DNA of 49,265 nt from a virus: IMG/VR virus record IMGVR_UViG_3300032289_001775, positions 1-49,265 of that record. The stretch is one strand, 5' to 3'. A program made the translations under genes and the position numbers. Under the pieces are notes generated by a model that saw nothing but the letters and a program-made list of their open reading frames with translations, ran no database searches and was not told where the DNA came from. Within the stretch, counting starts at the first letter, position 1. Every line of letters begins with the position of its first letter. Shown in pieces: positions 1 to 49,265 of this stretch.

Positions 1-123
1 AGGTCGACTACACCGGCGAGACCGCCGGCTTTCCCGCCATCCGCGTCGACCTCCAGGACGGCCAGCTCCGCACCGAGTGGCTCCCCTGGTTCACGCCACG
101 CGCCGGCGGCGATGTCGTCTGGG
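1..123. repeat. Direct terminal repeat, left copy
   Basis: These 123 bases are identical to 49143-49265, so the window is one circular (or circularly permuted) genome with its ends overlapping. The repeat lies inside the coding sequence of the baseplate spike gene and is not a gene boundary. That fits assembly of a circular or permuted molecule better than a defined phage terminal repeat. Confidence 0.95.
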
Positions 124-422
124 ATCCGCCCACCGTCGGCGAGGTGGTGATGCTCCTGGCCCCGTCGGGCGAGCTGGCCAACGGCGTCGCCATCCCAGGC
201 TTGTTTTCTGATGGCAATGCCAACGGCGACCGCGCCAACCTCCACCGCCGCACCTACGGCGACGGCACCGTGGTGGAGTACGACCGCGACAGCCACACCC
301 TCACGGTCGACGCAACGGCCAGCAGCTCCACCGTCATCGTCAAGGCCAGCCAGGTGCAGATCCAAGGCACCGAGCAGGTCACCATCACCTCCCCCCAGCT
401 CCACCTGAACCCCGGCGACTGA
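3..422 (+). CDS. V: Baseplate assembly protein V (spike), 3' part
   Basis: This is the C-terminal part of a P2 gpV-like spike protein; the N-terminus is at 49034-49265 and the joined protein is about 176 aa. The visible part has an OB-fold-like start (WLPWFTPRAGGD, VGEVVMLLAPSGEL), then the usual DGTVVEYDRDSHTLTVDATAS strand-rich segment and a beta-helix-like tail (VIVKASQVQIQGTEQVTI). gpV forms the trimeric membrane-piercing needle under the baseplate. A PAAR tip gene follows 2 bp downstream, as expected for a contractile tail. In the linear window it is cut at the 5' end only because of where the circle was opened. Confidence 0.85.
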   Translation, partial: VDYTGETAGFPAIRVDLQDGQLRTEWLPWFTPRAGGDVVWDPPTVGEVVMLLAPSGELANGVAIPGLFSDGNANGDRANLHRRTYGDGTVVEYDRDSHTLTVDATASSSTVIVKASQVQIQGTEQVTITSPQLHLNPGD

Positions 423-424
423 CC

Positions 425-682
425 ATGGCGCAGCTGATCCGCATCGGTGACCCGGGCAGCCACGGCGGCGCGATCATCACCGGCAGCGACGACACCTTCT
501 GCAACGGCATCGGCGTCGCGCGCGTCGGCGACACCTACAGCTGCCCCATCCACGGGCCCAACCCGATCACATCCGGCAGCCCCGACACCACCGCCAACGG
601 CCAGCCCGTCGCCAGGGTGGGCGACACCACCGCCTGCGGCGCCACACTGGTGGCCGGCAGCACCGACACCGAGGTGAACTGA
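425..682 (+). CDS. PAAR-domain spike tip protein
   Basis: An 85-aa protein made almost wholly of one PAAR domain: MAQLIRIGDPGSHGG at the start, two VARVGDT repeats (residues about 31-37 and 63-69), and conserved Cys/His residues (CPIHGP, TACGAT) that usually hold the metal at the cone tip. PAAR proteins sharpen the gpV spike in contractile tails. It follows V with 2 bp between and its stop overlaps the next start (TGATG), so it belongs to the baseplate operon. Confidence 0.88.
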   Translation: MAQLIRIGDPGSHGGAIITGSDDTFCNGIGVARVGDTYSCPIHGPNPITSGSPDTTANGQPVARVGDTTACGATLVAGSTDTEVN

Positions 683-1020
683 TGGCCGGCATGAACCGCA
701 ACACCGGAGACTCGCTGGGTGGGTTCGATCACCTCCGCCAGTCCATCCAGGACATCCTCACCACGCCGATCGGCACCCGCGTCCACCGGCGCGAGTACGG
801 CAGCCGCATCCCCAGGGCCGTCGACCGCCCGATCAACCAGGCCTTCATCGCTGACGTCGTGGCCGGCACCGCCGAGGCCCTCGACCGGTGGGAGCCCCGC
901 CTCCGCCTGGAGCGGGTGATCATCGACAGCATCTCGGCTGATGGCCAGATCGCGCTTAGCCTGGTTGGGTACTACCTGCTCAACGGCGAGCGGATCGAAC
1001 TCCAGGGGCTGGTGATCTGA
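682..1020 (+). CDS. W: Baseplate wedge protein W (gp25-like)
   Basis: A 112-aa protein of the gp25/gpW baseplate family. The diagnostic stretch is QSIQDILTTPIGTRVHRREY (residues about 19-38), followed by the EALDRWEPRLRLERV segment and a terminal beta-hairpin. In P2 and T4 this protein joins the baseplate wedge to the sheath. Start and stop both overlap neighbours as TGATG, which indicates translational coupling with PAAR and J. Confidence 0.9.
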   Translation: MAGMNRNTGDSLGGFDHLRQSIQDILTTPIGTRVHRREYGSRIPRAVDRPINQAFIADVVAGTAEALDRWEPRLRLERVIIDSISADGQIALSLVGYYLLNGERIELQGLVI

Positions 1021-1859
1021 TGGCCACGCTCGACTTCAGCTCCCTGCCAGCACCGGAGATCATCGAGGAGCTGGACTACGAGCAGATCCTGCAGTCGATG
1101 ATCGCCGACCTGCAGGCCCGCGATCCGTCCTACACCGAGATCCTGGAATCGGACCCGGGCATCAAGATCCTGGAGGTGGCCGCGGCCCGCGAGCTGCTGA
1201 TGCGCCAGCGGATCAACGACGCCCTCCAGGCCACCCTGCTGCGGTTCGCGCTGGCCGGCGACCTGGAGAACCTCGCCGCCTTCTACGGCGTCACCCGCCT
1301 GGTGGATGAAACCGACGAGGCCCTGCGGCTGCGCACCATCGAGCGGATCATGGGCAGCAGCACCGCTGGCGGCGCCGCCTGGTATCGCTACCAGGCCCTC
1401 ACCGCCAGCGAGCTGGTGAAAGATGCGGCCGTGAGCTCGCCCGCCCCCGGCGAGGTGCTGGTGAACATCCTCTCGACCCAGGGCAACGGCACCGCCAGCA
1501 CCCAGCTCCTCGAGGCCGTCGACGAGGTGCTGCAGAGCGACAGCGTGCGGGTGATCACCGACACCGTGACCGTGGCCAACGCCACCATCAACACCGTGCC
1601 CGTCACCGCCCAGGTCTACCTCTACCCCGAGACCCCGATCGACGTGTTCAACGGCCTGCAGGCCCGCCTCACTGCCGCGTTCACTGCAGCATCAGGCCTG
1701 GGCTGGGACGTCACCCGCACCTGGCTGATCACCCAGCTCCACCCGTCCGGCGTGCAGCGTGTGGTGTTGACTGCCCCTACAGCTGATGTAGTCTGCGGCC
1801 CCAGCCAAGCTCCGGCACTGGGCGCCATCACGCTCACGATGGCAGGGCGTGATCGATGA
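1020..1859 (+). CDS. J: Baseplate protein J
   Basis: A 279-aa baseplate J-like protein. Hallmarks are the N-terminal DPSYTEILESDPGIKILEVA (residues about 35-54), the RQRINDALQATLLRFA helix, and GDLENLAAFYGVTRL. The C-terminal part has the TAQVYLYPETPIDVFNGLQA segment. J forms the baseplate periphery together with W and I. It lies between them with overlapping stop/start codons at both ends, as in P2. Confidence 0.92.
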   Translation: MATLDFSSLPAPEIIEELDYEQILQSMIADLQARDPSYTEILESDPGIKILEVAAARELLMRQRINDALQATLLRFALAGDLENLAAFYGVTRLVDETDEALRLRTIERIMGSSTAGGAAWYRYQALTASELVKDAAVSSPAPGEVLVNILSTQGNGTASTQLLEAVDEVLQSDSVRVITDTVTVANATINTVPVTAQVYLYPETPIDVFNGLQARLTAAFTAASGLGWDVTRTWLITQLHPSGVQRVVLTAPTADVVCGPSQAPALGAITLTMAGRDR

Positions 1860-2764
1860 CGGCCAGCCGCCACGACCTGCTCCCGCCCAACGCCACACCG
1901 CTGGAGCGTGACTTCTCCCGCGCCACGTCGCTGTTCGAGCGGCTGGCGTACACCAGCAGCCAGGTGTTCGAGCCAGACGTCTTTGAGCCGGACGTGTTCG
2001 ACGACAGCCGGGTGGTGCCGAACATCCGCACGGCGAAGCGCACCGACATCCCCGACTCGGTGGTGCCGTGGCTGATCTACGAATACGGCCTCGGCGAGAT
2101 CCTGCCCTACCTGGGCAACAACCAGCGCCGCGCACTGGCCGATGGTGTCCTCTGGCAGCGGATCCGCGGCACCCCTGAGTCGGTCCGCATCGCCCTCAGC
2201 TGGATCGGGCTCACCGGCCTGATCGAAGAATCGGAAGGTGGCAGCGCACGATGGGCCGAGTACCAGCTGGGGCTGAGCGCGCCGACGACCGGCGAGCAGA
2301 TCATCGACGACATCGTCGCGGTGACGCGCATCAGCAGCCCGGTGCGGTCGCGGCTGCAGCGGATCTACGCCGGCTACGACTTCCGCCGGTTCGTGCTGGA
2401 CGACAGCCTGCTCAGCGAAGGCGGGATCCTCTCCGATCACAGCGGCGTGAGGCCCAGGCCGGACTGGCCGCAGATCAGCTACGGGCAGACCCACTCGGCG
2501 CTCGTCGCTGCCGCCACGCAGCTGAGAAGCGCCCACACCGATCTGGTCACCGTGCTGGCGCGCATGAGCGACCAGTTCGTCCTCTCGGTGAGCAGGCTCG
2601 ATGAGGAGTGGCACACGATCAACCATCCATCGCTGCTCAGCGATCAGGAAGGCAACCGCGCTGCCTACATCGGCCAGGTGTGGGGGGCATTCATCTGGCA
2701 GCCGATGCCATGGGGCAGCGTGAACGTCGTGGCCTCAAGCACTGTCACCACGGAGACGGCGTAG
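1856..2764 (+). CDS. I: Tail protein I, extended
   Basis: The 302-aa product matches P2 tail protein I in its first two thirds: LLPPNATPLERDFSRATS, then IPDSVVPWLIYEYGLGEILP and the GTPESVRIALSWIGL segment. P2 gpI is about 180 aa, so roughly 100 extra residues at the C-terminus are an extension of unknown role. An unusual acidic repeat, FEPDVFEPDVFDDS, sits at residues about 39-52 and recurs in a head-tail gene at 45931-46290. It starts on an ATGA overlap with J. Confidence 0.82.
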   Translation: MTASRHDLLPPNATPLERDFSRATSLFERLAYTSSQVFEPDVFEPDVFDDSRVVPNIRTAKRTDIPDSVVPWLIYEYGLGEILPYLGNNQRRALADGVLWQRIRGTPESVRIALSWIGLTGLIEESEGGSARWAEYQLGLSAPTTGEQIIDDIVAVTRISSPVRSRLQRIYAGYDFRRFVLDDSLLSEGGILSDHSGVRPRPDWPQISYGQTHSALVAAATQLRSAHTDLVTVLARMSDQFVLSVSRLDEEWHTINHPSLLSDQEGNRAAYIGQVWGAFIWQPMPWGSVNVVASSTVTTETA

Positions 2765-2769
2765 CATGG
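2761..2769 (+). promoter_or_regulatory. TAGNAT late-promoter-like element
   Basis: GTAGCATGG, with TAGCAT at 2762-2767, lies exactly 27 nt before the ATG at 2789. The same nine bases occur at the same distance before 41869. No good -35 hexamer is visible, so it may need an activator. Confidence 0.45.
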
Positions 2770-2788
2770 GCGGAAGCAGAGGGCGACC

Positions 2789-3274
2789 ATGGCGGCAGTC
2801 CTGACCACATCTGGGCGGATCGCCATCGCCGCGGCGATCAAGGCCCGCACCGCTCACCTCGCATGGGGTAGTGGCGACGCCGGCTGGGGCAACACGCCCC
2901 CCGATCCGCCAGGCAATGCCACCGCCCTGGTGGCCGAGATCGCGCGGCGCAGAGCCAACCAGGTGGAATACTGCGTGGCCGCCACCAACGGTTCGATCGT
3001 CGTCCCCGAGGGGAGATTCAACATCACCCCTACGCCCAGCCCCAACCTCTACTTCAGGTTCCAGTTCGACTTCGCCGACGCGGTTGGATCGACCATCCGT
3101 GAGATGGCGATCTTCCTCGACACTGTGCTGGCGGCCGGTGTCCCCGAGGGCCAGTTCTACCTGCTGCCTGCTCAGGTGGCCCAGCCCGGCACCATGCTGG
3201 TCATCGAGCGACGCGCGCCCATCGTGCGTGCCGCAACCACCCGCCAGCTGTTCGAGTTCGTGGTGAGCTTCTGA
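2789..3274 (+). CDS. Tail/fibre-associated protein, unknown
   Basis: A 161-aa protein with no family I can name firmly. The N-terminus (AVLTTSGRIAIAAAIKA) resembles the opening of phage tail-collar or fibre attachment proteins, and the WGSGDAGWGNTPP loop is typical of baseplate-attached fibre adaptors. It lies between gpI and the DUF4815 protein and couples to the latter by TGATG, so a role in fibre attachment is likely but inferred. A TAGCAT element stands 27 nt upstream. Confidence 0.6.
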   Translation: MAAVLTTSGRIAIAAAIKARTAHLAWGSGDAGWGNTPPDPPGNATALVAEIARRRANQVEYCVAATNGSIVVPEGRFNITPTPSPNLYFRFQFDFADAVGSTIREMAIFLDTVLAAGVPEGQFYLLPAQVAQPGTMLVIERRAPIVRAATTRQLFEFVVSF

Positions 3275-5214
3275 TGACCCTGACCGGCTACTACAACCGC
3301 TTCAACGCCGGCGACCGCTACGACGAGTTGCTGTTTCGTGCCGGCAAGGGCCTGCAGTCGGCCGAGCTGAACGAGATTCAGAGCGGCCTGATCGACCGGC
3401 TGAAGCGCATCGCTGATGCGGTGTTCAAGGACGGCGCAGTGATCAGCGGCACGCCGCCGACGATCGACGGCACGACGATCAACTGCCCGCTCAGCCTGAT
3501 CTACCTGCGCGGTGCCGTGCGCGAGGTGCCGACCCGCAGCTTCACCATCAGCACCACCGGCCTGGTGCAGGTTGGCGTCTACCTCCTCGATGAAGAGATC
3601 ACCGAGGTCGAGGACGCCGATCTGCGCGACCCGGCGATCGGCACCCGCAACTACACCGAGCCCGGCGCTGGCCGCCTGCGCGTCACCCCAACCTGGGGCC
3701 GCAACGGCGACGGCAGCACCGGCGAGTTCTATCCGGTGTGGACGATCATCGACGGCACCCTCCTGAACCAGGCTGGAGCGAACGTCGGCAACGCCTTCAC
3801 CGAGGCGCTCGCCCGCTACGACAGGGAGAGCAACGGCAGCTACATCGTCACCGGCCTCAGCGTCACCGCCCTGGGCCTGGCGGCCGGCGTGAACGCCTTC
3901 AGCGTGCGCGAGGGCGTCGGCAACATCTTCGGCTACAAGGTCGACCGCGGCACCGCCACCCGCCTCAGCTACGCCGAGGATCCCGACCTCGACTTCGTGG
4001 ATTCTGAGCCGGACACTTTCACCGGCACGACTGGCGGCAGCGCCACCATCCAGCTGAACCGCGCCCCGGTGCAGGCCATCAGCGAGGTGGTGATCACCCG
4101 GGAGAAGACCGTCTCGATCACGCGCGGTGGATCCAGCGGTGGCCAGGACACCCTGCCCGATGTGTCGGTGCTCAGCATCCAGTCGATCGTGCAGGGCGGC
4201 ACCACCTACACGCCGACGACCGACTACTTCCTGAACGGCGACAAGGTGGACTGGAGCCCCGCCGGCGCAGAGCCGGCGCCCGGCTCCACCTACTCGATCA
4301 CCTACCGCTTCCTCGGCCCGGCCACGCCCACCTCCGTGAACCTGCAGGCCGGCACCTTCACGGTCACCGGTGCAGTGAACGCCACGCTGGTGCTGAGCGA
4401 CTACAGCTGGAAGCTGCCGCGCTACGACCGCATCTGCCTCGACCGCGATGGGAACTTCCAGCGGGTGAAGGGCATCGGCTCCAGGTTCACGCCAGTGCCG
4501 CCGGACGTGCCGCCGAACCTCTTGTCGCTGGCGACGGTGGAGCAACGGTGGGGGCTCACCCCGAACGTAACCAACGACGGCATTCGCGCAATCCCGTTCG
4601 ACCAGCTGGAGCGGATGCGCCGTCTGGTCGTCGACCTGTTTGACCTGGTGGCCGTCGAGCGGCTGCGCGTCGACATCAGCTCACGTGAGCCATCGAGCAA
4701 GCGCGGGGTCTTCGTTGACCCGTTCATCGATGACGACCTGCGCGACCAGGGCATCGCCCAGACGGCTGCGATCGTCAACGGCACCCTGCAGCTGCCGATC
4801 AGCGCCGCGGCCTATTCGGCGGCCGACAACAACACCCAGGACTGGCTGCTGCCGTTCACTGAGGAGGTGATCCTCGAGCAGACGCGAGTGACGGGCAGCA
4901 GCCGGATCAACCCGTTCCAGGCGTTCGACCCGATCCCCGCGCCCGTCACCCTGACTCCATCGGTCGATCGGTTCGTGCTGACCGAATCCGTGTGGACGTC
5001 CGACGAAACGCGGTGGATCGTCTCCTGGGCTGGCCCAGGTCCTCGCGGGCTCTCGATCACAACCGACACCATCCGAAACGAGCTGCTGAGCACAACTGAG
5101 CGGCCGGCCGAGTTCCTGCGGCAGATCCAGATCAACTTCACACTGGCTGGGTTCGACCCAGGCGAGACCCTCACCCAGGTCCTGTTCGACGGGATCAACG
5201 TCACCCCACCCTGA
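3274..5214 (+). CDS. DUF4815-type tail protein
   Basis: A 646-aa structural protein that fits the DUF4815 family of phage tail proteins. The N-terminus is characteristic: YYNRFNAGDRYDELLFRAGK, then LQSAELNEIQSGLIDRLKRIADAVF. Beta-rich repeats follow, with a short helical stretch (FDQLERMRRLVVDLFDLVAVERL, about residues 447-469). Such proteins are large and sit next to gpI or fibre genes. It is probably part of the distal baseplate or fibre network; its molecular role is not known. Confidence 0.75.
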   Translation: MTLTGYYNRFNAGDRYDELLFRAGKGLQSAELNEIQSGLIDRLKRIADAVFKDGAVISGTPPTIDGTTINCPLSLIYLRGAVREVPTRSFTISTTGLVQVGVYLLDEEITEVEDADLRDPAIGTRNYTEPGAGRLRVTPTWGRNGDGSTGEFYPVWTIIDGTLLNQAGANVGNAFTEALARYDRESNGSYIVTGLSVTALGLAAGVNAFSVREGVGNIFGYKVDRGTATRLSYAEDPDLDFVDSEPDTFTGTTGGSATIQLNRAPVQAISEVVITREKTVSITRGGSSGGQDTLPDVSVLSIQSIVQGGTTYTPTTDYFLNGDKVDWSPAGAEPAPGSTYSITYRFLGPATPTSVNLQAGTFTVTGAVNATLVLSDYSWKLPRYDRICLDRDGNFQRVKGIGSRFTPVPPDVPPNLLSLATVEQRWGLTPNVTNDGIRAIPFDQLERMRRLVVDLFDLVAVERLRVDISSREPSSKRGVFVDPFIDDDLRDQGIAQTAAIVNGTLQLPISAAAYSAADNNTQDWLLPFTEEVILEQTRVTGSSRINPFQAFDPIPAPVTLTPSVDRFVLTESVWTSDETRWIVSWAGPGPRGLSITTDTIRNELLSTTERPAEFLRQIQINFTLAGFDPGETLTQVLFDGINVTPP

Positions 5215-5216
5215 GC

Positions 5217-6644
5217 ATGCCCCTCACCGCAAACGGCGCAGGCCAGATCACTGGCTCCTTCACAATCCCCACCAACGTCCCCACCGGGACGAAGCGGGTC
5301 ACGTTCCTGGGCAACCAGGGGACCTTCGGCGCTGCGCGCTTCATCGGCGAAAGCATCATCCAGACGATCACGCAGCGCCAGGTGCGGACGATCGAAACCC
5401 GCATCTTCGATCCCCTCGCCCAGACCTTCCGGCTGGAGCAGAGTCGGTTCGTCACGGCCATCGATGTGCGGTTCGCCGCGCGCGGCAGCACCGCCAACAA
5501 CGTGGTCCTGGAGATCCGCGAGACCGAGCTGGGCCTGCCCAATACCGTCACCCTGGCGGAGGGCGTGCTGCTTGGCTCGGCCATCATGGTTGGGGCGTGG
5601 AACAAGATCAGCCTGACCCGGCCGGTGTACCTGCAGGCCGGCGTCGAGTATTCGATGGTGCTGCTCACGGATGACGCGGTGCACGCGGTGAACATCGCGG
5701 AGCTGGGCAAGTTTGACGCGGCGGCCCAGCAGTTCGTCACCAGCCAGCCGTACACCATCGGCACGCTGCTCAAGAGCTCCAACGCAAGCACGTGGACGCC
5801 GGTGCAGGAGGCGGACCTGGCGTTCAGGATCTACGGCGCCAACTTCACCAGCAACACCCGCACGGTGGATCTGGGCCCAGTGCGGGCGGCGGTGATCACC
5901 AGTCTCACGCGGTCGGGCAGCACGGCGACGGCAGTCTGCGATCGGCCGCACCGCTTCCCCAACGGGCAGAAGGTGGTGATCAGCGGCGCGAACCAGTCGA
6001 GCTACAACGGCACACCGACGATCACGGTGACCAACCCAACGACCTTCACCTTCTCTGTTTCCGGCAGCCCCGCCACGCCCGCGACCGGCACGATCCTCGT
6101 CGCTCCTGCGGACACCACCGACCTAGTGGCCCTGGCTGGCGTGGAGCGTGTGAGCAGCGCCACCGACGTGGAGTTCGTCTTTACCCGCTCGGACGGAGTG
6201 CAGGCGCGAGCGTCCGAGAACGCCCGCATCAGCCTGGCCGAGGATGTGAACCTCCCCCTCACCCTGTCGGCGATGCTGCGCGGCACGCCGACCGAGAGCC
6301 CATTCCTGTTCGCCGGCACGCAGGCCCTGCTGGGCAACCTGCGCGAGTCGGCCAACTACGTGAGCCGGGCGGTGCCATGCGCTGCTGGCGCGCGGGTTAG
6401 CGTCACGTTCGAGGCACTGCTGCCCGGTGGCTCGGGCGTGGTGGTGGAAGTGGAGACCAGCACCGCCACATGGCAGACCGTGGCGCTCACCAGCTCCTCG
6501 GCCGTGGGCGACGGCTGGACGGAGCAGGTGCACACCGTGGCAAACTTCTCTGCCGGCGGGGCCACCACCCGCGTGCGCCTCACGCTGAGCGGCTCTGCCG
6601 CGGCCCGGCCCCGGCTCCGCCAGCTTCGTCTTGTGGTGATCTGA
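5217..6644 (+). CDS. Tail fibre/baseplate beta-rich protein
   Basis: A 475-aa all-beta protein that begins 2 bp after the DUF4815 gene. The middle has the DPLAQTFRLEQSRFVTAIDV segment often found after DUF4815 proteins, then an inserted Ig-like module (about residues 220-290, HRFPNGQKVVISGANQSSYN). A jelly-roll-like C-terminus follows (RLTLSGSAAARPRLRQLRLV). It is probably a fibre or receptor-facing baseplate protein. No catalytic motif is visible. Confidence 0.6.
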   Translation: MPLTANGAGQITGSFTIPTNVPTGTKRVTFLGNQGTFGAARFIGESIIQTITQRQVRTIETRIFDPLAQTFRLEQSRFVTAIDVRFAARGSTANNVVLEIRETELGLPNTVTLAEGVLLGSAIMVGAWNKISLTRPVYLQAGVEYSMVLLTDDAVHAVNIAELGKFDAAAQQFVTSQPYTIGTLLKSSNASTWTPVQEADLAFRIYGANFTSNTRTVDLGPVRAAVITSLTRSGSTATAVCDRPHRFPNGQKVVISGANQSSYNGTPTITVTNPTTFTFSVSGSPATPATGTILVAPADTTDLVALAGVERVSSATDVEFVFTRSDGVQARASENARISLAEDVNLPLTLSAMLRGTPTESPFLFAGTQALLGNLRESANYVSRAVPCAAGARVSVTFEALLPGGSGVVVEVETSTATWQTVALTSSSAVGDGWTEQVHTVANFSAGGATTRVRLTLSGSAAARPRLRQLRLVVI

Positions 6645-6648
6645 TCCC

Positions 6649-8223
6649 ATGCCCATCGACGATCGGACGACAAACCGCAGCTACCAGCTGCCGAACGCGG
6701 CCAACAACCTGAGCGATGACGTGGCCCGGCTGCGGGCTGCACTGCAGGGGATCGACGCGGACATCTTCGCCCGGTACACCAAGACCGAGGTAGATGCCCT
6801 GATCAGCGGCCTGATCCAGGGTGCGCCCGGTGCGCTCGACACCCTGAACGAGCTGGCCGCTGCGATGGGTGACGATCCGAACTTCGCCGCGACGATCACC
6901 AACCAGCTGGCGCTGAAGGCCGACCTCGACGAGGTCTACACCAGGGCCCAGGCTGACGCCCGCTACGTGCAGGGCTCGACGCAGGTGGAGATGGTGTTCA
7001 TCGCCACCGCCAACCAGTCGGTGTTCACCCTGGCCACGGCGGTGATCAACAAGGCCTCGGCACTGGTGACGGTCGACGGCGTGGTGCAGCCGACCAGCGA
7101 GTACAGCATCAACATGACGGGCACCGAGCTCACGCTGAGCGAGGGCGTGCCGGTGGGGACGATCGTGCGCGTGCTGGCCCTGGGCGTCGCCAGCCCTGGC
7201 GCACCGGCCGACGACTCGGTGACCGAGCCGAAGCTGCGCACCGGCGCGGTGTCGACCAGGGCGCTGGCGGTGGGCATCGCGCCAACGGTGAGCAGCATCA
7301 ATGCCGGCCCGCTGGCGGGCTTCCGCAACGCGATCATCAACGGCCATTTCTGGCTTTGGCAACGAGGCACAAGTTTCACCGGCTCAGAGTATGGCGCCGA
7401 TCGATGGCGGAATCTTCGCAATGGCACCGCATGCACGATGAGCCGGCAAACGTTCAGCCTCGGGCAAACTGAGGTACCTGGAGACCCTGAGTTCTTCTGT
7501 CGGATGGTTGTCGCGTCTGTGACGGGAGCTGACAACTATTCGCTGTTGCAGCAACGCATTGAGTATGTGCGCACGTTCGCGAACAAGAAAATTACAATCT
7601 CGTTCTGGGCAAGAGCAACCGCGCCTGGCAGCATCAGCATCGAGCTGGAGCAGATCTTCGGGACAGGCGGATCGCCAAGCGCTCCCGTGACTGGAATCGG
7701 CGTCGTGAAGAAGCAGGTGACTACTTCCTGGCAGAAAATTGAGCACACGGTTACGCTGCCTTCACTCAGCGGCAAGACACAAGGCGCCGATGACGATTGC
7801 CTGGCCCTTAACATTTGGCTAGATGCAGGATCAAACTTCGCATCACGCACTGCCGAACTGGGCCACCAGTCCAACACGTTCAGTATCAGCCAGGTGCAAG
7901 TCGAGCTCGGGCCAATCAGCACGCCATTCGAGCGCAGGCCTGAGGCCATCGAGTTCGTTCTGTGCCAGCGCTACTACCAGGCCGGCACGCGCGTCAACGT
8001 CGGTGGCGTCACGGCTAATGGGGTCGGGCTCTACTCATCCGTGCAGCTCCCTGTGAGAATGCGGCGCACGCCGGCTGCCGAGCAAGAAAGCGTCGCGTTT
8101 GTCGGCAGCTGCAACGACATCTCTGTCCTGCTGGGCACCGGCCACATGGACGTGATTGTATCCAACACAACTGGCGGGGCAGGCATTGCATCTGCCTTCT
8201 ACGCTTTGTCCGCTGAACTGTGA
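6649..8223 (+). CDS. Tail fibre protein with carbohydrate-binding-like C-terminus
   Basis: A 524-aa fibre. The N-terminus has the phage tail-repeat region: YTKTEVDALISGLIQGAPGA, then LDTLNELAAAMGDDPNFA and YTRAQADARY (residues about 42-105). The C-terminal half starts with GFRNAIINGHFWLWQRGTSF (about 224-243), the usual opening of a phage jelly-roll/CBM-like receptor domain, and ends with LCQRYYQAGTRVN and a short tip. From about 7350 on, base composition is visibly lower in GC than in the first half, which suggests that the receptor-binding end was exchanged. Confidence 0.8.
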   Translation: MPIDDRTTNRSYQLPNAANNLSDDVARLRAALQGIDADIFARYTKTEVDALISGLIQGAPGALDTLNELAAAMGDDPNFAATITNQLALKADLDEVYTRAQADARYVQGSTQVEMVFIATANQSVFTLATAVINKASALVTVDGVVQPTSEYSINMTGTELTLSEGVPVGTIVRVLALGVASPGAPADDSVTEPKLRTGAVSTRALAVGIAPTVSSINAGPLAGFRNAIINGHFWLWQRGTSFTGSEYGADRWRNLRNGTACTMSRQTFSLGQTEVPGDPEFFCRMVVASVTGADNYSLLQQRIEYVRTFANKKITISFWARATAPGSISIELEQIFGTGGSPSAPVTGIGVVKKQVTTSWQKIEHTVTLPSLSGKTQGADDDCLALNIWLDAGSNFASRTAELGHQSNTFSISQVQVELGPISTPFERRPEAIEFVLCQRYYQAGTRVNVGGVTANGVGLYSSVQLPVRMRRTPAAEQESVAFVGSCNDISVLLGTGHMDVIVSNTTGGAGIASAFYALSAEL

Positions 8224-8268
8224 TGAGTTCTGCGTCGCCACCGTTCTTCACTTCGCCCCCCTTGACCC

Positions 8269-8838
8269 ATGCCACTGCAAAGGATCCCCGGCGCCATGGT
8301 GTCGGACTCGACAATCACAGGAGCGGACGTCCAGAACAGCAGCCTCACCGCCGCCGACGTGGGCGAGTCGCTCATCCGCCGCGGCACTCAGCAGGCCACC
8401 ACCAGCGGCACCTTCCGAGAGTTCACCGGCATCCCCTCCTGGGCCCGCCGCATCACCGTGAACCTGTGGGGCGTCTCGACGAACGGCACCACCAACATCC
8501 TCGTCCAGCTCGGCACCGGCGGGGCCCCCAGCACGGCCGGCTACACCGGCTTCAGCGTCTTCTCCTGGGCCAGCGGGGTGGTGCCGGTGTCGTCCGTGAA
8601 CGGCATCCCGGTCTTCAACAACGCGGCCTCCTACACCCACTTCGGCCGGATCGTCTTCACCAACGTGAGCGGCAACATCTGGGTGGCGTCCGGAGCGCTG
8701 GTGACCGGCGGCACCCAGGGTGCCATCACCTCCGGCGGCGTGATCGAGCTGTCCGGCGTGCTCGACTACCTGCGCATCGTCACCGCCAACGGCAGCGACC
8801 TCTTCGATGCTGGCGCGGTCAACATCACTTGGGAGTGA
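8269..8838 (+). CDS. Small fibre/tail tip protein
   Basis: A 189-aa protein. It opens with a fibre-like trimer stretch (DSTITGADVQNSSLTAADVG, residues about 12-31), which recalls the repeats that hold fibre shafts together. The rest is one predicted beta-sandwich (WARRITVNLWGVSTNGTTNI, then DYLRIVTANGSDLFDAGAVN). It follows the main fibre and may be an accessory fibre or fibre cap. No chaperone-like features are seen. Confidence 0.6.
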   Translation: MPLQRIPGAMVSDSTITGADVQNSSLTAADVGESLIRRGTQQATTSGTFREFTGIPSWARRITVNLWGVSTNGTTNILVQLGTGGAPSTAGYTGFSVFSWASGVVPVSSVNGIPVFNNAASYTHFGRIVFTNVSGNIWVASGALVTGGTQGAITSGGVIELSGVLDYLRIVTANGSDLFDAGAVNITWE

Positions 8839-8853
8839 GGCCAAGCCCGGCAC

Positions 8854-8863
8854 CCCTAGAATC
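8854..8863 (+). promoter_or_regulatory. CCCTAGAATC element before the sheath gene
   Basis: CCCTAGAATC contains the -10-like TAGAAT at 8857-8862, 30 nt before the sheath ATG. The same ten bases occur before the capsid gene (43629-43638). A clear Shine-Dalgarno (AGGAGG) follows at about 8872-8877. No consensus -35 is visible. Confidence 0.5.
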
Positions 8864-8886
8864 AACCTGACAGGAGGCTTCCGCCC

Positions 8887-10299
8887 ATGACGACATCCTT
8901 CCTCCATGGTGTGGAGGTGCTCCAGATCGACACTGGTGCCCGGCCGATCCAGACCATTCGATCCTCGGTGATCGGCCTGATCGGCACCGCACCTGATGCG
9001 GACGCGCAGAAGTTCCCGCTGAACACCCCCGTGCTGGTTGCCCGTCGTGGCGAGATGGCCGGCCTGGGTGAAGCGGGCACGCTGCAGTCGGCGCTCGATC
9101 TGATCTACGACCAGGCCGGCGCAGTCGTCGTGGTCGTCCGCGTCGAGGAGGAAGCGAACGAGAACGCAACCATCGACAACGTGCGCGGCGGCATCGACGG
9201 CGCCACCGGGGCCTACGAGGGCGTGCACGCCTTCCTCGCGGCGGAGAACGCCGTGGGCTTCGCACCCCGCATCCTGATCGCCCCCGGCTTCACCCACCAG
9301 CGCACGAGCAACGGCGTCCTCAGCATCGCCGTCCAGACCCAGGGCAGTGGCTACACCACCGCGCCCGCCGTCACTATCAGCGGCGGCGGTGGTTCTGGCG
9401 CCACCGCCGTGGCGGTGCTGGGCACCGGCGCCAACGCCGGCAAGGTGATCAGCATCACCATCACCAACCCCGGCAAGGGCTACACCACCGCACCCACCAT
9501 CGCGATCGCTGCGCCCCCTTCCGGCGGCGTGCAGGCCGTGGCCGGCACCGTCACCCGTGGCACCGTCCGCTCCGAGGTGCTGGCCGAGATGGTCGGCATC
9601 GCCCAGCGACTGCGCGCGGTGATCATCGCCGACGGGCCCAACACCACCGACGCGGCCGCCATCCAGATCGGTGACGACTTCGGCTCGGATCGCATCTACG
9701 TGGTCGATCCCTGGGTGCTCGTCGACGGGTCCAGCATTCCGGCATCCTCTGCCGTGGCCGGCCTGATCAACAAGGTCGACAACGAGCGCGGTTTCTGGTG
9801 GTCCCCCTCGAACAACGAGCTGAACGGCATCGAGGGCACGGCCCGGGCGATCGACTTCGCGCTGGGTGATACCACCTCCCGCGCCAACCTGCTCAACGAG
9901 CAGAAGATCGCCACCATCATCCGCGAGCAAGGCTTCCGCCTGTGGGGCAACCGCACCCTCGCGGCCGATCCGAAGTACGCCTTCCTGAGCGTGCGGCGCA
10001 CCGCCGACATGATCAACGAGTCGATCCTGCGCGGCCACCTGTGGGCCGTCGATCGCTGCATCACCGCCACCTACCTAGAGGAGGTGCAGGAGTCGGTGCG
10101 GGAGTACCTGCGCAGCCTCAAGGCCCGTGGCGCGATCCTCGGCGGCGACGTCTGGGTGGACCCCGAGCTGAACACCCCGACCAGCATCAGCAACGGCCAG
10201 GTGTTCTTCGACTTCGACTTCACCCCGCCGTTCCCGGCTGAGCGGCTCACCTTCCGCAGCCACCTGGTGAACACCTACATCACCGACCTGTTCGCCTGA
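8887..10299 (+). CDS. FI: Contractile tail sheath protein (FI-like)
   Basis: A 470-aa sheath monomer. The family ends are clear: FLHGVEVLQIDTGARPIQTI near the N-terminus and DLFA at the end. The C-terminal core has RDKR-like packing elements (RTADMINESILRGHLWAVDR, YLRSLKARGAILGGDVWVDP). It is about 75 residues longer than P2 FI because of an insertion at about residues 140-220 made of two GYTTAP repeats with glycine-rich turns (SGGGGSGATA). That insertion is probably exposed on the outside of the tail. The sheath contracts around the tube during injection. An AGGAGG ribosome site and a TAGAAT element precede it. Confidence 0.92.
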   Translation: MTTSFLHGVEVLQIDTGARPIQTIRSSVIGLIGTAPDADAQKFPLNTPVLVARRGEMAGLGEAGTLQSALDLIYDQAGAVVVVVRVEEEANENATIDNVRGGIDGATGAYEGVHAFLAAENAVGFAPRILIAPGFTHQRTSNGVLSIAVQTQGSGYTTAPAVTISGGGGSGATAVAVLGTGANAGKVISITITNPGKGYTTAPTIAIAAPPSGGVQAVAGTVTRGTVRSEVLAEMVGIAQRLRAVIIADGPNTTDAAAIQIGDDFGSDRIYVVDPWVLVDGSSIPASSAVAGLINKVDNERGFWWSPSNNELNGIEGTARAIDFALGDTTSRANLLNEQKIATIIREQGFRLWGNRTLAADPKYAFLSVRRTADMINESILRGHLWAVDRCITATYLEEVQESVREYLRSLKARGAILGGDVWVDPELNTPTSISNGQVFFDFDFTPPFPAERLTFRSHLVNTYITDLFA

Positions 10300-10332
10300 T
10301 CCATCCCACCGCTCACCCTGCAGGACTGACCC

Positions 10333-10839
10333 ATGTCCCAGACCCCCCGCCACCTAAAGAACTTCAGCCTCTTCGTCGACGGCCGCGGACTTGCCGGCCT
10401 GATCCAGACCCTTACCCTCCCGACTCTCACCACGAAGATGGAGGAGTTCCGTGGCGGTGGGATGGATGCCCCTGTCGAGATCGACATGGGGATGGAGAAG
10501 CTCGAAGGCACCTTCGAGCTGGCCGAGTACAACCCCGACATGATCGCCCTCTACGGGCTGGCGTCGCAGAACACCCAGATGACGGCCCGTGGCGCGATGC
10601 GTCGTGACGGCGAGGACGCCGTGCCGGTGGTGGTGAACATGACCGGGGTGGTGAAGCAGCTGGAGAAGGGCGACTGGGTGGCCGGCGATGCCACCTCCGG
10701 CACGTTCACCTACAGCCTGCGCTACTACAAGCTCACCATCGGAGGCCGCGAGCTGGTCGAGATCGACAAGGTGAACATGATCCGTAAGATCAACGGCGTC
10801 GACCAGCTGGCCACCATCCGCACCGCGATCGGAGTCTGA
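10333..10839 (+). CDS. FII: Major tail tube protein (FII-like)
   Basis: A 168-aa tube protein of the P2 FII family. It shows HLKNFSLFVDGRGLAGLIQT at the start, the FRGGGMDAPVEIDMGMEKLE motif (about residues 39-58), and the C-terminal TYSLRYYKLTIGGRELVEID segment with the late conserved ...INGVDQLATIRTAIGV. It forms the inner tail tube under the sheath and directly follows the sheath gene, as in P2. Confidence 0.93.
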   Translation: MSQTPRHLKNFSLFVDGRGLAGLIQTLTLPTLTTKMEEFRGGGMDAPVEIDMGMEKLEGTFELAEYNPDMIALYGLASQNTQMTARGAMRRDGEDAVPVVVNMTGVVKQLEKGDWVAGDATSGTFTYSLRYYKLTIGGRELVEIDKVNMIRKINGVDQLATIRTAIGV

Positions 10840-10842
10840 TCA

Positions 10843-11118
10843 ATGAGCAGCAAGCAGCGCCCCGAAGCCAGCGCCAAGGTGGTCTTTGACTTCCCCGAAA
10901 AGGTGGGCGGTGTCGACGTGGACTTTCTGGTCATGCGCCGGCCCAAGGTCATCGACCGTGTGAATGCTTCCAAGGCATCAACGAACGAAGGTGAACAGAG
11001 CGTCCACCTCATCGCGAATCTTTGCGAGATCCCCTACGAAGAGCTGCTCGCCTTCGACGATGTGAACTGGAGCAAGCTGGAGGCCCAGGCTGTGGCTTTC
11101 AGGACGGCCAGGTCGTAG
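10843..11118 (+). CDS. E: Tail assembly chaperone E
   Basis: A 91-aa P2 gpE-like chaperone for tape-measure assembly. It has VVFDFPEKVGGVDVDFLVMR (beta-hairpin) followed by helices (LIANLCEIPYEELLAFDDVN). It lies between the tube and tape-measure genes, the standard position. A second frame downstream (11121-11285), offset by -1, encodes the partner E'. Such pairs are normally joined by a programmed -1 frameshift. Confidence 0.85.
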   Translation: MSSKQRPEASAKVVFDFPEKVGGVDVDFLVMRRPKVIDRVNASKASTNEGEQSVHLIANLCEIPYEELLAFDDVNWSKLEAQAVAFRTARS

Positions 11119-11120
11119 CA

Positions 11121-11285
11121 GTGGGGATCCTTCGCCGGGCCGTCATCGTTCTGGCAAAGGCAACCGGCTGGGGCCTGGCTGAGATCCTCGACCTCCCCCT
11201 GGATCATTCGCCATTCGGCTTTTGGTCCTGGCTTGAATCAGCCCAGACTGTCCAGGATGAGATCGCGGAGGCGATGAAGCCATGA
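11121..11285 (+). CDS. E': Tail assembly protein E' (probable frameshift partner)
   Basis: This open frame is in the -1 frame relative to gpE and is continuous with a region overlapping the gpE end. The product (about 54 aa from a GTG at 11121) contains ATGWGLAEILDLPL and FWSWLESA, the pattern of P2 E'-type extensions. It overlaps the tape-measure start by ATGA. It could be made as gpE-E' by frameshifting or from its own GTG; there is no strong Shine-Dalgarno and I found no perfect slippery heptamer in the overlap. Confidence 0.65.
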   Translation: MGILRRAVIVLAKATGWGLAEILDLPLDHSPFGFWSWLESAQTVQDEIAEAMKP

Positions 11286-13702
11286 TCGGGGGCGGCGGCC
11301 AGCAGAAGATCACGGTCGAGATCGGCGGCAAGATCGCCGCCAGCCTCGGTGCATCGCTGCGCAGTGCGCAGATGCAGGTGTCGTCGTTCGGGCGGAACGT
11401 GAACCGCACGATGAACGACGCGGCGACGGCCGGCCGCAAGGGCTTCAAGGGCATGTTCGACAACGCCCTCTGGCAGCAGGCTGCAGTGGGTGCGGCGGGC
11501 ATCGGCGTGGCCCTCGGGGCCAGCATCCGCCAGGCGGCCAGCTTCGAGCTCATCCTCAGCGACATCGGCAAGACCGCCAACATCGGCCAGGGTGAGCTGA
11601 AGGCCCTGTCCGGTGAGCTGCTCCGGCTGAGCAGCCGCAACCTCACCAACCTGGCGCCGGAGAAGTTGGCCGCCGGCATCCAGGATCTGGTGGCCCAGGG
11701 CCTCGAGCTGAAGGATGCTGTGGCGTCGATGGAGGCCCTCGGCAGGGTGGCGACCGCCACGAACTCCGATCTGCTCGACGTCACCAAGACCGGCTTCCAG
11801 CTGCAGAACGCGCTGAAGATCCGGCCGACTGAGCTGAAGGCCACGTTCGATGCGCTGGCGTTCGCCGGCAAGCAGGGCGCGTTCGAGCTGCGCGACATGG
11901 CGCAGTTCATGCCCACCATCGCTGCGGCGGCCGGCAGCCTCGGCATCCAGGGCCAGAAGGGCGCGGTCAGCCTGGCGGCAATGATGCAGATGGTGCGCAA
12001 GGATGCGCCGGACGCGGGCCAGGCAGCCACCCGGCTCACCGACGCGATGCTGAAGATGACCGCGCCGGACGCGGTGAAGCGCTTCGCCAAGTTCGGGGTG
12101 AACATCGAGCAGGTGCTGCGCGACGCCAAGGCCCGGGGCATCAACCCGATGGAGGCGGCGCTCGACCAGCTGCAGAAGGTGACCGGCGGCGACGTGTTCA
12201 AGCTGTCGCAGATCTTCGGGGACAAGGAGGCCAAGCTGGCCCTGATGTCCCTGATGAAGTACCGCAAGGAGTACGAGAAGCTGAAGGCCGAAGCCGGTGG
12301 TGCGGCCGCGGCCGGCACGGTAGACACCGACTTCCAGCGCAGCCTGGCCACGTTCCAGGGCACGCTGACCAGCTTCCAGAACTCGGCCCAGCGGCTGGGC
12401 ATCAGCGTCGGCAATGCCCTGCTGCCCCCGCTCACCCGGATGGCGGAGATCATCACGCCGATCGCCGAGGGCATTGGGAGCTGGGCGGCCGCCAACCCCA
12501 AGCTCATGACCGGGGTGGTGGTGCTCGGCACTGCGCTGGCCGGCCTGGTGGTGGCCCTGCCCATCATTGCCGGCATCGGCGCGGGCATCGGCACGATCGG
12601 CACCGCGATCGCCGCGGCCACCGCCGCCTTCCCCGCGCTCGCTGGCATCGGCACCGTGTTGGCTGTGGCGGCCGGCCCGGTCACCGCGATCGTCGCCGGC
12701 ATCATCGGCATCGGCGCGGCGTTCACCATCGCCTACCAGAAGGTGGGCTGGTTCCGCGCTGGCGTTGACGCCTCCGTGGCCGGCATCCGCGCGGGTTTCG
12801 CTGGCTTCCTCACCTGGATCCAAGGCGCGTGGACGTTCACCGTCGGCGTGTTTACCGGCGACATCGCGAAGATCCAGGCTGGGTTCGGCCAGGCCATCGC
12901 CGGCATCCGCGCCATGTGGTCCGGCTGGTTCGGGTGGATCACCACTATGTTCTCCAGCGTGGTGCCGAAGCTGGTTCAGTTCTTCGCCCGACTGGGCCCG
13001 GGCATCCTGTCGGTGATCGGCGGCGTGCCGATGATGATCGTGAACCTGTTCACCAGTTCGGGCATCGGCCAGCGGATCATCACCTCGATCATCAATGGCC
13101 TGAAGGCCCGTGCCGGCGCGCTGTTCTCCTGGGTCGGCGGCGCGGTCTCCCGCATCGGCTCGATGGTGGGTGCTGGCGGCGGCCGTGGCGGCAGCGACGG
13201 CGCAGCACCAGCTGGTGGCGTTGCACCCACCCTGCCGGGCCGCGCGACGGGCGGGCCTGTGCGGGCCGGCCTGGGCTACATCGTCGGCGAGCGCCGGCGC
13301 GAGCTGTTCGTCCCGGGGATGGACGGGGCGATCATCCCCCGCATCGCCCGGCCGCTGACGGCCGCGGCGTTGGCGGGCCTGATGGGCCTCCAGCCTGTCG
13401 CCGCTGCCCCGGCGGTGGGCTTCGCTCCGACAGCCCCTGCCATCAGCCTGTCGCCGAAGATCGCGGCCCAGACAGCCCCTGCCGCCAGCGTCGCCGCACC
13501 GGCTGCTCCTGCCATCAGCATCCAGCCGGTTGCCCCCCAAGGGCGGCCCGCCCCGGCGGCCCCGTCCATCACGATCAACGCACCCATCACCATCCACGCC
13601 GGCGGCGGCAATCCGATGGAGATCCGCCGCCAGGTGGATGATGCCCTCCAGGATCTGGTGCGGCAGATGGAGTCCGCCTACCGCACCCTGCTGAACGACT
13701 GA
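11282..13702 (+). CDS. T: Tail tape measure protein
   Basis: An 806-aa tape measure, the longest gene in the tail module. The N-terminal third is helical with a TP901-type core: DIGKTANIGQGELKALSGEL, then LAAGIQDLVAQGLELKDAV and the GITPMEALDQLQ-like stretch. Hydrophobic glycine/alanine-rich segments at about residues 410-500 and 540-610 are likely membrane-active. Near the end are the usual ATGGPVRAGLGYIVGERR-type motif (about 657-674), a proline/alanine-rich linker and a final coiled coil. It sets tail length and is ejected ahead of the DNA. It is translationally coupled to E' (ATGA) and U (TGATG). Confidence 0.93.
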   Translation: MIGGGGQQKITVEIGGKIAASLGASLRSAQMQVSSFGRNVNRTMNDAATAGRKGFKGMFDNALWQQAAVGAAGIGVALGASIRQAASFELILSDIGKTANIGQGELKALSGELLRLSSRNLTNLAPEKLAAGIQDLVAQGLELKDAVASMEALGRVATATNSDLLDVTKTGFQLQNALKIRPTELKATFDALAFAGKQGAFELRDMAQFMPTIAAAAGSLGIQGQKGAVSLAAMMQMVRKDAPDAGQAATRLTDAMLKMTAPDAVKRFAKFGVNIEQVLRDAKARGINPMEAALDQLQKVTGGDVFKLSQIFGDKEAKLALMSLMKYRKEYEKLKAEAGGAAAAGTVDTDFQRSLATFQGTLTSFQNSAQRLGISVGNALLPPLTRMAEIITPIAEGIGSWAAANPKLMTGVVVLGTALAGLVVALPIIAGIGAGIGTIGTAIAAATAAFPALAGIGTVLAVAAGPVTAIVAGIIGIGAAFTIAYQKVGWFRAGVDASVAGIRAGFAGFLTWIQGAWTFTVGVFTGDIAKIQAGFGQAIAGIRAMWSGWFGWITTMFSSVVPKLVQFFARLGPGILSVIGGVPMMIVNLFTSSGIGQRIITSIINGLKARAGALFSWVGGAVSRIGSMVGAGGGRGGSDGAAPAGGVAPTLPGRATGGPVRAGLGYIVGERRRELFVPGMDGAIIPRIARPLTAAALAGLMGLQPVAAAPAVGFAPTAPAISLSPKIAAQTAPAASVAAPAAPAISIQPVAPQGRPAPAAPSITINAPITIHAGGGNPMEIRRQVDDALQDLVRQMESAYRTLLND

Positions 13703-14646
13703 TGGCCGGCCCGATCTTCCAACTCGGATCCTTCCAGTTCGACCTTCCGAACGGTGTCCCCCAGTCGCTCGACCGCACGGCGGAGTACCGCTGGGAGACG
13801 CAGGAGCGGCTGCTGCGTGATCCGGCCGTCCAGTACCTGGGCCCGGGCAGCCAGGAGATCACCCTCGATGGCGTGCTCGTCCCCGGCTTCTCCGGTCGCC
13901 AGACCACCGTCGAAGCGCTCCGCACACTCGCCGCCCAGGGGCAGCCGCAGATCCTCACCGATGGGCTCGGCCGCAACTTCGGCAAGTGGGTGATCCGCAC
14001 CGTCCGCGAGGGCCTCAGCACGTTCGCCCCCGGCGGTGGTGCGCGCCACATCACCTTCAGCCTCTCCCTGCTGCGGTACGTCGACGACAACCCCGGCCTG
14101 GCTGCCAGCCCGCTCAGCGTCGCCCCCTCAACCCTGGCCCTGGCCACCGCCGCGGCCGCCAGCCCCGCTGCAGCCGTCGCAGGCCTCGCTCCCCTGACCG
14201 GTGCCGGCAGCGCATTCCAGGCCACCGGCTGGGCATTCAACCCCGCCAACGCCACCACCGCCCTGGCGGCCCGCAACGCCGGGTTCAACCTCGCCCAGCT
14301 CGGGAACATCGCCCGCTCCGTCGTCAGCGGCGACAGGGTGGGGGCCGTGCTCGGGGCGTTCGGCCTCAATGGCCTCACCACCGGGCAGGGCTCCACCTGG
14401 GCGCAGCTGGGCATCACCGGCGCCAGGCTGGTCGATTCCATGGCGCAGCGCCGCGGGCCCTCCGCCATGGCCGTCGCCCTCGAGGCGCTGCGTCCTGCCA
14501 CCAGCGCCCAGCTGCTGGCGCTCGGCCGCTCCTCCGGTGGCGCTGCAGGGCTGACCAGCCTGGTGCGTGACGCGGCCACCATCGCCACCATGCTCGACGT
14601 CGACCCGTCCATCACCGCCATCGTTCAGCAGCTCGTCAGGCCATGA
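13702..14646 (+). CDS. U: Tail protein U
   Basis: The 314-aa product starts with a P2 gpU domain: LGSFQFDLPNGVPQSLDRTA, YRWETQERLL, then GPGSQEITLDGVLVPGFSG (residues about 6-65) and RNFGKWVIRTVREG. P2 gpU is about 160 aa; the second half here is an alanine-rich helical extension of unknown role. It acts in tail completion next to X and D, with which it overlaps (ATGA at 14643). Confidence 0.87.
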   Translation: MAGPIFQLGSFQFDLPNGVPQSLDRTAEYRWETQERLLRDPAVQYLGPGSQEITLDGVLVPGFSGRQTTVEALRTLAAQGQPQILTDGLGRNFGKWVIRTVREGLSTFAPGGGARHITFSLSLLRYVDDNPGLAASPLSVAPSTLALATAAAASPAAAVAGLAPLTGAGSAFQATGWAFNPANATTALAARNAGFNLAQLGNIARSVVSGDRVGAVLGAFGLNGLTTGQGSTWAQLGITGARLVDSMAQRRGPSAMAVALEALRPATSAQLLALGRSSGGAAGLTSLVRDAATIATMLDVDPSITAIVQQLVRP

Positions 14647-14858
14647 CCCAGCAGACCTACATCACCCGCCAGTTCGACGAGATCGACGCGATCTGCCACG
14701 CCTACTACGGCCGCACCCAGCAGACGGTCGAGGCCGTGCTGCTCATCAACCCGGGCCTGGCGGACATGGGGCCGATCCTGCCCGAGGGCCTCGTCATCAC
14801 GCTGCCGGACATCCCCGAGCCCAGCGTCTCTGAGGTGGTGAGGATCTGGGATCCATGA
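14643..14858 (+). CDS. X: Tail protein X (LysM-like)
   Basis: A 71-aa P2 gpX protein with one LysM-like fold: DEIDAICHAYYGRTQQTVEA, then VLLINPGLADMGPILPEGL and ITLPDIPEP. gpX lies with D at the baseplate hub. Four-base overlaps tie it to U and D. Confidence 0.9.
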   Translation: MTQQTYITRQFDEIDAICHAYYGRTQQTVEAVLLINPGLADMGPILPEGLVITLPDIPEPSVSEVVRIWDP

Positions 14859-16294
14859 GCACCCCCGGCTTCCGCGTCGTCGCCGACGGCACCGACATCA
14901 CCGACAAGATCCGCGACCGCCTGCTGGGCCTGCGCATCACCGACCAGGCCGGGCAGCAGAGCGACAGCCTGGAGATCACGATCGACGACCGCGACAAGCG
15001 GATGCCGGTGCCGCGCTACGGCGCATGGCTGCGCGTGTGGCTGGGCTACCAGACGCCGGCCTACATGGGTGCGTTCGCCGTCGACGAGGTGGACCTGAGC
15101 TGCGGGGCACGGTCGATGGTGATCAAGGCCACGGCCGCCCAGACCGCCCCCGAGCTGGTGAAGGCGGGCAGGACGCAGAGCTGGAGCAACAAGACCCTCG
15201 GCCAGATCGTGCAGGAGATCGCCAAGCGGAACGGCCTGCAGTCGGTGATCAAGCCGCCGCTGAGCAGCATCCAGATCCAGCACGAGGACCAGACCAACGA
15301 GACGGACCAGGCGTTCCTCACTCGGCTGGCGGAGAAGTACCGGGCGACGATCAAGCCCGCCGACGGCCGGCTGGTGGTGGTCGAGCGCGGCAAGGGTGCG
15401 GCCAGCCCCGGGCCGGCGGCGGGCGGCACGTTCACGATCACCGAGCGAGAGGTGACCACCTGGCGGGCGACGCTGAAGGGCCGCGGCGCCTACGACGCCG
15501 TGACCACCCGCTGGATCGACCGCACCACGAACAAGGAGCGGACGCACACCGCCGGCGAGAGCAATGGCCAGCTGCCGACGTTCGAGGAGAAGCAGCTGTT
15601 CAAGACTGAGGAGGAGGCGAAGGCCGCGGCGGACAGCAAGCTGCAGTCCCTGCGTGCCGGGGAGGTGGGCATCTCGATCACCATGCCGGGCCGACCGGAT
15701 CTGAACGCGGAGGGGACCATCACCCTGCGCGGGTTCCGGCCCGAGGTGGACGGCACGTGGAACGCCAAGACCATCACCCACGACTATGGGCCTGCGGGCT
15801 ACAGCACCGCGGTGGAGTGCGGCACCAAGGGCGACGAGAACGACGGATGGGTGGGGGGCTCTGCCGCCGGCGCGAACAACGGCAAGCCGGCGGGCGAAAA
15901 GGCCCGGCTGGTGGCCCAGGCGGCCGAGCGCGCGCGCGGGATGAACACCAGGGGCGGCCCGGATGGCGGCAACAACGCTTGCCTCTATGCCGTGAACAAG
16001 GTATTGCGGAGTGCTGGCATCACCCCACCCTGGGGCAGCAGCAACTACGTGCCCACCGCTCGCAGCTCACTGGCTGCTGGAGCGGGCACCCTTCTCTCCG
16101 GGCCAGAGCCTGGCGCCATCGCGATCATGCGCGACAACGGCAACCCTCCCTACCCGCACATCGGAATCGTCGGCAACGATGGCCGCACCATCATCAGCAA
16201 CAGCAGCAGCAGGGGCAGCTTCAGTTGGGCGGCGGGTGAGAGCAGCTACACCAACGCCTACGGCCGGCGGCCGGAGTACTGGCGGCTGAAGTAA
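14855..16294 (+). CDS. D: Tail hub protein D fused to a cysteine-peptidase-like domain
   Basis: A 479-aa protein. Residues 1-330 are the P2 gpD/phage hub fold: GFRVVADGTDITDKIRDRLL, then DQAGQQSDSLEITIDDRDK and RGFRPEVDGTWNAKTITHDY. A glycine-rich linker (about 335-355) leads to an extra C-terminal domain of about 115 residues with an NlpC/P60- or CHAP-like layout: a Cys in NNACLYAVNKVLRSAG, a His in YPHIGIVGND, and a polar residue in TIISNSSSRG. The likely role of the extra part is local digestion of peptidoglycan during DNA entry. The domain assignment is by motif only. P2 gpD itself ends before this domain. Confidence 0.82.
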   Translation: MSTPGFRVVADGTDITDKIRDRLLGLRITDQAGQQSDSLEITIDDRDKRMPVPRYGAWLRVWLGYQTPAYMGAFAVDEVDLSCGARSMVIKATAAQTAPELVKAGRTQSWSNKTLGQIVQEIAKRNGLQSVIKPPLSSIQIQHEDQTNETDQAFLTRLAEKYRATIKPADGRLVVVERGKGAASPGPAAGGTFTITEREVTTWRATLKGRGAYDAVTTRWIDRTTNKERTHTAGESNGQLPTFEEKQLFKTEEEAKAAADSKLQSLRAGEVGISITMPGRPDLNAEGTITLRGFRPEVDGTWNAKTITHDYGPAGYSTAVECGTKGDENDGWVGGSAAGANNGKPAGEKARLVAQAAERARGMNTRGGPDGGNNACLYAVNKVLRSAGITPPWGSSNYVPTARSSLAAGAGTLLSGPEPGAIAIMRDNGNPPYPHIGIVGNDGRTIISNSSSRGSFSWAAGESSYTNAYGRRPEYWRLK

Positions 16295-16297
16295 CCT
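16292..16297 (+). promoter_or_regulatory. Weak -10-like element before the lysis cassette
   Basis: TAACCT lies 26 nt before the ATG at 16318, close to the spacing of the TAGNAT elements upstream of other late genes. It is poorly matched and is listed only because of the spacing. Confidence 0.2.
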
Positions 16298-16317
16298 GCA
16301 TGGATCGAGGCGGCGCT

Positions 16318-16653
16318 ATGCCTGAACACGACGTCTCCCATGGAGACATCCTTTACAAGCTGGGTGGAGTCGAGGGGAAGATCGACACCCTTGCTCGACT
16401 CGTAGCCGAAAGGCAGGTCGATTTATCTGAGGCGTTTCGCCGGCTTAGCGAGGTGGAGAAGCGGCCAGATCCAGCGCCGATCGCCAAGGACTTGCAGGAC
16501 GTGAAGATCAGGGTAGCCCAAGGCGCAATCTTGCTGGGCGTGCTTGCTCTCCTTACTCCACTGATTTGGCAGTCGATAAGCCCGCGTCTACACTTTGGTC
16601 AACCACCGGCTGAGGCCAGCAGCCATGACCAGCGCACAGGGGCCCATCCCTGA
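16318..16653 (+). CDS. Membrane protein of the lysis cassette
   Basis: A 111-aa protein: a helical, charged N-terminus (KLGGVEGKIDTLARLVAERQ, likely coiled coil), one membrane helix near residues 70-90 (GAILLGVLALLTPLIWQSI) and a short polar tail. The ATG at 16318 is preferred over 16300 because GAGGCGG lies just upstream of it. Size, single membrane span and position before wall hydrolases suggest a holin/XhlA-like or spanin-like role, which is inferred. Its end overlaps the next gene by 29 bp. Confidence 0.65.
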   Translation: MPEHDVSHGDILYKLGGVEGKIDTLARLVAERQVDLSEAFRRLSEVEKRPDPAPIAKDLQDVKIRVAQGAILLGVLALLTPLIWQSISPRLHFGQPPAEASSHDQRTGAHP

Positions 16654-17374
16654 CCTCGTTCCGTTCTTCGAGCACTGGAAGGGCCTGCCACATCAGCGGG
16701 CCGGTGCTCAGCAATTTTGGGAGGCTGTGCCCGCCAGCCTGAAGCGGCGCGACGCCAGCTGGTATCAGACATGGCAGGGCGCCGGGAAGCAGGAGCAGCC
16801 GCGCACCCTCAGCAACCCGCTGCAGGTGCCCTACTACAGCCAGCGCGACAGCACCACCGCGCACGCGATGCGGATGTGCTTCAGCAGCTCCTGCGCCATG
16901 CTGCTCGAGGCGCTCAAGCCGGGCACCCTGAAGGGCCCCAACGGTGACGACGCCTACCTGGGCCGCGTGCTCCGCTACGGCGACACCACCGAGGCCCCGA
17001 ACCAGATCAAGGCGCTCGCGCACTTCGGCGTCACCGCCAGGCTGGATCAGACCTGCACGCCGGATGATGTGCGGGCGCAGATCGACAAGGGGATTCCCGT
17101 GCCGCTTGGCTGCATCCACAAGGGCGGCCTGGGGAACCTCCACGGCGACGGTCACTGGCTGATCGCCATTGGCTACGACGCCACCAACTTCATCGTCCAC
17201 GACCCGTTCGGTGAGATGGACGTATTAAACGGCGGCTACATCAACAACTGGGGTGCCCGGGTGCGGTACAGCATCCGCGACTTCAGCCGCAGGTGGGAGG
17301 TGGTGCCATCCGGCAACAGCTACCGCTACGCGCCGGGCAACGGCTGGGCGATCATTGCTCAACCCATCACCTGA
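16625..17374 (+). CDS. C39-like cysteine peptidase (lysis module)
   Basis: A 249-aa protein with a peptidase C39-like triad: Cys in AMRMCFSSSCAMLLEAL (about residues 80-96), His in GDGHWLIAIGYD (about 176-187) and Asp in FIVHDPFGEMD. The stretch LQVPYYSQRDS before the Cys is also typical of the C39-like family. The N-terminal 65 residues are unassigned. It sits between two small membrane proteins in the lysis cassette, so it may cut peptide cross-links in the wall. It has no signal peptide. Confidence 0.75.
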   Translation: MTSAQGPIPDLVPFFEHWKGLPHQRAGAQQFWEAVPASLKRRDASWYQTWQGAGKQEQPRTLSNPLQVPYYSQRDSTTAHAMRMCFSSSCAMLLEALKPGTLKGPNGDDAYLGRVLRYGDTTEAPNQIKALAHFGVTARLDQTCTPDDVRAQIDKGIPVPLGCIHKGGLGNLHGDGHWLIAIGYDATNFIVHDPFGEMDVLNGGYINNWGARVRYSIRDFSRRWEVVPSGNSYRYAPGNGWAIIAQPIT

Positions 17375-17384
17375 GGAGGGTGTC

Positions 17385-17549
17385 ATGCAACTGGATCCGG
17401 TTCACGTCGAGGTGCTGATCGGCTTCGGGCTGTTCTTCCTGTCGGAGGCGCTGTCGCTGTTCCCGAGGGTGAAGGCCAACGGCGTGCTGCAGCTGCTGCT
17501 GGCTGCGGCACTGCGCGCGTTCCCCTACTCCCCCAGGGGCCGCCGATGA
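17385..17549 (+). CDS. Small holin-like membrane protein
   Basis: A 54-aa protein with a strong ribosome site (GAGGAGGG, about 17372-17379). One or two hydrophobic stretches (VLIGFGLFFLSEALSLF and VLQLLLAAALRAF) flank a basic turn (PRVKANG), and the C-terminus is basic (SPRGRR). Size and position directly before the endolysin, with overlapping ATGA, point to a holin. There is no homology proof. Confidence 0.7.
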   Translation: MQLDPVHVEVLIGFGLFFLSEALSLFPRVKANGVLQLLLAAALRAFPYSPRGRR

Positions 17550-18259
17550 GCCTGGCGTCGATCCGAGCAGCGGCCGAGCACATCGCCCGGGAGGGCCGAA
17601 TCACGGCCGAGCAGCTGGCTGCGCTGCAGGCCCTCGATGCGTCGCTCAGCGAGCAGCAGCGGCGCGAGTTCACCAGCCTGTGGCGCACGCCGGCGGACGG
17701 TGGCGAGGCGACGGGCGAGCTGGTGACGATGGCCCAGGCCACGGCGGTGTTCCAGCGGGCGCCGTCGGCCGAGCAGCTGGCGGACCTGAACGCCTGCTGC
17801 CGCCGGTTCAGGATCAGACCTGCACCCCGGATGCGCCACTTCCTGGCCCAGGTGGGGCACGAGTCGGGCGGGCTGCGGTGGATGCTGGAGCTGGCCGATG
17901 GCCGGGCGTACGAGGGACGGCGGGATCTGGGCAACACCCAGGCCGGCGACGGGCCGCGGTTCAGGGGGGCCGGTGCCATCCAGCTGACGGGCCGGTTCAA
18001 CTACCAGCGGTTCGCGGACTTCATCGGCGACAAGCGGGTGATGGAGGGCGCGGCCTATGTGGCGAAGCGGTATCCGTTCACGTCGGCTGGGTTCTGGTGG
18101 GAGCAGAACCGGATGAACCAGATGGTGGATACGGGCGCGAGCGTGCGGCAGGTGAGCGCACGGGTGAACGGCAGGGACCCCGCGAACGGCCTGACCGATC
18201 GTGAGGCCTACTACGCCAGGGCCGCCGCGGCGATCCCTTGGCGAGTGCCAGTGCGGTAG
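17546..18259 (+). CDS. GH19 endolysin
   Basis: A 237-aa endolysin with a glycoside hydrolase family 19 (chitinase-like) domain from about residue 65 on. The key segment is HFLAQVGHESGGLRWMLELA (catalytic Glu in GHES), then YEGRRDLGNTQAGDGPRFRG (second Glu) and GAGAIQLTGRFNYQRFA. Residues 1-60 form a helical N-terminal part that may bind the wall. GH19 phage enzymes cleave the glycan strands. It is the last gene of the late rightward block and is followed by a terminator 26 bp downstream. Confidence 0.9.
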   Translation: MSLASIRAAAEHIAREGRITAEQLAALQALDASLSEQQRREFTSLWRTPADGGEATGELVTMAQATAVFQRAPSAEQLADLNACCRRFRIRPAPRMRHFLAQVGHESGGLRWMLELADGRAYEGRRDLGNTQAGDGPRFRGAGAIQLTGRFNYQRFADFIGDKRVMEGAAYVAKRYPFTSAGFWWEQNRMNQMVDTGASVRQVSARVNGRDPANGLTDREAYYARAAAAIPWRVPVR

Positions 18260-18284
18260 CCTGTTGCGTGAGGCATGGTTTCGG

Positions 18285-18317
18285 GCCCCCAGCGATTCCC
18301 GTCGCTGGGGGCTTTCT
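18285..18317 (+). terminator. Rho-independent terminator after the lysis genes
   Basis: A perfect 11-bp stem, GCCCCCAGCGA / TCGCTGGGGGC (18285-18295 and 18302-18312), has a 6-base loop and is followed by TTTCT. It ends the tail-lysis transcript and keeps it from running into the minus-strand regulators. Confidence 0.92.
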
Positions 18318-18328
18318 GTTGGCGGCGG

Positions 18329-18517
18329 TCAGGCCGCGAGCAAGCGCCGGACGGTGGTGCGTGAGCAGCCGAGGCGATCGGCGATGCGTTGCTGCGTCCA
18401 GCCGTAGGACCGCCACCGGCGGGCCCGTTGCTGGCGGGACTCGGTGGCCCAGAGGAGGACCACGATCGGGAGGAGCAGGACGGCGAAGGCCCAGGCTGTG
18501 AGGCAGGCGATGGACAT
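18329..18517 (-). CDS. Small membrane-anchored HTH protein
   Basis: A 62-aa protein with two parts: a membrane helix at residues about 4-23 (ACLTAWAFAVLLLPIVVLLW), then a basic helix-turn-helix (YGWTQQRIADRLGCSRTTVR, about 38-57). The HTH matches the homeodomain-like HTH_23 pattern. The combination would place a DNA-binding motif at the membrane. No strong Shine-Dalgarno is visible. It converges on the lysis terminator. Function unknown; it might regulate lysogeny or anchor DNA. Confidence 0.5.
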   Translation of the reverse strand: MSIACLTAWAFAVLLLPIVVLLWATESRQQRARRWRSYGWTQQRIADRLGCSRTTVRRLLAA

Positions 18518-18604
18518 GGGTGGAACCGGCCAGTGCCGGGCGATGGGGTGGATCGGCGGCGCGCTCGGCCTGCCGATGGGACCAAGGTAGAGGCGCGGCC
18601 GCTG

Positions 18605-18889
18605 CTATGTCGCGCCCGTGTCGCAATCCGTAACACTTGGCCCCAGGCGTCTGACTGTGTACTTCCCGCGGCCAGCGCGGTAGTCGATCAGCTCGGCTTG
18701 CCACAGCCGCCCCAGCCGGCGGATCACGGTTGGCTGGGTGCAATGCCAGTGCTCGGTCAGCAGCTGGGTGGAGATTGTGCAGGGCGGCTCCAGCAACTGC
18801 GCCAGGTCGAGCCAGTCGAGCAGCACGCTGTCGGGCACGCGGTGGCGGAGCGCCAGCAGTTCGGCGGTGGTGGGTGTCATGGCAGCCAT
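18605..18889 (-). CDS. Winged-helix DNA-binding protein
   Basis: A 94-aa protein (or 91 aa from the second ATG at 18880). Residues about 25-80 fit a winged helix: LAQLLEPPCTISTQLLTEHW, then CTQPTVIRRLGRLWQAELID and the wing YRAGRGKYTVRRLG. It lies beside the integrase and carries a palindrome copy (18620-18634) inside its 3' end. It may be the lysogeny repressor or an accessory regulator; the sequence does not settle which. Confidence 0.65.
   Translation of the reverse strand: MAAMTPTTAELLALRHRVPDSVLLDWLDLAQLLEPPCTISTQLLTEHWHCTQPTVIRRLGRLWQAELIDYRAGRGKYTVRRLGPSVTDCDTGAT
18620..18634. promoter_or_regulatory. Operator-like palindrome, site 1
   Basis: GTCGCAATCCGTAAC is the most degenerate of five copies of the GTAACA-N3-TGTYAC palindrome; only its right half matches fully. 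It lies in the 3' end of the winged-helix gene, upstream of the membrane HTH gene on the minus strand. Confidence 0.4.
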
Positions 18890-18957
18890 TGTGCTGTGCG
18901 ATCTCGTGTGCAGCGACGGCTACGGCCGGCCCTCTCCTCCCTGGCTACGGTGCCGGC

Positions 18958-19092
18958 ATGGACCAGCAGGAGATCGAGGCCCTGATCACCCGCGCCATCC
19001 GCGCGCATGAGCTCCGCGTGGCGCTCTGGTCTGGCCTCCTCGGTGCAGCGGTCCTGGCCGGCACCTGGCACGCCATCTGGCTCTGCCGCTGA
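18958..19092 (+). CDS. Small single-span membrane protein
   Basis: A 44-aa ORF with a charged N-terminus (MDQQEIEALITRAIRAHELR) and one membrane helix (VALWSGLLGAAVLAGTWHAI). It diverges from the winged-helix gene and ends directly against the stop of the convergent integrase (0 bp gap). TACGGT lies only 12 nt upstream. Function unknown; possibly a superinfection-exclusion or lysogenic-conversion protein by size and place only. Confidence 0.45.
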   Translation: MDQQEIEALITRAIRAHELRVALWSGLLGAAVLAGTWHAIWLCR

Positions 19093-20238
19093 TCACACCC
19101 CCAGGTCGTCGCTCACCCGCGCCACCGCCGCACGCGCCGCATCGTCCACCAGGTGCGCGTACCTCGTCGTCGTCTGCGCGCTCCGGTGCCCCAGCAGCTG
19201 GCCCACCACGCCCAGCGTCTGCCCGCCGCTCAGCGCCATCGACGCGAACGTGTGCCGCAGATCATGCACCCGCAGGCCCTCGATCCCCGCGTCCTCCAGC
19301 AGCGCCAGCCACAGCTTCCTGTACCCCACCAGCGGCTTCTCCCCGCTCTCCCCCGGCACCACCCACCGGCCGCCGCCGGCCGCGGCCTCCAGCTCCCGCA
19401 GGATCGCCATCGCACGCTGCGCCAGCTGGATCTCCGCCGCCCCAGTCTTCCCCCTCGACGCCGGCACCCGCAGCACGCCCCGGGCCCAGTCGATCTCCGA
19501 CCACTCAGCGTTCATCACCTCCCGCAGCCTGGCCCCGGTGAGCAGCAGCAGCCGCACCAGCTGCGCGAACCGCCACCGCATCGACAGCGGCCCCTGGGCC
19601 TCCCACTGCTGCAGCGCAGCACGCAGCCGCGCCAGCTCGTCCGCGCTGGCGTACCGCCGCCGCTGCCGCTCCGGGTGCGCCTTTACCCCACGGGCCGGGT
19701 TACTCCCCCCCGCACGCCAGCCCCAGTCCTCGGCCAGGCGCATCGCCACCGCGAGCACCTCCAGGGCCCGGTTGGCGGTCGCCGGCTGGGGATGGCAGGC
19801 GTGCCACTCGCGCACCTGCTCGCGGGTGAGGGCAGCCACGCGCACGCGGGCGAAGGCCGGCAGCAGGTGCCGCCGCCACAAGATCTCATCGTTGCGGCCG
19901 GATCGCTTCCGGCTGGCGTGGGCCTGCAGGTGGCGGGCGGCGAGGGCCTCGATCGTCGGTGCCACCCTGGCGGCCCGGCGCTCGGCCCCCGGGTCCCCGC
20001 CGGCGCGCACGCGCGCGAGGGCGGAACGGGCCAGCTCTCGCGCTTGGTCGGGGGTGAGCTCCGCCGGGGTGCCCAGCTTCAGCTCCCGCTGGGCCCCGTC
20101 GACTCGATGGCGCAGGTAGTAGGTGCGGGCCCCCGAGGGCAGCACCAGCAGGCAGAGGCCGGGCACCAGGCTGTCGTTCAGGCGGTAGCGCTGGGCCTGG
20201 GGCCGGCCGGCCTCGACAGCGGTCTTCGTCAGCTTCAT
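19093..20238 (-). CDS. int: Tyrosine integrase
   Basis: A 381-aa phage integrase (a GTG six bases earlier is also possible). It has the DUF4102-like N-terminal arm-binding domain (LVPGLCLLVLPSGARTYYLR; LGTPAELTPDQARELARSAL), a SAM-like core-binding domain and the C-terminal catalytic domain. The catalytic set is present: Arg in LLTGARLREVMNAEW, Lys in SRGKTGAAEI, HDLRHTFAS, GHRSAQTTTRYAHL (His and Tyr nucleophile). It recombines attP with attB. The tRNA-fMet gene and an inverted repeat lie 180-290 bp upstream of its start, the expected place for attP. Confidence 0.95.
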   Translation of the reverse strand: MKLTKTAVEAGRPQAQRYRLNDSLVPGLCLLVLPSGARTYYLRHRVDGAQRELKLGTPAELTPDQARELARSALARVRAGGDPGAERRAARVAPTIEALAARHLQAHASRKRSGRNDEILWRRHLLPAFARVRVAALTREQVREWHACHPQPATANRALEVLAVAMRLAEDWGWRAGGSNPARGVKAHPERQRRRYASADELARLRAALQQWEAQGPLSMRWRFAQLVRLLLLTGARLREVMNAEWSEIDWARGVLRVPASRGKTGAAEIQLAQRAMAILRELEAAAGGGRWVVPGESGEKPLVGYRKLWLALLEDAGIEGLRVHDLRHTFASMALSGGQTLGVVGQLLGHRSAQTTTRYAHLVDDAARAAVARVSDDLGV

Positions 20239-20362
20239 TCCCACACCGTTCCCACAAGATCCCGAGACCGGGAGGGATACCCGAGGATCGGCCGGTAGTC
20301 CATCCCCAGCAGAATCAAGGCTCAGTGATGCGACGGGATGCCACGGTAGGGCAGAGCGTCAT

Positions 20363-20377
20363 GCTCATAACCTGAAG
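20363..20377 (+). repeat. Anticodon-arm-like sequence near int
   Basis: GCTCATAACCTGAAG matches the anticodon loop and 3' stem of initiator tRNAs (GCTCATAACC plus similar flank) but has no T-loop or matching acceptor, so it is not a tRNA gene. It is 92 bp upstream of the real tRNA-fMet. Tyrosine integrases often cross over at the anticodon loop, so it may be a core-like or decayed att sequence. Confidence 0.4.
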
Positions 20378-20415
20378 CTCCAGCGGCGGAAGTGTAGGCA
20401 GGAGAATGGGTTACG

Positions 20416-20449
20416 GGTCACAGTGCAGGATCGTTCCCGCACAGTGACC
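20416..20449. repeat. Inverted repeat in the attP region
   Basis: GGTCACAGTGC and GCACAGTGACC form 11-bp arms (one mismatch) around a 12-base centre, 6 bp before the tRNA gene. The stretch 20245-20454 has no gene. The repeat could be an integrase or excisionase arm site. Confidence 0.55.
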
Positions 20450-20454
20450 ACTGA

Positions 20455-20531
<77 letters not shown>

Positions 20532-20533
20532 GA

Positions 20534-20725
20534 TCACCGAAGCCGGTTCTTCTCGTAGGCGTTGTTCCGCAGCGCTGCGGGACGGTCGACATAGAGCACC
20601 ACGGCCTGGCGCTTCCAGTGGCCCTCAGCAACAGTGCGCCGGCGGTGGCAGTTGCAGCAGCGCACGTCGCACTTCTCGATCTCAGCCTGGCGCTGGAGAT
20701 GCGCATGAAGGTCGAAGGTGCTCAC
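20534..20725 (-). CDS. Small HNH-like/zinc motif protein
   Basis: A 63-aa protein starting at a GTG that overlaps the preceding stop (GTGA). The central KCDVRCCNCHRRRTVAEGHW resembles the C-terminal half of short HNH-type proteins (CxxCH followed by RRRT). The N-terminal half of an HNH domain is absent, so it may be a remnant or a zinc-binding peptide. It is the last gene of the leftward early operon, ending 3 bp from the tRNA. Confidence 0.5.
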   Translation of the reverse strand: MSTFDLHAHLQRQAEIEKCDVRCCNCHRRRTVAEGHWKRQAVVLYVDRPAALRNNAYEKNRLR

Positions 20726-20976
20726 AGCTCCAGCCCCCGCATGTGCTGCTCCACCAGGTCGAGCAGGTCCTGGGGCACGATCGGGAACCGGGGCACCCAC
20801 CGGCTCGGGTCCCATCCGTCGCCGGTCCACCGTGCGGTCTGGTTCAGCAGGGTGCGGATGTTGTTCCGCTTCCGCCAGTGCACCAGCATCGGGTCGGTGG
20901 TGCCCGCCGGCTGCCGCGTGATCGTCCACCGTGGGCTGGCCTGAGGATCTCTGTCCTCGTGGATGAGGTGCGCCAT
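20722..20976 (-). CDS. Hypothetical protein
   Basis: An 84-aa protein with no recognised family. It has a conserved-looking tryptophan-rich middle (VHWRKRNNIRTLLNQTARW, then DGWDPSRWVPRFP). The ATG at 20976 overlaps the previous stop (TGATG) and follows GGAGG. Part of a chain of small coupled genes. Confidence 0.55.
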   Translation of the reverse strand: MAHLIHEDRDPQASPRWTITRQPAGTTDPMLVHWRKRNNIRTLLNQTARWTGDGWDPSRWVPRFPIVPQDLLDLVEQHMRGLEL

Positions 20977-21206
20977 CACTCCACCTCCCCGAGCGGCGAG
21001 TGGCTCAGGTGCATCTGCGGCAGATCCCAGCTCACTCCGTCGCCATCGAGGACGTAGTAGTGCGGGCAGCCATTGGCCACAAAGGTGCCGACCACCTTCC
21101 CGGTGTGACCTTCAGGCCACCCCTGCACTAGCGCTGTGTTGCGTACATAAACCGTGTCGCCAGGCTCGAATCGCCACGGCTGCGCGTTCAGCAGTCGCGT
21201 GTTCAA
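20976..21206 (-). CDS. Hypothetical protein, SH3-like
   Basis: A 76-aa protein begun at a TTG within the preceding stop (TTGA). The sequence WRFEPGDTVYVRNTALVQGW, then HTGKVVGTFVANGCPHYYVL resembles a small beta-barrel (SH3/KOW-like). No catalytic residues. Coupled to both neighbours. Confidence 0.5.
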   Translation of the reverse strand: MNTRLLNAQPWRFEPGDTVYVRNTALVQGWPEGHTGKVVGTFVANGCPHYYVLDGDGVSWDLPQMHLSHSPLGEVE

Positions 21207-21397
21207 CGAACTGCCCTCACCTCGGTGGACAGGCCGAACGCCATCCGCAGCAGCTGCTGACGCTCGATCGCATCATCCAGGCAGCTCGCCAGCCAGGCGT
21301 TCTCACGGCTCGACTCAGCGGTGATCACAGGCGGCACTGGGCTTCCGTCGCCCTGGGGTGCGCAGATCCACTGCGCTCCACGGATCAATCCGAACAT
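21203..21397 (-). CDS. Hypothetical protein
   Basis: A 64-aa protein, helical in its second half (ENAWLASCLDDAIERQQLLR). No known family. The start overlaps the preceding stop as TGATG. Confidence 0.45.
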   Translation of the reverse strand: MFGLIRGAQWICAPQGDGSPVPPVITAESSRENAWLASCLDDAIERQQLLRMAFGLSTEVRAVR

Positions 21398-21537
21398 CAC
21401 GGCAGGCTCCGGCAGGCCAGGGCGATCCCGGCGTTGCAGTCGTTGCGCGTCATCTGCTCCAGGCTGTTGTTCAGCACGAACCAGAACGCGGGCAGTAAAG
21501 CCGCCCATAGAGCAAGGCCTTTCAGTTTCGCAAGCAT
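21397..21537 (-). CDS. Small membrane protein
   Basis: A 46-aa protein with one membrane helix (LKGLALWAALLPAFWFVLNN, residues about 5-24) and a short C-terminal tail with two cysteines. Function unknown. It is coupled to the following gene. Confidence 0.45.
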   Translation of the reverse strand: MLAKLKGLALWAALLPAFWFVLNNSLEQMTRNDCNAGIALACRSLP

Positions 21538-21545
21538 GGTAGGGG

Positions 21546-21776
21546 TCAGCGAAGGGTGAAGCCCTGACGGGCCAAGTAGCTGATGCAGGCCGCGGCATTC
21601 TCCGAGTGAGTGCCGCCGGCCCATTCGATGAACAGGTTGTTGGCAGGAGAGCGGATCTGCCAGCCGTGGCCATCGGTCTGGAGGTAGTGGCCGGTGCGGG
21701 CTTCGAGCAGCTGATTGAGCTTCAGCATGTCGACGCCGTTGACCACGTAGTCGAGTCGTTTGAGTTGAGCGGGCAT
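21546..21776 (-). CDS. Hypothetical protein
   Basis: A 76-aa protein: LNQLLEARTGHYLQTDGHGW, then NNLFIEWAGGTHSENAAACI. No family recognised. The ATG at 21776 is chosen over a TTG at 21800. It is the first gene after palindrome site 2, so it may have its own promoter. Confidence 0.5.
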   Translation of the reverse strand: MPAQLKRLDYVVNGVDMLKLNQLLEARTGHYLQTDGHGWQIRSPANNLFIEWAGGTHSENAAACISYLARQGFTLR

Positions 21777-21800
21777 GGAAGGGGTGTGCCTCTGAGGCAA

Positions 21801-22466
21801 TCATCCCCGCGCCAGCCGACCTGCGGTAGTAGGTCGTAACAATCTGTCACGCTTCAGCGTGTAGTCGCCGCACTCGTTCGCATACCCTGGCCCGAACGTC
21901 TCTGGGTCTGGCCAGCCCAGCCCGCACGGCCGCACCGACTCCTGATCCCAGAACCAGCAGCTGGTGCAGCTCCGCTTCTTCTGCCGCGCCGGCAGCCGCG
22001 GCAGCTCCGGTGCCACGTTGGCGTGCAGCTGGCCACGGAGGATCTTGCGCAAGGCCTCCTGGCTGATGCGGTGGACGCGGGCGTTGTCGCTCATCCCCAG
22101 GGGTGAGGTGAGGATGCTGCGCACCTCGTCTTCGGTGAGGGGTTCTTCCCTCTTAATCTGGCCCCGGGGCACCAGCTGGTCAATGATGCGCTTCGTCCAG
22201 CGGTGGCTGCAGTCGTGGCACACCACCCGCTGCCGGCGGCCATAGTCTTGAATCCTGCTCTCGATCACCGCTGTGTTGGTCGAGCTGCACTCGGGGCACT
22301 GCTGCCGTGGTGCTGGTGGCGTGCCTTTGGTGGGGTCACGTTCGGTCCAGCGGTGGCTGCAGCTGTGGCACTCGATGCGGCGGTACTTGCCATACGGGCG
22401 TGGTGCGTAGATGACCACCTTGGTGTGGTGAGCCCCGCAAGCGGGGCATGTGCGGGGCGTGGTCAT
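21801..22466 (-). CDS. Tandem zinc-ribbon + HTH DNA-binding protein
   Basis: A 221-aa protein. Residues 1-90 hold two zinc ribbons of the form CxxC-N(23-24)-CxxC: CPACGAHHTK...CHSCSHRW and CPECSSTNTA...CHDCSHRW. Their layout recalls NrdR and the P2 Ogr/delta late activators. Residues about 110-145 carry an HTH-like segment (LTEDEVRSILTSPLGM, SQEALRKILRGQLHA). A third Cys cluster (SCTSCWFWD...CGLG...CGDYTL) is near the end. A transcription activator for late genes is an attractive inference, given the P2-like tail; there is no direct proof. Confidence 0.6.
   Translation of the reverse strand: MTTPRTCPACGAHHTKVVIYAPRPYGKYRRIECHSCSHRWTERDPTKGTPPAPRQQCPECSSTNTAVIESRIQDYGRRQRVVCHDCSHRWTKRIIDQLVPRGQIKREEPLTEDEVRSILTSPLGMSDNARVHRISQEALRKILRGQLHANVAPELPRLPARQKKRSCTSCWFWDQESVRPCGLGWPDPETFGPGYANECGDYTLKRDRLLRPTTAGRLARG
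21836..21850. promoter_or_regulatory. Operator-like palindrome, site 2
   Basis: GTAACAATCTGTCAC, in the 3' end of the zinc-ribbon gene and 60 bp before the start of the next minus-strand gene (21776). It shares GGTCGTAACAAT with site 3. Confidence 0.6.
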
Positions 22467-23431
22467 GGCTGGGCCGGGGGCTGCGGGGCCGGCACCTTGC
22501 TCCAGTCGATGGTGATCGCGGGATGGAAGGTGCCGTCGAGGATGGCGTCCACCACTTGGGCACGGGTCTTGCCGGCCAGTGCGTTGCTCAGCTGCAGACC
22601 CAGCTCGTCGCGAAGCCGCATTTGGGCGTTGCGGGCCGCTTCTTCGGCCTCTCTCTGGAGCTGTGCGCGGCGGCGTTGCTCCTGCTCTGCCGCAGCAGCG
22701 CGGGCCTCCGACTCACTGGCCCGTTTCTCAGCCTCGGCCACCTGCAGAGCAGCTTCGGCGGCGGCCTCTTGCCGGGCCCGTTCCACCGCCTCGGCCTGCC
22801 GTGCTTCCTCCTCAGCCTTCCGGAGTGCCTCTTCCTCGGCGGCCAACCGCTGGGCTTCGACCGCCTCCAGAGCTTGGCGCTTCTCGCGCTCCTGGGCAGC
22901 ACTGAGGAGGGCCTGCAGGATCCGCAGTCCGTTGGCGATCTCGGCTTCGGCCTGCGACTGGAACTCCTCGAGGTCGGCGGTCTCCGTCTCTTCCAGCCAG
23001 GCGATCGTGAAGGCGATGCCTTGGCTGCTGATCCCCTCCAGGGATGCGTTCTGGATCGCCACCATGATTGAATGCAGTCTGGCCTGATGCGCCGCCACCC
23101 GATCCTTCTCCCGCTGGGCAATGGCATCCAGAGCCTGCTGGTGCGGCTGGATAAGCCCGAGGATCTCTGCCTCCAGCGTCTTGGCCTGGGCGTCCACCGC
23201 TCGGCCGTACTCTAAGGCGTAGGCCTTGGCCTCTTTCCGGGCGGCTTCAATCCGGGCGCGGATCTTCCGTAGGCCGGCGATGTAGCTGCGGGCGGCCTTG
23301 TCGCCTTTGGGGTCTTCGTAGTTGAAGGATTGAACAGCAGACTGCTTGGCAATCTCGATGTCGGCGGTAAGTGCTTCGTACTGGCTGATCTTGATGGCCG
23401 TGGTTTCAACGGTCAGTGACAATGCGCTCAT
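22463..23431 (-). CDS. Coiled-coil phage protein
   Basis: A 322-aa protein begun at MSALSLTVETTAIKI. Residues about 60-120 and 170-275 form a long coiled coil rich in Ala, Glu and Arg (EALRKAEEEARQAEAVERAR). The last 50 residues are globular (LSNALAGKTRAQVVDAILDG). It resembles the DUF1351-like coiled-coil proteins that phages keep near RecT and SSB genes, so a recombination-accessory role is likely but inferred. It overlaps the zinc-ribbon gene by 4 bp. Confidence 0.65.
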   Translation of the reverse strand: MSALSLTVETTAIKISQYEALTADIEIAKQSAVQSFNYEDPKGDKAARSYIAGLRKIRARIEAARKEAKAYALEYGRAVDAQAKTLEAEILGLIQPHQQALDAIAQREKDRVAAHQARLHSIMVAIQNASLEGISSQGIAFTIAWLEETETADLEEFQSQAEAEIANGLRILQALLSAAQEREKRQALEAVEAQRLAAEEEALRKAEEEARQAEAVERARQEAAAEAALQVAEAEKRASESEARAAAAEQEQRRRAQLQREAEEAARNAQMRLRDELGLQLSNALAGKTRAQVVDAILDGTFHPAITIDWSKVPAPQPPAQP

Positions 23432-23453
23432 GGTCTTGTTGGGATGGATGTGA

Positions 23454-24911
23454 TCACGCCGCCACCGGCGGCTGCCGGCGCGTGCGAGTGGACTTGCGCC
23501 GGAGCTTCTCCGGCAGCACCAGGCCCTTGATCCGCGCCACCCTGGCATTCAGGGCCGCCCAATCCTCCTGGTCCTTAAACCTGAAGTGGCCGGTGCCTTT
23601 CTTGAACAGCTTGAACTCGAAAAAGCCCCAGTCGTACCACTGGCCGGCGGTTAGCCTGTCCCAACCGGCGGCGGGCGTCATCACCTCCTCGTACTTCCGG
23701 CCGGTGATGTAGCAGATGGCCTTCACCAGATCCTGAACCTTCGGCCGATTGCCGCCCCACTTCATGCTCACGGTGCCGCCACTCCAGTCCGGCTCAGCCA
23801 GGTAGGGCACGATGAACTTTTGATTGAACAGGTAGGCGTCATTCGTCGCCCACCCTTCCACGTTCCAGCGGTTCTCCTTCGTGTGCCGCGTCAGCTCATC
23901 GAACGCTGCCTCCACAGCGCGGTCGATTCGCTGCTCGGTGGTGCCGGCGATGATCTGCAGCATCCTGAACAGGTTGCGCTCGGTGAACGGCACGGTCACC
24001 TGCTGCTCCACGAACCGGTTGATGTCGCGCTGCAGCTGGCTGGTGGCCATCTCCTGCGGCAGCATCTCGGCGATCACCGACTCCCAGAACGACTTCTGCA
24101 GCTCCTTCCTGAAGCGGTTGCGGCTAGCGGTGCAGCCATGCATCGTGATCTGGAGGCCCAGCTCGCCCTTGTAGATGCCGCCCACCTGGGCCTGCAGCCG
24201 CACGCCGGCCTCCAGCTGCTGGTCGTAGATGCGGCAGGCCTCGACGTAGCGGTTCACCAGGTCGCGGCTGCGGCGGTAGCGGATCAGGCCCTCACCCTGG
24301 GCCTCGATGTCGTCCGGGCCCAGGAAGAACCCGTCGAACTCATCAGCACCGCTTACACGTTGGCCGGGCTTGGTGAGCCGCACCAGGCCGATCTCGCACC
24401 GCGTCGTGCGCTCGGCGCCCTCGAACACCGGTCCGAGGTTCTGGCTGCTGCCGTACTGCTCGATCAGCGTGCGGAGCTCCTGTTGCTGCCGCCGCCAGTT
24501 CCGGTCATCAAGACTGCGGCAGCTGCGGCTGTCGAGAATGGACGCGTTGCACAGGCTCACGATCTGGCAGCCAGCGGGGGCCACCGCCCAGGCGTGCAGG
24601 ATGTGGCGTTCGTCCGCCGAGAAGGGCGGGTTCATCACCACCAGGTCGGCGTGGCTGATCTGCTCAGCGGTGACCTGCAGCCAGTCGCTGCCGATCAGCC
24701 TGCAGTCGCCCTGAATGCCGGCAAGGATGGCCCGCAGCTTCGGCTCGGGCTCCACCATCAGCACCTCGGCAGCACCGCGCTCGAGGGCCGCCTGCACCAG
24801 GTTGCCGGTGCCGGCGCTGGGCTCCACCACCACTCGACCCCTGAGATCGAGTGGGTCGAGCATGGTGGCCGCCACCTCAGGCGGGGTCGGAAACAGCTCA
24901 GGGTTGAACAT
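23454..24911 (-). CDS. DNA adenine methyltransferase with DUF4942
   Basis: A 485-aa protein. The N-terminal 200 residues are a class I SAM methyltransferase: SAM-binding VVVEPSAGTGNLVQ (about 28-41), acidic MVEPEPK, and catalytic VVMNPPFSADE (NPPF at 94-97), the motif of N6-adenine enzymes. The C-terminal part (about 235-470) fits DUF4942: FTERNLFRMLQIIAGTTEQR, then WNVEGWATNDAYLFNQKFIV and a GWDRLTAGQWYDWG end. No restriction partner is nearby, so it is probably an orphan phage methylase. It would add a second DNA modification beside the deazaguanine system. Confidence 0.85.
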   Translation of the reverse strand: MFNPELFPTPPEVAATMLDPLDLRGRVVVEPSAGTGNLVQAALERGAAEVLMVEPEPKLRAILAGIQGDCRLIGSDWLQVTAEQISHADLVVMNPPFSADERHILHAWAVAPAGCQIVSLCNASILDSRSCRSLDDRNWRRQQQELRTLIEQYGSSQNLGPVFEGAERTTRCEIGLVRLTKPGQRVSGADEFDGFFLGPDDIEAQGEGLIRYRRSRDLVNRYVEACRIYDQQLEAGVRLQAQVGGIYKGELGLQITMHGCTASRNRFRKELQKSFWESVIAEMLPQEMATSQLQRDINRFVEQQVTVPFTERNLFRMLQIIAGTTEQRIDRAVEAAFDELTRHTKENRWNVEGWATNDAYLFNQKFIVPYLAEPDWSGGTVSMKWGGNRPKVQDLVKAICYITGRKYEEVMTPAAGWDRLTAGQWYDWGFFEFKLFKKGTGHFRFKDQEDWAALNARVARIKGLVLPEKLRRKSTRTRRQPPVAA

Positions 24912-25075
24912 CAGCGGGCCCTCCTGACGTCACGTCGTGGCCGGCGATAAAGCCGAATCCCGAATCGCATGCTGGCCAGTTCGGACAGCATCAGGCAGTA
25001 ACCAGTGAGCACTATGGCCAAGGGCAGCAACCAGATGGTGATGATCGCCGCGTCGATTGCGAAATTGCTGGTCAT
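24911..25075 (-). CDS. Small membrane protein
   Basis: A 54-aa protein with one membrane helix at residues about 9-32 (AAIITIWLLPLAIVLTGYCL) and a strongly basic tail (RLYRRPRRDVRRAR). It overlaps both neighbours (ATGA upstream, TGATG with the methyltransferase). Function unknown. Confidence 0.5.
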   Translation of the reverse strand: MTSNFAIDAAIITIWLLPLAIVLTGYCLMLSELASMRFGIRLYRRPRRDVRRAR

Positions 25076-25362
25076 GCCGCCACCGCCTGGGGCTTGCCCA
25101 GGAGCTCCAGGCGGTCGAGCCGCACGATGCTGTGCGCATGCTGCTCTTCGATCGGCCTCAAGGTGCTGATCACGCCAACGAGGCTGTCCTCGTCCATCGC
25201 TTCAAAACGCTCGATGTCGGCTTGCCGGTGCGCGTGGCACTCAACAACGAGCTCAGGCCGCTGGCCCTTGCCCTTGACGGTCAGCAGGAAGGAAACGTGG
25301 TCGGAGTGGCACTGCAGCCGTGAGGCGCGGCCGACGAGGGTAATAGAGGGGCGGTGGGGCAT
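25072..25362 (-). CDS. Hypothetical protein
   Basis: A 96-aa protein. The first half is beta-rich (ITLVGRASRLQCHSDHVSFL, VKGKGQRPELVVECHAHRQ) and could be an OB-like fold; the second half ends in RLDRLELLGKP. No family recognised. Location in the early operon suggests a DNA-metabolism accessory protein. Confidence 0.5.
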   Translation of the reverse strand: MPHRPSITLVGRASRLQCHSDHVSFLLTVKGKGQRPELVVECHAHRQADIERFEAMDEDSLVGVISTLRPIEEQHAHSIVRLDRLELLGKPQAVAA

Positions 25363-25414
25363 GGAACAGATGGCGATGGGATGGGTGCCGGATGGGCTCC
25401 GGCGGGCCTGCCGC

Positions 25415-25645
25415 TCAGGGCATCACGGCGACGGTGCGAGCGCCGGCCAGCGGTGAGCTGGGGTCGCTGGCGTGCCGGCGTGCCCAGCGCTTTGCCTCGG
25501 TGAACGTCATGCCGCCAGGGCTGAGCACGGTGTGGTCCAGGTAGTCGGCAGCGTTCTGCTTGCTCCAAGGGCAGAAGGCCCAGGAGCCGCGGCCCCGTGG
25601 CTTGCGGCCGTGCTCGCGGTAGTAGGTGGAGTCGAGGATGTCCAT
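25415..25645 (-). CDS. Hypothetical protein
   Basis: A 76-aa protein: STYYREHGRKPRGRGSWAFC, then PGGMTFTEAKRWARRHAS. It recalls small phage proteins of unknown role. It is the first gene downstream of palindrome site 3. The 51 bases between it and the next gene hold nothing I recognise. Confidence 0.5.
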   Translation of the reverse strand: MDILDSTYYREHGRKPRGRGSWAFCPWSKQNAADYLDHTVLSPGGMTFTEAKRWARRHASDPSSPLAGARTVAVMP

Positions 25646-25703
25646 GGCTGGTGGTGTGGAGCGCCCTCTCGGGCTGTGGTCACAACCTAGACCCCATTGC
25701 CGA

Positions 25704-26183
25704 TCATTCTGTCGGGTCGTAACAATCCGTCATATCCCAGGGACTGGCCGTCACCCGCCACCGCCCCAGCAGCACCTGATGGTGACCGTTCAGGAACGCG
25801 CCGAACGTGTTCTTGTTGATCTCCCGTCGCGCCGCCCACTCCCAGCGCTTGCTCACAGCCACCGCCAGGCTGGTCTGGGTCTTGATGTCGAACAGCCGCC
25901 ACCCAGGCTCGTCGTCGCCGCGCGGCTTGTCGCACTCGCGGCGCTTCACCCACCACACCCAGTTCCCGCCGGTGTTGCTGATCCGGCTGCGGCGCAACAG
26001 GCCCAGACGTTCCAGCTTCGTCAGCGAGCGGTTCAGTGACGCGCGATCCGTCCCCAACTGCTCGGCCAGCTCGCTCAGGTCGGCCCACCACCCGGGGCAC
26101 AGCTGCTCGACCTGCACCAGCACGAGCACCAGCTCGGCGCGGTGGCGCCGCCGCAGCGACGCCAGGAACGCAGGCTCGATCAC
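25704..26183 (-). CDS. Winged-helix regulator/replication protein
   Basis: A 159-aa protein from a GTG one base after the SSB stop. Residues about 5-75 form a winged helix: FLASLRRRHRAELVLVLVQV, then ADLSELAEQLGTDRASLNRS and LERLGLLRRSRIS. The C-terminal half (INKNTFGAFLNGHHQVLLGR) is unassigned. MarR/GntR-like architecture suits a transcription regulator; a replication-initiation role is also conceivable beside SSB. Palindrome site 3 lies in its 3' end. Confidence 0.65.
   Translation of the reverse strand: MIEPAFLASLRRRHRAELVLVLVQVEQLCPGWWADLSELAEQLGTDRASLNRSLTKLERLGLLRRSRISNTGGNWVWWVKRRECDKPRGDDEPGWRLFDIKTQTSLAVAVSKRWEWAARREINKNTFGAFLNGHHQVLLGRWRVTASPWDMTDCYDPTE
25719..25733. promoter_or_regulatory. 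Operator-like palindrome, site 3
   Basis: GTAACAATCCGTCAT, inside the 3' end of the winged-helix gene and 74 bp before the next minus-strand start (25645). Confidence 0.5.
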
Positions 26184-26184
26184 C

Positions 26185-26742
26185 TCAGAACGGGGGGTCG
26201 TCGAAGCTCTCGCCCGGTGCAGGGCCCTGGACCGGCGGCCGGTAGAGCGTCGCAGGGGGCTGGGCAGGCGCAGGGGCCGGGGCCGCATGCTGGGCTGGGG
26301 CCTCGGTCATGCCCTGCGCTGGCGGCTGGTAGGCCGGTGCAGCAGGTGCAGCAGGTGCAGGTGCAGGCGCAGGGGCGTCGGCAGGGGCCGCAGCCTGCGA
26401 CTCCATCCGCCGCCAGAACTCCACCGTCACGATCAGATCCAGTCGCTGCTCGCCATCCCGCGTCGTCCACCGGTTCGTTCTCACCCGGCCCATCACGTCC
26501 ACGCGGTCGCCCTTGCGGCACTGGTCCGCGAACTCCTCAGCACCGTTCTGGCCCCACACCTCAACCGTGAACCAGTCCGGCTCCTGGCCGTCGCCTTGCT
26601 TCTGCCCGGGCTTGTTGATCGCAATCCGACCACTCGCAACAGCCCTGCCGCCGTCGAGATACTTGATCGTCGGATCACTCCCCAGTCGCCCGATAAACCT
26701 GTGGCTGCTTGCACGCAGCACTGTCGCAATGATGTCGCTCAT
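26185..26742 (-). CDS. ssb: Single-stranded DNA-binding protein
   Basis: A 185-aa SSB. The OB-fold covers about residues 1-115: GRLGSDPTIKYLDGGRAVAS, then DWFTVEVWGQNGAEEFADQC and VDVMGRVRTNRW. A long Pro/Ala linker follows, ending in the acidic interaction tip SFDDPPF. It protects single strands during RecT annealing and replication, and it lies in the RecT operon next to the HTH/excisionase gene (ATGA overlap). Confidence 0.92.
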   Translation of the reverse strand: MSDIIATVLRASSHRFIGRLGSDPTIKYLDGGRAVASGRIAINKPGQKQGDGQEPDWFTVEVWGQNGAEEFADQCRKGDRVDVMGRVRTNRWTTRDGEQRLDLIVTVEFWRRMESQAAAPADAPAPAPAPAAPAAPAYQPPAQGMTEAPAQHAAPAPAPAQPPATLYRPPVQGPAPGESFDDPPF

Positions 26743-26957
26743 GTGGAAGGTTGTTGTGGTACTTGGTCTTTATCGCTCAGCAATTGATCACTGAGCTTTT
26801 CATACGCATGTATCCCCTCGATGGGATACAGAACTCGGCCCCCAACTCGAATGAATGGCGGGCCCTTGCCCGCATGGCGCCAGTTCGCCAATGTTTGATC
26901 AGCAAGTCGCCAACGATCGGCTAACTCCTTGCTGGTGAGATACGCACGCTGACCCAT
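26739..26957 (-). CDS. Excisionase-like HTH protein
   Basis: A 72-aa protein of the HTH_17/AlpA-excisionase type: YLTSKELADRWRLADQTLAN (residues about 6-25), then GKGPPFIRVGGRVLYPIEGI (wing). A strong AAGGAGG site stands 6 nt before the ATG. It could be the recombination directionality factor for the integrase or a Cox-like transcription switch. Its place in the early operon fits either. Confidence 0.75.
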   Translation of the reverse strand: MGQRAYLTSKELADRWRLADQTLANWRHAGKGPPFIRVGGRVLYPIEGIHAYEKLSDQLLSDKDQVPQQPST

Positions 26958-26968
26958 AAGCGGCCTCC

Positions 26969-27862
26969 TTAAAACGGGTCGTCCGCAGCAACGACCTCGG
27001 CCTCTACTGATTCATGGTTCACCTGCGAAGCTTGGGAAGTCTCATCCTCGCCAACCTCCTGCTCAGGCACAGCAACGCTCTGGCCTGACTGCCCAACAAT
27101 CTGCCGGTTCAGGTCCTCGACCGTCACCTGTGCCTCAATCATGGGCACAGCCGGCTCCTCGCTCACCACCACCGCCGGCACAATGCCCTGCGTCAGGGCA
27201 TTGTCGCTCTGCAGCACCTGGTCAAGGTCGTTGCTGCTCGGCAGACGCTTCGCCAACCTGCGGATGACGGTCTTCTTCGCCATCTCGCCCCACTCGCTGG
27301 CCCAGCACGCCTTCCCGATCCCCGTCGCCTTTGCGCGGATCTTCTCCACCTGCGCGAAGCTCATCACCTCGCGCTGGATGTCGCCGTCCCGGAACTTGGC
27401 GATGGCGTAGACCGCCACAGCCTTCGTCTGCTTGGCCAGGTTGGGCTTGTGGTGGATCCGCTCGTTGTCGCCCAGCTCGAACTCGAACTCGTCGCCCTCG
27501 TACACGACGTGGGCCCGGACGCTGCTGATCTCGCCGCTCAGGCGGATCTTCTTCAGGATGCCGCCCACCATCGGCAGGTAGGACACCGTCTTCAGGCCGG
27601 TGTCTCGGTTCTTGTAGACGCTCAGGCCGGCCTCCCGGCCGTCCAGCAGCAGCCCATCCTGCGCCGCCTTCATGCAGCTGCTGATCAGCGTCCGCCGGTC
27701 GGCCTCCAGAAGCTCCGGTTGCATCTGCACCGCCGTGACGATGGTGCGGATGAACCGCTCAGCAGGGATGGCCTGCGGCAGCGCCGTCTCGAACTCTCTG
27801 GTCATCCGGCCGAGGTCAGCTCGAAGCTGACTCACCTGGGCCGGTAGTTGAAGCTGTCCCAT
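26969..27862 (-). CDS. recT: RecT single-strand annealing protein
   Basis: A 297-aa RecT-family recombinase: FIRTIVTAVQMQPELLEADR, then LISSCMKAAQDGLLLDGREA, the YLPMVGGILKKIRLSGEI core (about residues 95-112), and WASEWGEMAKKTVIRRLAKR near 190. The C-terminal 70 residues are acidic and end in ADDPF, like an SSB tip. It anneals complementary strands produced by the neighbouring exonuclease. Confidence 0.94.
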   Translation of the reverse strand: MGQLQLPAQVSQLRADLGRMTREFETALPQAIPAERFIRTIVTAVQMQPELLEADRRTLISSCMKAAQDGLLLDGREAGLSVYKNRDTGLKTVSYLPMVGGILKKIRLSGEISSVRAHVVYEGDEFEFELGDNERIHHKPNLAKQTKAVAVYAIAKFRDGDIQREVMSFAQVEKIRAKATGIGKACWASEWGEMAKKTVIRRLAKRLPSSNDLDQVLQSDNALTQGIVPAVVVSEEPAVPMIEAQVTVEDLNRQIVGQSGQSVAVPEQEVGEDETSQASQVNHESVEAEVVAADDPF

Positions 27863-27897
27863 TGTTGCGATGCAGTCTCAATAAGGGTTGATGGTGG

Positions 27898-28710
27898 TCA
27901 GTCCCGGTTCCAAGCCGGCAGTTCGATCGGCTCCTGGATCTGGTCGCCGTAACCCGGCCAGGTGTTCGTCTCCCAGCACTCAGCCAGCCGGTCCATAGCG
28001 GCGCGGATCCGCCGGCGGCCCGCCTCGATCAGCGCTTCGCTGGCCGGATAGACCGCGACCCCATAGGGCCTGGTGTTCTCCACCACCAGGCTGAGGAACA
28101 TCTGCCCGCCCTGGGCGTCGAGGTTCCAGGCGGCCTGCACGTGGTAGTCGAGGTTGCTGATGCTCTTGGCGAACGCCTCGCGGCACGCATCCTGCGCCGT
28201 CTTCACGTCCACCACGATCCGCCGATCCCCGCTGTGCCAGTCCGGTCGGGTCTTGCACTCCAGTCCCGTCTCCGGGTCCGTCCAGGTGTAGCTCGCTTCC
28301 CGCCGGCCTGGGAGATCCAGCAGGAAGCGAGCAGCTGGGTGCTTCCGCACGGCATCAGCCATGCGGCGCACCTCGTCAGCGTCCTCGACGCTGAGCACGA
28401 TCTTCCCGGCCGACTCTTGCTCGAAGGCCGCGGCCAGCTCCTTCCCTGCCTTGGTGCGGCGGTCGAAGCTGTGCGGCGGCACAGCGATGGTGGCGTCCCA
28501 CAGCTGGGGCTCCAGGATCGCCGTGTGCAACGCCGTGCCCTTCAGCATGGCGTCGGTGGGGGGCTTCTTCACCCGGTCCTCGGCCAGGAACTGGTCGAAG
28601 TAGTGGAGGGGGGACCGCTTCAGGGTCTTGATCTGGCTCGGGCTGACGGCTTTCAGGTGGTGGTAGTCCTCGTTAGTGAGGTCAGGGTGGTAGACGAGTT
28701 TCGGAGGCAT
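27898..28710 (-). CDS. RecE-like/PDDEXK exonuclease
   Basis: A 270-aa exonuclease of the RecE C-terminal/PDDEXK type. Typical segments are VSPSQIKTLKRSPLHYFDQF near the N-terminus, AMLKGTALHTAILEP, and the nuclease core CKTRPDWHSGDRRIVVDVKT (Asp...Asp-Val-Lys), followed by YHVQAAWNLDAQ. The ATG at 28710 follows AGGAGG and overlaps a 22-codon leader ORF. It degrades one strand to feed RecT. Confidence 0.92.
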   Translation of the reverse strand: MPPKLVYHPDLTNEDYHHLKAVSPSQIKTLKRSPLHYFDQFLAEDRVKKPPTDAMLKGTALHTAILEPQLWDATIAVPPHSFDRRTKAGKELAAAFEQESAGKIVLSVEDADEVRRMADAVRKHPAARFLLDLPGRREASYTWTDPETGLECKTRPDWHSGDRRIVVDVKTAQDACREAFAKSISNLDYHVQAAWNLDAQGGQMFLSLVVENTRPYGVAVYPASEALIEAGRRRIRAAMDRLAECWETNTWPGYGDQIQEPIELPAWNRD

Positions 28711-28778
28711 CAGCGGCCCTCCTGGGGGATGGCCAGAAGCTGTTCCATCTGTGAATAGCGGGGGTCGCTCCGAACCAT
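28710..28778 (-). CDS. 22-aa leader ORF before the exonuclease
   Basis: MVRSDPRYSQMEQLLAIPQE plus two residues, ending in TGATG with the exonuclease start. A purine-rich GGGAGGGAGG lies just upstream, so it is likely translated. It may be a coupling leader rather than a functional peptide. Confidence 0.4.
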   Translation of the reverse strand: MVRSDPRYSQMEQLLAIPQEGR

Positions 28779-28819
28779 AATGGCCTCCCTCCCCATCCCG
28801 CACCCTCCCGCTTGATCCC

Positions 28820-28834
28820 GTAACATACTGTCAC
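28820..28834. promoter_or_regulatory. Operator-like palindrome, site 4
   Basis: GTAACATACTGTCAC lies between the two divergent early operons and overlaps the -35 position of the rightward promoter. This is the best-placed copy for a repressor binding site. Confidence 0.65.
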
Positions 28835-28858
28835 AAAGCATTGATTTCGCGAGATAAT
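28830..28858 (+). promoter_or_regulatory. Early rightward promoter candidate
   Basis: GTCACA (28830-28835, 4 of 6 with TTGACA), 17 bases, then GATAAT (28853-28858). The predicted start would be about 40 nt before the helicase ATG. The -35 lies in palindrome site 4. Confidence 0.5.
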
Positions 28859-28904
28859 CTGCCATCCTTCTCCCTACGTCAACCGCTAACCTCCCGCCTC
28901 TCGC

Positions 28905-30377
28905 ATGGTCGTCCTCAGGCCTTTCCAGGCCAATGCAACCGAAGACATCCGCCACGCCTTCAGGCTCGGCCATCGCTCCGTCCTGTTCGTCCTCCCCACC
29001 GGCGGCGGCAAGACCTTCACCTTCGTCTACATCGCCGAGCGCGCTGCAGCCCGCGGCAACCGCACCCTTATCCTCGTCCACCGCCAGGAGCTGGTCGATC
29101 AGACCTCACGCTCGCTCCACTCCATCGGCTGCCAGCACGGCGTCATCGCCTCCGGCTACCGCATGGACCTCCGCTGCCACGTTCAGGTGGCCTCCGTGCA
29201 GACCCTCGTCGGCCGCCTGCACCTCATCCCACCCGACTGGTTCGGCCTGATCGTCGTCGACGAAGCCCACCACGCCGTCGCTGGCACCTGGGCCACCATC
29301 CTGGCCGCCATGCCCAACGCACGGATCCTCGGGGTCACCGCCACCGCAGAGCGCCTCGACGGCCGCGGCCTGGGTGGTCAGTTCGAGGTCATGATCCTGG
29401 GCCCTGACCCGGGCTGGCTCACCGACGAAGGCTTCCTCACCAGGGCGAAGATCTACAGCCCGCCAGGCCTCGACCTCTCGATGATCAAGCGGAAGGACAG
29501 CCGCAAGGGCCGCGACGAGGCCGGCGACATCCTCCGCCAGCAACAGTTCATGGGCGATGCCGTCACCCACTACCGCCGCACCATCCAGCCCGTGCACAAC
29601 GGCACGGCCATCGCCTTCACCCCCAACCTGCCCGTCGCCACCACCCTCTGCGACGCCTTCAGGGAGGCCGGCATCCCCGCCGCCGTCATCGACGGCAAGG
29701 TTCACCGCGGCGTGCGCCGGCGCATGATCACCGACCTGGGCGACGGCACCCTCAAGGTGCTCGTCTCAGTCGACGTGATCTCCGAGGGCACCGACATCCC
29801 CTCCGTCAGCGGTGCGATCCTCTACCGCCCCACCGACAGCCTCACCCTGTTCCTGCAGCAGTGCGGCCGGGTGCTCAGACCCGTCTACGCCTCCGGCTAC
29901 GACCTCGACACCACCGAGGGCCGCATGGCTGCGATCGCCAACGGCGGCAAGCCCTTCGCCGTCATCAACGACCACGTCGGCAACACCTACATCGGCGACA
30001 TCCCCAAGCACGGCACACCCACCGACCACCGCGAGTGGTCCCTTAACGGCCGTAAGGCACGGGAGGTGCCCGAGTCCTCAGCGCCGCCCATCAAGATCTG
30101 CCCCGCCTGCTGCTCGCAGATCCCGGCCGCCGCCAACCCATGCCCAGAGTGCGGCCACACCTTCGAGCAGCCGAAGCGCGAGATGAAGGTGGTCGAGGGC
30201 GACCTGCAGGAGCTGAATCCGGCACTGGAGCGCCGCCAGCTTCGCCGCGAGGAGGCCCAGGCCCGCACCCGCGAGGAGCTCGAGGCCATCGCCCGAGATC
30301 GCGGCTATAAGCCAGGCTGGGTCGATCACAAGCTCCGAGCACGAGGTCAGCGTCATGCCCAGGCGGCGTTCCGATGA
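28905..30377 (+). CDS. SF2 DNA helicase (DEAH)
   Basis: A 490-aa superfamily 2 helicase. Motifs in order: Q-like RPFQANATEDI, Walker A VLPTGGGKTFTF (about 29-40), Ia LVHRQELVDQ, II VVDEAHH (about 119-125), III GVTATAERLDG, IV AIAFTPNLPVA, V VSVDVISEGTDIP and VI FLQQCGRVLRP. The last 110 residues add a CxxC...CxxC zinc ribbon (CPACCSQIPAAANPCPECGH) and a helical tail. Similar helicases open phage replication operons next to VRR-NUC and primase genes. Confidence 0.92.
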   Translation: MVVLRPFQANATEDIRHAFRLGHRSVLFVLPTGGGKTFTFVYIAERAAARGNRTLILVHRQELVDQTSRSLHSIGCQHGVIASGYRMDLRCHVQVASVQTLVGRLHLIPPDWFGLIVVDEAHHAVAGTWATILAAMPNARILGVTATAERLDGRGLGGQFEVMILGPDPGWLTDEGFLTRAKIYSPPGLDLSMIKRKDSRKGRDEAGDILRQQQFMGDAVTHYRRTIQPVHNGTAIAFTPNLPVATTLCDAFREAGIPAAVIDGKVHRGVRRRMITDLGDGTLKVLVSVDVISEGTDIPSVSGAILYRPTDSLTLFLQQCGRVLRPVYASGYDLDTTEGRMAAIANGGKPFAVINDHVGNTYIGDIPKHGTPTDHREWSLNGRKAREVPESSAPPIKICPACCSQIPAAANPCPECGHTFEQPKREMKVVEGDLQELNPALERRQLRREEAQARTREELEAIARDRGYKPGWVDHKLRARGQRHAQAAFR

Positions 30378-30747
30378 AGGTGCAGTTTCAGCAGACATCG
30401 CTCTGGCGTTCGGCCATGGTGACTGTCGTGTGTTCCGCAACAACGTCGGCGGTCTCTACGCCAAGGACGGTCGCTTCGTCGCCTATGGCCTCGGTTCGAT
30501 GGGCGGCAAAATCTTCAACGGCACCCTCGACTGGATCGGCTGGCGCACCATCACCATCACGCCCCAGATGGTCGGCCACCGCATCGCCGTCTTCGCCGCC
30601 ATCGACGCCAAGGATCTCGCCAAGGCAAGATCCGAGCAGATCACCTTCACCGGCAACGTCCTCGCAGCTGGCGGCCTGGCCGGCTTCGCTCACAACGTCG
30701 ACGAGGCACGCGCCATCCTCTACCCCCCGCACCTGCCGCCTTCGTAA
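30355..30747 (+). CDS. VRR-NUC nuclease
   Basis: A 130-aa stand-alone VRR-NUC protein, probably a Holliday-junction/branched DNA nuclease. Core elements: CRVFRNNVGGLYA, then NGTLDWIGWRTITITPQMVG and AVFAAIDAKDLAKARSEQIT, followed by GGLAGFAHNVDEARAIL. The usual acidic-x-Lys motif EVK reads DAK here (Asp84, Lys86), a conservative change. It overlaps the helicase by 23 bp, the common arrangement. Confidence 0.88.
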   Translation: MPRRRSDEGAVSADIALAFGHGDCRVFRNNVGGLYAKDGRFVAYGLGSMGGKIFNGTLDWIGWRTITITPQMVGHRIAVFAAIDAKDLAKARSEQITFTGNVLAAGGLAGFAHNVDEARAILYPPHLPPS

Positions 30748-30760
30748 CAGCCTGTTACGA
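30742..30760. promoter_or_regulatory. Operator-like palindrome, site 5
   Basis: A perfect palindrome with 8-bp arms: TCGTAACA-GCC-TGTTACGA. It includes the stop codon of the VRR-NUC gene and stands 58 bp before the next start. A TACTCT at 30789-30794 could be the matching -10. Confidence 0.65.
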
Positions 30761-30817
30761 CGCACCTGCGGCCGGCGCCCGGCGACCGTACTCTGCGAGG
30801 GCACACCACTGCACGCC

Positions 30818-31054
30818 ATGTCCTTCACGCCCGAAACCGCGCTTCACCGCCTTCGCAAGCTCTACCGCGACGCACACCACTGCGACCCCGCTTCCGACGA
30901 GCTCATGCTCGCCTGGGCCGAGAAGCCTGAGCTCTGGGCCGAGCACAAGATCCGCTTCGGCGGCTGGGGCTTCCTCGTCACCGAAGCAACCGTCCGCGAA
31001 GCCAAGCAGCTCCACCGCCGCGCCACCGCGCACCTTCAGGAGCCCGCCGCATGA
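30818..31054 (+). CDS. Hypothetical protein
   Basis: A 78-aa helical protein: ALHRLRKLYRDAHHCDPASD, then WAEHKIRFGGWGFLVTEATV. No family recognised. It follows palindrome site 5 and overlaps the next small gene by 4 bp. Confidence 0.55.
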   Translation: MSFTPETALHRLRKLYRDAHHCDPASDELMLAWAEKPELWAEHKIRFGGWGFLVTEATVREAKQLHRRATAHLQEPAA

Positions 31055-31233
31055 ACGCCGCTCCGCTCGTCTTCCCCTACACCGTCACCGCACACCGCAA
31101 AGGTGAGGAGCCCATCCACATCGGGCTGCTTGCTCGCGGCCCAGCAGACGCCATCACAACAGCCCAGGAGCTCTTCCCAAACCGACTGATCTCCACCGCC
31201 ATCATTCAACCTGACTGGGACGACCCAGCATGA
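31051..31233 (+). CDS. Hypothetical protein
   Basis: A 60-aa protein, probably a small alpha/beta fold: FPYTVTAHRKGEEPIHIGLL, then ARGPADAITTAQELFPNRLI. The pattern recalls small phage proteins beside primases. Function unknown. Confidence 0.5.
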   Translation: MNAAPLVFPYTVTAHRKGEEPIHIGLLARGPADAITTAQELFPNRLISTAIIQPDWDDPA

Positions 31234-31249
31234 TTGAGGGCACCTGAGC

Positions 31250-33529
31250 ATGGCCGACCTGCTCCAGGAGCTCGATCGGCTCCCAGACCACTGGGCGTTC
31301 GTCGCGATCGGCCCCAACAAGCGCCCCTACATCAAGGACTGGGACTGGGCAGAGCAGCCCATGACCAAGGCCCAGATGGCCGCCGAGATCACCGCCGGCC
31401 GCGCACAGGCCATCGGTGTCGTGGCCGGCCCGGCATCCGGCGTTCTCTTCGTCGATCACGACGGCATCTCCGCCACCGCGCAGCTGGAGCGACTAGGCAT
31501 CCCCCTCCGCTCCCTCCCCAAGTCCTGGGCGATGACCTCAGGCCGCGACGGGCGCTTCCAGATCATCTACACCGTCCCCGAGGAGTTTTGGCCCGCCCTC
31601 CGCAACCGCCGCTACTGGCACACAGGCGACCCTGACCCCGCCACCGGCAAGCCCACGAAGGTGCTCGGCCCTGATGGCAAGGCCGAGCAGATCGACCTTC
31701 GCTGGGCACGTCACTACTCCGTCGTCGCCGGCCGCCACCCCGAGACATCCGGCTACCGCTGGCTCAAGGGCCGCGGCCCTGGTGAACAGGAGCTGGCCGC
31801 CGCACCCATTGAGCTGATCGAGCTGCTCCTCGAGGAACAGCAGCTGCAGCCAGACCCCACACCACTCCTCAGCACCGCACCGGTCCCACGACCAGCACCA
31901 CCAGGCCCCGGGCCCACCACAGGCCCGCTGCCGCTGCTCGACTTCGTCTGCAAGAGCTCCCGCGAGCTCATCGACTCCGGCGGCACCCCAGGCAGCTGGA
32001 ACGATGACCAGCTCAAGCTCGCCCTCGATCTGCGCGGCACGGAGGAATGGCTGCGCTCCCAAGGCCACCAGCCCGACATCACCGCCTCCCAGGCCTTCGC
32101 CCTCCACATCCAGGCTGCATCAGCCAAGGCCCGGGACTTCGACGAGCGCAAGGCATGGCGACGCTTTGATGGTGCCGACGGCCGCACACCCAGGCCATCC
32201 ACACCCAAAGACAAGCTCCACGAGCGCCTGCGCTTCCATACCAGGCACTCCCTGCCACTCCTCCCCCCCAGGCCCAAGGGCGCAGACCAGCAGGCCGAGC
32301 CCTGCCCCCCCAGCTTCCAGCCTCCTACCCAGCCCGCCCAGCAGGCTCAGCAGCCCCAGCAGCAGGCCTATGCCCCCTCCCTCGGCAAGCCCATCAAGCT
32401 CGAGGCCGCTGAGGTGCTCGCCATGCTCCGCGACCAGGCCGCTGGCGGCAGGCTCCGGTTCAACACCTTCACCCAGCTCATCGAGCTCGATGGCGCCGTC
32501 CTCGAGGGCCCAGAGCGCTTCTACCTCACCCTCGCAGACCAGGGCTTCAAGGTCGCCAAGGACACCGCCCTCGACTGCCTCATCCAGGTGGCGCGCGAGA
32601 ACCTCTACGACCCCGTTCGCCTGTACCTCGAACACGTAGAGGCCACAGTCCAGCCGTCCTACATCGGCGGCCTGGCAACTGCCTACCTCAGGCCCGATGA
32701 CGCCTCACTGGGCGAGCCCACCCTTTACGACCACATGCTGAAGGCCACCCTCATCGCCGCCTGCCGCCGCGCCTTCGAGCCGGGCTGCAAGCACGACGAG
32801 GCATGCGTCCTCACCGGCGGCCAGCGCCTTCGCAAATCCTCCTTCTGGAAGGCACTCGGTGGCCCCTTCTTCGACGACTCCCTCGGCGACCTGAGCACCA
32901 AGGACGACCTTATGGTGCTCCACCGCTCCTGGATCATGGAGTGGGCCGAGCTCGACCAGATCACCTCCAAGAAACACGCCGGCCAGATCAAGGCCTTCCT
33001 CTCACGCGCCAGCGACACCTTCCGCGTCCCCTACGGCAAGGCCACCGAATCCTTCCCACGGCGCGGCATCATAGTCGGCTCTGCCAACCGCCAGCACGGC
33101 CTCCTGGTCGACGACGAGAACCGCCGCTTCTGGATCATCCCCGTCACCCGCACCAAGGCCAACCCGATCGACACCGGCACCCTCATGGCTGAGCGCGACG
33201 CCATCTGGGCTGGCGCGATGGCAGCCTTTCGCGCTGGCGAGCCCAACAACCTCCCCCACCAGCTCCTCGACCAGATCGACCAGGAGAACGAGGCCTACGT
33301 CATCACCAACCCGTGGGAGCCAGCGATCGCCCAGTGGCTGGCGCAGCGGATGCCGGGCGAACCCATCACCACCGAGGGCATCCTCAAGCACGCCATCGAG
33401 AAGCCGACTGAGCGCCAGACCCGCGCCGATCAGATGGCCGTGGCCGACATCCTCCGCAGCCTCGGCTACGAGCGCCGCAGGGCCATGGTCGCTGGCGAGA
33501 GGGCCTGGCGCTGGTATCCGATCAGCTGA
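31250..33529 (+). CDS. PrimPol-VapE primase-helicase
   Basis: A 759-aa protein. The N-terminal third is a primase-polymerase domain: GVVAGPASGVLFVDHDG (the DxD metal site, about residues 55-71), then RFQIIYTVPEEFW and LRWARHYSVVAGRHP. A Pro/Gln linker (about 350-390) leads to a VapE-type P-loop domain: LTGGQRLRKSSFWKALGG (about 520-537), DDLMVLHRSWIMEWAELDQI, and RGIIVGSANRQHGLLVDDEN. The P-loop reads RKS instead of GKS. It probably primes and unwinds phage DNA at the origin. Confidence 0.88.
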   Translation: MADLLQELDRLPDHWAFVAIGPNKRPYIKDWDWAEQPMTKAQMAAEITAGRAQAIGVVAGPASGVLFVDHDGISATAQLERLGIPLRSLPKSWAMTSGRDGRFQIIYTVPEEFWPALRNRRYWHTGDPDPATGKPTKVLGPDGKAEQIDLRWARHYSVVAGRHPETSGYRWLKGRGPGEQELAAAPIELIELLLEEQQLQPDPTPLLSTAPVPRPAPPGPGPTTGPLPLLDFVCKSSRELIDSGGTPGSWNDDQLKLALDLRGTEEWLRSQGHQPDITASQAFALHIQAASAKARDFDERKAWRRFDGADGRTPRPSTPKDKLHERLRFHTRHSLPLLPPRPKGADQQAEPCPPSFQPPTQPAQQAQQPQQQAYAPSLGKPIKLEAAEVLAMLRDQAAGGRLRFNTFTQLIELDGAVLEGPERFYLTLADQGFKVAKDTALDCLIQVARENLYDPVRLYLEHVEATVQPSYIGGLATAYLRPDDASLGEPTLYDHMLKATLIAACRRAFEPGCKHDEACVLTGGQRLRKSSFWKALGGPFFDDSLGDLSTKDDLMVLHRSWIMEWAELDQITSKKHAGQIKAFLSRASDTFRVPYGKATESFPRRGIIVGSANRQHGLLVDDENRRFWIIPVTRTKANPIDTGTLMAERDAIWAGAMAAFRAGEPNNLPHQLLDQIDQENEAYVITNPWEPAIAQWLAQRMPGEPITTEGILKHAIEKPTERQTRADQMAVADILRSLGYERRRAMVAGERAWRWYPIS

Positions 33530-33570
33530 GCTGCCCCTCCTCCCACTTGATGCCCCCATGCCGAAACGCA

Positions 33571-33808
33571 GTAGGGCACCCCGAAACCCCAGGCCACGCC
33601 TGGGGTTTTCTACTTGATGCCCCACCTGCCCTGTGCCCTACCTGTTCCGAAGACTTTCCCTTAGCCCTACTCCCCCTATACCCCTTACTCCCCTCTCTTC
33701 TCTTTTATCTATCTTTAGAGGGTAGGTAGGGTAATTAGGGTAAAGGGTTGCAGGGGAAGGGATTTGGGCCTGCCCTACCGTGCCCTACCTCCCCTGAGCA
33801 CGTAGGGC
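33571..33808. repeat. Repeat-rich non-coding stretch, candidate replication origin
   Basis: Within the gene-free stretch 33530-33849, the 7-mer GCCCTAC or its complement GTAGGGC occurs at 33571, 33635, 33664, 33772, 33782 and 33802. Between them is a pyrimidine/AT-rich tract (about 33660-33745), the lowest-GC stretch of this region, with GGTAGGTAGGGTAATTAGGG. It directly follows the primase-helicase gene. Iteron-like repeats plus an easily melted tract fit a replication origin; this is inference. Confidence 0.45.
33584..33608 (+). terminator. Terminator after the primase-helicase gene
   Basis: An 11-bp perfect stem AAACCCCAGGC / GCCTGGGGTTT with a 3-base loop (CAC), the T-rich right arm serving as the tail. 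It lies 55 bp after the primase stop. Confidence 0.8.
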
Positions 33809-33849
33809 AGGCCTTGATCAGCCAGACTGCCCCCAGGAGCGCCCGCCCG

Positions 33850-34407
33850 ATGGCCCAGATCGACATCAACGCCCGAGTGCTCGGCGACCAGCAGCTGGTT
33901 CAGGCCCTGGCCAAGCTCTCCACCCAGGACATCCCCAAGGCCATTCGCTCCGGTGTCCGCGATGCCGCCCGGGCAGGCCGCACGACACTGGCCAAGACCA
34001 TCGGCCAGCGCTACACACTCACCGCCGGCCGCATCAAGCAGGACGTCACCCAGCCCCAGTTCCGCGACGGCGGCCAGACCGCGATCATCCGCACCTCGCG
34101 CAAGCCCATCACCGCCATGCAGTTCAGGCCCAAGGCCACGCGCAAGGGCCTCAGCATGTCCATCTACCGCGGGCAGCGCACCCTGGTGAAGTCGGGCTTC
34201 CTCGCCAAGGGCAAGCCCTTCAGACGCCGCGGCAAGGAGCGCATGCCCCTCGATGTGATCCACGGCCCCTCCATCCACGCCATCTACACCGGTGGCAAGT
34301 GGTCCCCAGCTCTCCAAGCACGCACCGAGGTCCGCATCGAGGAAGCACTGCAGACCGGCATCCTCCGCGCCCTTGGGTCGATGGGCAGAGGCTTTGGGCG
34401 CGCATAG
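33850..34407 (+). CDS. Minor tail protein Z-like
   Basis: A 185-aa basic protein of the prophage minor tail protein Z type: LSTQDIPKAIRSGVRDAARA, then RTTLAKTIGQRYTLTAGRIK, RTSRKPITAMQF, and KTAF-like SIYRGQRTLVKSGFLAKGKP. Such proteins complete tails. It stands alone between replication and modification genes, far from the tail module. The ATG at 33850 is the first good start after the repeat region. Confidence 0.75.
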   Translation: MAQIDINARVLGDQQLVQALAKLSTQDIPKAIRSGVRDAARAGRTTLAKTIGQRYTLTAGRIKQDVTQPQFRDGGQTAIIRTSRKPITAMQFRPKATRKGLSMSIYRGQRTLVKSGFLAKGKPFRRRGKERMPLDVIHGPSIHAIYTGGKWSPALQARTEVRIEEALQTGILRALGSMGRGFGRA

Positions 34408-34516
34408 CGCACGCGCAGGGCGCACAGGGCGCGCTATGGGGGCCACGGCAGCCTGTCCCCCCTTGCCACCCACCCCTAACCCACCCTCCGGCCCCACCCG
34501 CGCCCCAGGGGCCCAG

Positions 34517-34534
34517 CCCCCCCCCCCCCCCCCC
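34517..34534. repeat. Poly-C tract (18 C)
   Basis: An 18-base C homopolymer in the 361-bp gap 34408-34768. Such tracts slip during replication and are also prone to sequencing error. It lies 235 bp upstream of the modification operon and in no convincing gene. The adjoining 34408-34516 is GC-rich with short GGGCGC repeats and nothing else recognised. Confidence 0.9.
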
Positions 34535-34638
34535 AACCCCAGAGGTACTTCCGGCACTGATTGACTGCGGGCGCCACGCTCGCAATTTCTCGCTAGTGCC
34601 AGCCTCCAAACGGGGTTCCAAAACCCTTGCAAATACTA

Positions 34639-34671
34639 GGCTTCTCAATAGCGACATGCTGCTGAGAAGCC
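34639..34671. repeat. Inverted repeat upstream of the modification operon (1)
   Basis: GGCTTCTCA and TGAGAAGCC form perfect 9-bp arms with a 15-base loop, about 100 bp before the ParB-like gene. It could be an operator or an RNA hairpin. No T-tail follows. Confidence 0.5.
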
Positions 34672-34713
34672 GATCCGGTGACGGTTTGGGCGAAAGTTGA
34701 ACGCAAAGCAACT

Positions 34714-34745
34714 GGCGGAACCGTGACCCAGGTTCCGGTTCCGCC
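34714..34745. repeat. Inverted repeat upstream of the modification operon (2)
   Basis: GGCGGAACC and GGTTCCGCC form perfect 9-bp arms; GGTTCC recurs at 34731, 34737 and 34754. It ends 23 bp before the ATG at 34769, so it could act on transcription or translation of the operon. Confidence 0.5.
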
Positions 34746-34768
34746 GTTACTGTGGTTCCATCCTTGGC

Positions 34769-35362
34769 ATGAGCATGGGCAAAAGCGAAGCGCCAGCAAT
34801 GGCGAAGCGTTTGGAACTGTGGCCGGTGGACCGGCTGCGGCCCTATGAGCGCAACGCCAGGACCCACAGCCCGGAGCAGGTGGCGCAGATCGCGGCCAGC
34901 ATCCGTGAGTTTGGCTTCACTGCGCCGATCCTGGTAGACGGCAACGAAGGGATCCTGGCGGGGCACGGCCGACTGGATGCAGCCAAGGAGCTGGGTCTTG
35001 CCGAGGTGCCCGTGGTTGTTCTCGATCACCTGACCGATGCACAGAAGCGGGCTTACGTGCTTGCCGACAACAAGCTGGCGCTCAACGCCGGCTGGAATCT
35101 GGATCTGTTGGCCGCCGAGATCGAGGAGCTGCGGGTCGATGACTTCGACCTGAGTCTGCTCGGATGGAGCGAGGATGAGCTCACTGCGCTGGCGGAAGAC
35201 GGCTGGGCCAGCGACATCAAAGCGATCGACAAGCACAAGGAGAACCTCGACGGCATCCAGTCCAAGATCGTTGTGAAGCTGGACGGCACCTACCGCGACG
35301 AAGTGGTGGAAGCCATCCGCATGTATTGCGACAGCCACGACATCAGTATCGAGGTGAGCTGA
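34769..35362 (+). CDS. ParB-like protein, DpdB candidate
   Basis: A 197-aa protein with a ParB/Srx-fold nuclease-like domain at about residues 10-110: DRLRPYERNARTHSPEQVAQ, then IREFGFTAPILVDGNEGILA, GHGRLDAAKELGLAEVPVVV and AYVLADNKLALNAGW. The GHGR motif (nucleotide/phosphate site) is intact. It overlaps dpdA by TGATG. In bacterial dpd clusters a ParB-like DpdB with ATPase activity works with DpdA to insert preQ0 into DNA. The neighbourhood makes the same role likely here, though this protein is short and ParB-like proteins also accompany phage methylases. ATGs at 34775 and 34799 are alternative starts. Confidence 0.7.
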   Translation: MSMGKSEAPAMAKRLELWPVDRLRPYERNARTHSPEQVAQIAASIREFGFTAPILVDGNEGILAGHGRLDAAKELGLAEVPVVVLDHLTDAQKRAYVLADNKLALNAGWNLDLLAAEIEELRVDDFDLSLLGWSEDELTALAEDGWASDIKAIDKHKENLDGIQSKIVVKLDGTYRDEVVEAIRMYCDSHDISIEVS

Positions 35363-36192
35363 TGGTGCCCCGGCTCAACGTCCTGGTGGCCTACCCCTAC
35401 ATGAGCACGCAGGTGATCGACCTGCTCAAGGGAGCAGGGCCTGCGCTGCGGTTCACACTCGACTCCGGTGCGTTCACGTCATGGAAGGCCGGCAAGCCAA
35501 TTCAGCTGGACGACTACTGCCGCTTCCTGGAGCAGCTACCGATCAAGCCCTGGCGCTATTTCACCCTGGACGTGATCGGTGACCCAGTTGGGACGCAGCG
35601 CAACTACGAGACGATGCTCAATCGCGGATTTAGGCCGGTGCCGATCTTCACGAGGGGAGAAGACCCTTCGGTGCTCGACGACTTCTACAAGACCAGCGAC
35701 GTGGTGGGCATCGGAGGGCTAGTGGGAACACCAGGCAGCCGTGGTTTCGTTAAGGGGATCATGCGTCACGTGGGTGATCGCATGGTGCACTGGCTAGGTT
35801 TCACCGACTTGGACTTCATCAAGCACTATCGGCCGTTCATGTGTGACAGCAGCAGCTGGGAGTCAGGGGCGAGGTATGGGGCCCTAAAGCTCTACATGGG
35901 CCAGGGACAGTTTAAGACCATCAAGAAAACGCAGTTTGAACAGAGACCAGAACAGCCAATTCTTGAGAGAATCAAGTGGCTTGGAGTGGATCCGTATTCA
36001 CTCGCACAGGTTAACAGCTGGCACGGCGGCTACTCTGCGTCGCGCAAGCTATGCGCCCGCAGCGCTGTCGCAATGTCAGTTGATGTCGAACGCAAACTGG
36101 GAACCAAGCTGTTCCTTGCCATTGCGGCTGGTTGCGGCCTCGACCTGGTGATTAACGGCTTCCACTATCTCTACCCCAAAACCACACCATGA
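35362..36192 (+). CDS. dpdA: DpdA-like DNA guanine transglycosylase
   Basis: A 276-aa phage DpdA-type member of the tRNA-guanine transglycosylase superfamily. Seen: FTLDSGAFTSWKAGK (Asp34 to Lys45), YFTLDVIGDP (Asp70), GIGGLVGTPGS (the TGT substrate loop), and RPFMCDSSSWESGARYG (Asp162, likely nucleophile region). The zinc-binding Cys cluster of tRNA enzymes is absent, as expected for DpdA. It would replace guanine in phage DNA by a 7-deazaguanine. The start at 35362 overlaps the ParB-like stop, and queC follows with a 4-bp overlap. Confidence 0.85.
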   Translation: MVPRLNVLVAYPYMSTQVIDLLKGAGPALRFTLDSGAFTSWKAGKPIQLDDYCRFLEQLPIKPWRYFTLDVIGDPVGTQRNYETMLNRGFRPVPIFTRGEDPSVLDDFYKTSDVVGIGGLVGTPGSRGFVKGIMRHVGDRMVHWLGFTDLDFIKHYRPFMCDSSSWESGARYGALKLYMGQGQFKTIKKTQFEQRPEQPILERIKWLGVDPYSLAQVNSWHGGYSASRKLCARSAVAMSVDVERKLGTKLFLAIAAGCGLDLVINGFHYLYPKTTP

Positions 36193-36854
36193 AAGCAGTC
36201 GCCATCGTTTCCGGTGGGATGGACAGCGTAACGCTGGCCCACTGGCTCAAAGCACAGGGCTACCAACTGGAGCTGGTGAGCTTTGACTATGGGCAACGCC
36301 ACCGCCGTGAACTTGAGTGCGCCAAGCATCAGGCAAAGCTGCTGGATGCTGAGCACACGATCATCGACATCAGTGGCATCCGTCCGCTGCTCAAGGGCTC
36401 CTCGTTGACCGACGATGTGCCGGTGCCCCATGGCCACTACGCCGAGGAGTCGATGCGACTCACAGTGGTGCCCAATCGCAACGCCATCATGCTGTCGATC
36501 GCATGGGGCCTGGCATGCTCAAGCGAGGCCGACGTGCTTGCCTGCGGCGTTCATGCTGGCGACCATTTTATCTACCCTGACTGCAGACTTGAGTTTATCG
36601 AGCAGCTCAATCTGGCGCTGCGCACGGGCACAGTGGGCCACCGCAAAGAGAGTCTCGAACTGATCGCCCCGTTCGTACACCACACCAAAACCGACATCGC
36701 CGGCATCGGTGGCAGCCTTGGCGTGCCCTTCGAACACACTTGGACCTGCTACGAAGGCGGCGAGGTGCACTGCGGCAAGTGTGGCAGCTGCACGGAGCGG
36801 AAAGAAGCCTTCCGCGATAGCGGTGTGCCCGATCCCACCACCTACGCCGCTTGA
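36189..36854 (+). CDS. queC: 7-cyano-7-deazaguanine synthase QueC
   Basis: A 221-aa QueC that converts 7-carboxy-7-deazaguanine to preQ0 using ATP and ammonia. It has the PP-loop SGGMDSVTLAHWL (residues 8-20), FDYGQRHRRELE, VVPNRNAIMLSIAWG, and the zinc site CYEGGEVHCGKCGSC (Cys187, 195, 198, 201). No glutamine amidotransferase domain is fused to it, so the end product is more likely preQ0 than archaeosine-type G+. All catalytic parts are intact. Confidence 0.96.
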   Translation: MKAVAIVSGGMDSVTLAHWLKAQGYQLELVSFDYGQRHRRELECAKHQAKLLDAEHTIIDISGIRPLLKGSSLTDDVPVPHGHYAEESMRLTVVPNRNAIMLSIAWGLACSSEADVLACGVHAGDHFIYPDCRLEFIEQLNLALRTGTVGHRKESLELIAPFVHHTKTDIAGIGGSLGVPFEHTWTCYEGGEVHCGKCGSCTERKEAFRDSGVPDPTTYAA

Positions 36855-36857
36855 CCC

Positions 36858-37523
36858 ATGACACCATCTGTGAACATCCGCCAGCGCCTCGTGGAAGCCG
36901 GCGCATCGTTCCTGGCGAACGACAACATTGCAGCCCACATCGAGCCTGGCGAACTCGAGCTTCTGGAGGCTGAGGTAGCGCAGTGTGTCGAGCACTTGCT
37001 GCGTGCCCTTGTGATCGACGTGGACAACGACCACAACACCAGGGGCACCGCCGAGCGCGTAGCCAGGATGTATCTGCGCGAAGTGTTCGCCGGTCGGTAT
37101 CACCAGCCGCCCCGGCTCACCGACTTCCCCAACGCCAAGCAGCTCGACCAGGTCTACACCGTGGGCCCAATCACGGTCCGCAGTGCCTGCAGCCACCACC
37201 TGGTGCCAATCCTGGGCCGGTGCTGGGTGGGGATCAAACCGAGCGAGCGGGTGATCGGCCTGTCGAAGTTCGTGCGCCTGGCAGAGTGGGTATTCAGCCG
37301 CCCCCACATCCAAGAAGAGGCGGTGATGATCCTGGCCGACGAGATCGAACAGCTGGTAAAGCCCCGGGGTCTCATCGTGATCGTGGACGCGCAGCACTAC
37401 TGCATGAAGTGGCGCGGCGTGCGCGAGCCGAACACCTCGATGGTCACCAGCGTGGTGCGCGGTGAGTTTCGCGACAAGCCTCACATGAAAGCCGAGTTCC
37501 TTCAGCTCATCGGACTTAAATGA
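36858..37523 (+). CDS. folE: GTP cyclohydrolase I FolE
   Basis: A 221-aa type I GTP cyclohydrolase, the first step of the preQ0 path (GTP to dihydroneopterin triphosphate). Zinc ligands and active-site residues are present: SACSHHLVPILGR (Cys111, His113, His114), IGLSKFVRLAEWVFSRPHIQ and QHYCMKWRGVREPNTSMVTS (Cys182). The domain is of full length (RGTAERVARMYLREVF start). It lies 3 bp after queC and overlaps queD by 4 bp. Confidence 0.96.
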   Translation: MTPSVNIRQRLVEAGASFLANDNIAAHIEPGELELLEAEVAQCVEHLLRALVIDVDNDHNTRGTAERVARMYLREVFAGRYHQPPRLTDFPNAKQLDQVYTVGPITVRSACSHHLVPILGRCWVGIKPSERVIGLSKFVRLAEWVFSRPHIQEEAVMILADEIEQLVKPRGLIVIVDAQHYCMKWRGVREPNTSMVTSVVRGEFRDKPHMKAEFLQLIGLK

Positions 37524-37969
37524 CGTTCACATCGACCAAGACCTGGGGCCACGATGTTGGCCTGTCCGCGTGCTTCAGGCAGTGGCGCAGCACCCACAGT
37601 CACTGCCGGTTCCTGCATGGCTACGCCCTATCAGTGCATCTGAAGTTCGAGGCTGACGATCTGGATGAGCGCAACTGGGTTGTCGATTTCGGCAGCATGA
37701 AGGATCTCAAGTCGTGGCTGCAGCGCACCTTCGATCACAAGACCGTGGTGGCCGAGGATGATCCCTGCCTGGAGTGGTTTCACCGTGGTCATGAGCAGGG
37801 CATGCTCGATCTGGTTGTGGTCCCGGCGGTGGGCTGCGAACGGTTTGCCGAGCTGGTCTGGGCCCAAGCCAACGTCTGGCTGCAGAACAACGGCTACGCC
37901 CCCCGCTGTCGGGTTGTGGAAGTCGAGGTGCGCGAGCACGGGGCCAACTCCGCCATCTACCGACCATGA
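37520..37969 (+). CDS. queD: 6-carboxytetrahydropterin synthase QueD, divergent
   Basis: A 149-aa QueD-family protein (dihydroneopterin triphosphate to CPH4). The catalytic Cys29 (SHCRFLHGY), Asp72-His73 (RTFDHKTVV) and C-terminal Glu (VEVREHG) are kept. Two zinc ligands of the family differ: the HGH pair reads HGY (His33, Tyr35) and the first His (AAHR in typical enzymes) reads ACFR. Extra His residues (THSHC, GHDVG) may replace them. The divergence is probably shared by a phage branch. It is coupled to folE and the next gene by 4-bp overlaps. Confidence 0.88.
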   Translation: MTFTSTKTWGHDVGLSACFRQWRSTHSHCRFLHGYALSVHLKFEADDLDERNWVVDFGSMKDLKSWLQRTFDHKTVVAEDDPCLEWFHRGHEQGMLDLVVVPAVGCERFAELVWAQANVWLQNNGYAPRCRVVEVEVREHGANSAIYRP

Positions 37970-38349
37970 AGCATCTCACCTGGGCTGACTTCAACGAGGC
38001 GGTCAGGAAGATCGCCGCCGACCAGCAGGGCCGTGGCCACACCGGCGTCTATGGCTTCCCGCGTGGGGGTCTGTGCCTGGCGGTGGCGCTGAGCCACCAA
38101 CTGCGCCTGCCGCTGCTTATAGAGCCGCAAGATGGCTGCCTGGTGGTGGATGACATCTGCGAGACAGGTCACACCCTGAAGCAGGTCGAACACCTGCGCG
38201 ACTACGAGGTGGTGGTGTGGATCAGCAAGCAGCACCCAACATGGTTCCGTGCTGTGGAGGTGATCGACTCACCTGAGTGGATCGTTTTCCCCTGGGAAGA
38301 CCCCGGTGCCGCTGTCGATGATGAGGAGGCCTACCGTGCTTCGCGTTAA
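37966..38349 (+). CDS. Gpt-like phosphoribosyltransferase
   Basis: A 127-aa type I phosphoribosyltransferase. GVYGFPRGGLCLAVALSHQL (about 27-46) gives the PRPP loop with RGG, and CLVVDDICETGHTLKQ (about 58-73) the PRPP-binding motif with Asp62-Asp63 and the TGHT loop. The end, WIVFPWEDP, resembles the WIEQPWD end of xanthine-guanine PRTases (Gpt). It sits inside the preQ0 operon with ATGA overlap to queD and 14-bp overlap to queE. A role in salvaging guanine released by DpdA, or in handling a deazaguanine base, is inferred. Confidence 0.8.
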   Translation: MKHLTWADFNEAVRKIAADQQGRGHTGVYGFPRGGLCLAVALSHQLRLPLLIEPQDGCLVVDDICETGHTLKQVEHLRDYEVVVWISKQHPTWFRAVEVIDSPEWIVFPWEDPGAAVDDEEAYRASR

Positions 38350-38992
38350 TGAAATCTTCCCCACCATCCAGGGCGAAGCCTGCTGGACTGGGATGCCTGC
38401 TACCTTCATTCGCCTCCAGGGCTGCCCGGTGGGGTGCAGCTGGTGCGACACAAAGCACACCTGGCCCGAGGGCCACGAGCGCAAGCGCATCACCATCCCA
38501 GAGCTGCTGGAGAAGGATGACCCAGCAGCGACCTGGGCGGAGATGAGTCCCGAGCAAGTGGTGGAGACAGTGCGGCCCATGGCCCCTCGGCACTTCGTGA
38601 TCACCGGTGGCGAACCGCTGGCGCAGAACATCTGGAACCTGACGGCTCAGCTCCTTACCCTGGGCACCGTGCAGGTTGAGACCAGCGGCACCCATGCGGT
38701 GAGTGTGGCACCAGGCACCTGGGTGACCGTGAGCCCAAAGCTGAACATGGCGGGCGGGCTGGAGGTGCTGGAGCAGGCGCTGAACCAAGCCAGCGAGATC
38801 AAGATGCCCATCGAGAGCCAGGGCGACATCGACAACCTGCTCACCTTGCTAGAGGACCGCAACCCCAAGGGTTCGGTATGGCTTCAGCCCGTCAGCCAGG
38901 ACGATGCCGCCACCGAGCTGTGCGTCAAGGCGTGCATGGAGCACGGCTGGCGCCTGTCCATCCAGACCCACAAATACGCAGGGGTGAGATGA
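38336..38992 (+). CDS. queE: 7-carboxy-7-deazaguanine synthase QueE
   Basis: A 218-aa radical SAM enzyme (CPH4 to 7-carboxy-7-deazaguanine). The cluster motif is CPVGCSWC (Cys30, 34, 37), preceded by EIFPTIQGEACWTGMPATF, and VITGGEPLAQN (SAM-binding GGE) is also present. The GTG at 38336 is chosen over an upstream GTG because GAGGAGG ends 6 nt before it. Its end overlaps a 40-codon ORF by ATGA. Confidence 0.95.
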   Translation: MLRVNEIFPTIQGEACWTGMPATFIRLQGCPVGCSWCDTKHTWPEGHERKRITIPELLEKDDPAATWAEMSPEQVVETVRPMAPRHFVITGGEPLAQNIWNLTAQLLTLGTVQVETSGTHAVSVAPGTWVTVSPKLNMAGGLEVLEQALNQASEIKMPIESQGDIDNLLTLLEDRNPKGSVWLQPVSQDDAATELCVKACMEHGWRLSIQTHKYAGVR

Positions 38993-39111
38993 CCGACCCT
39001 CCCACACTCCAACTCACCTGGGCGGGCTTTGAGGCTGCTGTGGATCTGATCGCCGCGCAGTGCCGGTGGCGTGATCGCGCCGGCATCGCCGTTTGTTCCG
39101 GGGTTCGATGA
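38989..39111 (+). CDS. 40-aa ORF resembling the PRTase N-terminus
   Basis: The peptide has LTWAGFEAAVDLIAAQ at residues 9-24, close to LTWADFNEAVRKIAAD at the N-terminus of the phosphoribosyltransferase upstream. It ends before any PRPP motif. It may be a truncated duplicate or a separate small protein sharing this helix. Both ends are coupled (ATGA). Confidence 0.4.
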   Translation: MTDPPTLQLTWAGFEAAVDLIAAQCRWRDRAGIAVCSGVR

Positions 39112-39386
39112 TTGAGGTGGCGAGCATCCGCTATGGCTGCAGCTGGAGGCCCGATGGCCACGTGAGGGGCTGGCCGATGCGGATCGAGTTCGGTGCGGTG
39201 GGCCCTGAGGTGACTGTTGACGAGATGCTCGAGGGCCGCGGCCATGCGGTGCTGCTGATAGACCAGCTGGTGGCGCTGGTGCGCGGGATGACTGGCCTTG
39301 ATACGCCGATCAAGCTGGTGCAGCCAGTGCCTGCAGGATTGGCTTTGAAGCTCCACAATGCCGGGTTCTATGTTGCGTTGTGCTGA
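39108..39386 (+). CDS. Hypothetical protein before terS
   Basis: A 92-aa protein, alpha/beta in pattern: SIRYGCSWRPDGHVRGWPMR, then HAVLLIDQLVALVRGMTGLD. No known family. It is coupled to the small ORF upstream and overlaps terS, so it links the modification operon to the packaging genes in one transcript. Confidence 0.5.
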   Translation: MIEVASIRYGCSWRPDGHVRGWPMRIEFGAVGPEVTVDEMLEGRGHAVLLIDQLVALVRGMTGLDTPIKLVQPVPAGLALKLHNAGFYVALC

Positions 39387-39937
39387 TCTCTCCGGACGAG
39401 TACGCGAAGCAACGGAACGTGAGCGGCCGGGCGGTGCGCAAGGCGATCGCCACCGGCCGTCTGGTGAAGGGTGCACACAGAGAAGGCGGGCGGTGGAAGA
39501 TCGACCCGGCTGTGGCCGATCAGGAGTGGCAGCGCAACACGGCGCCGCAGTTCCAGCGGGAGAACAAGGGGGGCGGGCGCGCCAAGGGCCAGGGCGGGGG
39601 CGCCCCTGCTGGGCCGCCCCCGGGCAGCGGCGGGGAGACGCCCAAGGTGCCAAGCCAGGCACAGGCCGCGGCCGTCCGCACCATGTATCAGGCGCGCCTG
39701 CTGGAGCTGGATCTCAAGGAGCGCCAGGGCCTGCTGGTGCCGAAGTCGGAAGTGGAGAAGGTGTGGTTCGAGGAGGGCCGGCGGGTGCGTGATGCAGTGC
39801 GGCGGTCTCCACAGCAGATGATCGGCGACATCGCGCGGGCCGTCGGGGGGCTGAACCAGGAGCAGCGCGCGGAGGTGCTCTTGATCATTGAGCGCCATCT
39901 GGTGAAGACGCTGGAGGGCCTGGCCGGTGCTGATTGA
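39380..39937 (+). CDS. terS: Terminase small subunit
   Basis: A 185-aa Nu1-like small terminase begun at GTG. The winged HTH is at the N-terminus: DEYAKQRNVSGRAVRKAIAT, then GAHREGGRWKIDPAVAD. A Gly/Pro-rich linker (about 65-90) and a C-terminal helical part (YQARLLELDLKERQGLLVPK) follow. It recognises the packaging site and binds the large subunit encoded next (11-bp overlap). Confidence 0.87.
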   Translation: MLISPDEYAKQRNVSGRAVRKAIATGRLVKGAHREGGRWKIDPAVADQEWQRNTAPQFQRENKGGGRAKGQGGGAPAGPPPGSGGETPKVPSQAQAAAVRTMYQARLLELDLKERQGLLVPKSEVEKVWFEEGRRVRDAVRRSPQQMIGDIARAVGGLNQEQRAEVLLIIERHLVKTLEGLAGAD

Positions 39938-41840
39938 GGAGTGCCGCGCGGCGTTCCGTCGTGGGATGGAGCCGGACCCACTTCTGACGGTGAGCGAGTG
40001 GGCGGATCAGCGGCGGGTGCTGAGCGCAAAGGCGAGCAGCGAGCACGGCCCATGGCGGACGGCACGGACGCCGTACCTGCGCAAGCCGATGGATGACCTG
40101 TCGGCGACGAGCGCGGTGCAGGAGGTGGTGATGGTGTTCGGTGCACAGACGGGCAAGAGCGAGAGCCTGAACAACTGGATGGGCTACACCATGGACATCG
40201 CACCAGGGCCTGCGCTGTTCGTGCAGCCGACGATCGACCTGGCGAAGCGCTATAGCAAGATGCGCATCGCGCCGATGATCGAGGCAAGCCCAAGCCTGCA
40301 GGAGAAGGTGGCGGCCCCGCGCGAGCGGGACTCGGGCAACACGATGCTGATGAAGGAGTTCGTCGGCGGCTTCCTGATCCTGGGCGGTGCCAATGCAGCG
40401 AGCGGCCTGGCGTCGATGCCGATCCGCTACCTGGGCGGCGACGAGATCGACCGCTGGCCGGCGGACGTGGACGAGGAAGGAAATCCTCTGTCGATCGTCG
40501 AAGCCCGGACGCGGACGTTCGGTGTGCGTAAGAAGATGGCGTGGACGAGCACGCCGACGATCGCGGGGCGGAGCGCGATCTGGTCGAAGTGGGAGACGAG
40601 CAACCAGCAGCGGCTGCTGCTGCCCTGTCCGCACTGCGGGCACCGGCAGATGATCGAGTGGGAGCGGATCCGCTACGACCCGAAGGACCCGGGCCTGCCG
40701 AGCACGCTGCGGCAGCCGCCGGTGCTGATCTGCGAGCAGTGCGGCGAGGGCATCGAGGAGGACACGAAGGCCTGGTGGTATGACCCAGAGGTGTTCGACG
40801 ACGACTGGTGGGAGCCTCTGTTCCCTGATCGCCAGGTGCAGGGCTATCACCTCTCTGGCCTCTACAGCCCCCTCGGCTGGTTCAGCTGGGCAGAGGCAGC
40901 GGTGGGCTACGAGAAGGCGAAGGACAACCCAGCAGACCTGAAACCGTGGACGAACACGGTGCTGGCTGAGTGCTGGAACGACGACGGCGAAGCGCCGGAC
41001 TGGGAGGCGCTCTACAACCGCCGGGAGCTCTACCAGCTGGGCAGCGTGCCTGATGGGGTGGTGTTCATCACCTGCGGGGTCGACGTGCAGATGGACCGCC
41101 TCGAGCTGGAGGTGGTGGGCTGGGGTCCGGGGATGGAGAGCTGGAGCCTGGACTACCAGGTGCTGGCTGGCGACACTGCTCAGCCGAGTGTGTGGCGCGA
41201 GCTGTCGGCGTTCGTGCGCAGCGAGTTTGGCCGTGGTGATGGGCAGCGGCTGCCGATCCGGATGACGGCGATCGATTCGGGCTTCAGGAGCCAGGAGGTC
41301 TACAGATGGGTGCGAAGCCAGCCGGGCAACCGTGTGATCGCGGTGAAGGGCGGGCCGGACAGCCAGACGTCGATCATCGGCACGCCGGGGCGCGTGGAGG
41401 TGCTGCGGAACGGGAAGGCGCTGAGGGGTGGCGTGAAGGTGTGGCCGGTGGGTGGCAGCACGGCCAAGAGCGAGCTCTACGGCTGGCTGCGGCGGGGCCT
41501 ACCGGACGAGGGCGAGCCGTTGCCGCATGGCTGGTGCCACTTCCCCCAGCACGGCGAGGAGTGGTTCCGGCAGCTGTGCGCGGAGCGGCTGACGAACACG
41601 ATCGACCGGCGAGGTTACAACCGATTCGAGTGGGTGAAGACCAGGCCGCGCAACGAGGCCCTGGACTGCAGGGTGTATGCTCGGGCCGCGGCGGCGCTGG
41701 TCGGTGCGGATCGGTGGGGCGACGAGCGGTGGGAGATCGAGCGGAGCGGCGGGGTGGAGCGTGAGGAGCGGCGGCCGGCTCCGGTGCGGCAGCAGGAGGA
41801 GGCGCGGCCGGCGAACACGGGGAGCAGCTTCTGGGACTGA
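39927..41840 (+). CDS. terL: Terminase large subunit (GpA family)
   Basis: A 637-aa lambda GpA-type terminase. The ATPase has VVMVFGAQTGKSES (P-loop, Lys77) and IRYLGGDEIDRWP (Walker B, about 165-177). A zinc-ribbon insertion is present (LLPCPHCGHRQMIEW...CEQCGE). The nuclease part has CGVDVQMDRLELEVVGWG, TAIDSGFRSQEVYRW and DCRVYARAAAALVG. GpA relatives usually cut at cos sites; a cos site could not be located here. The start is a GTG. Confidence 0.94.
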   Translation: MLIEECRAAFRRGMEPDPLLTVSEWADQRRVLSAKASSEHGPWRTARTPYLRKPMDDLSATSAVQEVVMVFGAQTGKSESLNNWMGYTMDIAPGPALFVQPTIDLAKRYSKMRIAPMIEASPSLQEKVAAPRERDSGNTMLMKEFVGGFLILGGANAASGLASMPIRYLGGDEIDRWPADVDEEGNPLSIVEARTRTFGVRKKMAWTSTPTIAGRSAIWSKWETSNQQRLLLPCPHCGHRQMIEWERIRYDPKDPGLPSTLRQPPVLICEQCGEGIEEDTKAWWYDPEVFDDDWWEPLFPDRQVQGYHLSGLYSPLGWFSWAEAAVGYEKAKDNPADLKPWTNTVLAECWNDDGEAPDWEALYNRRELYQLGSVPDGVVFITCGVDVQMDRLELEVVGWGPGMESWSLDYQVLAGDTAQPSVWRELSAFVRSEFGRGDGQRLPIRMTAIDSGFRSQEVYRWVRSQPGNRVIAVKGGPDSQTSIIGTPGRVEVLRNGKALRGGVKVWPVGGSTAKSELYGWLRRGLPDEGEPLPHGWCHFPQHGEEWFRQLCAERLTNTIDRRGYNRFEWVKTRPRNEALDCRVYARAAAALVGADRWGDERWEIERSGGVEREERRPAPVRQQEEARPANTGSSFWD

Positions 41841-41849
41841 GTAGCATGG
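41841..41849 (+). promoter_or_regulatory. TAGNAT late-promoter-like element
   Basis: GTAGCATGG with TAGCAT at 41842-41847, exactly 27 nt before the ATG at 41869. It is identical in sequence and spacing to 2761-2769. GAGGAGG follows. Confidence 0.45.
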
Positions 41850-41868
41850 CGGCGAGGAGGCAGCCCTG

Positions 41869-42078
41869 ATGAGCACGTTCACGCAGGCGCATCTGGCGGC
41901 GATCGAGGAAGCGATCGCTGGCGGCTACCTGGAGGTCAGGTACGACGACAAGGTGGTGAAGTACCAGTCGATGAGCGACCTGATGAAGGCCCGCAATCTG
42001 ATCGCCAGCAACCTGGCGGCCGCCACCGCGCCGGTCGTGCGGATCGACTATCCGGCTGTGGTGCGGGACTACGAATGA
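41869..42078 (+). CDS. Head-tail joining protein gpW-like
   Basis: A 69-aa protein of the lambda gpW size and type: FTQAHLAAIEEAIAGGYLEV, YDDKVVKYQSMSDLMKARNL, and an end in IDYPAVVRDYE. It lies between terL and portal, as in lambda-type packaging modules, and overlaps portal by ATGA. Confidence 0.8.
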   Translation: MSTFTQAHLAAIEEAIAGGYLEVRYDDKVVKYQSMSDLMKARNLIASNLAAATAPVVRIDYPAVVRDYE

Positions 42079-43628
42079 ATCCACTCGAGCAGCTGCTGGC
42101 CGTCATCTCGCCGAGGGCGGCGTTGCGGCGGCAGGCAGCGCGCATCCAGCTGGAGCAGATGCGTCGGTACGACGCCGCGGCCCGTGGCCGGCGGACCGAT
42201 GCGTGGGTGACGCAGGGGAGCAGTGCTGATGCAGCGAGCGCGCGCGGGTTTGGTGTGCAGCGTGACCGGGCGCGGGACCTGGTGCGCAACAACCCGTACG
42301 CGAAGAAGGCGATCGAGTCGTGGGTGACGAACCTGATCGGTGCGGGGTGGAGCTTCAAGGCGAAGCAGAGCAGGCGGAACGGTCGGCAGGGCCAGCGGGT
42401 GACGGAGGTGATGCGTGCGTGGATGGCGGACCCGAAGCAGTGCGACTACCAGGGGCTGCAGAACTTCGACGGGCTTATGGCGCAGGCAGTGCGCTGCTGG
42501 AAGGAGTCGGGCGAGGTGCTGATCAGGATGCGGACGCCGAGCGCGGCGACGATGCGCCGGCTGGGACTGACGATCCCGATGCAGCTGCAGGTGATGGAGG
42601 GCGACTTCATCGACGAGACGCACGACACGCCGGGGGTGACGGGTCAGGGGTGGACGAAGCGCGGGGTCGTGTACGACGCCGAGGGCCGGCGCGAGCGCTT
42701 CTGGATCTACAACTACCACCCGGGCGAGAGTGCGGTGCAGGCGACGAGCATCAAGAGCAACACGGTGCCGGCGGAGCAGATCATCCACCTGTTCACGCCG
42801 GAGCGGCCTGGGATGACCCGGGGGGTCAGCTGCCTGGCGCCGGTGATGGTGCGTCTGCGGGACCTGGGGGATCTGCTGGATGCCCGGCTGATGAAGGAGA
42901 AGGTGGCGGCGTGTCTGGCCGCGGCGGTGGTGGACCTGGATGGGACGGGCAACCAGAAGTCGACGGTGGGCGATCGGATCGAACCGGGCGGGATTGTGCA
43001 GCTGGGCCCGGGGCAGGACATCCGAACGATCAACCCACCAGCGGCAGGTGAGATCGACCGGGTGATCAAGACCTACCTGCTGGAGATCGCGGCGGGGATC
43101 GGGATCACCTACGAGGAGCTGACGGGCGACTACAGCGGCGGCAGCTTCACGCAGGGGCGGATGGGCTGGATCGGATTCCAGCGGCGACTGATGAGCGACA
43201 CCTGGCAGATCCTGGCGCCGATGGTGTTCGACCGTGTGGCGGAGTGGGTGTTTGATGCGATGGCCGCCATGGGCATTGCCACCGATGGCATCACCGCGGA
43301 CTGGACGCCGCCACGGCGAGAGCTCTACGACCCGCAGAGCGAGACGAGCAGCACGATCTCGCGTGTGCGTGCGGGCCTGCTGCCGCCGCAGGAAGCGATC
43401 CGCGCTGATGGCTACGAGCCGGACGAGGTGCTGCGGCTGATCGCGGAATGGAACCAGCTGCTGGATGCAGCGGGGATCGTGCTGGACAGCGACCCGCGGA
43501 AGGTGAGCGCTGCGGGGCTGACGCAGGCGCGGCCGCTGGGGTCGTCGATGCCGCCGACGGGTGAGCCGCCGACGGATGCTGAGCAACCACCGGCAGCAGC
43601 AGGGCCCAGGGCTCCTGCTGCTGGCTGA
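42075..43628 (+). CDS. Portal protein (lambda gpB family)
   Basis: A 517-aa portal. Typical segments are RARDLVRNNPYAKKAIESWV (about 56-75), NLIGAGWSFKAKQ, the CWKESGEVLIRM stretch, HLFTPERPGMTRGVSCLAPV, and the late SGGSFTQGRMGWIGFQRRLM. The last 40 residues are Pro/Ala-rich. It forms the dodecameric ring at the DNA entry vertex. Confidence 0.93.
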   Translation: MNPLEQLLAVISPRAALRRQAARIQLEQMRRYDAAARGRRTDAWVTQGSSADAASARGFGVQRDRARDLVRNNPYAKKAIESWVTNLIGAGWSFKAKQSRRNGRQGQRVTEVMRAWMADPKQCDYQGLQNFDGLMAQAVRCWKESGEVLIRMRTPSAATMRRLGLTIPMQLQVMEGDFIDETHDTPGVTGQGWTKRGVVYDAEGRRERFWIYNYHPGESAVQATSIKSNTVPAEQIIHLFTPERPGMTRGVSCLAPVMVRLRDLGDLLDARLMKEKVAACLAAAVVDLDGTGNQKSTVGDRIEPGGIVQLGPGQDIRTINPPAAGEIDRVIKTYLLEIAAGIGITYEELTGDYSGGSFTQGRMGWIGFQRRLMSDTWQILAPMVFDRVAEWVFDAMAAMGIATDGITADWTPPRRELYDPQSETSSTISRVRAGLLPPQEAIRADGYEPDEVLRLIAEWNQLLDAAGIVLDSDPRKVSAAGLTQARPLGSSMPPTGEPPTDAEQPPAAAGPRAPAAG

Positions 43629-43638
43629 CCCTAGAATC
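43629..43638 (+). promoter_or_regulatory. CCCTAGAATC element before the capsid gene
   Basis: The same ten bases as before the sheath gene, with TAGAAT at 43632-43637, 27 nt before the ATG at 43659. AAGGAG lies 5 nt before that ATG. Confidence 0.5.
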
Positions 43639-43658
43639 GAGCGGACGAAGGAGTGCAC

Positions 43659-45548
43659 ATGAGCGACGGTCTCCTACAGACCAGGGCAATGTTCGCCCCC
43701 GAGACGATCAACGTCGAGGAGCGAACTGTTGAGCTGGTGTGGAGCACCGGCGCACAGGTGAGGCGCGCGAGCTGGTCTCGCGGCGACTACATCGAGGAGC
43801 TGAGCATGGCCCCTGGCCATGTTCGGCTGGAGCGCCTAAACAAGGGCGCACCGCTGCTCGATGCGCACGACTCGTTCTCGCTGCGCAGCCAGATCGGTGT
43901 GGTGCAGCGCGCCTGGCTGAATGGGAACGAGGGCCGCGCCCTGGTGAAGTTCAGCCGGCGGGATGACGTGGAGAGCATCTTCCAGGATGTGATCGACGGC
44001 ATCTACCGCAACGTGTCTGTGGGCTACAAGGTCCACAAGACGGAGCGTGATGAGACCGGCTCAGTGCCTGTCGAGCGCGCAGTGGACTGGGAGCCGTATG
44101 AGCTCTCGCTGGTCCCAATCCCGGCAGATGCCGGGGCCCAGGTGCGCTCAGAGGAGCCCACCCCCACCCAACCCCAGGAGAGATCCGTGGACGAACTGAA
44201 CCAGGGGGCGACGGCCGCTGAGGCTGCGCCCGAGCCCAAGACTGAGACCCGAGCTGCCGTGCCCCCTGCTGCTCCGGTGGTGAATGCTGAGGAGGTGCGT
44301 GCCGAGGAGCGCCGCCGGGCGTCCGGGATCCTCGATACTGCGCGGAAGCTGCAGCTGAGCGAGGAGCTGGCGCACAAGCTAATCGCCGACGGCGTGGAGC
44401 TGGGCGATGCCCGGATGCAGCTGATCGACGCACGCAGCGCCCAAGAGCGCCAGACGCCTGGCGTGGCCCGGGTGGAGGTGACCCAGGACCACGGGCAGAA
44501 GCGTCACGAAGCCAAGCTCGACTACCTCAAGGTGCGCTCCGGGCTGGCCACCCTCGACCAGTCGGAGGCCGCCCGAGAGTATCGGGGCAGCACGCTGCTG
44601 GACATGGCCCGCGAGTCGCTGGAGCTCGCCGGCATCAACCATCGGGGGATGGACAAGAGCGAGATCGCCGTTCGTGCTCTGCACAGCACCAGCGACTTCC
44701 CTCTGCTGATGGGCAGCATTCAGCGGGTTACGCTGAAGGCCGCTTATGGCGAGGAGGTGCAGACCTGGCGGCCGATGGCGGAGCAGCGCAACCTGCCCGA
44801 CTTCCGCGACATGAGCGAGATCGAGGTGGGCGGCCAGATGCTGCCTGAGGAGATCAAGGAAGGCGGTGAGTACAAGACCGGTACGATCCAGGAGCAGAAG
44901 GGCTCCTGGAAGCTGAGCGAGTACGGCAAGAAGCTGGTGATCGGCCGCCGGCTGATCATCAACGACAACCTGGGTTATATCACCCGGGCCGTGCAGATTC
45001 TGGCCCGTGGCATCGCGGTGTTCGAGGCCAACCAGATGTGGGGTCTGATCACCAGCAATGCCAAGTGCATGAGCGACGATGTGGCGCTGTTTCACTCCAG
45101 CCACAACAACACCGGCAGCGGTGTGATCGGCGAGACCTCGATTTCGGAAGCGCGTCAGAAGATGCGTAACCAGAAGGACTTCACCGGCAAGAACCCGCTG
45201 TACGTGGTGCCGCAGTACATCCTGCTGCCCACCGTGCTGGAGACTGCGTTCGACAAGTTCAACACCACGATCGTTCCGAACCAGACCAGCAACGTCAACA
45301 TCTTCTCGGGCTACCTGCAGAAGATCGTGGAGCCCCGCCTGGATGCTTCGAGCCTCACCCAGTGGTACATCGTTGGCAACTACCCCGGAGTGGACAAGCT
45401 GGTGTACGGCTACCTGGAGGGCGAGGCCGGGCCGACGATCGAGTCGGAGATCAAGCGCGATCCTGATGGGATCACCACCTACCTGCGGCACGACTTCGGC
45501 TGCATGGTGAGCCAGCACCAGGGCTTCTACCGTTCGACTGGGGCCTGA
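43659..45548 (+). CDS. Fused prohead protease-major capsid protein
   Basis: A 629-aa fusion. Residues about 8-160 form an HK97/Mu-type prohead protease: MFAPETINVEERTVELVWST, then APLLDAHDSFSLRSQIGVVQ (His in DAHD) and YRNVSVGYKV (Ser). A disordered acidic linker with scaffold-like helices follows (about 165-330). Residues about 300-629 are a Mu gpT-like major capsid domain: LHSTSDFPLLMGSIQRVTLK, AANLPDF-like QRNLPDFRDMSE, and YLRHDFGCMVSQHQGFYRST at the end. One chain thus carries protease, delta domain and shell subunit. The ATG at 43659 fits the AAGGAG site. Confidence 0.9.
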   Translation: MSDGLLQTRAMFAPETINVEERTVELVWSTGAQVRRASWSRGDYIEELSMAPGHVRLERLNKGAPLLDAHDSFSLRSQIGVVQRAWLNGNEGRALVKFSRRDDVESIFQDVIDGIYRNVSVGYKVHKTERDETGSVPVERAVDWEPYELSLVPIPADAGAQVRSEEPTPTQPQERSVDELNQGATAAEAAPEPKTETRAAVPPAAPVVNAEEVRAEERRRASGILDTARKLQLSEELAHKLIADGVELGDARMQLIDARSAQERQTPGVARVEVTQDHGQKRHEAKLDYLKVRSGLATLDQSEAAREYRGSTLLDMARESLELAGINHRGMDKSEIAVRALHSTSDFPLLMGSIQRVTLKAAYGEEVQTWRPMAEQRNLPDFRDMSEIEVGGQMLPEEIKEGGEYKTGTIQEQKGSWKLSEYGKKLVIGRRLIINDNLGYITRAVQILARGIAVFEANQMWGLITSNAKCMSDDVALFHSSHNNTGSGVIGETSISEARQKMRNQKDFTGKNPLYVVPQYILLPTVLETAFDKFNTTIVPNQTSNVNIFSGYLQKIVEPRLDASSLTQWYIVGNYPGVDKLVYGYLEGEAGPTIESEIKRDPDGITTYLRHDFGCMVSQHQGFYRSTGA

Positions 45549-45589
45549 TCCAGGCCTATTTCTGATCCCATTCTCTGAGGACTGATCTG

Positions 45590-45931
45590 ATGAAAAATCA
45601 TGTGCAGGAGGGCCGCTACGTTGAGGTGACCCTGCCCTATGCCCGGAAGTCGGGAGAGGGTGTTTTGGTCGGCTCGCTGTTTGGCGTCTGCGTCGTCGAC
45701 GGCGCACAAGGCGATGTAGTGAACATCGACACCGAGACCGTGTACGACCTGACCGCCGCGACCGGTGCGAGCACCGATGCGACCCAGGGGGCAATTGCCT
45801 ACTGGGACAACGGAAGCGGTGCCCGTCGGGTGACTCCGGTGGCCGGCACCAGCCCTGCGAACACCCGGATCGGTGTGTTCCTGGCGGCGAAGGCGACCAC
45901 CGACGCGGTGGCGCGGGTGCTGCTCGACTGA
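45590..45931 (+). CDS. DUF2190 capsid-associated protein
   Basis: A 113-aa protein of the DUF2190 type, often a capsid decoration or stabilising protein: QEGRYVEVTLPYARKSGEGV, then LVGSLFGVCVVDGAQGDVVN, GAIAYWDNGSGARRVTP and IGVFLAAKATTDAVARVLL. It lies directly after the capsid gene. A GAGG site is present upstream. Confidence 0.85.
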   Translation: MKNHVQEGRYVEVTLPYARKSGEGVLVGSLFGVCVVDGAQGDVVNIDTETVYDLTAATGASTDATQGAIAYWDNGSGARRVTPVAGTSPANTRIGVFLAAKATTDAVARVLLD

Positions 45932-46290
45932 TGCTGAACGACCTGGCGAACAGGGCGCTGCGTGCTGTGGTTGGGGTGATGGGGCAGCCCATCACCTACA
46001 GCCGCGGCGGGCAGGCCACGACCGCCAAGGGCGTCTACCAGGCCTCGCATGTGGGGCTGGATCCAGAGACCGGCGTGCGTGTGAACAGCACGCAGCCGGT
46101 GCTGCTGGTGAACCGTGCGGATCTGCCGTTCAACCCACGGCAGGGCGACACGGTGGAGGTGGCTGGGATCTTGTTCCAGGTGCGGGACCCGCAGCCTGAT
46201 GGCCACAATGGGTGGCTGCTGATGCTGAATCGGGTGAGCGTGTCTGCGGTGTTCGATCCGGATGTGTTCGAGCCTGGGGTGTTCCTGTGA
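45931..46290 (+). CDS. Head-tail joining protein (FII-like)
   Basis: A 119-aa protein with the lambda gpFII-like barrel: TYSRGGQATTAKGVYQASHV, then LPFNPRQGDTVEVAGILFQV and HNGWLLMLNRV. It ends in VFDPDVFEPGVFL, the same FxPDVFxPxVF motif seen in tail protein I. It probably closes the head and accepts the tail. Confidence 0.72.
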   Translation: MLNDLANRALRAVVGVMGQPITYSRGGQATTAKGVYQASHVGLDPETGVRVNSTQPVLLVNRADLPFNPRQGDTVEVAGILFQVRDPQPDGHNGWLLMLNRVSVSAVFDPDVFEPGVFL

Positions 46291-46904
46291 CCAGCCGCCG
46301 CACGCAGCTCCGCGAAGCATTCCGCAATCGCCTGAGGAGCGGGACCAGGGCGGGGGAGCGTGTGCACACCGGCCGGCTGATGCCGCTGGACGATGAGAAC
46401 GAGACGCCGGAGCTGCCGGCGATCATTGTGCACACGCGCGAGCCGGAGAAGATCTTGCAGCGCAGCCCATCGGGCTGGAATGGGTTTGAGAAGCGGCGGT
46501 GCATGGTCGCGGTGCAGATCGTGGGGCAGAGCTTCGATGATCTCGATGCTGACCTCGATGCGATCGCCAGCGAGGTGGAGGCGCGGCTGCAGACCTGGGT
46601 GATCCCAGGGTTTGAGTCGACCGATGCCTTCCTGGTGGACAGCGAGATGGCGGACCCAGAGTTCGATGGCAGCCTGGCGACGTCGGTGCTGACGCTGCGC
46701 TACAGCGTGGACTACATGACGCCGTACCGGGCCTGCAGCGACCCGTACGTGGATGCGGAAGCGGCGGCCGGGGATGGCCCGCTGGAGCGCAGCGGAGCGT
46801 ACCCAGGCGGGCAGGTGACCCCCGGGTGCCCGGCCGGGAGCACAGGAGAGGCCTGCCCGATCGGCGAGGCGGAGTTGTTCTCTGAGCAAGAACCGATCAA
46901 CTAA
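46287..46904 (+). CDS. Minor tail/tail completion protein
   Basis: A 205-aa protein from a GTG in a GTGA overlap. It has TQLREAFRNRLRSGTRAGER at the start, LPAIIVHTREPEKILQRSP, VAVQIVGQSFDDLDADLDAI and LATSVLTLRYSVDYMTPY (gpU/neck-like pattern). The C-terminal 45 residues are Gly/Pro-rich (YPGGQVTPGCPAGSTGEACP) and probably disordered. Likely the tail terminator/neck protein. Confidence 0.68.
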   Translation: MTSRRTQLREAFRNRLRSGTRAGERVHTGRLMPLDDENETPELPAIIVHTREPEKILQRSPSGWNGFEKRRCMVAVQIVGQSFDDLDADLDAIASEVEARLQTWVIPGFESTDAFLVDSEMADPEFDGSLATSVLTLRYSVDYMTPYRACSDPYVDAEAAAGDGPLERSGAYPGGQVTPGCPAGSTGEACPIGEAELFSEQEPIN

Positions 46905-46907
46905 AGT
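46902..46907 (+). promoter_or_regulatory. -10-like element before the collagen-like gene
   Basis: TAAAGT lies exactly 27 nt before the ATG at 46929, the same spacing as the TAGNAT elements. It is followed by a purine-rich ribosome site. Confidence 0.35.
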
Positions 46908-46928
46908 GCTGCTGAAGGGAGGCGCCCC

Positions 46929-47843
46929 ATGACACTGGATCTGATCCGCCGGCTGGACAAGGGAGCGCGCCTGACGAGCGATGACCACGACCACAACCTC
47001 GATGTGCTGGAGGAGGCGATCGAGGAGATCACGCTGACGCCTGGTGGGGATGGCGATGATGGCCGCGAGGTGGAACTGCAGGCGTCGTCGACGCACATCC
47101 AGTGGCGGTACGTCGGCGCACCCAGTTGGACGAACCTGATCGCGCTGTCGGAGATCAGCGGTTCGGACGGCAGCGAAGTGCAGCTGCAGGCCAGCTCTAC
47201 GCACATCCAGTGGCGGTATGTGGGGGGCACAACCTGGAACAATCTGATCGCCATCTCGGCGATCACCGGCACCAACGGCACTAACGGCACCAACGGGACG
47301 AATGGGACGAATGGCACCGATGGGCGAGAGATCCAGCTGCAGGCCAGCGCCACGCATCTGCAGTGGCGGTACGTCGGCGCCCCAAGCTGGAACAATCTGG
47401 TGGAGCTGGTCGCGCTGGGCCCCGGCACGAATCTCAGCTACGACCCGGCCACGCGGGTCCTGGCCAGCAGCAGCGGCGATGATGTGACGCTGCCGCTGGT
47501 GGCGACTGATGCCGCTGGCCTTTCTCGGGCCACGTCGTTTGCAGCCCTGACTTATGCAGCGACGGTCAACATCGACATGGCTGCACTGCACGGGCAGACG
47601 CGGACGATCAGTCTCACGGGCAACCTGGAGCTGACATTCAGCAACCAAGCGGCTGGCCGGTGGGTTGCATTGCGTTTGGTCTGCGATGCCTCGTTGCGAA
47701 CGCTCACATTCCCCGCCGGCCTTGTTTTTTATGGCGCTGCTGCGCCATCTAGCATTGCTGCCAACAAAGAGGCTAAATTTGCCGTGGAGTTTTTCGGTAC
47801 TACTGACGCAACGGGCCGTGCTGGTTATTCGGTGCAGCCATGA
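46929..47843 (+). CDS. Collagen-like repeat adhesin
   Basis: A 304-aa fibre-like protein. After a helical head (MTLDLIRRLDKGARLTSDDH) come three copies of a 30-residue module, each with LQASxTHxQWRYVG and a W-N/T-NL end (residues about 50-78, 85-113, 136-164). A collagen-like run of Gly-Thr-Asn triplets (about 115-130) separates the second and third. The C-terminus is a beta domain (TVNIDMAALHGQTRTISLTG, AGRWVALRLVCD) like those of phage fibre tips. It lies within the head module, so it could be a head fibre or a tail adhesin. Confidence 0.7.
   Translation: MTLDLIRRLDKGARLTSDDHDHNLDVLEEAIEEITLTPGGDGDDGREVELQASSTHIQWRYVGAPSWTNLIALSEISGSDGSEVQLQASSTHIQWRYVGGTTWNNLIAISAITGTNGTNGTNGTNGTNGTDGREIQLQASATHLQWRYVGAPSWNNLVELVALGPGTNLSYDPATRVLASSSGDDVTLPLVATDAAGLSRATSFAALTYAATVNIDMAALHGQTRTISLTGNLELTFSNQAAGRWVALRLVCDASLRTLTFPAGLVFYGAAAPSSIAANKEAKFAVEFFGTTDATGRAGYSVQP
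47266..47325 (+). repeat. Short tandem repeat encoding (Gly-Thr-Asn)n
   Basis: About six 9-base repeats of the type GGCACCAACGG with synonymous changes, inside the adhesin gene. Repeats of this kind can vary in copy number by slippage. Confidence 0.8.
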
Positions 47844-48529
47844 GAAGCCCGCTATCTGATCCGCTGTTTTTGGCGATGATTGGTGGCCCGCCACCAGTCA
47901 CAGACCCAAACTTCTCTAGCGTGTCGCTGCTGCTGCCGTTTGACGGAACGGATGGTAGCACGACGTTTACAGACTTGAGCGCAAATAATATATTTATGAC
48001 AAGGGCCACGGCTGGACCTACAATTAGCACGGCGCAAAGCAAATATGGCGGAAGCAGCCTGTTTACTTCCGGTGTAGAGGCGAACATCCGGGATGAGGCT
48101 GCTAGGGCTGAACTGCTTTTGGATGATGACCTTACGATTGAGTGCGATGCAAGAACAACTAGCACGGGTGACCAAATTATTTGCGGCGCCCAGTCGCCAA
48201 ATAATCAGATATTTCGCCTGAATTTCTCAGGCCCCGGATCTGTCTTTATCTTTCTCGCTAACACTTTTTTTGCTTCGTCTGACAACATTATTGCAATTAA
48301 CACATGGCACCACTACGCGCTTACGCGCAGTGGTATTACTATTCGGTTATTTGTCGATGGTATTCAGCGTGGCAGTGTCGCGACCAGTGAAAGCATTAGA
48401 CTAGCTCGCATCGGTTCTGTTTTCGGCGCCGGTTTTGTTGGCCACATCGACAATTTTCGCGTAACCAAAGGCATCGCCCGCTACACCGCGAACTTCACCC
48501 CGCCCACCGCCCCGTTCCCGACTTCCTGA
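47840..48529 (+). CDS. LamG/concanavalin-like lectin domain protein
   Basis: A 229-aa protein with a laminin-G-like jelly roll from about residue 28: VSLLLPFDGTDGSTTFTDLS, then KYGGSSLFTSG, LLLDDDLTIECDARTTSTGD, NTWHHYALTRSGITIRLFVD and GHIDNFRVTKGIARYTANFT. These are the standard LamG_3 signatures. Its DNA is clearly lower in GC than the rest of the window, a sign of recent transfer. It overlaps the collagen-like gene by ATGA and probably binds a surface sugar. Confidence 0.8.
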   Translation: MRSPLSDPLFLAMIGGPPPVTDPNFSSVSLLLPFDGTDGSTTFTDLSANNIFMTRATAGPTISTAQSKYGGSSLFTSGVEANIRDEAARAELLLDDDLTIECDARTTSTGDQIICGAQSPNNQIFRLNFSGPGSVFIFLANTFFASSDNIIAINTWHHYALTRSGITIRLFVDGIQRGSVATSESIRLARIGSVFGAGFVGHIDNFRVTKGIARYTANFTPPTAPFPTS

Positions 48530-48530
48530 C

Positions 48531-48635
48531 ATGAACCAACCAACACTTGCGCCAATGGGGGTCGGCAGCTCTATCGCCGCTGGCATTGTGGGCGCTCTTA
48601 TTGCGTTCTACAACATTGAAGACTGCCCGCGTTGA
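48531..48635 (+). CDS. 34-aa membrane peptide
   Basis: MNQPTLAPMGVGSSIAAGIV followed by a short hydrophobic stretch (GALIAFYN) and a charged end. One weak membrane span. It begins 1 bp after the LamG stop and its stop overlaps a TTG start (TTGA), so it is part of a coupled chain. Function unknown. Confidence 0.4.
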   Translation: MNQPTLAPMGVGSSIAAGIVGALIAFYNIEDCPR

Positions 48636-48727
48636 TCACCAGCCCGGCAAACCCACCCACCACAGCCGAACTACCCTGGGTGCAGCTCGACCGGCTGACT
48701 TCTGATCAGGAGCCGACCATCCCATGA
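48632..48727 (+). CDS. 31-aa coupled ORF
   Basis: A 31-codon frame from a TTG overlapping the previous stop, ending in ATGA with the next gene. It is rich in Pro and Thr (SPANPPTTAELPWVQLD). The tight coupling is the main reason to list it. Confidence 0.3.
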   Translation: MITSPANPPTTAELPWVQLDRLTSDQEPTIP

Positions 48728-49047
48728 CCGCCACCCGCAGCCGCAAGGCTTCCCAGCCGCCCAGGCTGCTGCCCCTTCCCCTCAGCGTCGACACCCTCGC
48801 CGCATTCATGAACCTGGAGCAACCTGACCGCGATCGTCTCCAGCAGGGCCTCGATCTCGCCACCCAGGCCGCCGCCGCCTACATCTCCCGCCCCATCACC
48901 GGCAACGAGCCGCACGGTATCCGCCACGGCATTCACATGCTCGCCGCACAGCTGCTCATCACCGACCAGCTCGACGCCACACCCACCGGCCAGCAGATCC
49001 CAGGCGTCGTCCGCTACCTCTGGAAGACCGCCAATGCTGGGGCTTAA
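48724..49047 (+). CDS. Head-tail connector protein
   Basis: A 107-aa helical protein resembling gp6/Phage_connect-type adaptors: LPLSVDTLAAFMNLEQPDRD, LQQGLDLATQAAAAYISRPI, then IRHGIHMLAAQLLITDQLDA and a short tail. It probably docks on the portal. It overlaps the spike gene V by 14 bp. Confidence 0.7.
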   Translation: MTATRSRKASQPPRLLPLPLSVDTLAAFMNLEQPDRDRLQQGLDLATQAAAAYISRPITGNEPHGIRHGIHMLAAQLLITDQLDATPTGQQIPGVVRYLWKTANAGA

Positions 49048-49265
49048 TCGCTCCGACCAGCGCACCAGCGGCGTCGGATCACCCGAGGCGACCGATCACT
49101 CCCGGCGCCTCCATAACCTCGCCCGCTACGGCGTCGTCGCCCAGGTCGACTACACCGGCGAGACCGCCGGCTTTCCCGCCATCCGCGTCGACCTCCAGGA
49201 CGGCCAGCTCCGCACCGAGTGGCTCCCCTGGTTCACGCCACGCGCCGGCGGCGATGTCGTCTGGG
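49034..49265 (+). CDS. V: Baseplate assembly protein V (spike), 5' part
   Basis: The N-terminal part of gpV: MLGLNRSDQRTSG, then HNLARYGVVAQVDYTGETAG and FPAIRVDLQDGQL. The gene continues at the start of the window (3-422) because the molecule is circular; bases 49143-49265 repeat 1-123. The complete product is about 176 aa. Confidence 0.85.
   Translation, partial: MLGLNRSDQRTSGVGSPEATDHSRRLHNLARYGVVAQVDYTGETAGFPAIRVDLQDGQLRTEWLPWFTPRAGGDVVW
49143..49265. repeat. Direct terminal repeat, right copy
   Basis: Identical to 1-123. Removing one copy leaves a unit of 49,142 bp. Confidence 0.95.

Follow-up and report, generated by a model that had tools for sequence, protein, structure and literature searches.

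The dpd operon at positions 34769–38992 of the 49,265-nucleotide viral contig IMGVR_UViG_3300032289_001775 (positions 1 to 49,265, analysed as a whole and referred to here as the window) occupies a site at which other phages carry DNA-modifying enzymes of other kinds next to the same ParB-like protein, an exchange that looks new. The operon is probably a phage self-modification system of the Rosebush/TA17A kind, producing dPreQ0 in phage DNA; the enzyme activities in the window phage and dPreQ0 as the product are predictions. FolE, QueD, QueE, and QueC would convert GTP to preQ0, and DpdA would swap guanine in phage DNA for preQ0 to yield dPreQ0, which would block some host restriction enzymes. 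The dpd arrangement itself is already known from mycobacteriophages; the features that look new are the cassette swap, a DpdA-linked tail on the ParB-like protein, a fusion link between a phosphoribosyltransferase (PRT) and FolE, and the loss of zinc ligands in QueD.

All seven genes named in the preliminary description are present as open frames on the + strand, in the order ParB-like, DpdA, QueC, FolE, QueD, PRT, and QueE. Their presence is confirmed by Pfam-type domain matches to ParB_N (PF02195; 2.9e-8), QueC (PF06508; 2.4e-64), GTP_cyclohydroI (PF01227; 5.8e-44), PTPS (PF01242; 2e-16), Pribosyltran (PF00156; 4.3e-6), and Radical_SAM (9e-7), and by the PHROGs labels ParB, queuine-TGT (phrog_887; 1.5e-27), QueC, FolE, QueD, PRT, and QueE. 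Most neighbours overlap, as had been described for the whole set, but a 3-nt gap lies between QueC and FolE. DpdA most likely begins with the ATG at 35362, sharing 1 nt with the ParB stop. Downstream lie the genes for the terminase small subunit (39380–39937, + strand; phrog_57, 1.9e-24) and the GpA-type large subunit (39927–41840, + strand; PF20454, PF05876). The contig ends carry an exact direct terminal repeat of 123 bp, which points to a complete genome. A tyrosine integrase gene (19093–20244, − strand; phrog_1, 5e-63; PF00589, 7e-20) lies near a tRNA-Met, which supports the description of the phage as temperate.

The 276-aa DpdA (35362–36192, + strand) belongs to the DpdA family of DNA-guanine transglycosylases, as indicated by its matches to phrog_887 and phrog_7068 (1.2e-18). 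Tblastn detects matches in 224 phage records, and a fold search of BFVD finds phage queuine-TGT (about 1e-16). Asp34 (DSGAF) and Asp162 (CDSSSW) are invariant in 43 homologues and align across phage DpdA/TGT proteins; we take these residues to be putative active-site positions, matched to the catalytic Asp of the TGT superfamily. The Pfam TGT model does not match the window DpdA, and a PDB fold search returned nothing with E < 0.001, its matches being generic barrel-like and Rossmann-like folds. Comparison of phage and bacterial DpdA profiles revealed no significant similarity, and a kinship between the two would be read from short motifs alone. DpdA is required in phage CAjan, and the DpdA of phage 9g inserts preQ0, generating some dPreQ0 in plasmid DNA when acting alone (PMC6884629).

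The preQ0 biosynthesis set is complete, with all four of FolE, QueD, QueE, and QueC present. The preQ0 (7-cyano-7-deazaguanine) synthase QueC (36189–36854, + strand) scores above the cut-off of TIGR00364, matches PDB 2pg3 (2e-26), and retains the PP-loop and four Cys. FolE, a GTP cyclohydrolase I (36858–37523, + strand), has CxHH and HxC positions that align with the PDB GTP cyclohydrolase (3.7e-31). The 7-carboxy-7-deazaguanine synthase QueE (38306–38992, + strand; start codon uncertain) has the radical SAM motif CxxxCxxC, scores 251 bits on NCBIfam TIGR04322 (cut-off 200), and matches PDB 6nhl (1.9e-64). The QueD-like 6-carboxytetrahydropterin synthase (37520–37969, + strand; phrog_2389, 7e-45) qualifies the earlier statement that the catalytic motifs are all kept: catalytic Cys29, Asp72-His73, and Glu139 are present, but substitutions (GHR to CFR, HGH to HGY) remove two canonical zinc-ligand His residues, leaving one of three across the whole window clade.

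This clade-wide loss, together with the low score of the protein on the QueD equivalog model (37.9 bits; cut-off 89), would fit a partly degenerate pathway: deprived of the zinc site, QueD would be inactive, and the phage would depend on host QueD or host preQ0. Such degeneration is unlikely, because QueD is conserved across the clade (53–92% identity) with its other catalytic residues retained, and intact frames throughout the clade suggest selection. The names of the que genes might instead point to queuosine in tRNA or to host metabolism, and for cyanophage Pan1, whose genes form a similar set, a role in tRNA was put forward by the authors (PMC9837993). However, neither a canonical TGT nor QueF (PF14489) was found in the window genome, the transglycosylase is a DpdA of the phage type, and homologous operons yield dPreQ0 in DNA (PMC6884629), which makes a role outside DNA modification extremely improbable. 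As for the form of the product, no amidotransferase was found in the window, inspection of the window QueC sequence revealed no Gat domain, and DpdC (PF03883), the one further Dpd protein searched for individually in the window, was not found; the search for dG+/dADG-type enzymes covered Gat-QueC, QueF-like proteins, and DpdC, all absent.

Although the gene arrangement had been presented as new, the same gene set and ParB–DpdA pairing occur in TA17A (Rosebushvirus) and Finch, both with the order ParB-DpdA-QueC-QueD-QueE-FolE, and dPreQ0 has been measured in Rosebush, where it replaces about 28% of guanines (PMC6884629). The Rosebush gene order is taken from TA17A, a member of the same genus (Rosebushvirus, cluster B), and from PMC6884629. 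Like the window operon, that of TA17A/Rosebush has overlapping genes for ParB-DpdA-QueC and for QueD, QueE, and FolE immediately before terminase and lacks an amidotransferase; it differs in its gene order after QueC and in having no separate PRT gene annotated. Its DpdA is about 30% identical to that of the window, and its ParB is recognisable by profile only. Mycobacterium phage CRB2 and Rhodococcus phage Finch likewise have a ParB-like gene directly upstream of DpdA together with preQ0 genes, and in Mycobacterium phage Nadezda, which also has preQ0 genes, the ParB-like gene lies one small gene before DpdA. The sequences of all three are divergent from the window; in addition, the Finch cluster is located away from terminase, and no QueC is annotated in the Nadezda stretch. 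Queuovirinae (CAjan, 9g, PaMx25, VpKK5) share with the window the use of DpdA and a preQ0 pathway for phage DNA modification. Protection from many restriction enzymes, as initially expected, is an overstatement, since HaeIII, MluI, and PciI cut Rosebush dPreQ0 DNA fully (PMC6884629).

The 197-aa ParB-like protein (34769–35362, + strand) consists of a ParB/Srx CTPase-type domain (about residues 15–144) and a C-terminal tail (about residues 145–197) with the motif WxSDI...NLDGI. It has both a ParB_N domain and a ParB fold: the AF2 model (pLDDT 85.5) matches ParB structures 7bm8 and 6sdk in Foldseek (E 3.6e-8 to 6e-8), and the protein matches 6sdk at 4e-12. Its closest families are ParB-methyltransferases, and fusion to phage DNA methyltransferases is the commonest setting of this type of N-domain. 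The tail motif NLDG[IL] is found in 27 of 48 DpdA-paired ParBs and in none of 98 unpaired ones, a comparison that is no independent test as the motif was derived from the paired set.

Among the 67 distinct DpdA loci for which upstream sequence exists, 54 have ParB immediately before DpdA, which supports the earlier view of a self-contained preQ0 pathway plus DpdA with a coupled ParB-like gene. The further proposal that this gene encodes DpdB is not supported, and the idea of a phage DpdB–DpdA pair was not new, DpdB having been proposed for CRB2 ORF1 in 2019 (PMC6392294). In bacterial Dpd clusters (DpdA-DpdB-DpdC and further genes), a TGT-like DpdA is likewise coupled to a ParB-superfamily gene, but bacterial DpdB is of another family and bacterial DpdA is longer and undetected by profile. 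A phage DpdB forming with DpdA a minimal ATP-driven insertion unit would account for the position of the ParB-like gene beside DpdA and its coupling to it, and for the G-x-x-R ParB/Srx-like motif present in both proteins. That motif is the main stretch that aligns in hhalign (62 columns), where the probability against genuine DpdB is 12.9%, with a thin DpdB profile of three sequences, compared with 97.5% against TA17A/Finch ParB. The ParB-like protein matches neither DpdB model NF041060 nor PADLOC DpdB models PDLC02811/02812, although the PADLOC models detect genuine DpdB, obtained by scanning 395 genomes of one class, at 1e-152. With ParB-methyltransferases as its nearest families, the protein is, as judged from these comparisons, not bacterial DpdB, and a DpdB-type unit is very improbable.

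The ParB-like protein could also be a resident of the terminase region that serves partition, packaging, or regulation unrelated to modification, with dpdA beside it because cassettes insert there. ParB adjoins terS/terL in most relatives whether dpdA is present or not, and the DpdA loci of CAjan, PaMx25, VpKK5, and R7M have no adjoining ParB. ParB is dispensable for some DpdA, because CAjan, without an adjacent ParB, has dPreQ0 in about 32% of G, and 9g DpdA acts alone (PMC6884629). A terminase resident is nevertheless a rather unlikely reading: in Finch, ParB is directly upstream of DpdA away from terminase, divergent ParBs also pair with DpdA, DpdA-paired ParBs have the special tail in common, and most ParB relatives have a DNA-modification enzyme of one kind or another as fusion partner or neighbour. 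On balance we lean towards an adaptor role for the ParB-like protein, as the phage form of an accessory factor found next to, or fused with, many DNA-modification enzymes of phages: its nucleotide-dependent N-domain would probably load on DNA and its C-terminal tail would probably dock DpdA. A candidate ParB–DpdA fusion in one relative (L100) was rejected, as the ParB tail contains a shift of frame, and a separate ParB stop and DpdA start are present in another frame.

The exchangeable cassette extends from the ParB tail through QueE (35182–38988), as delimited by blastn and alignments. DNA homology to relatives L014 and L015 ends at 35178–35181 and restarts at 38989 (blastn). The right edge is marked by what remains of a degenerate PRT paralogue (38989–39087, + strand), truncated here but intact in L014, L015, and L095. 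Close relatives retain the ParB N-domain and terminase and carry an N4/N6 or C5 methyltransferase in place of the 3.8-kb dpd cassette, the large terminase being 86–88% identical between closely related phages with exchanged enzyme and ParB tail; more distant relatives have Mom beside ParB. Among 71 distinct relatives, the partner of ParB is a fused N4/N6-MTase in 37, an adjoining C5-MTase (CmoX-like) in 11, Mom in 5, and DpdA in 4, the classes being assigned by short sequence motifs and the domains checked in a single representative of each of the N4/N6-MTase, C5-MTase, and Mom classes. The phage ParB-methyltransferases and ParBc-CmoX systems similarly have a homologous ParB N-domain at or fused to a modification enzyme, often near terminase, but with a methyl- or carboxymethyltransferase instead of DpdA and another ParB tail; the function of such ParB domains beside phage DNA-modification enzymes was called unknown (PMC12783734).

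These data may reflect a nucleotide-gated clamp, the ParB N-domain, that is fixed in the terminase region while enzyme and tail are swapped, with DpdA dependent on the clamp and PRT recycling guanine, a model we put forward speculatively and would sooner doubt than accept. If true, the ParB N-domain would be a shared loading platform for N4/N6- and C5-methyltransferases, Mom, and DpdA. The locus offers a natural comparison, the same ParB N-domain with a different enzyme and tail, which makes the role of ParB testable.

The small purine-type PRT (37966–38349, + strand) matches a purine PRT in the PDB (1vdm; 7e-6) and has an intact PRPP motif (VVDDICETGHT); its match to the xanthine PRT model NF006613 (5e-7) is far under the model cut-off. 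The enzyme may recycle guanine released by DpdA, converting it to GMP, a plausible role that falls somewhat short of probable. Guanine recycling is suggested because PRT is fused to FolE in eight other dpdA loci, a link that proposes such a step in phage deazaguanine pathways, and a PRT–FolE reading region occurs in several Queuovirinae.

The seven genes of the preliminary description are present at 34769–38992 (+), and Pfam and PHROGs name their products as ParB_N, DpdA/queuine-TGT, QueC, FolE, QueD, a phosphoribosyltransferase (PRT) and QueE; QueE and QueC also exceed the NCBIfam cut-offs. DpdA probably starts at ATG 35362, which has one base in common with the ParB stop codon, and the gap between QueC and FolE is 3 nt. 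The central novelty claim, on a ParB–DpdA pair in one operon with its precursor path, falls to precedent: TA17A (Rosebushvirus) has the order ParB-DpdA-QueC-QueD-QueE-FolE-terminase, Finch has the same ParB-DpdA-QueC-QueD-QueE-FolE block, a ParB gene adjoining DpdA was suggested as a dpdB homologue in the 2019 CRB2 paper (PMC6392294), and about 28% of G in Rosebush DNA is dPreQ0 (PMC6884629). Rosebush DNA is protected from some restriction enzymes, whereas HaeIII, MluI and PciI cut it (PMC6884629). Added interest lies in cassette exchange around a shared ParB, a DpdA-specific ParB tail, the PRT–FolE link and an altered QueD.

Two close relatives of the window, loci L014 and L015 (88 and 86% identity in the terminase large subunit), provide direct evidence of an exchangeable modification cassette at the ParB site. 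Their DNA match to the window ends inside the ParB gene (at 35181 for L014 and 35178 for L015) and restarts at 38989. Between these ends, the ParB tail and six dpd/que genes of the window give way to an N4/N6-methyltransferase domain in L014 and to a C5-methyltransferase, together with a different ParB tail, in L015. The right edge falls in a PRT-like gene of which the window has a truncated remnant and L014, L015 and L095 the full length, and the GC content of 35200–38992 is 61.2%, against 66.4% for the genome.

Among 71 distinct ParB relatives in IMG/VR, 62 of which have terminase genes within the fetched stretch, ParB is fused to an N4/N6-methyltransferase in 37 and is followed by an SPPC-type C5-methyltransferase in 11, by Mom in five, by DpdA in four, by a radical SAM protein in two and by a PAPS-reductase-like protein in one. 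Pfam matches of example partners are N6_N4_Mtase, DNA_methylase, Mom (3e-52) and PAPS_reduct. Some C5-type loci also contain a second methyltransferase, apparently CmoA-like. These loci match the CmoX systems, where ParBc domains were already noted and their function was stated to be unknown (PMC12783734). In L044, L084 and L085, a radical SAM protein follows ParB where other phages have DNA-modification enzymes, a candidate new modification. A candidate hypermodification cluster, ParB with a methyltransferase domain and then a PLP-dependent enzyme, occurs in L024, L037 and L040, with a QueE-like radical SAM protein in L037 and L040, and at L087 2135–3726 a PAPS-reductase-like gene is flanked by two ParB-like genes.

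From the DpdA side, ParB lies directly upstream in 54 of the 67 distinct loci having upstream sequence; L117, L123 and L140, missed by the first ParB profile, also have a ParB-like gene in that position. Where ParB is not directly upstream, the DpdA gene is the second of a tandem pair (L117, L125), belongs to one of four Queuovirinae, is one of six distant homologues located in genome contigs or, in one case, is a weak match. Each tandem DpdA pair stands behind a single ParB gene (L117 4998–6646, L125 3850–5876). The CAjan locus has no ParB gene adjacent to DpdA, and the CAjan and 9g enzymes function without a known one (PMC6884629), so any dependence on ParB would be lineage-specific.

Identification of the ParB-like protein as DpdB, the partner of DpdA in bacterial dpd clusters, is not supported by sequence comparison. 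The protein matches neither NF041060 nor the PADLOC DpdB models. Against genuine DpdB, taken from DpdA–DpdB pairs in genomes of the class of a Pseudonocardiaceae MAG (L142) and confirmed by PADLOC (DpdB 1e-152, DpdA 1e-185), profile comparison gives a probability of 13%, confined to the G-x-x-R region, versus 97.5% against ParB of TA17A and Finch. The N-domain of the window protein is of the chromosomal ParB CTPase type in both sequence (6sdk, 4e-12) and fold (7bm8, 3.6e-8). ParBs paired with DpdA have a common C-terminal segment, W-x-S-D-I ... N-L-D-G-I followed by a strand/helix-like stretch. Of the 48 distinct paired ParBs, 27 have the strict form NLDG[IL], against 0 of 98 without DpdA pairing; these counts express association, the motif having been picked from the paired set itself. 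The structure model has low confidence at residues 151–160, around this motif, and would be compatible with the tail being a flexible docking segment.

GTP is converted to preQ0 by the known FolE, QueD, QueE and QueC route. The window has no detected QueF, DpdC or canonical TGT, and its QueC lacks an amidotransferase domain, a gene content for which the rules of PMC6884629 predict dPreQ0 (or dADG) as the product. DpdA yields a confident model (pLDDT 93) that is similar to models of phage queuine-TGT/DpdA (E about 1e-16); a PDB search with it gave generic matches only. Two of its residues, Asp34 and Asp162, do not vary across 43 homologues. QueD (37520–37969) keeps Cys29, Asp72-His73 and Glu139, presumably the catalytic residues, whereas two of three His residues that we take to be zinc ligands are replaced throughout the window clade (L003, L006, L013, L098, L109), unlike in CAjan and PaMx25.

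The separate PRT gene between QueD and QueE (37966–38349, +) has an intact PRPP motif, which is missing from PRT-like copies in loci without dpdA, and its product resembles purine PRT 1vdm (7e-6). In eight distinct dpdA-containing loci (L101, L119, L123, L128, L129, L131, L133, L146), a homologous PRT forms the N-terminus of the FolE protein; the PRT–FolE reading region also occurs in the isolated phages VpKK5 (one gene) and PaMx25 (two overlapping annotated genes). Because exchange by DpdA necessarily releases guanine, it is reasonable to infer that PRT salvages it to GMP, from which GTP would be regenerated as the FolE substrate, a role described in no title or abstract from a full-text literature search of incomplete coverage.

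A 123-bp exact direct terminal repeat (1–123 and 49143–49265) suggests that the window is a complete genome, circularly closed or terminally repeated, and a tail sheath gene marks a contractile-tailed phage. The integrase gene (19093–20244, −) adjoins a tRNA-Met gene (20455–20531), a possible attachment site. In the early region, 23454–24911 (−) encodes a methyltransferase-like N-terminal part with DUF4942, possibly a second DNA methyltransferase.
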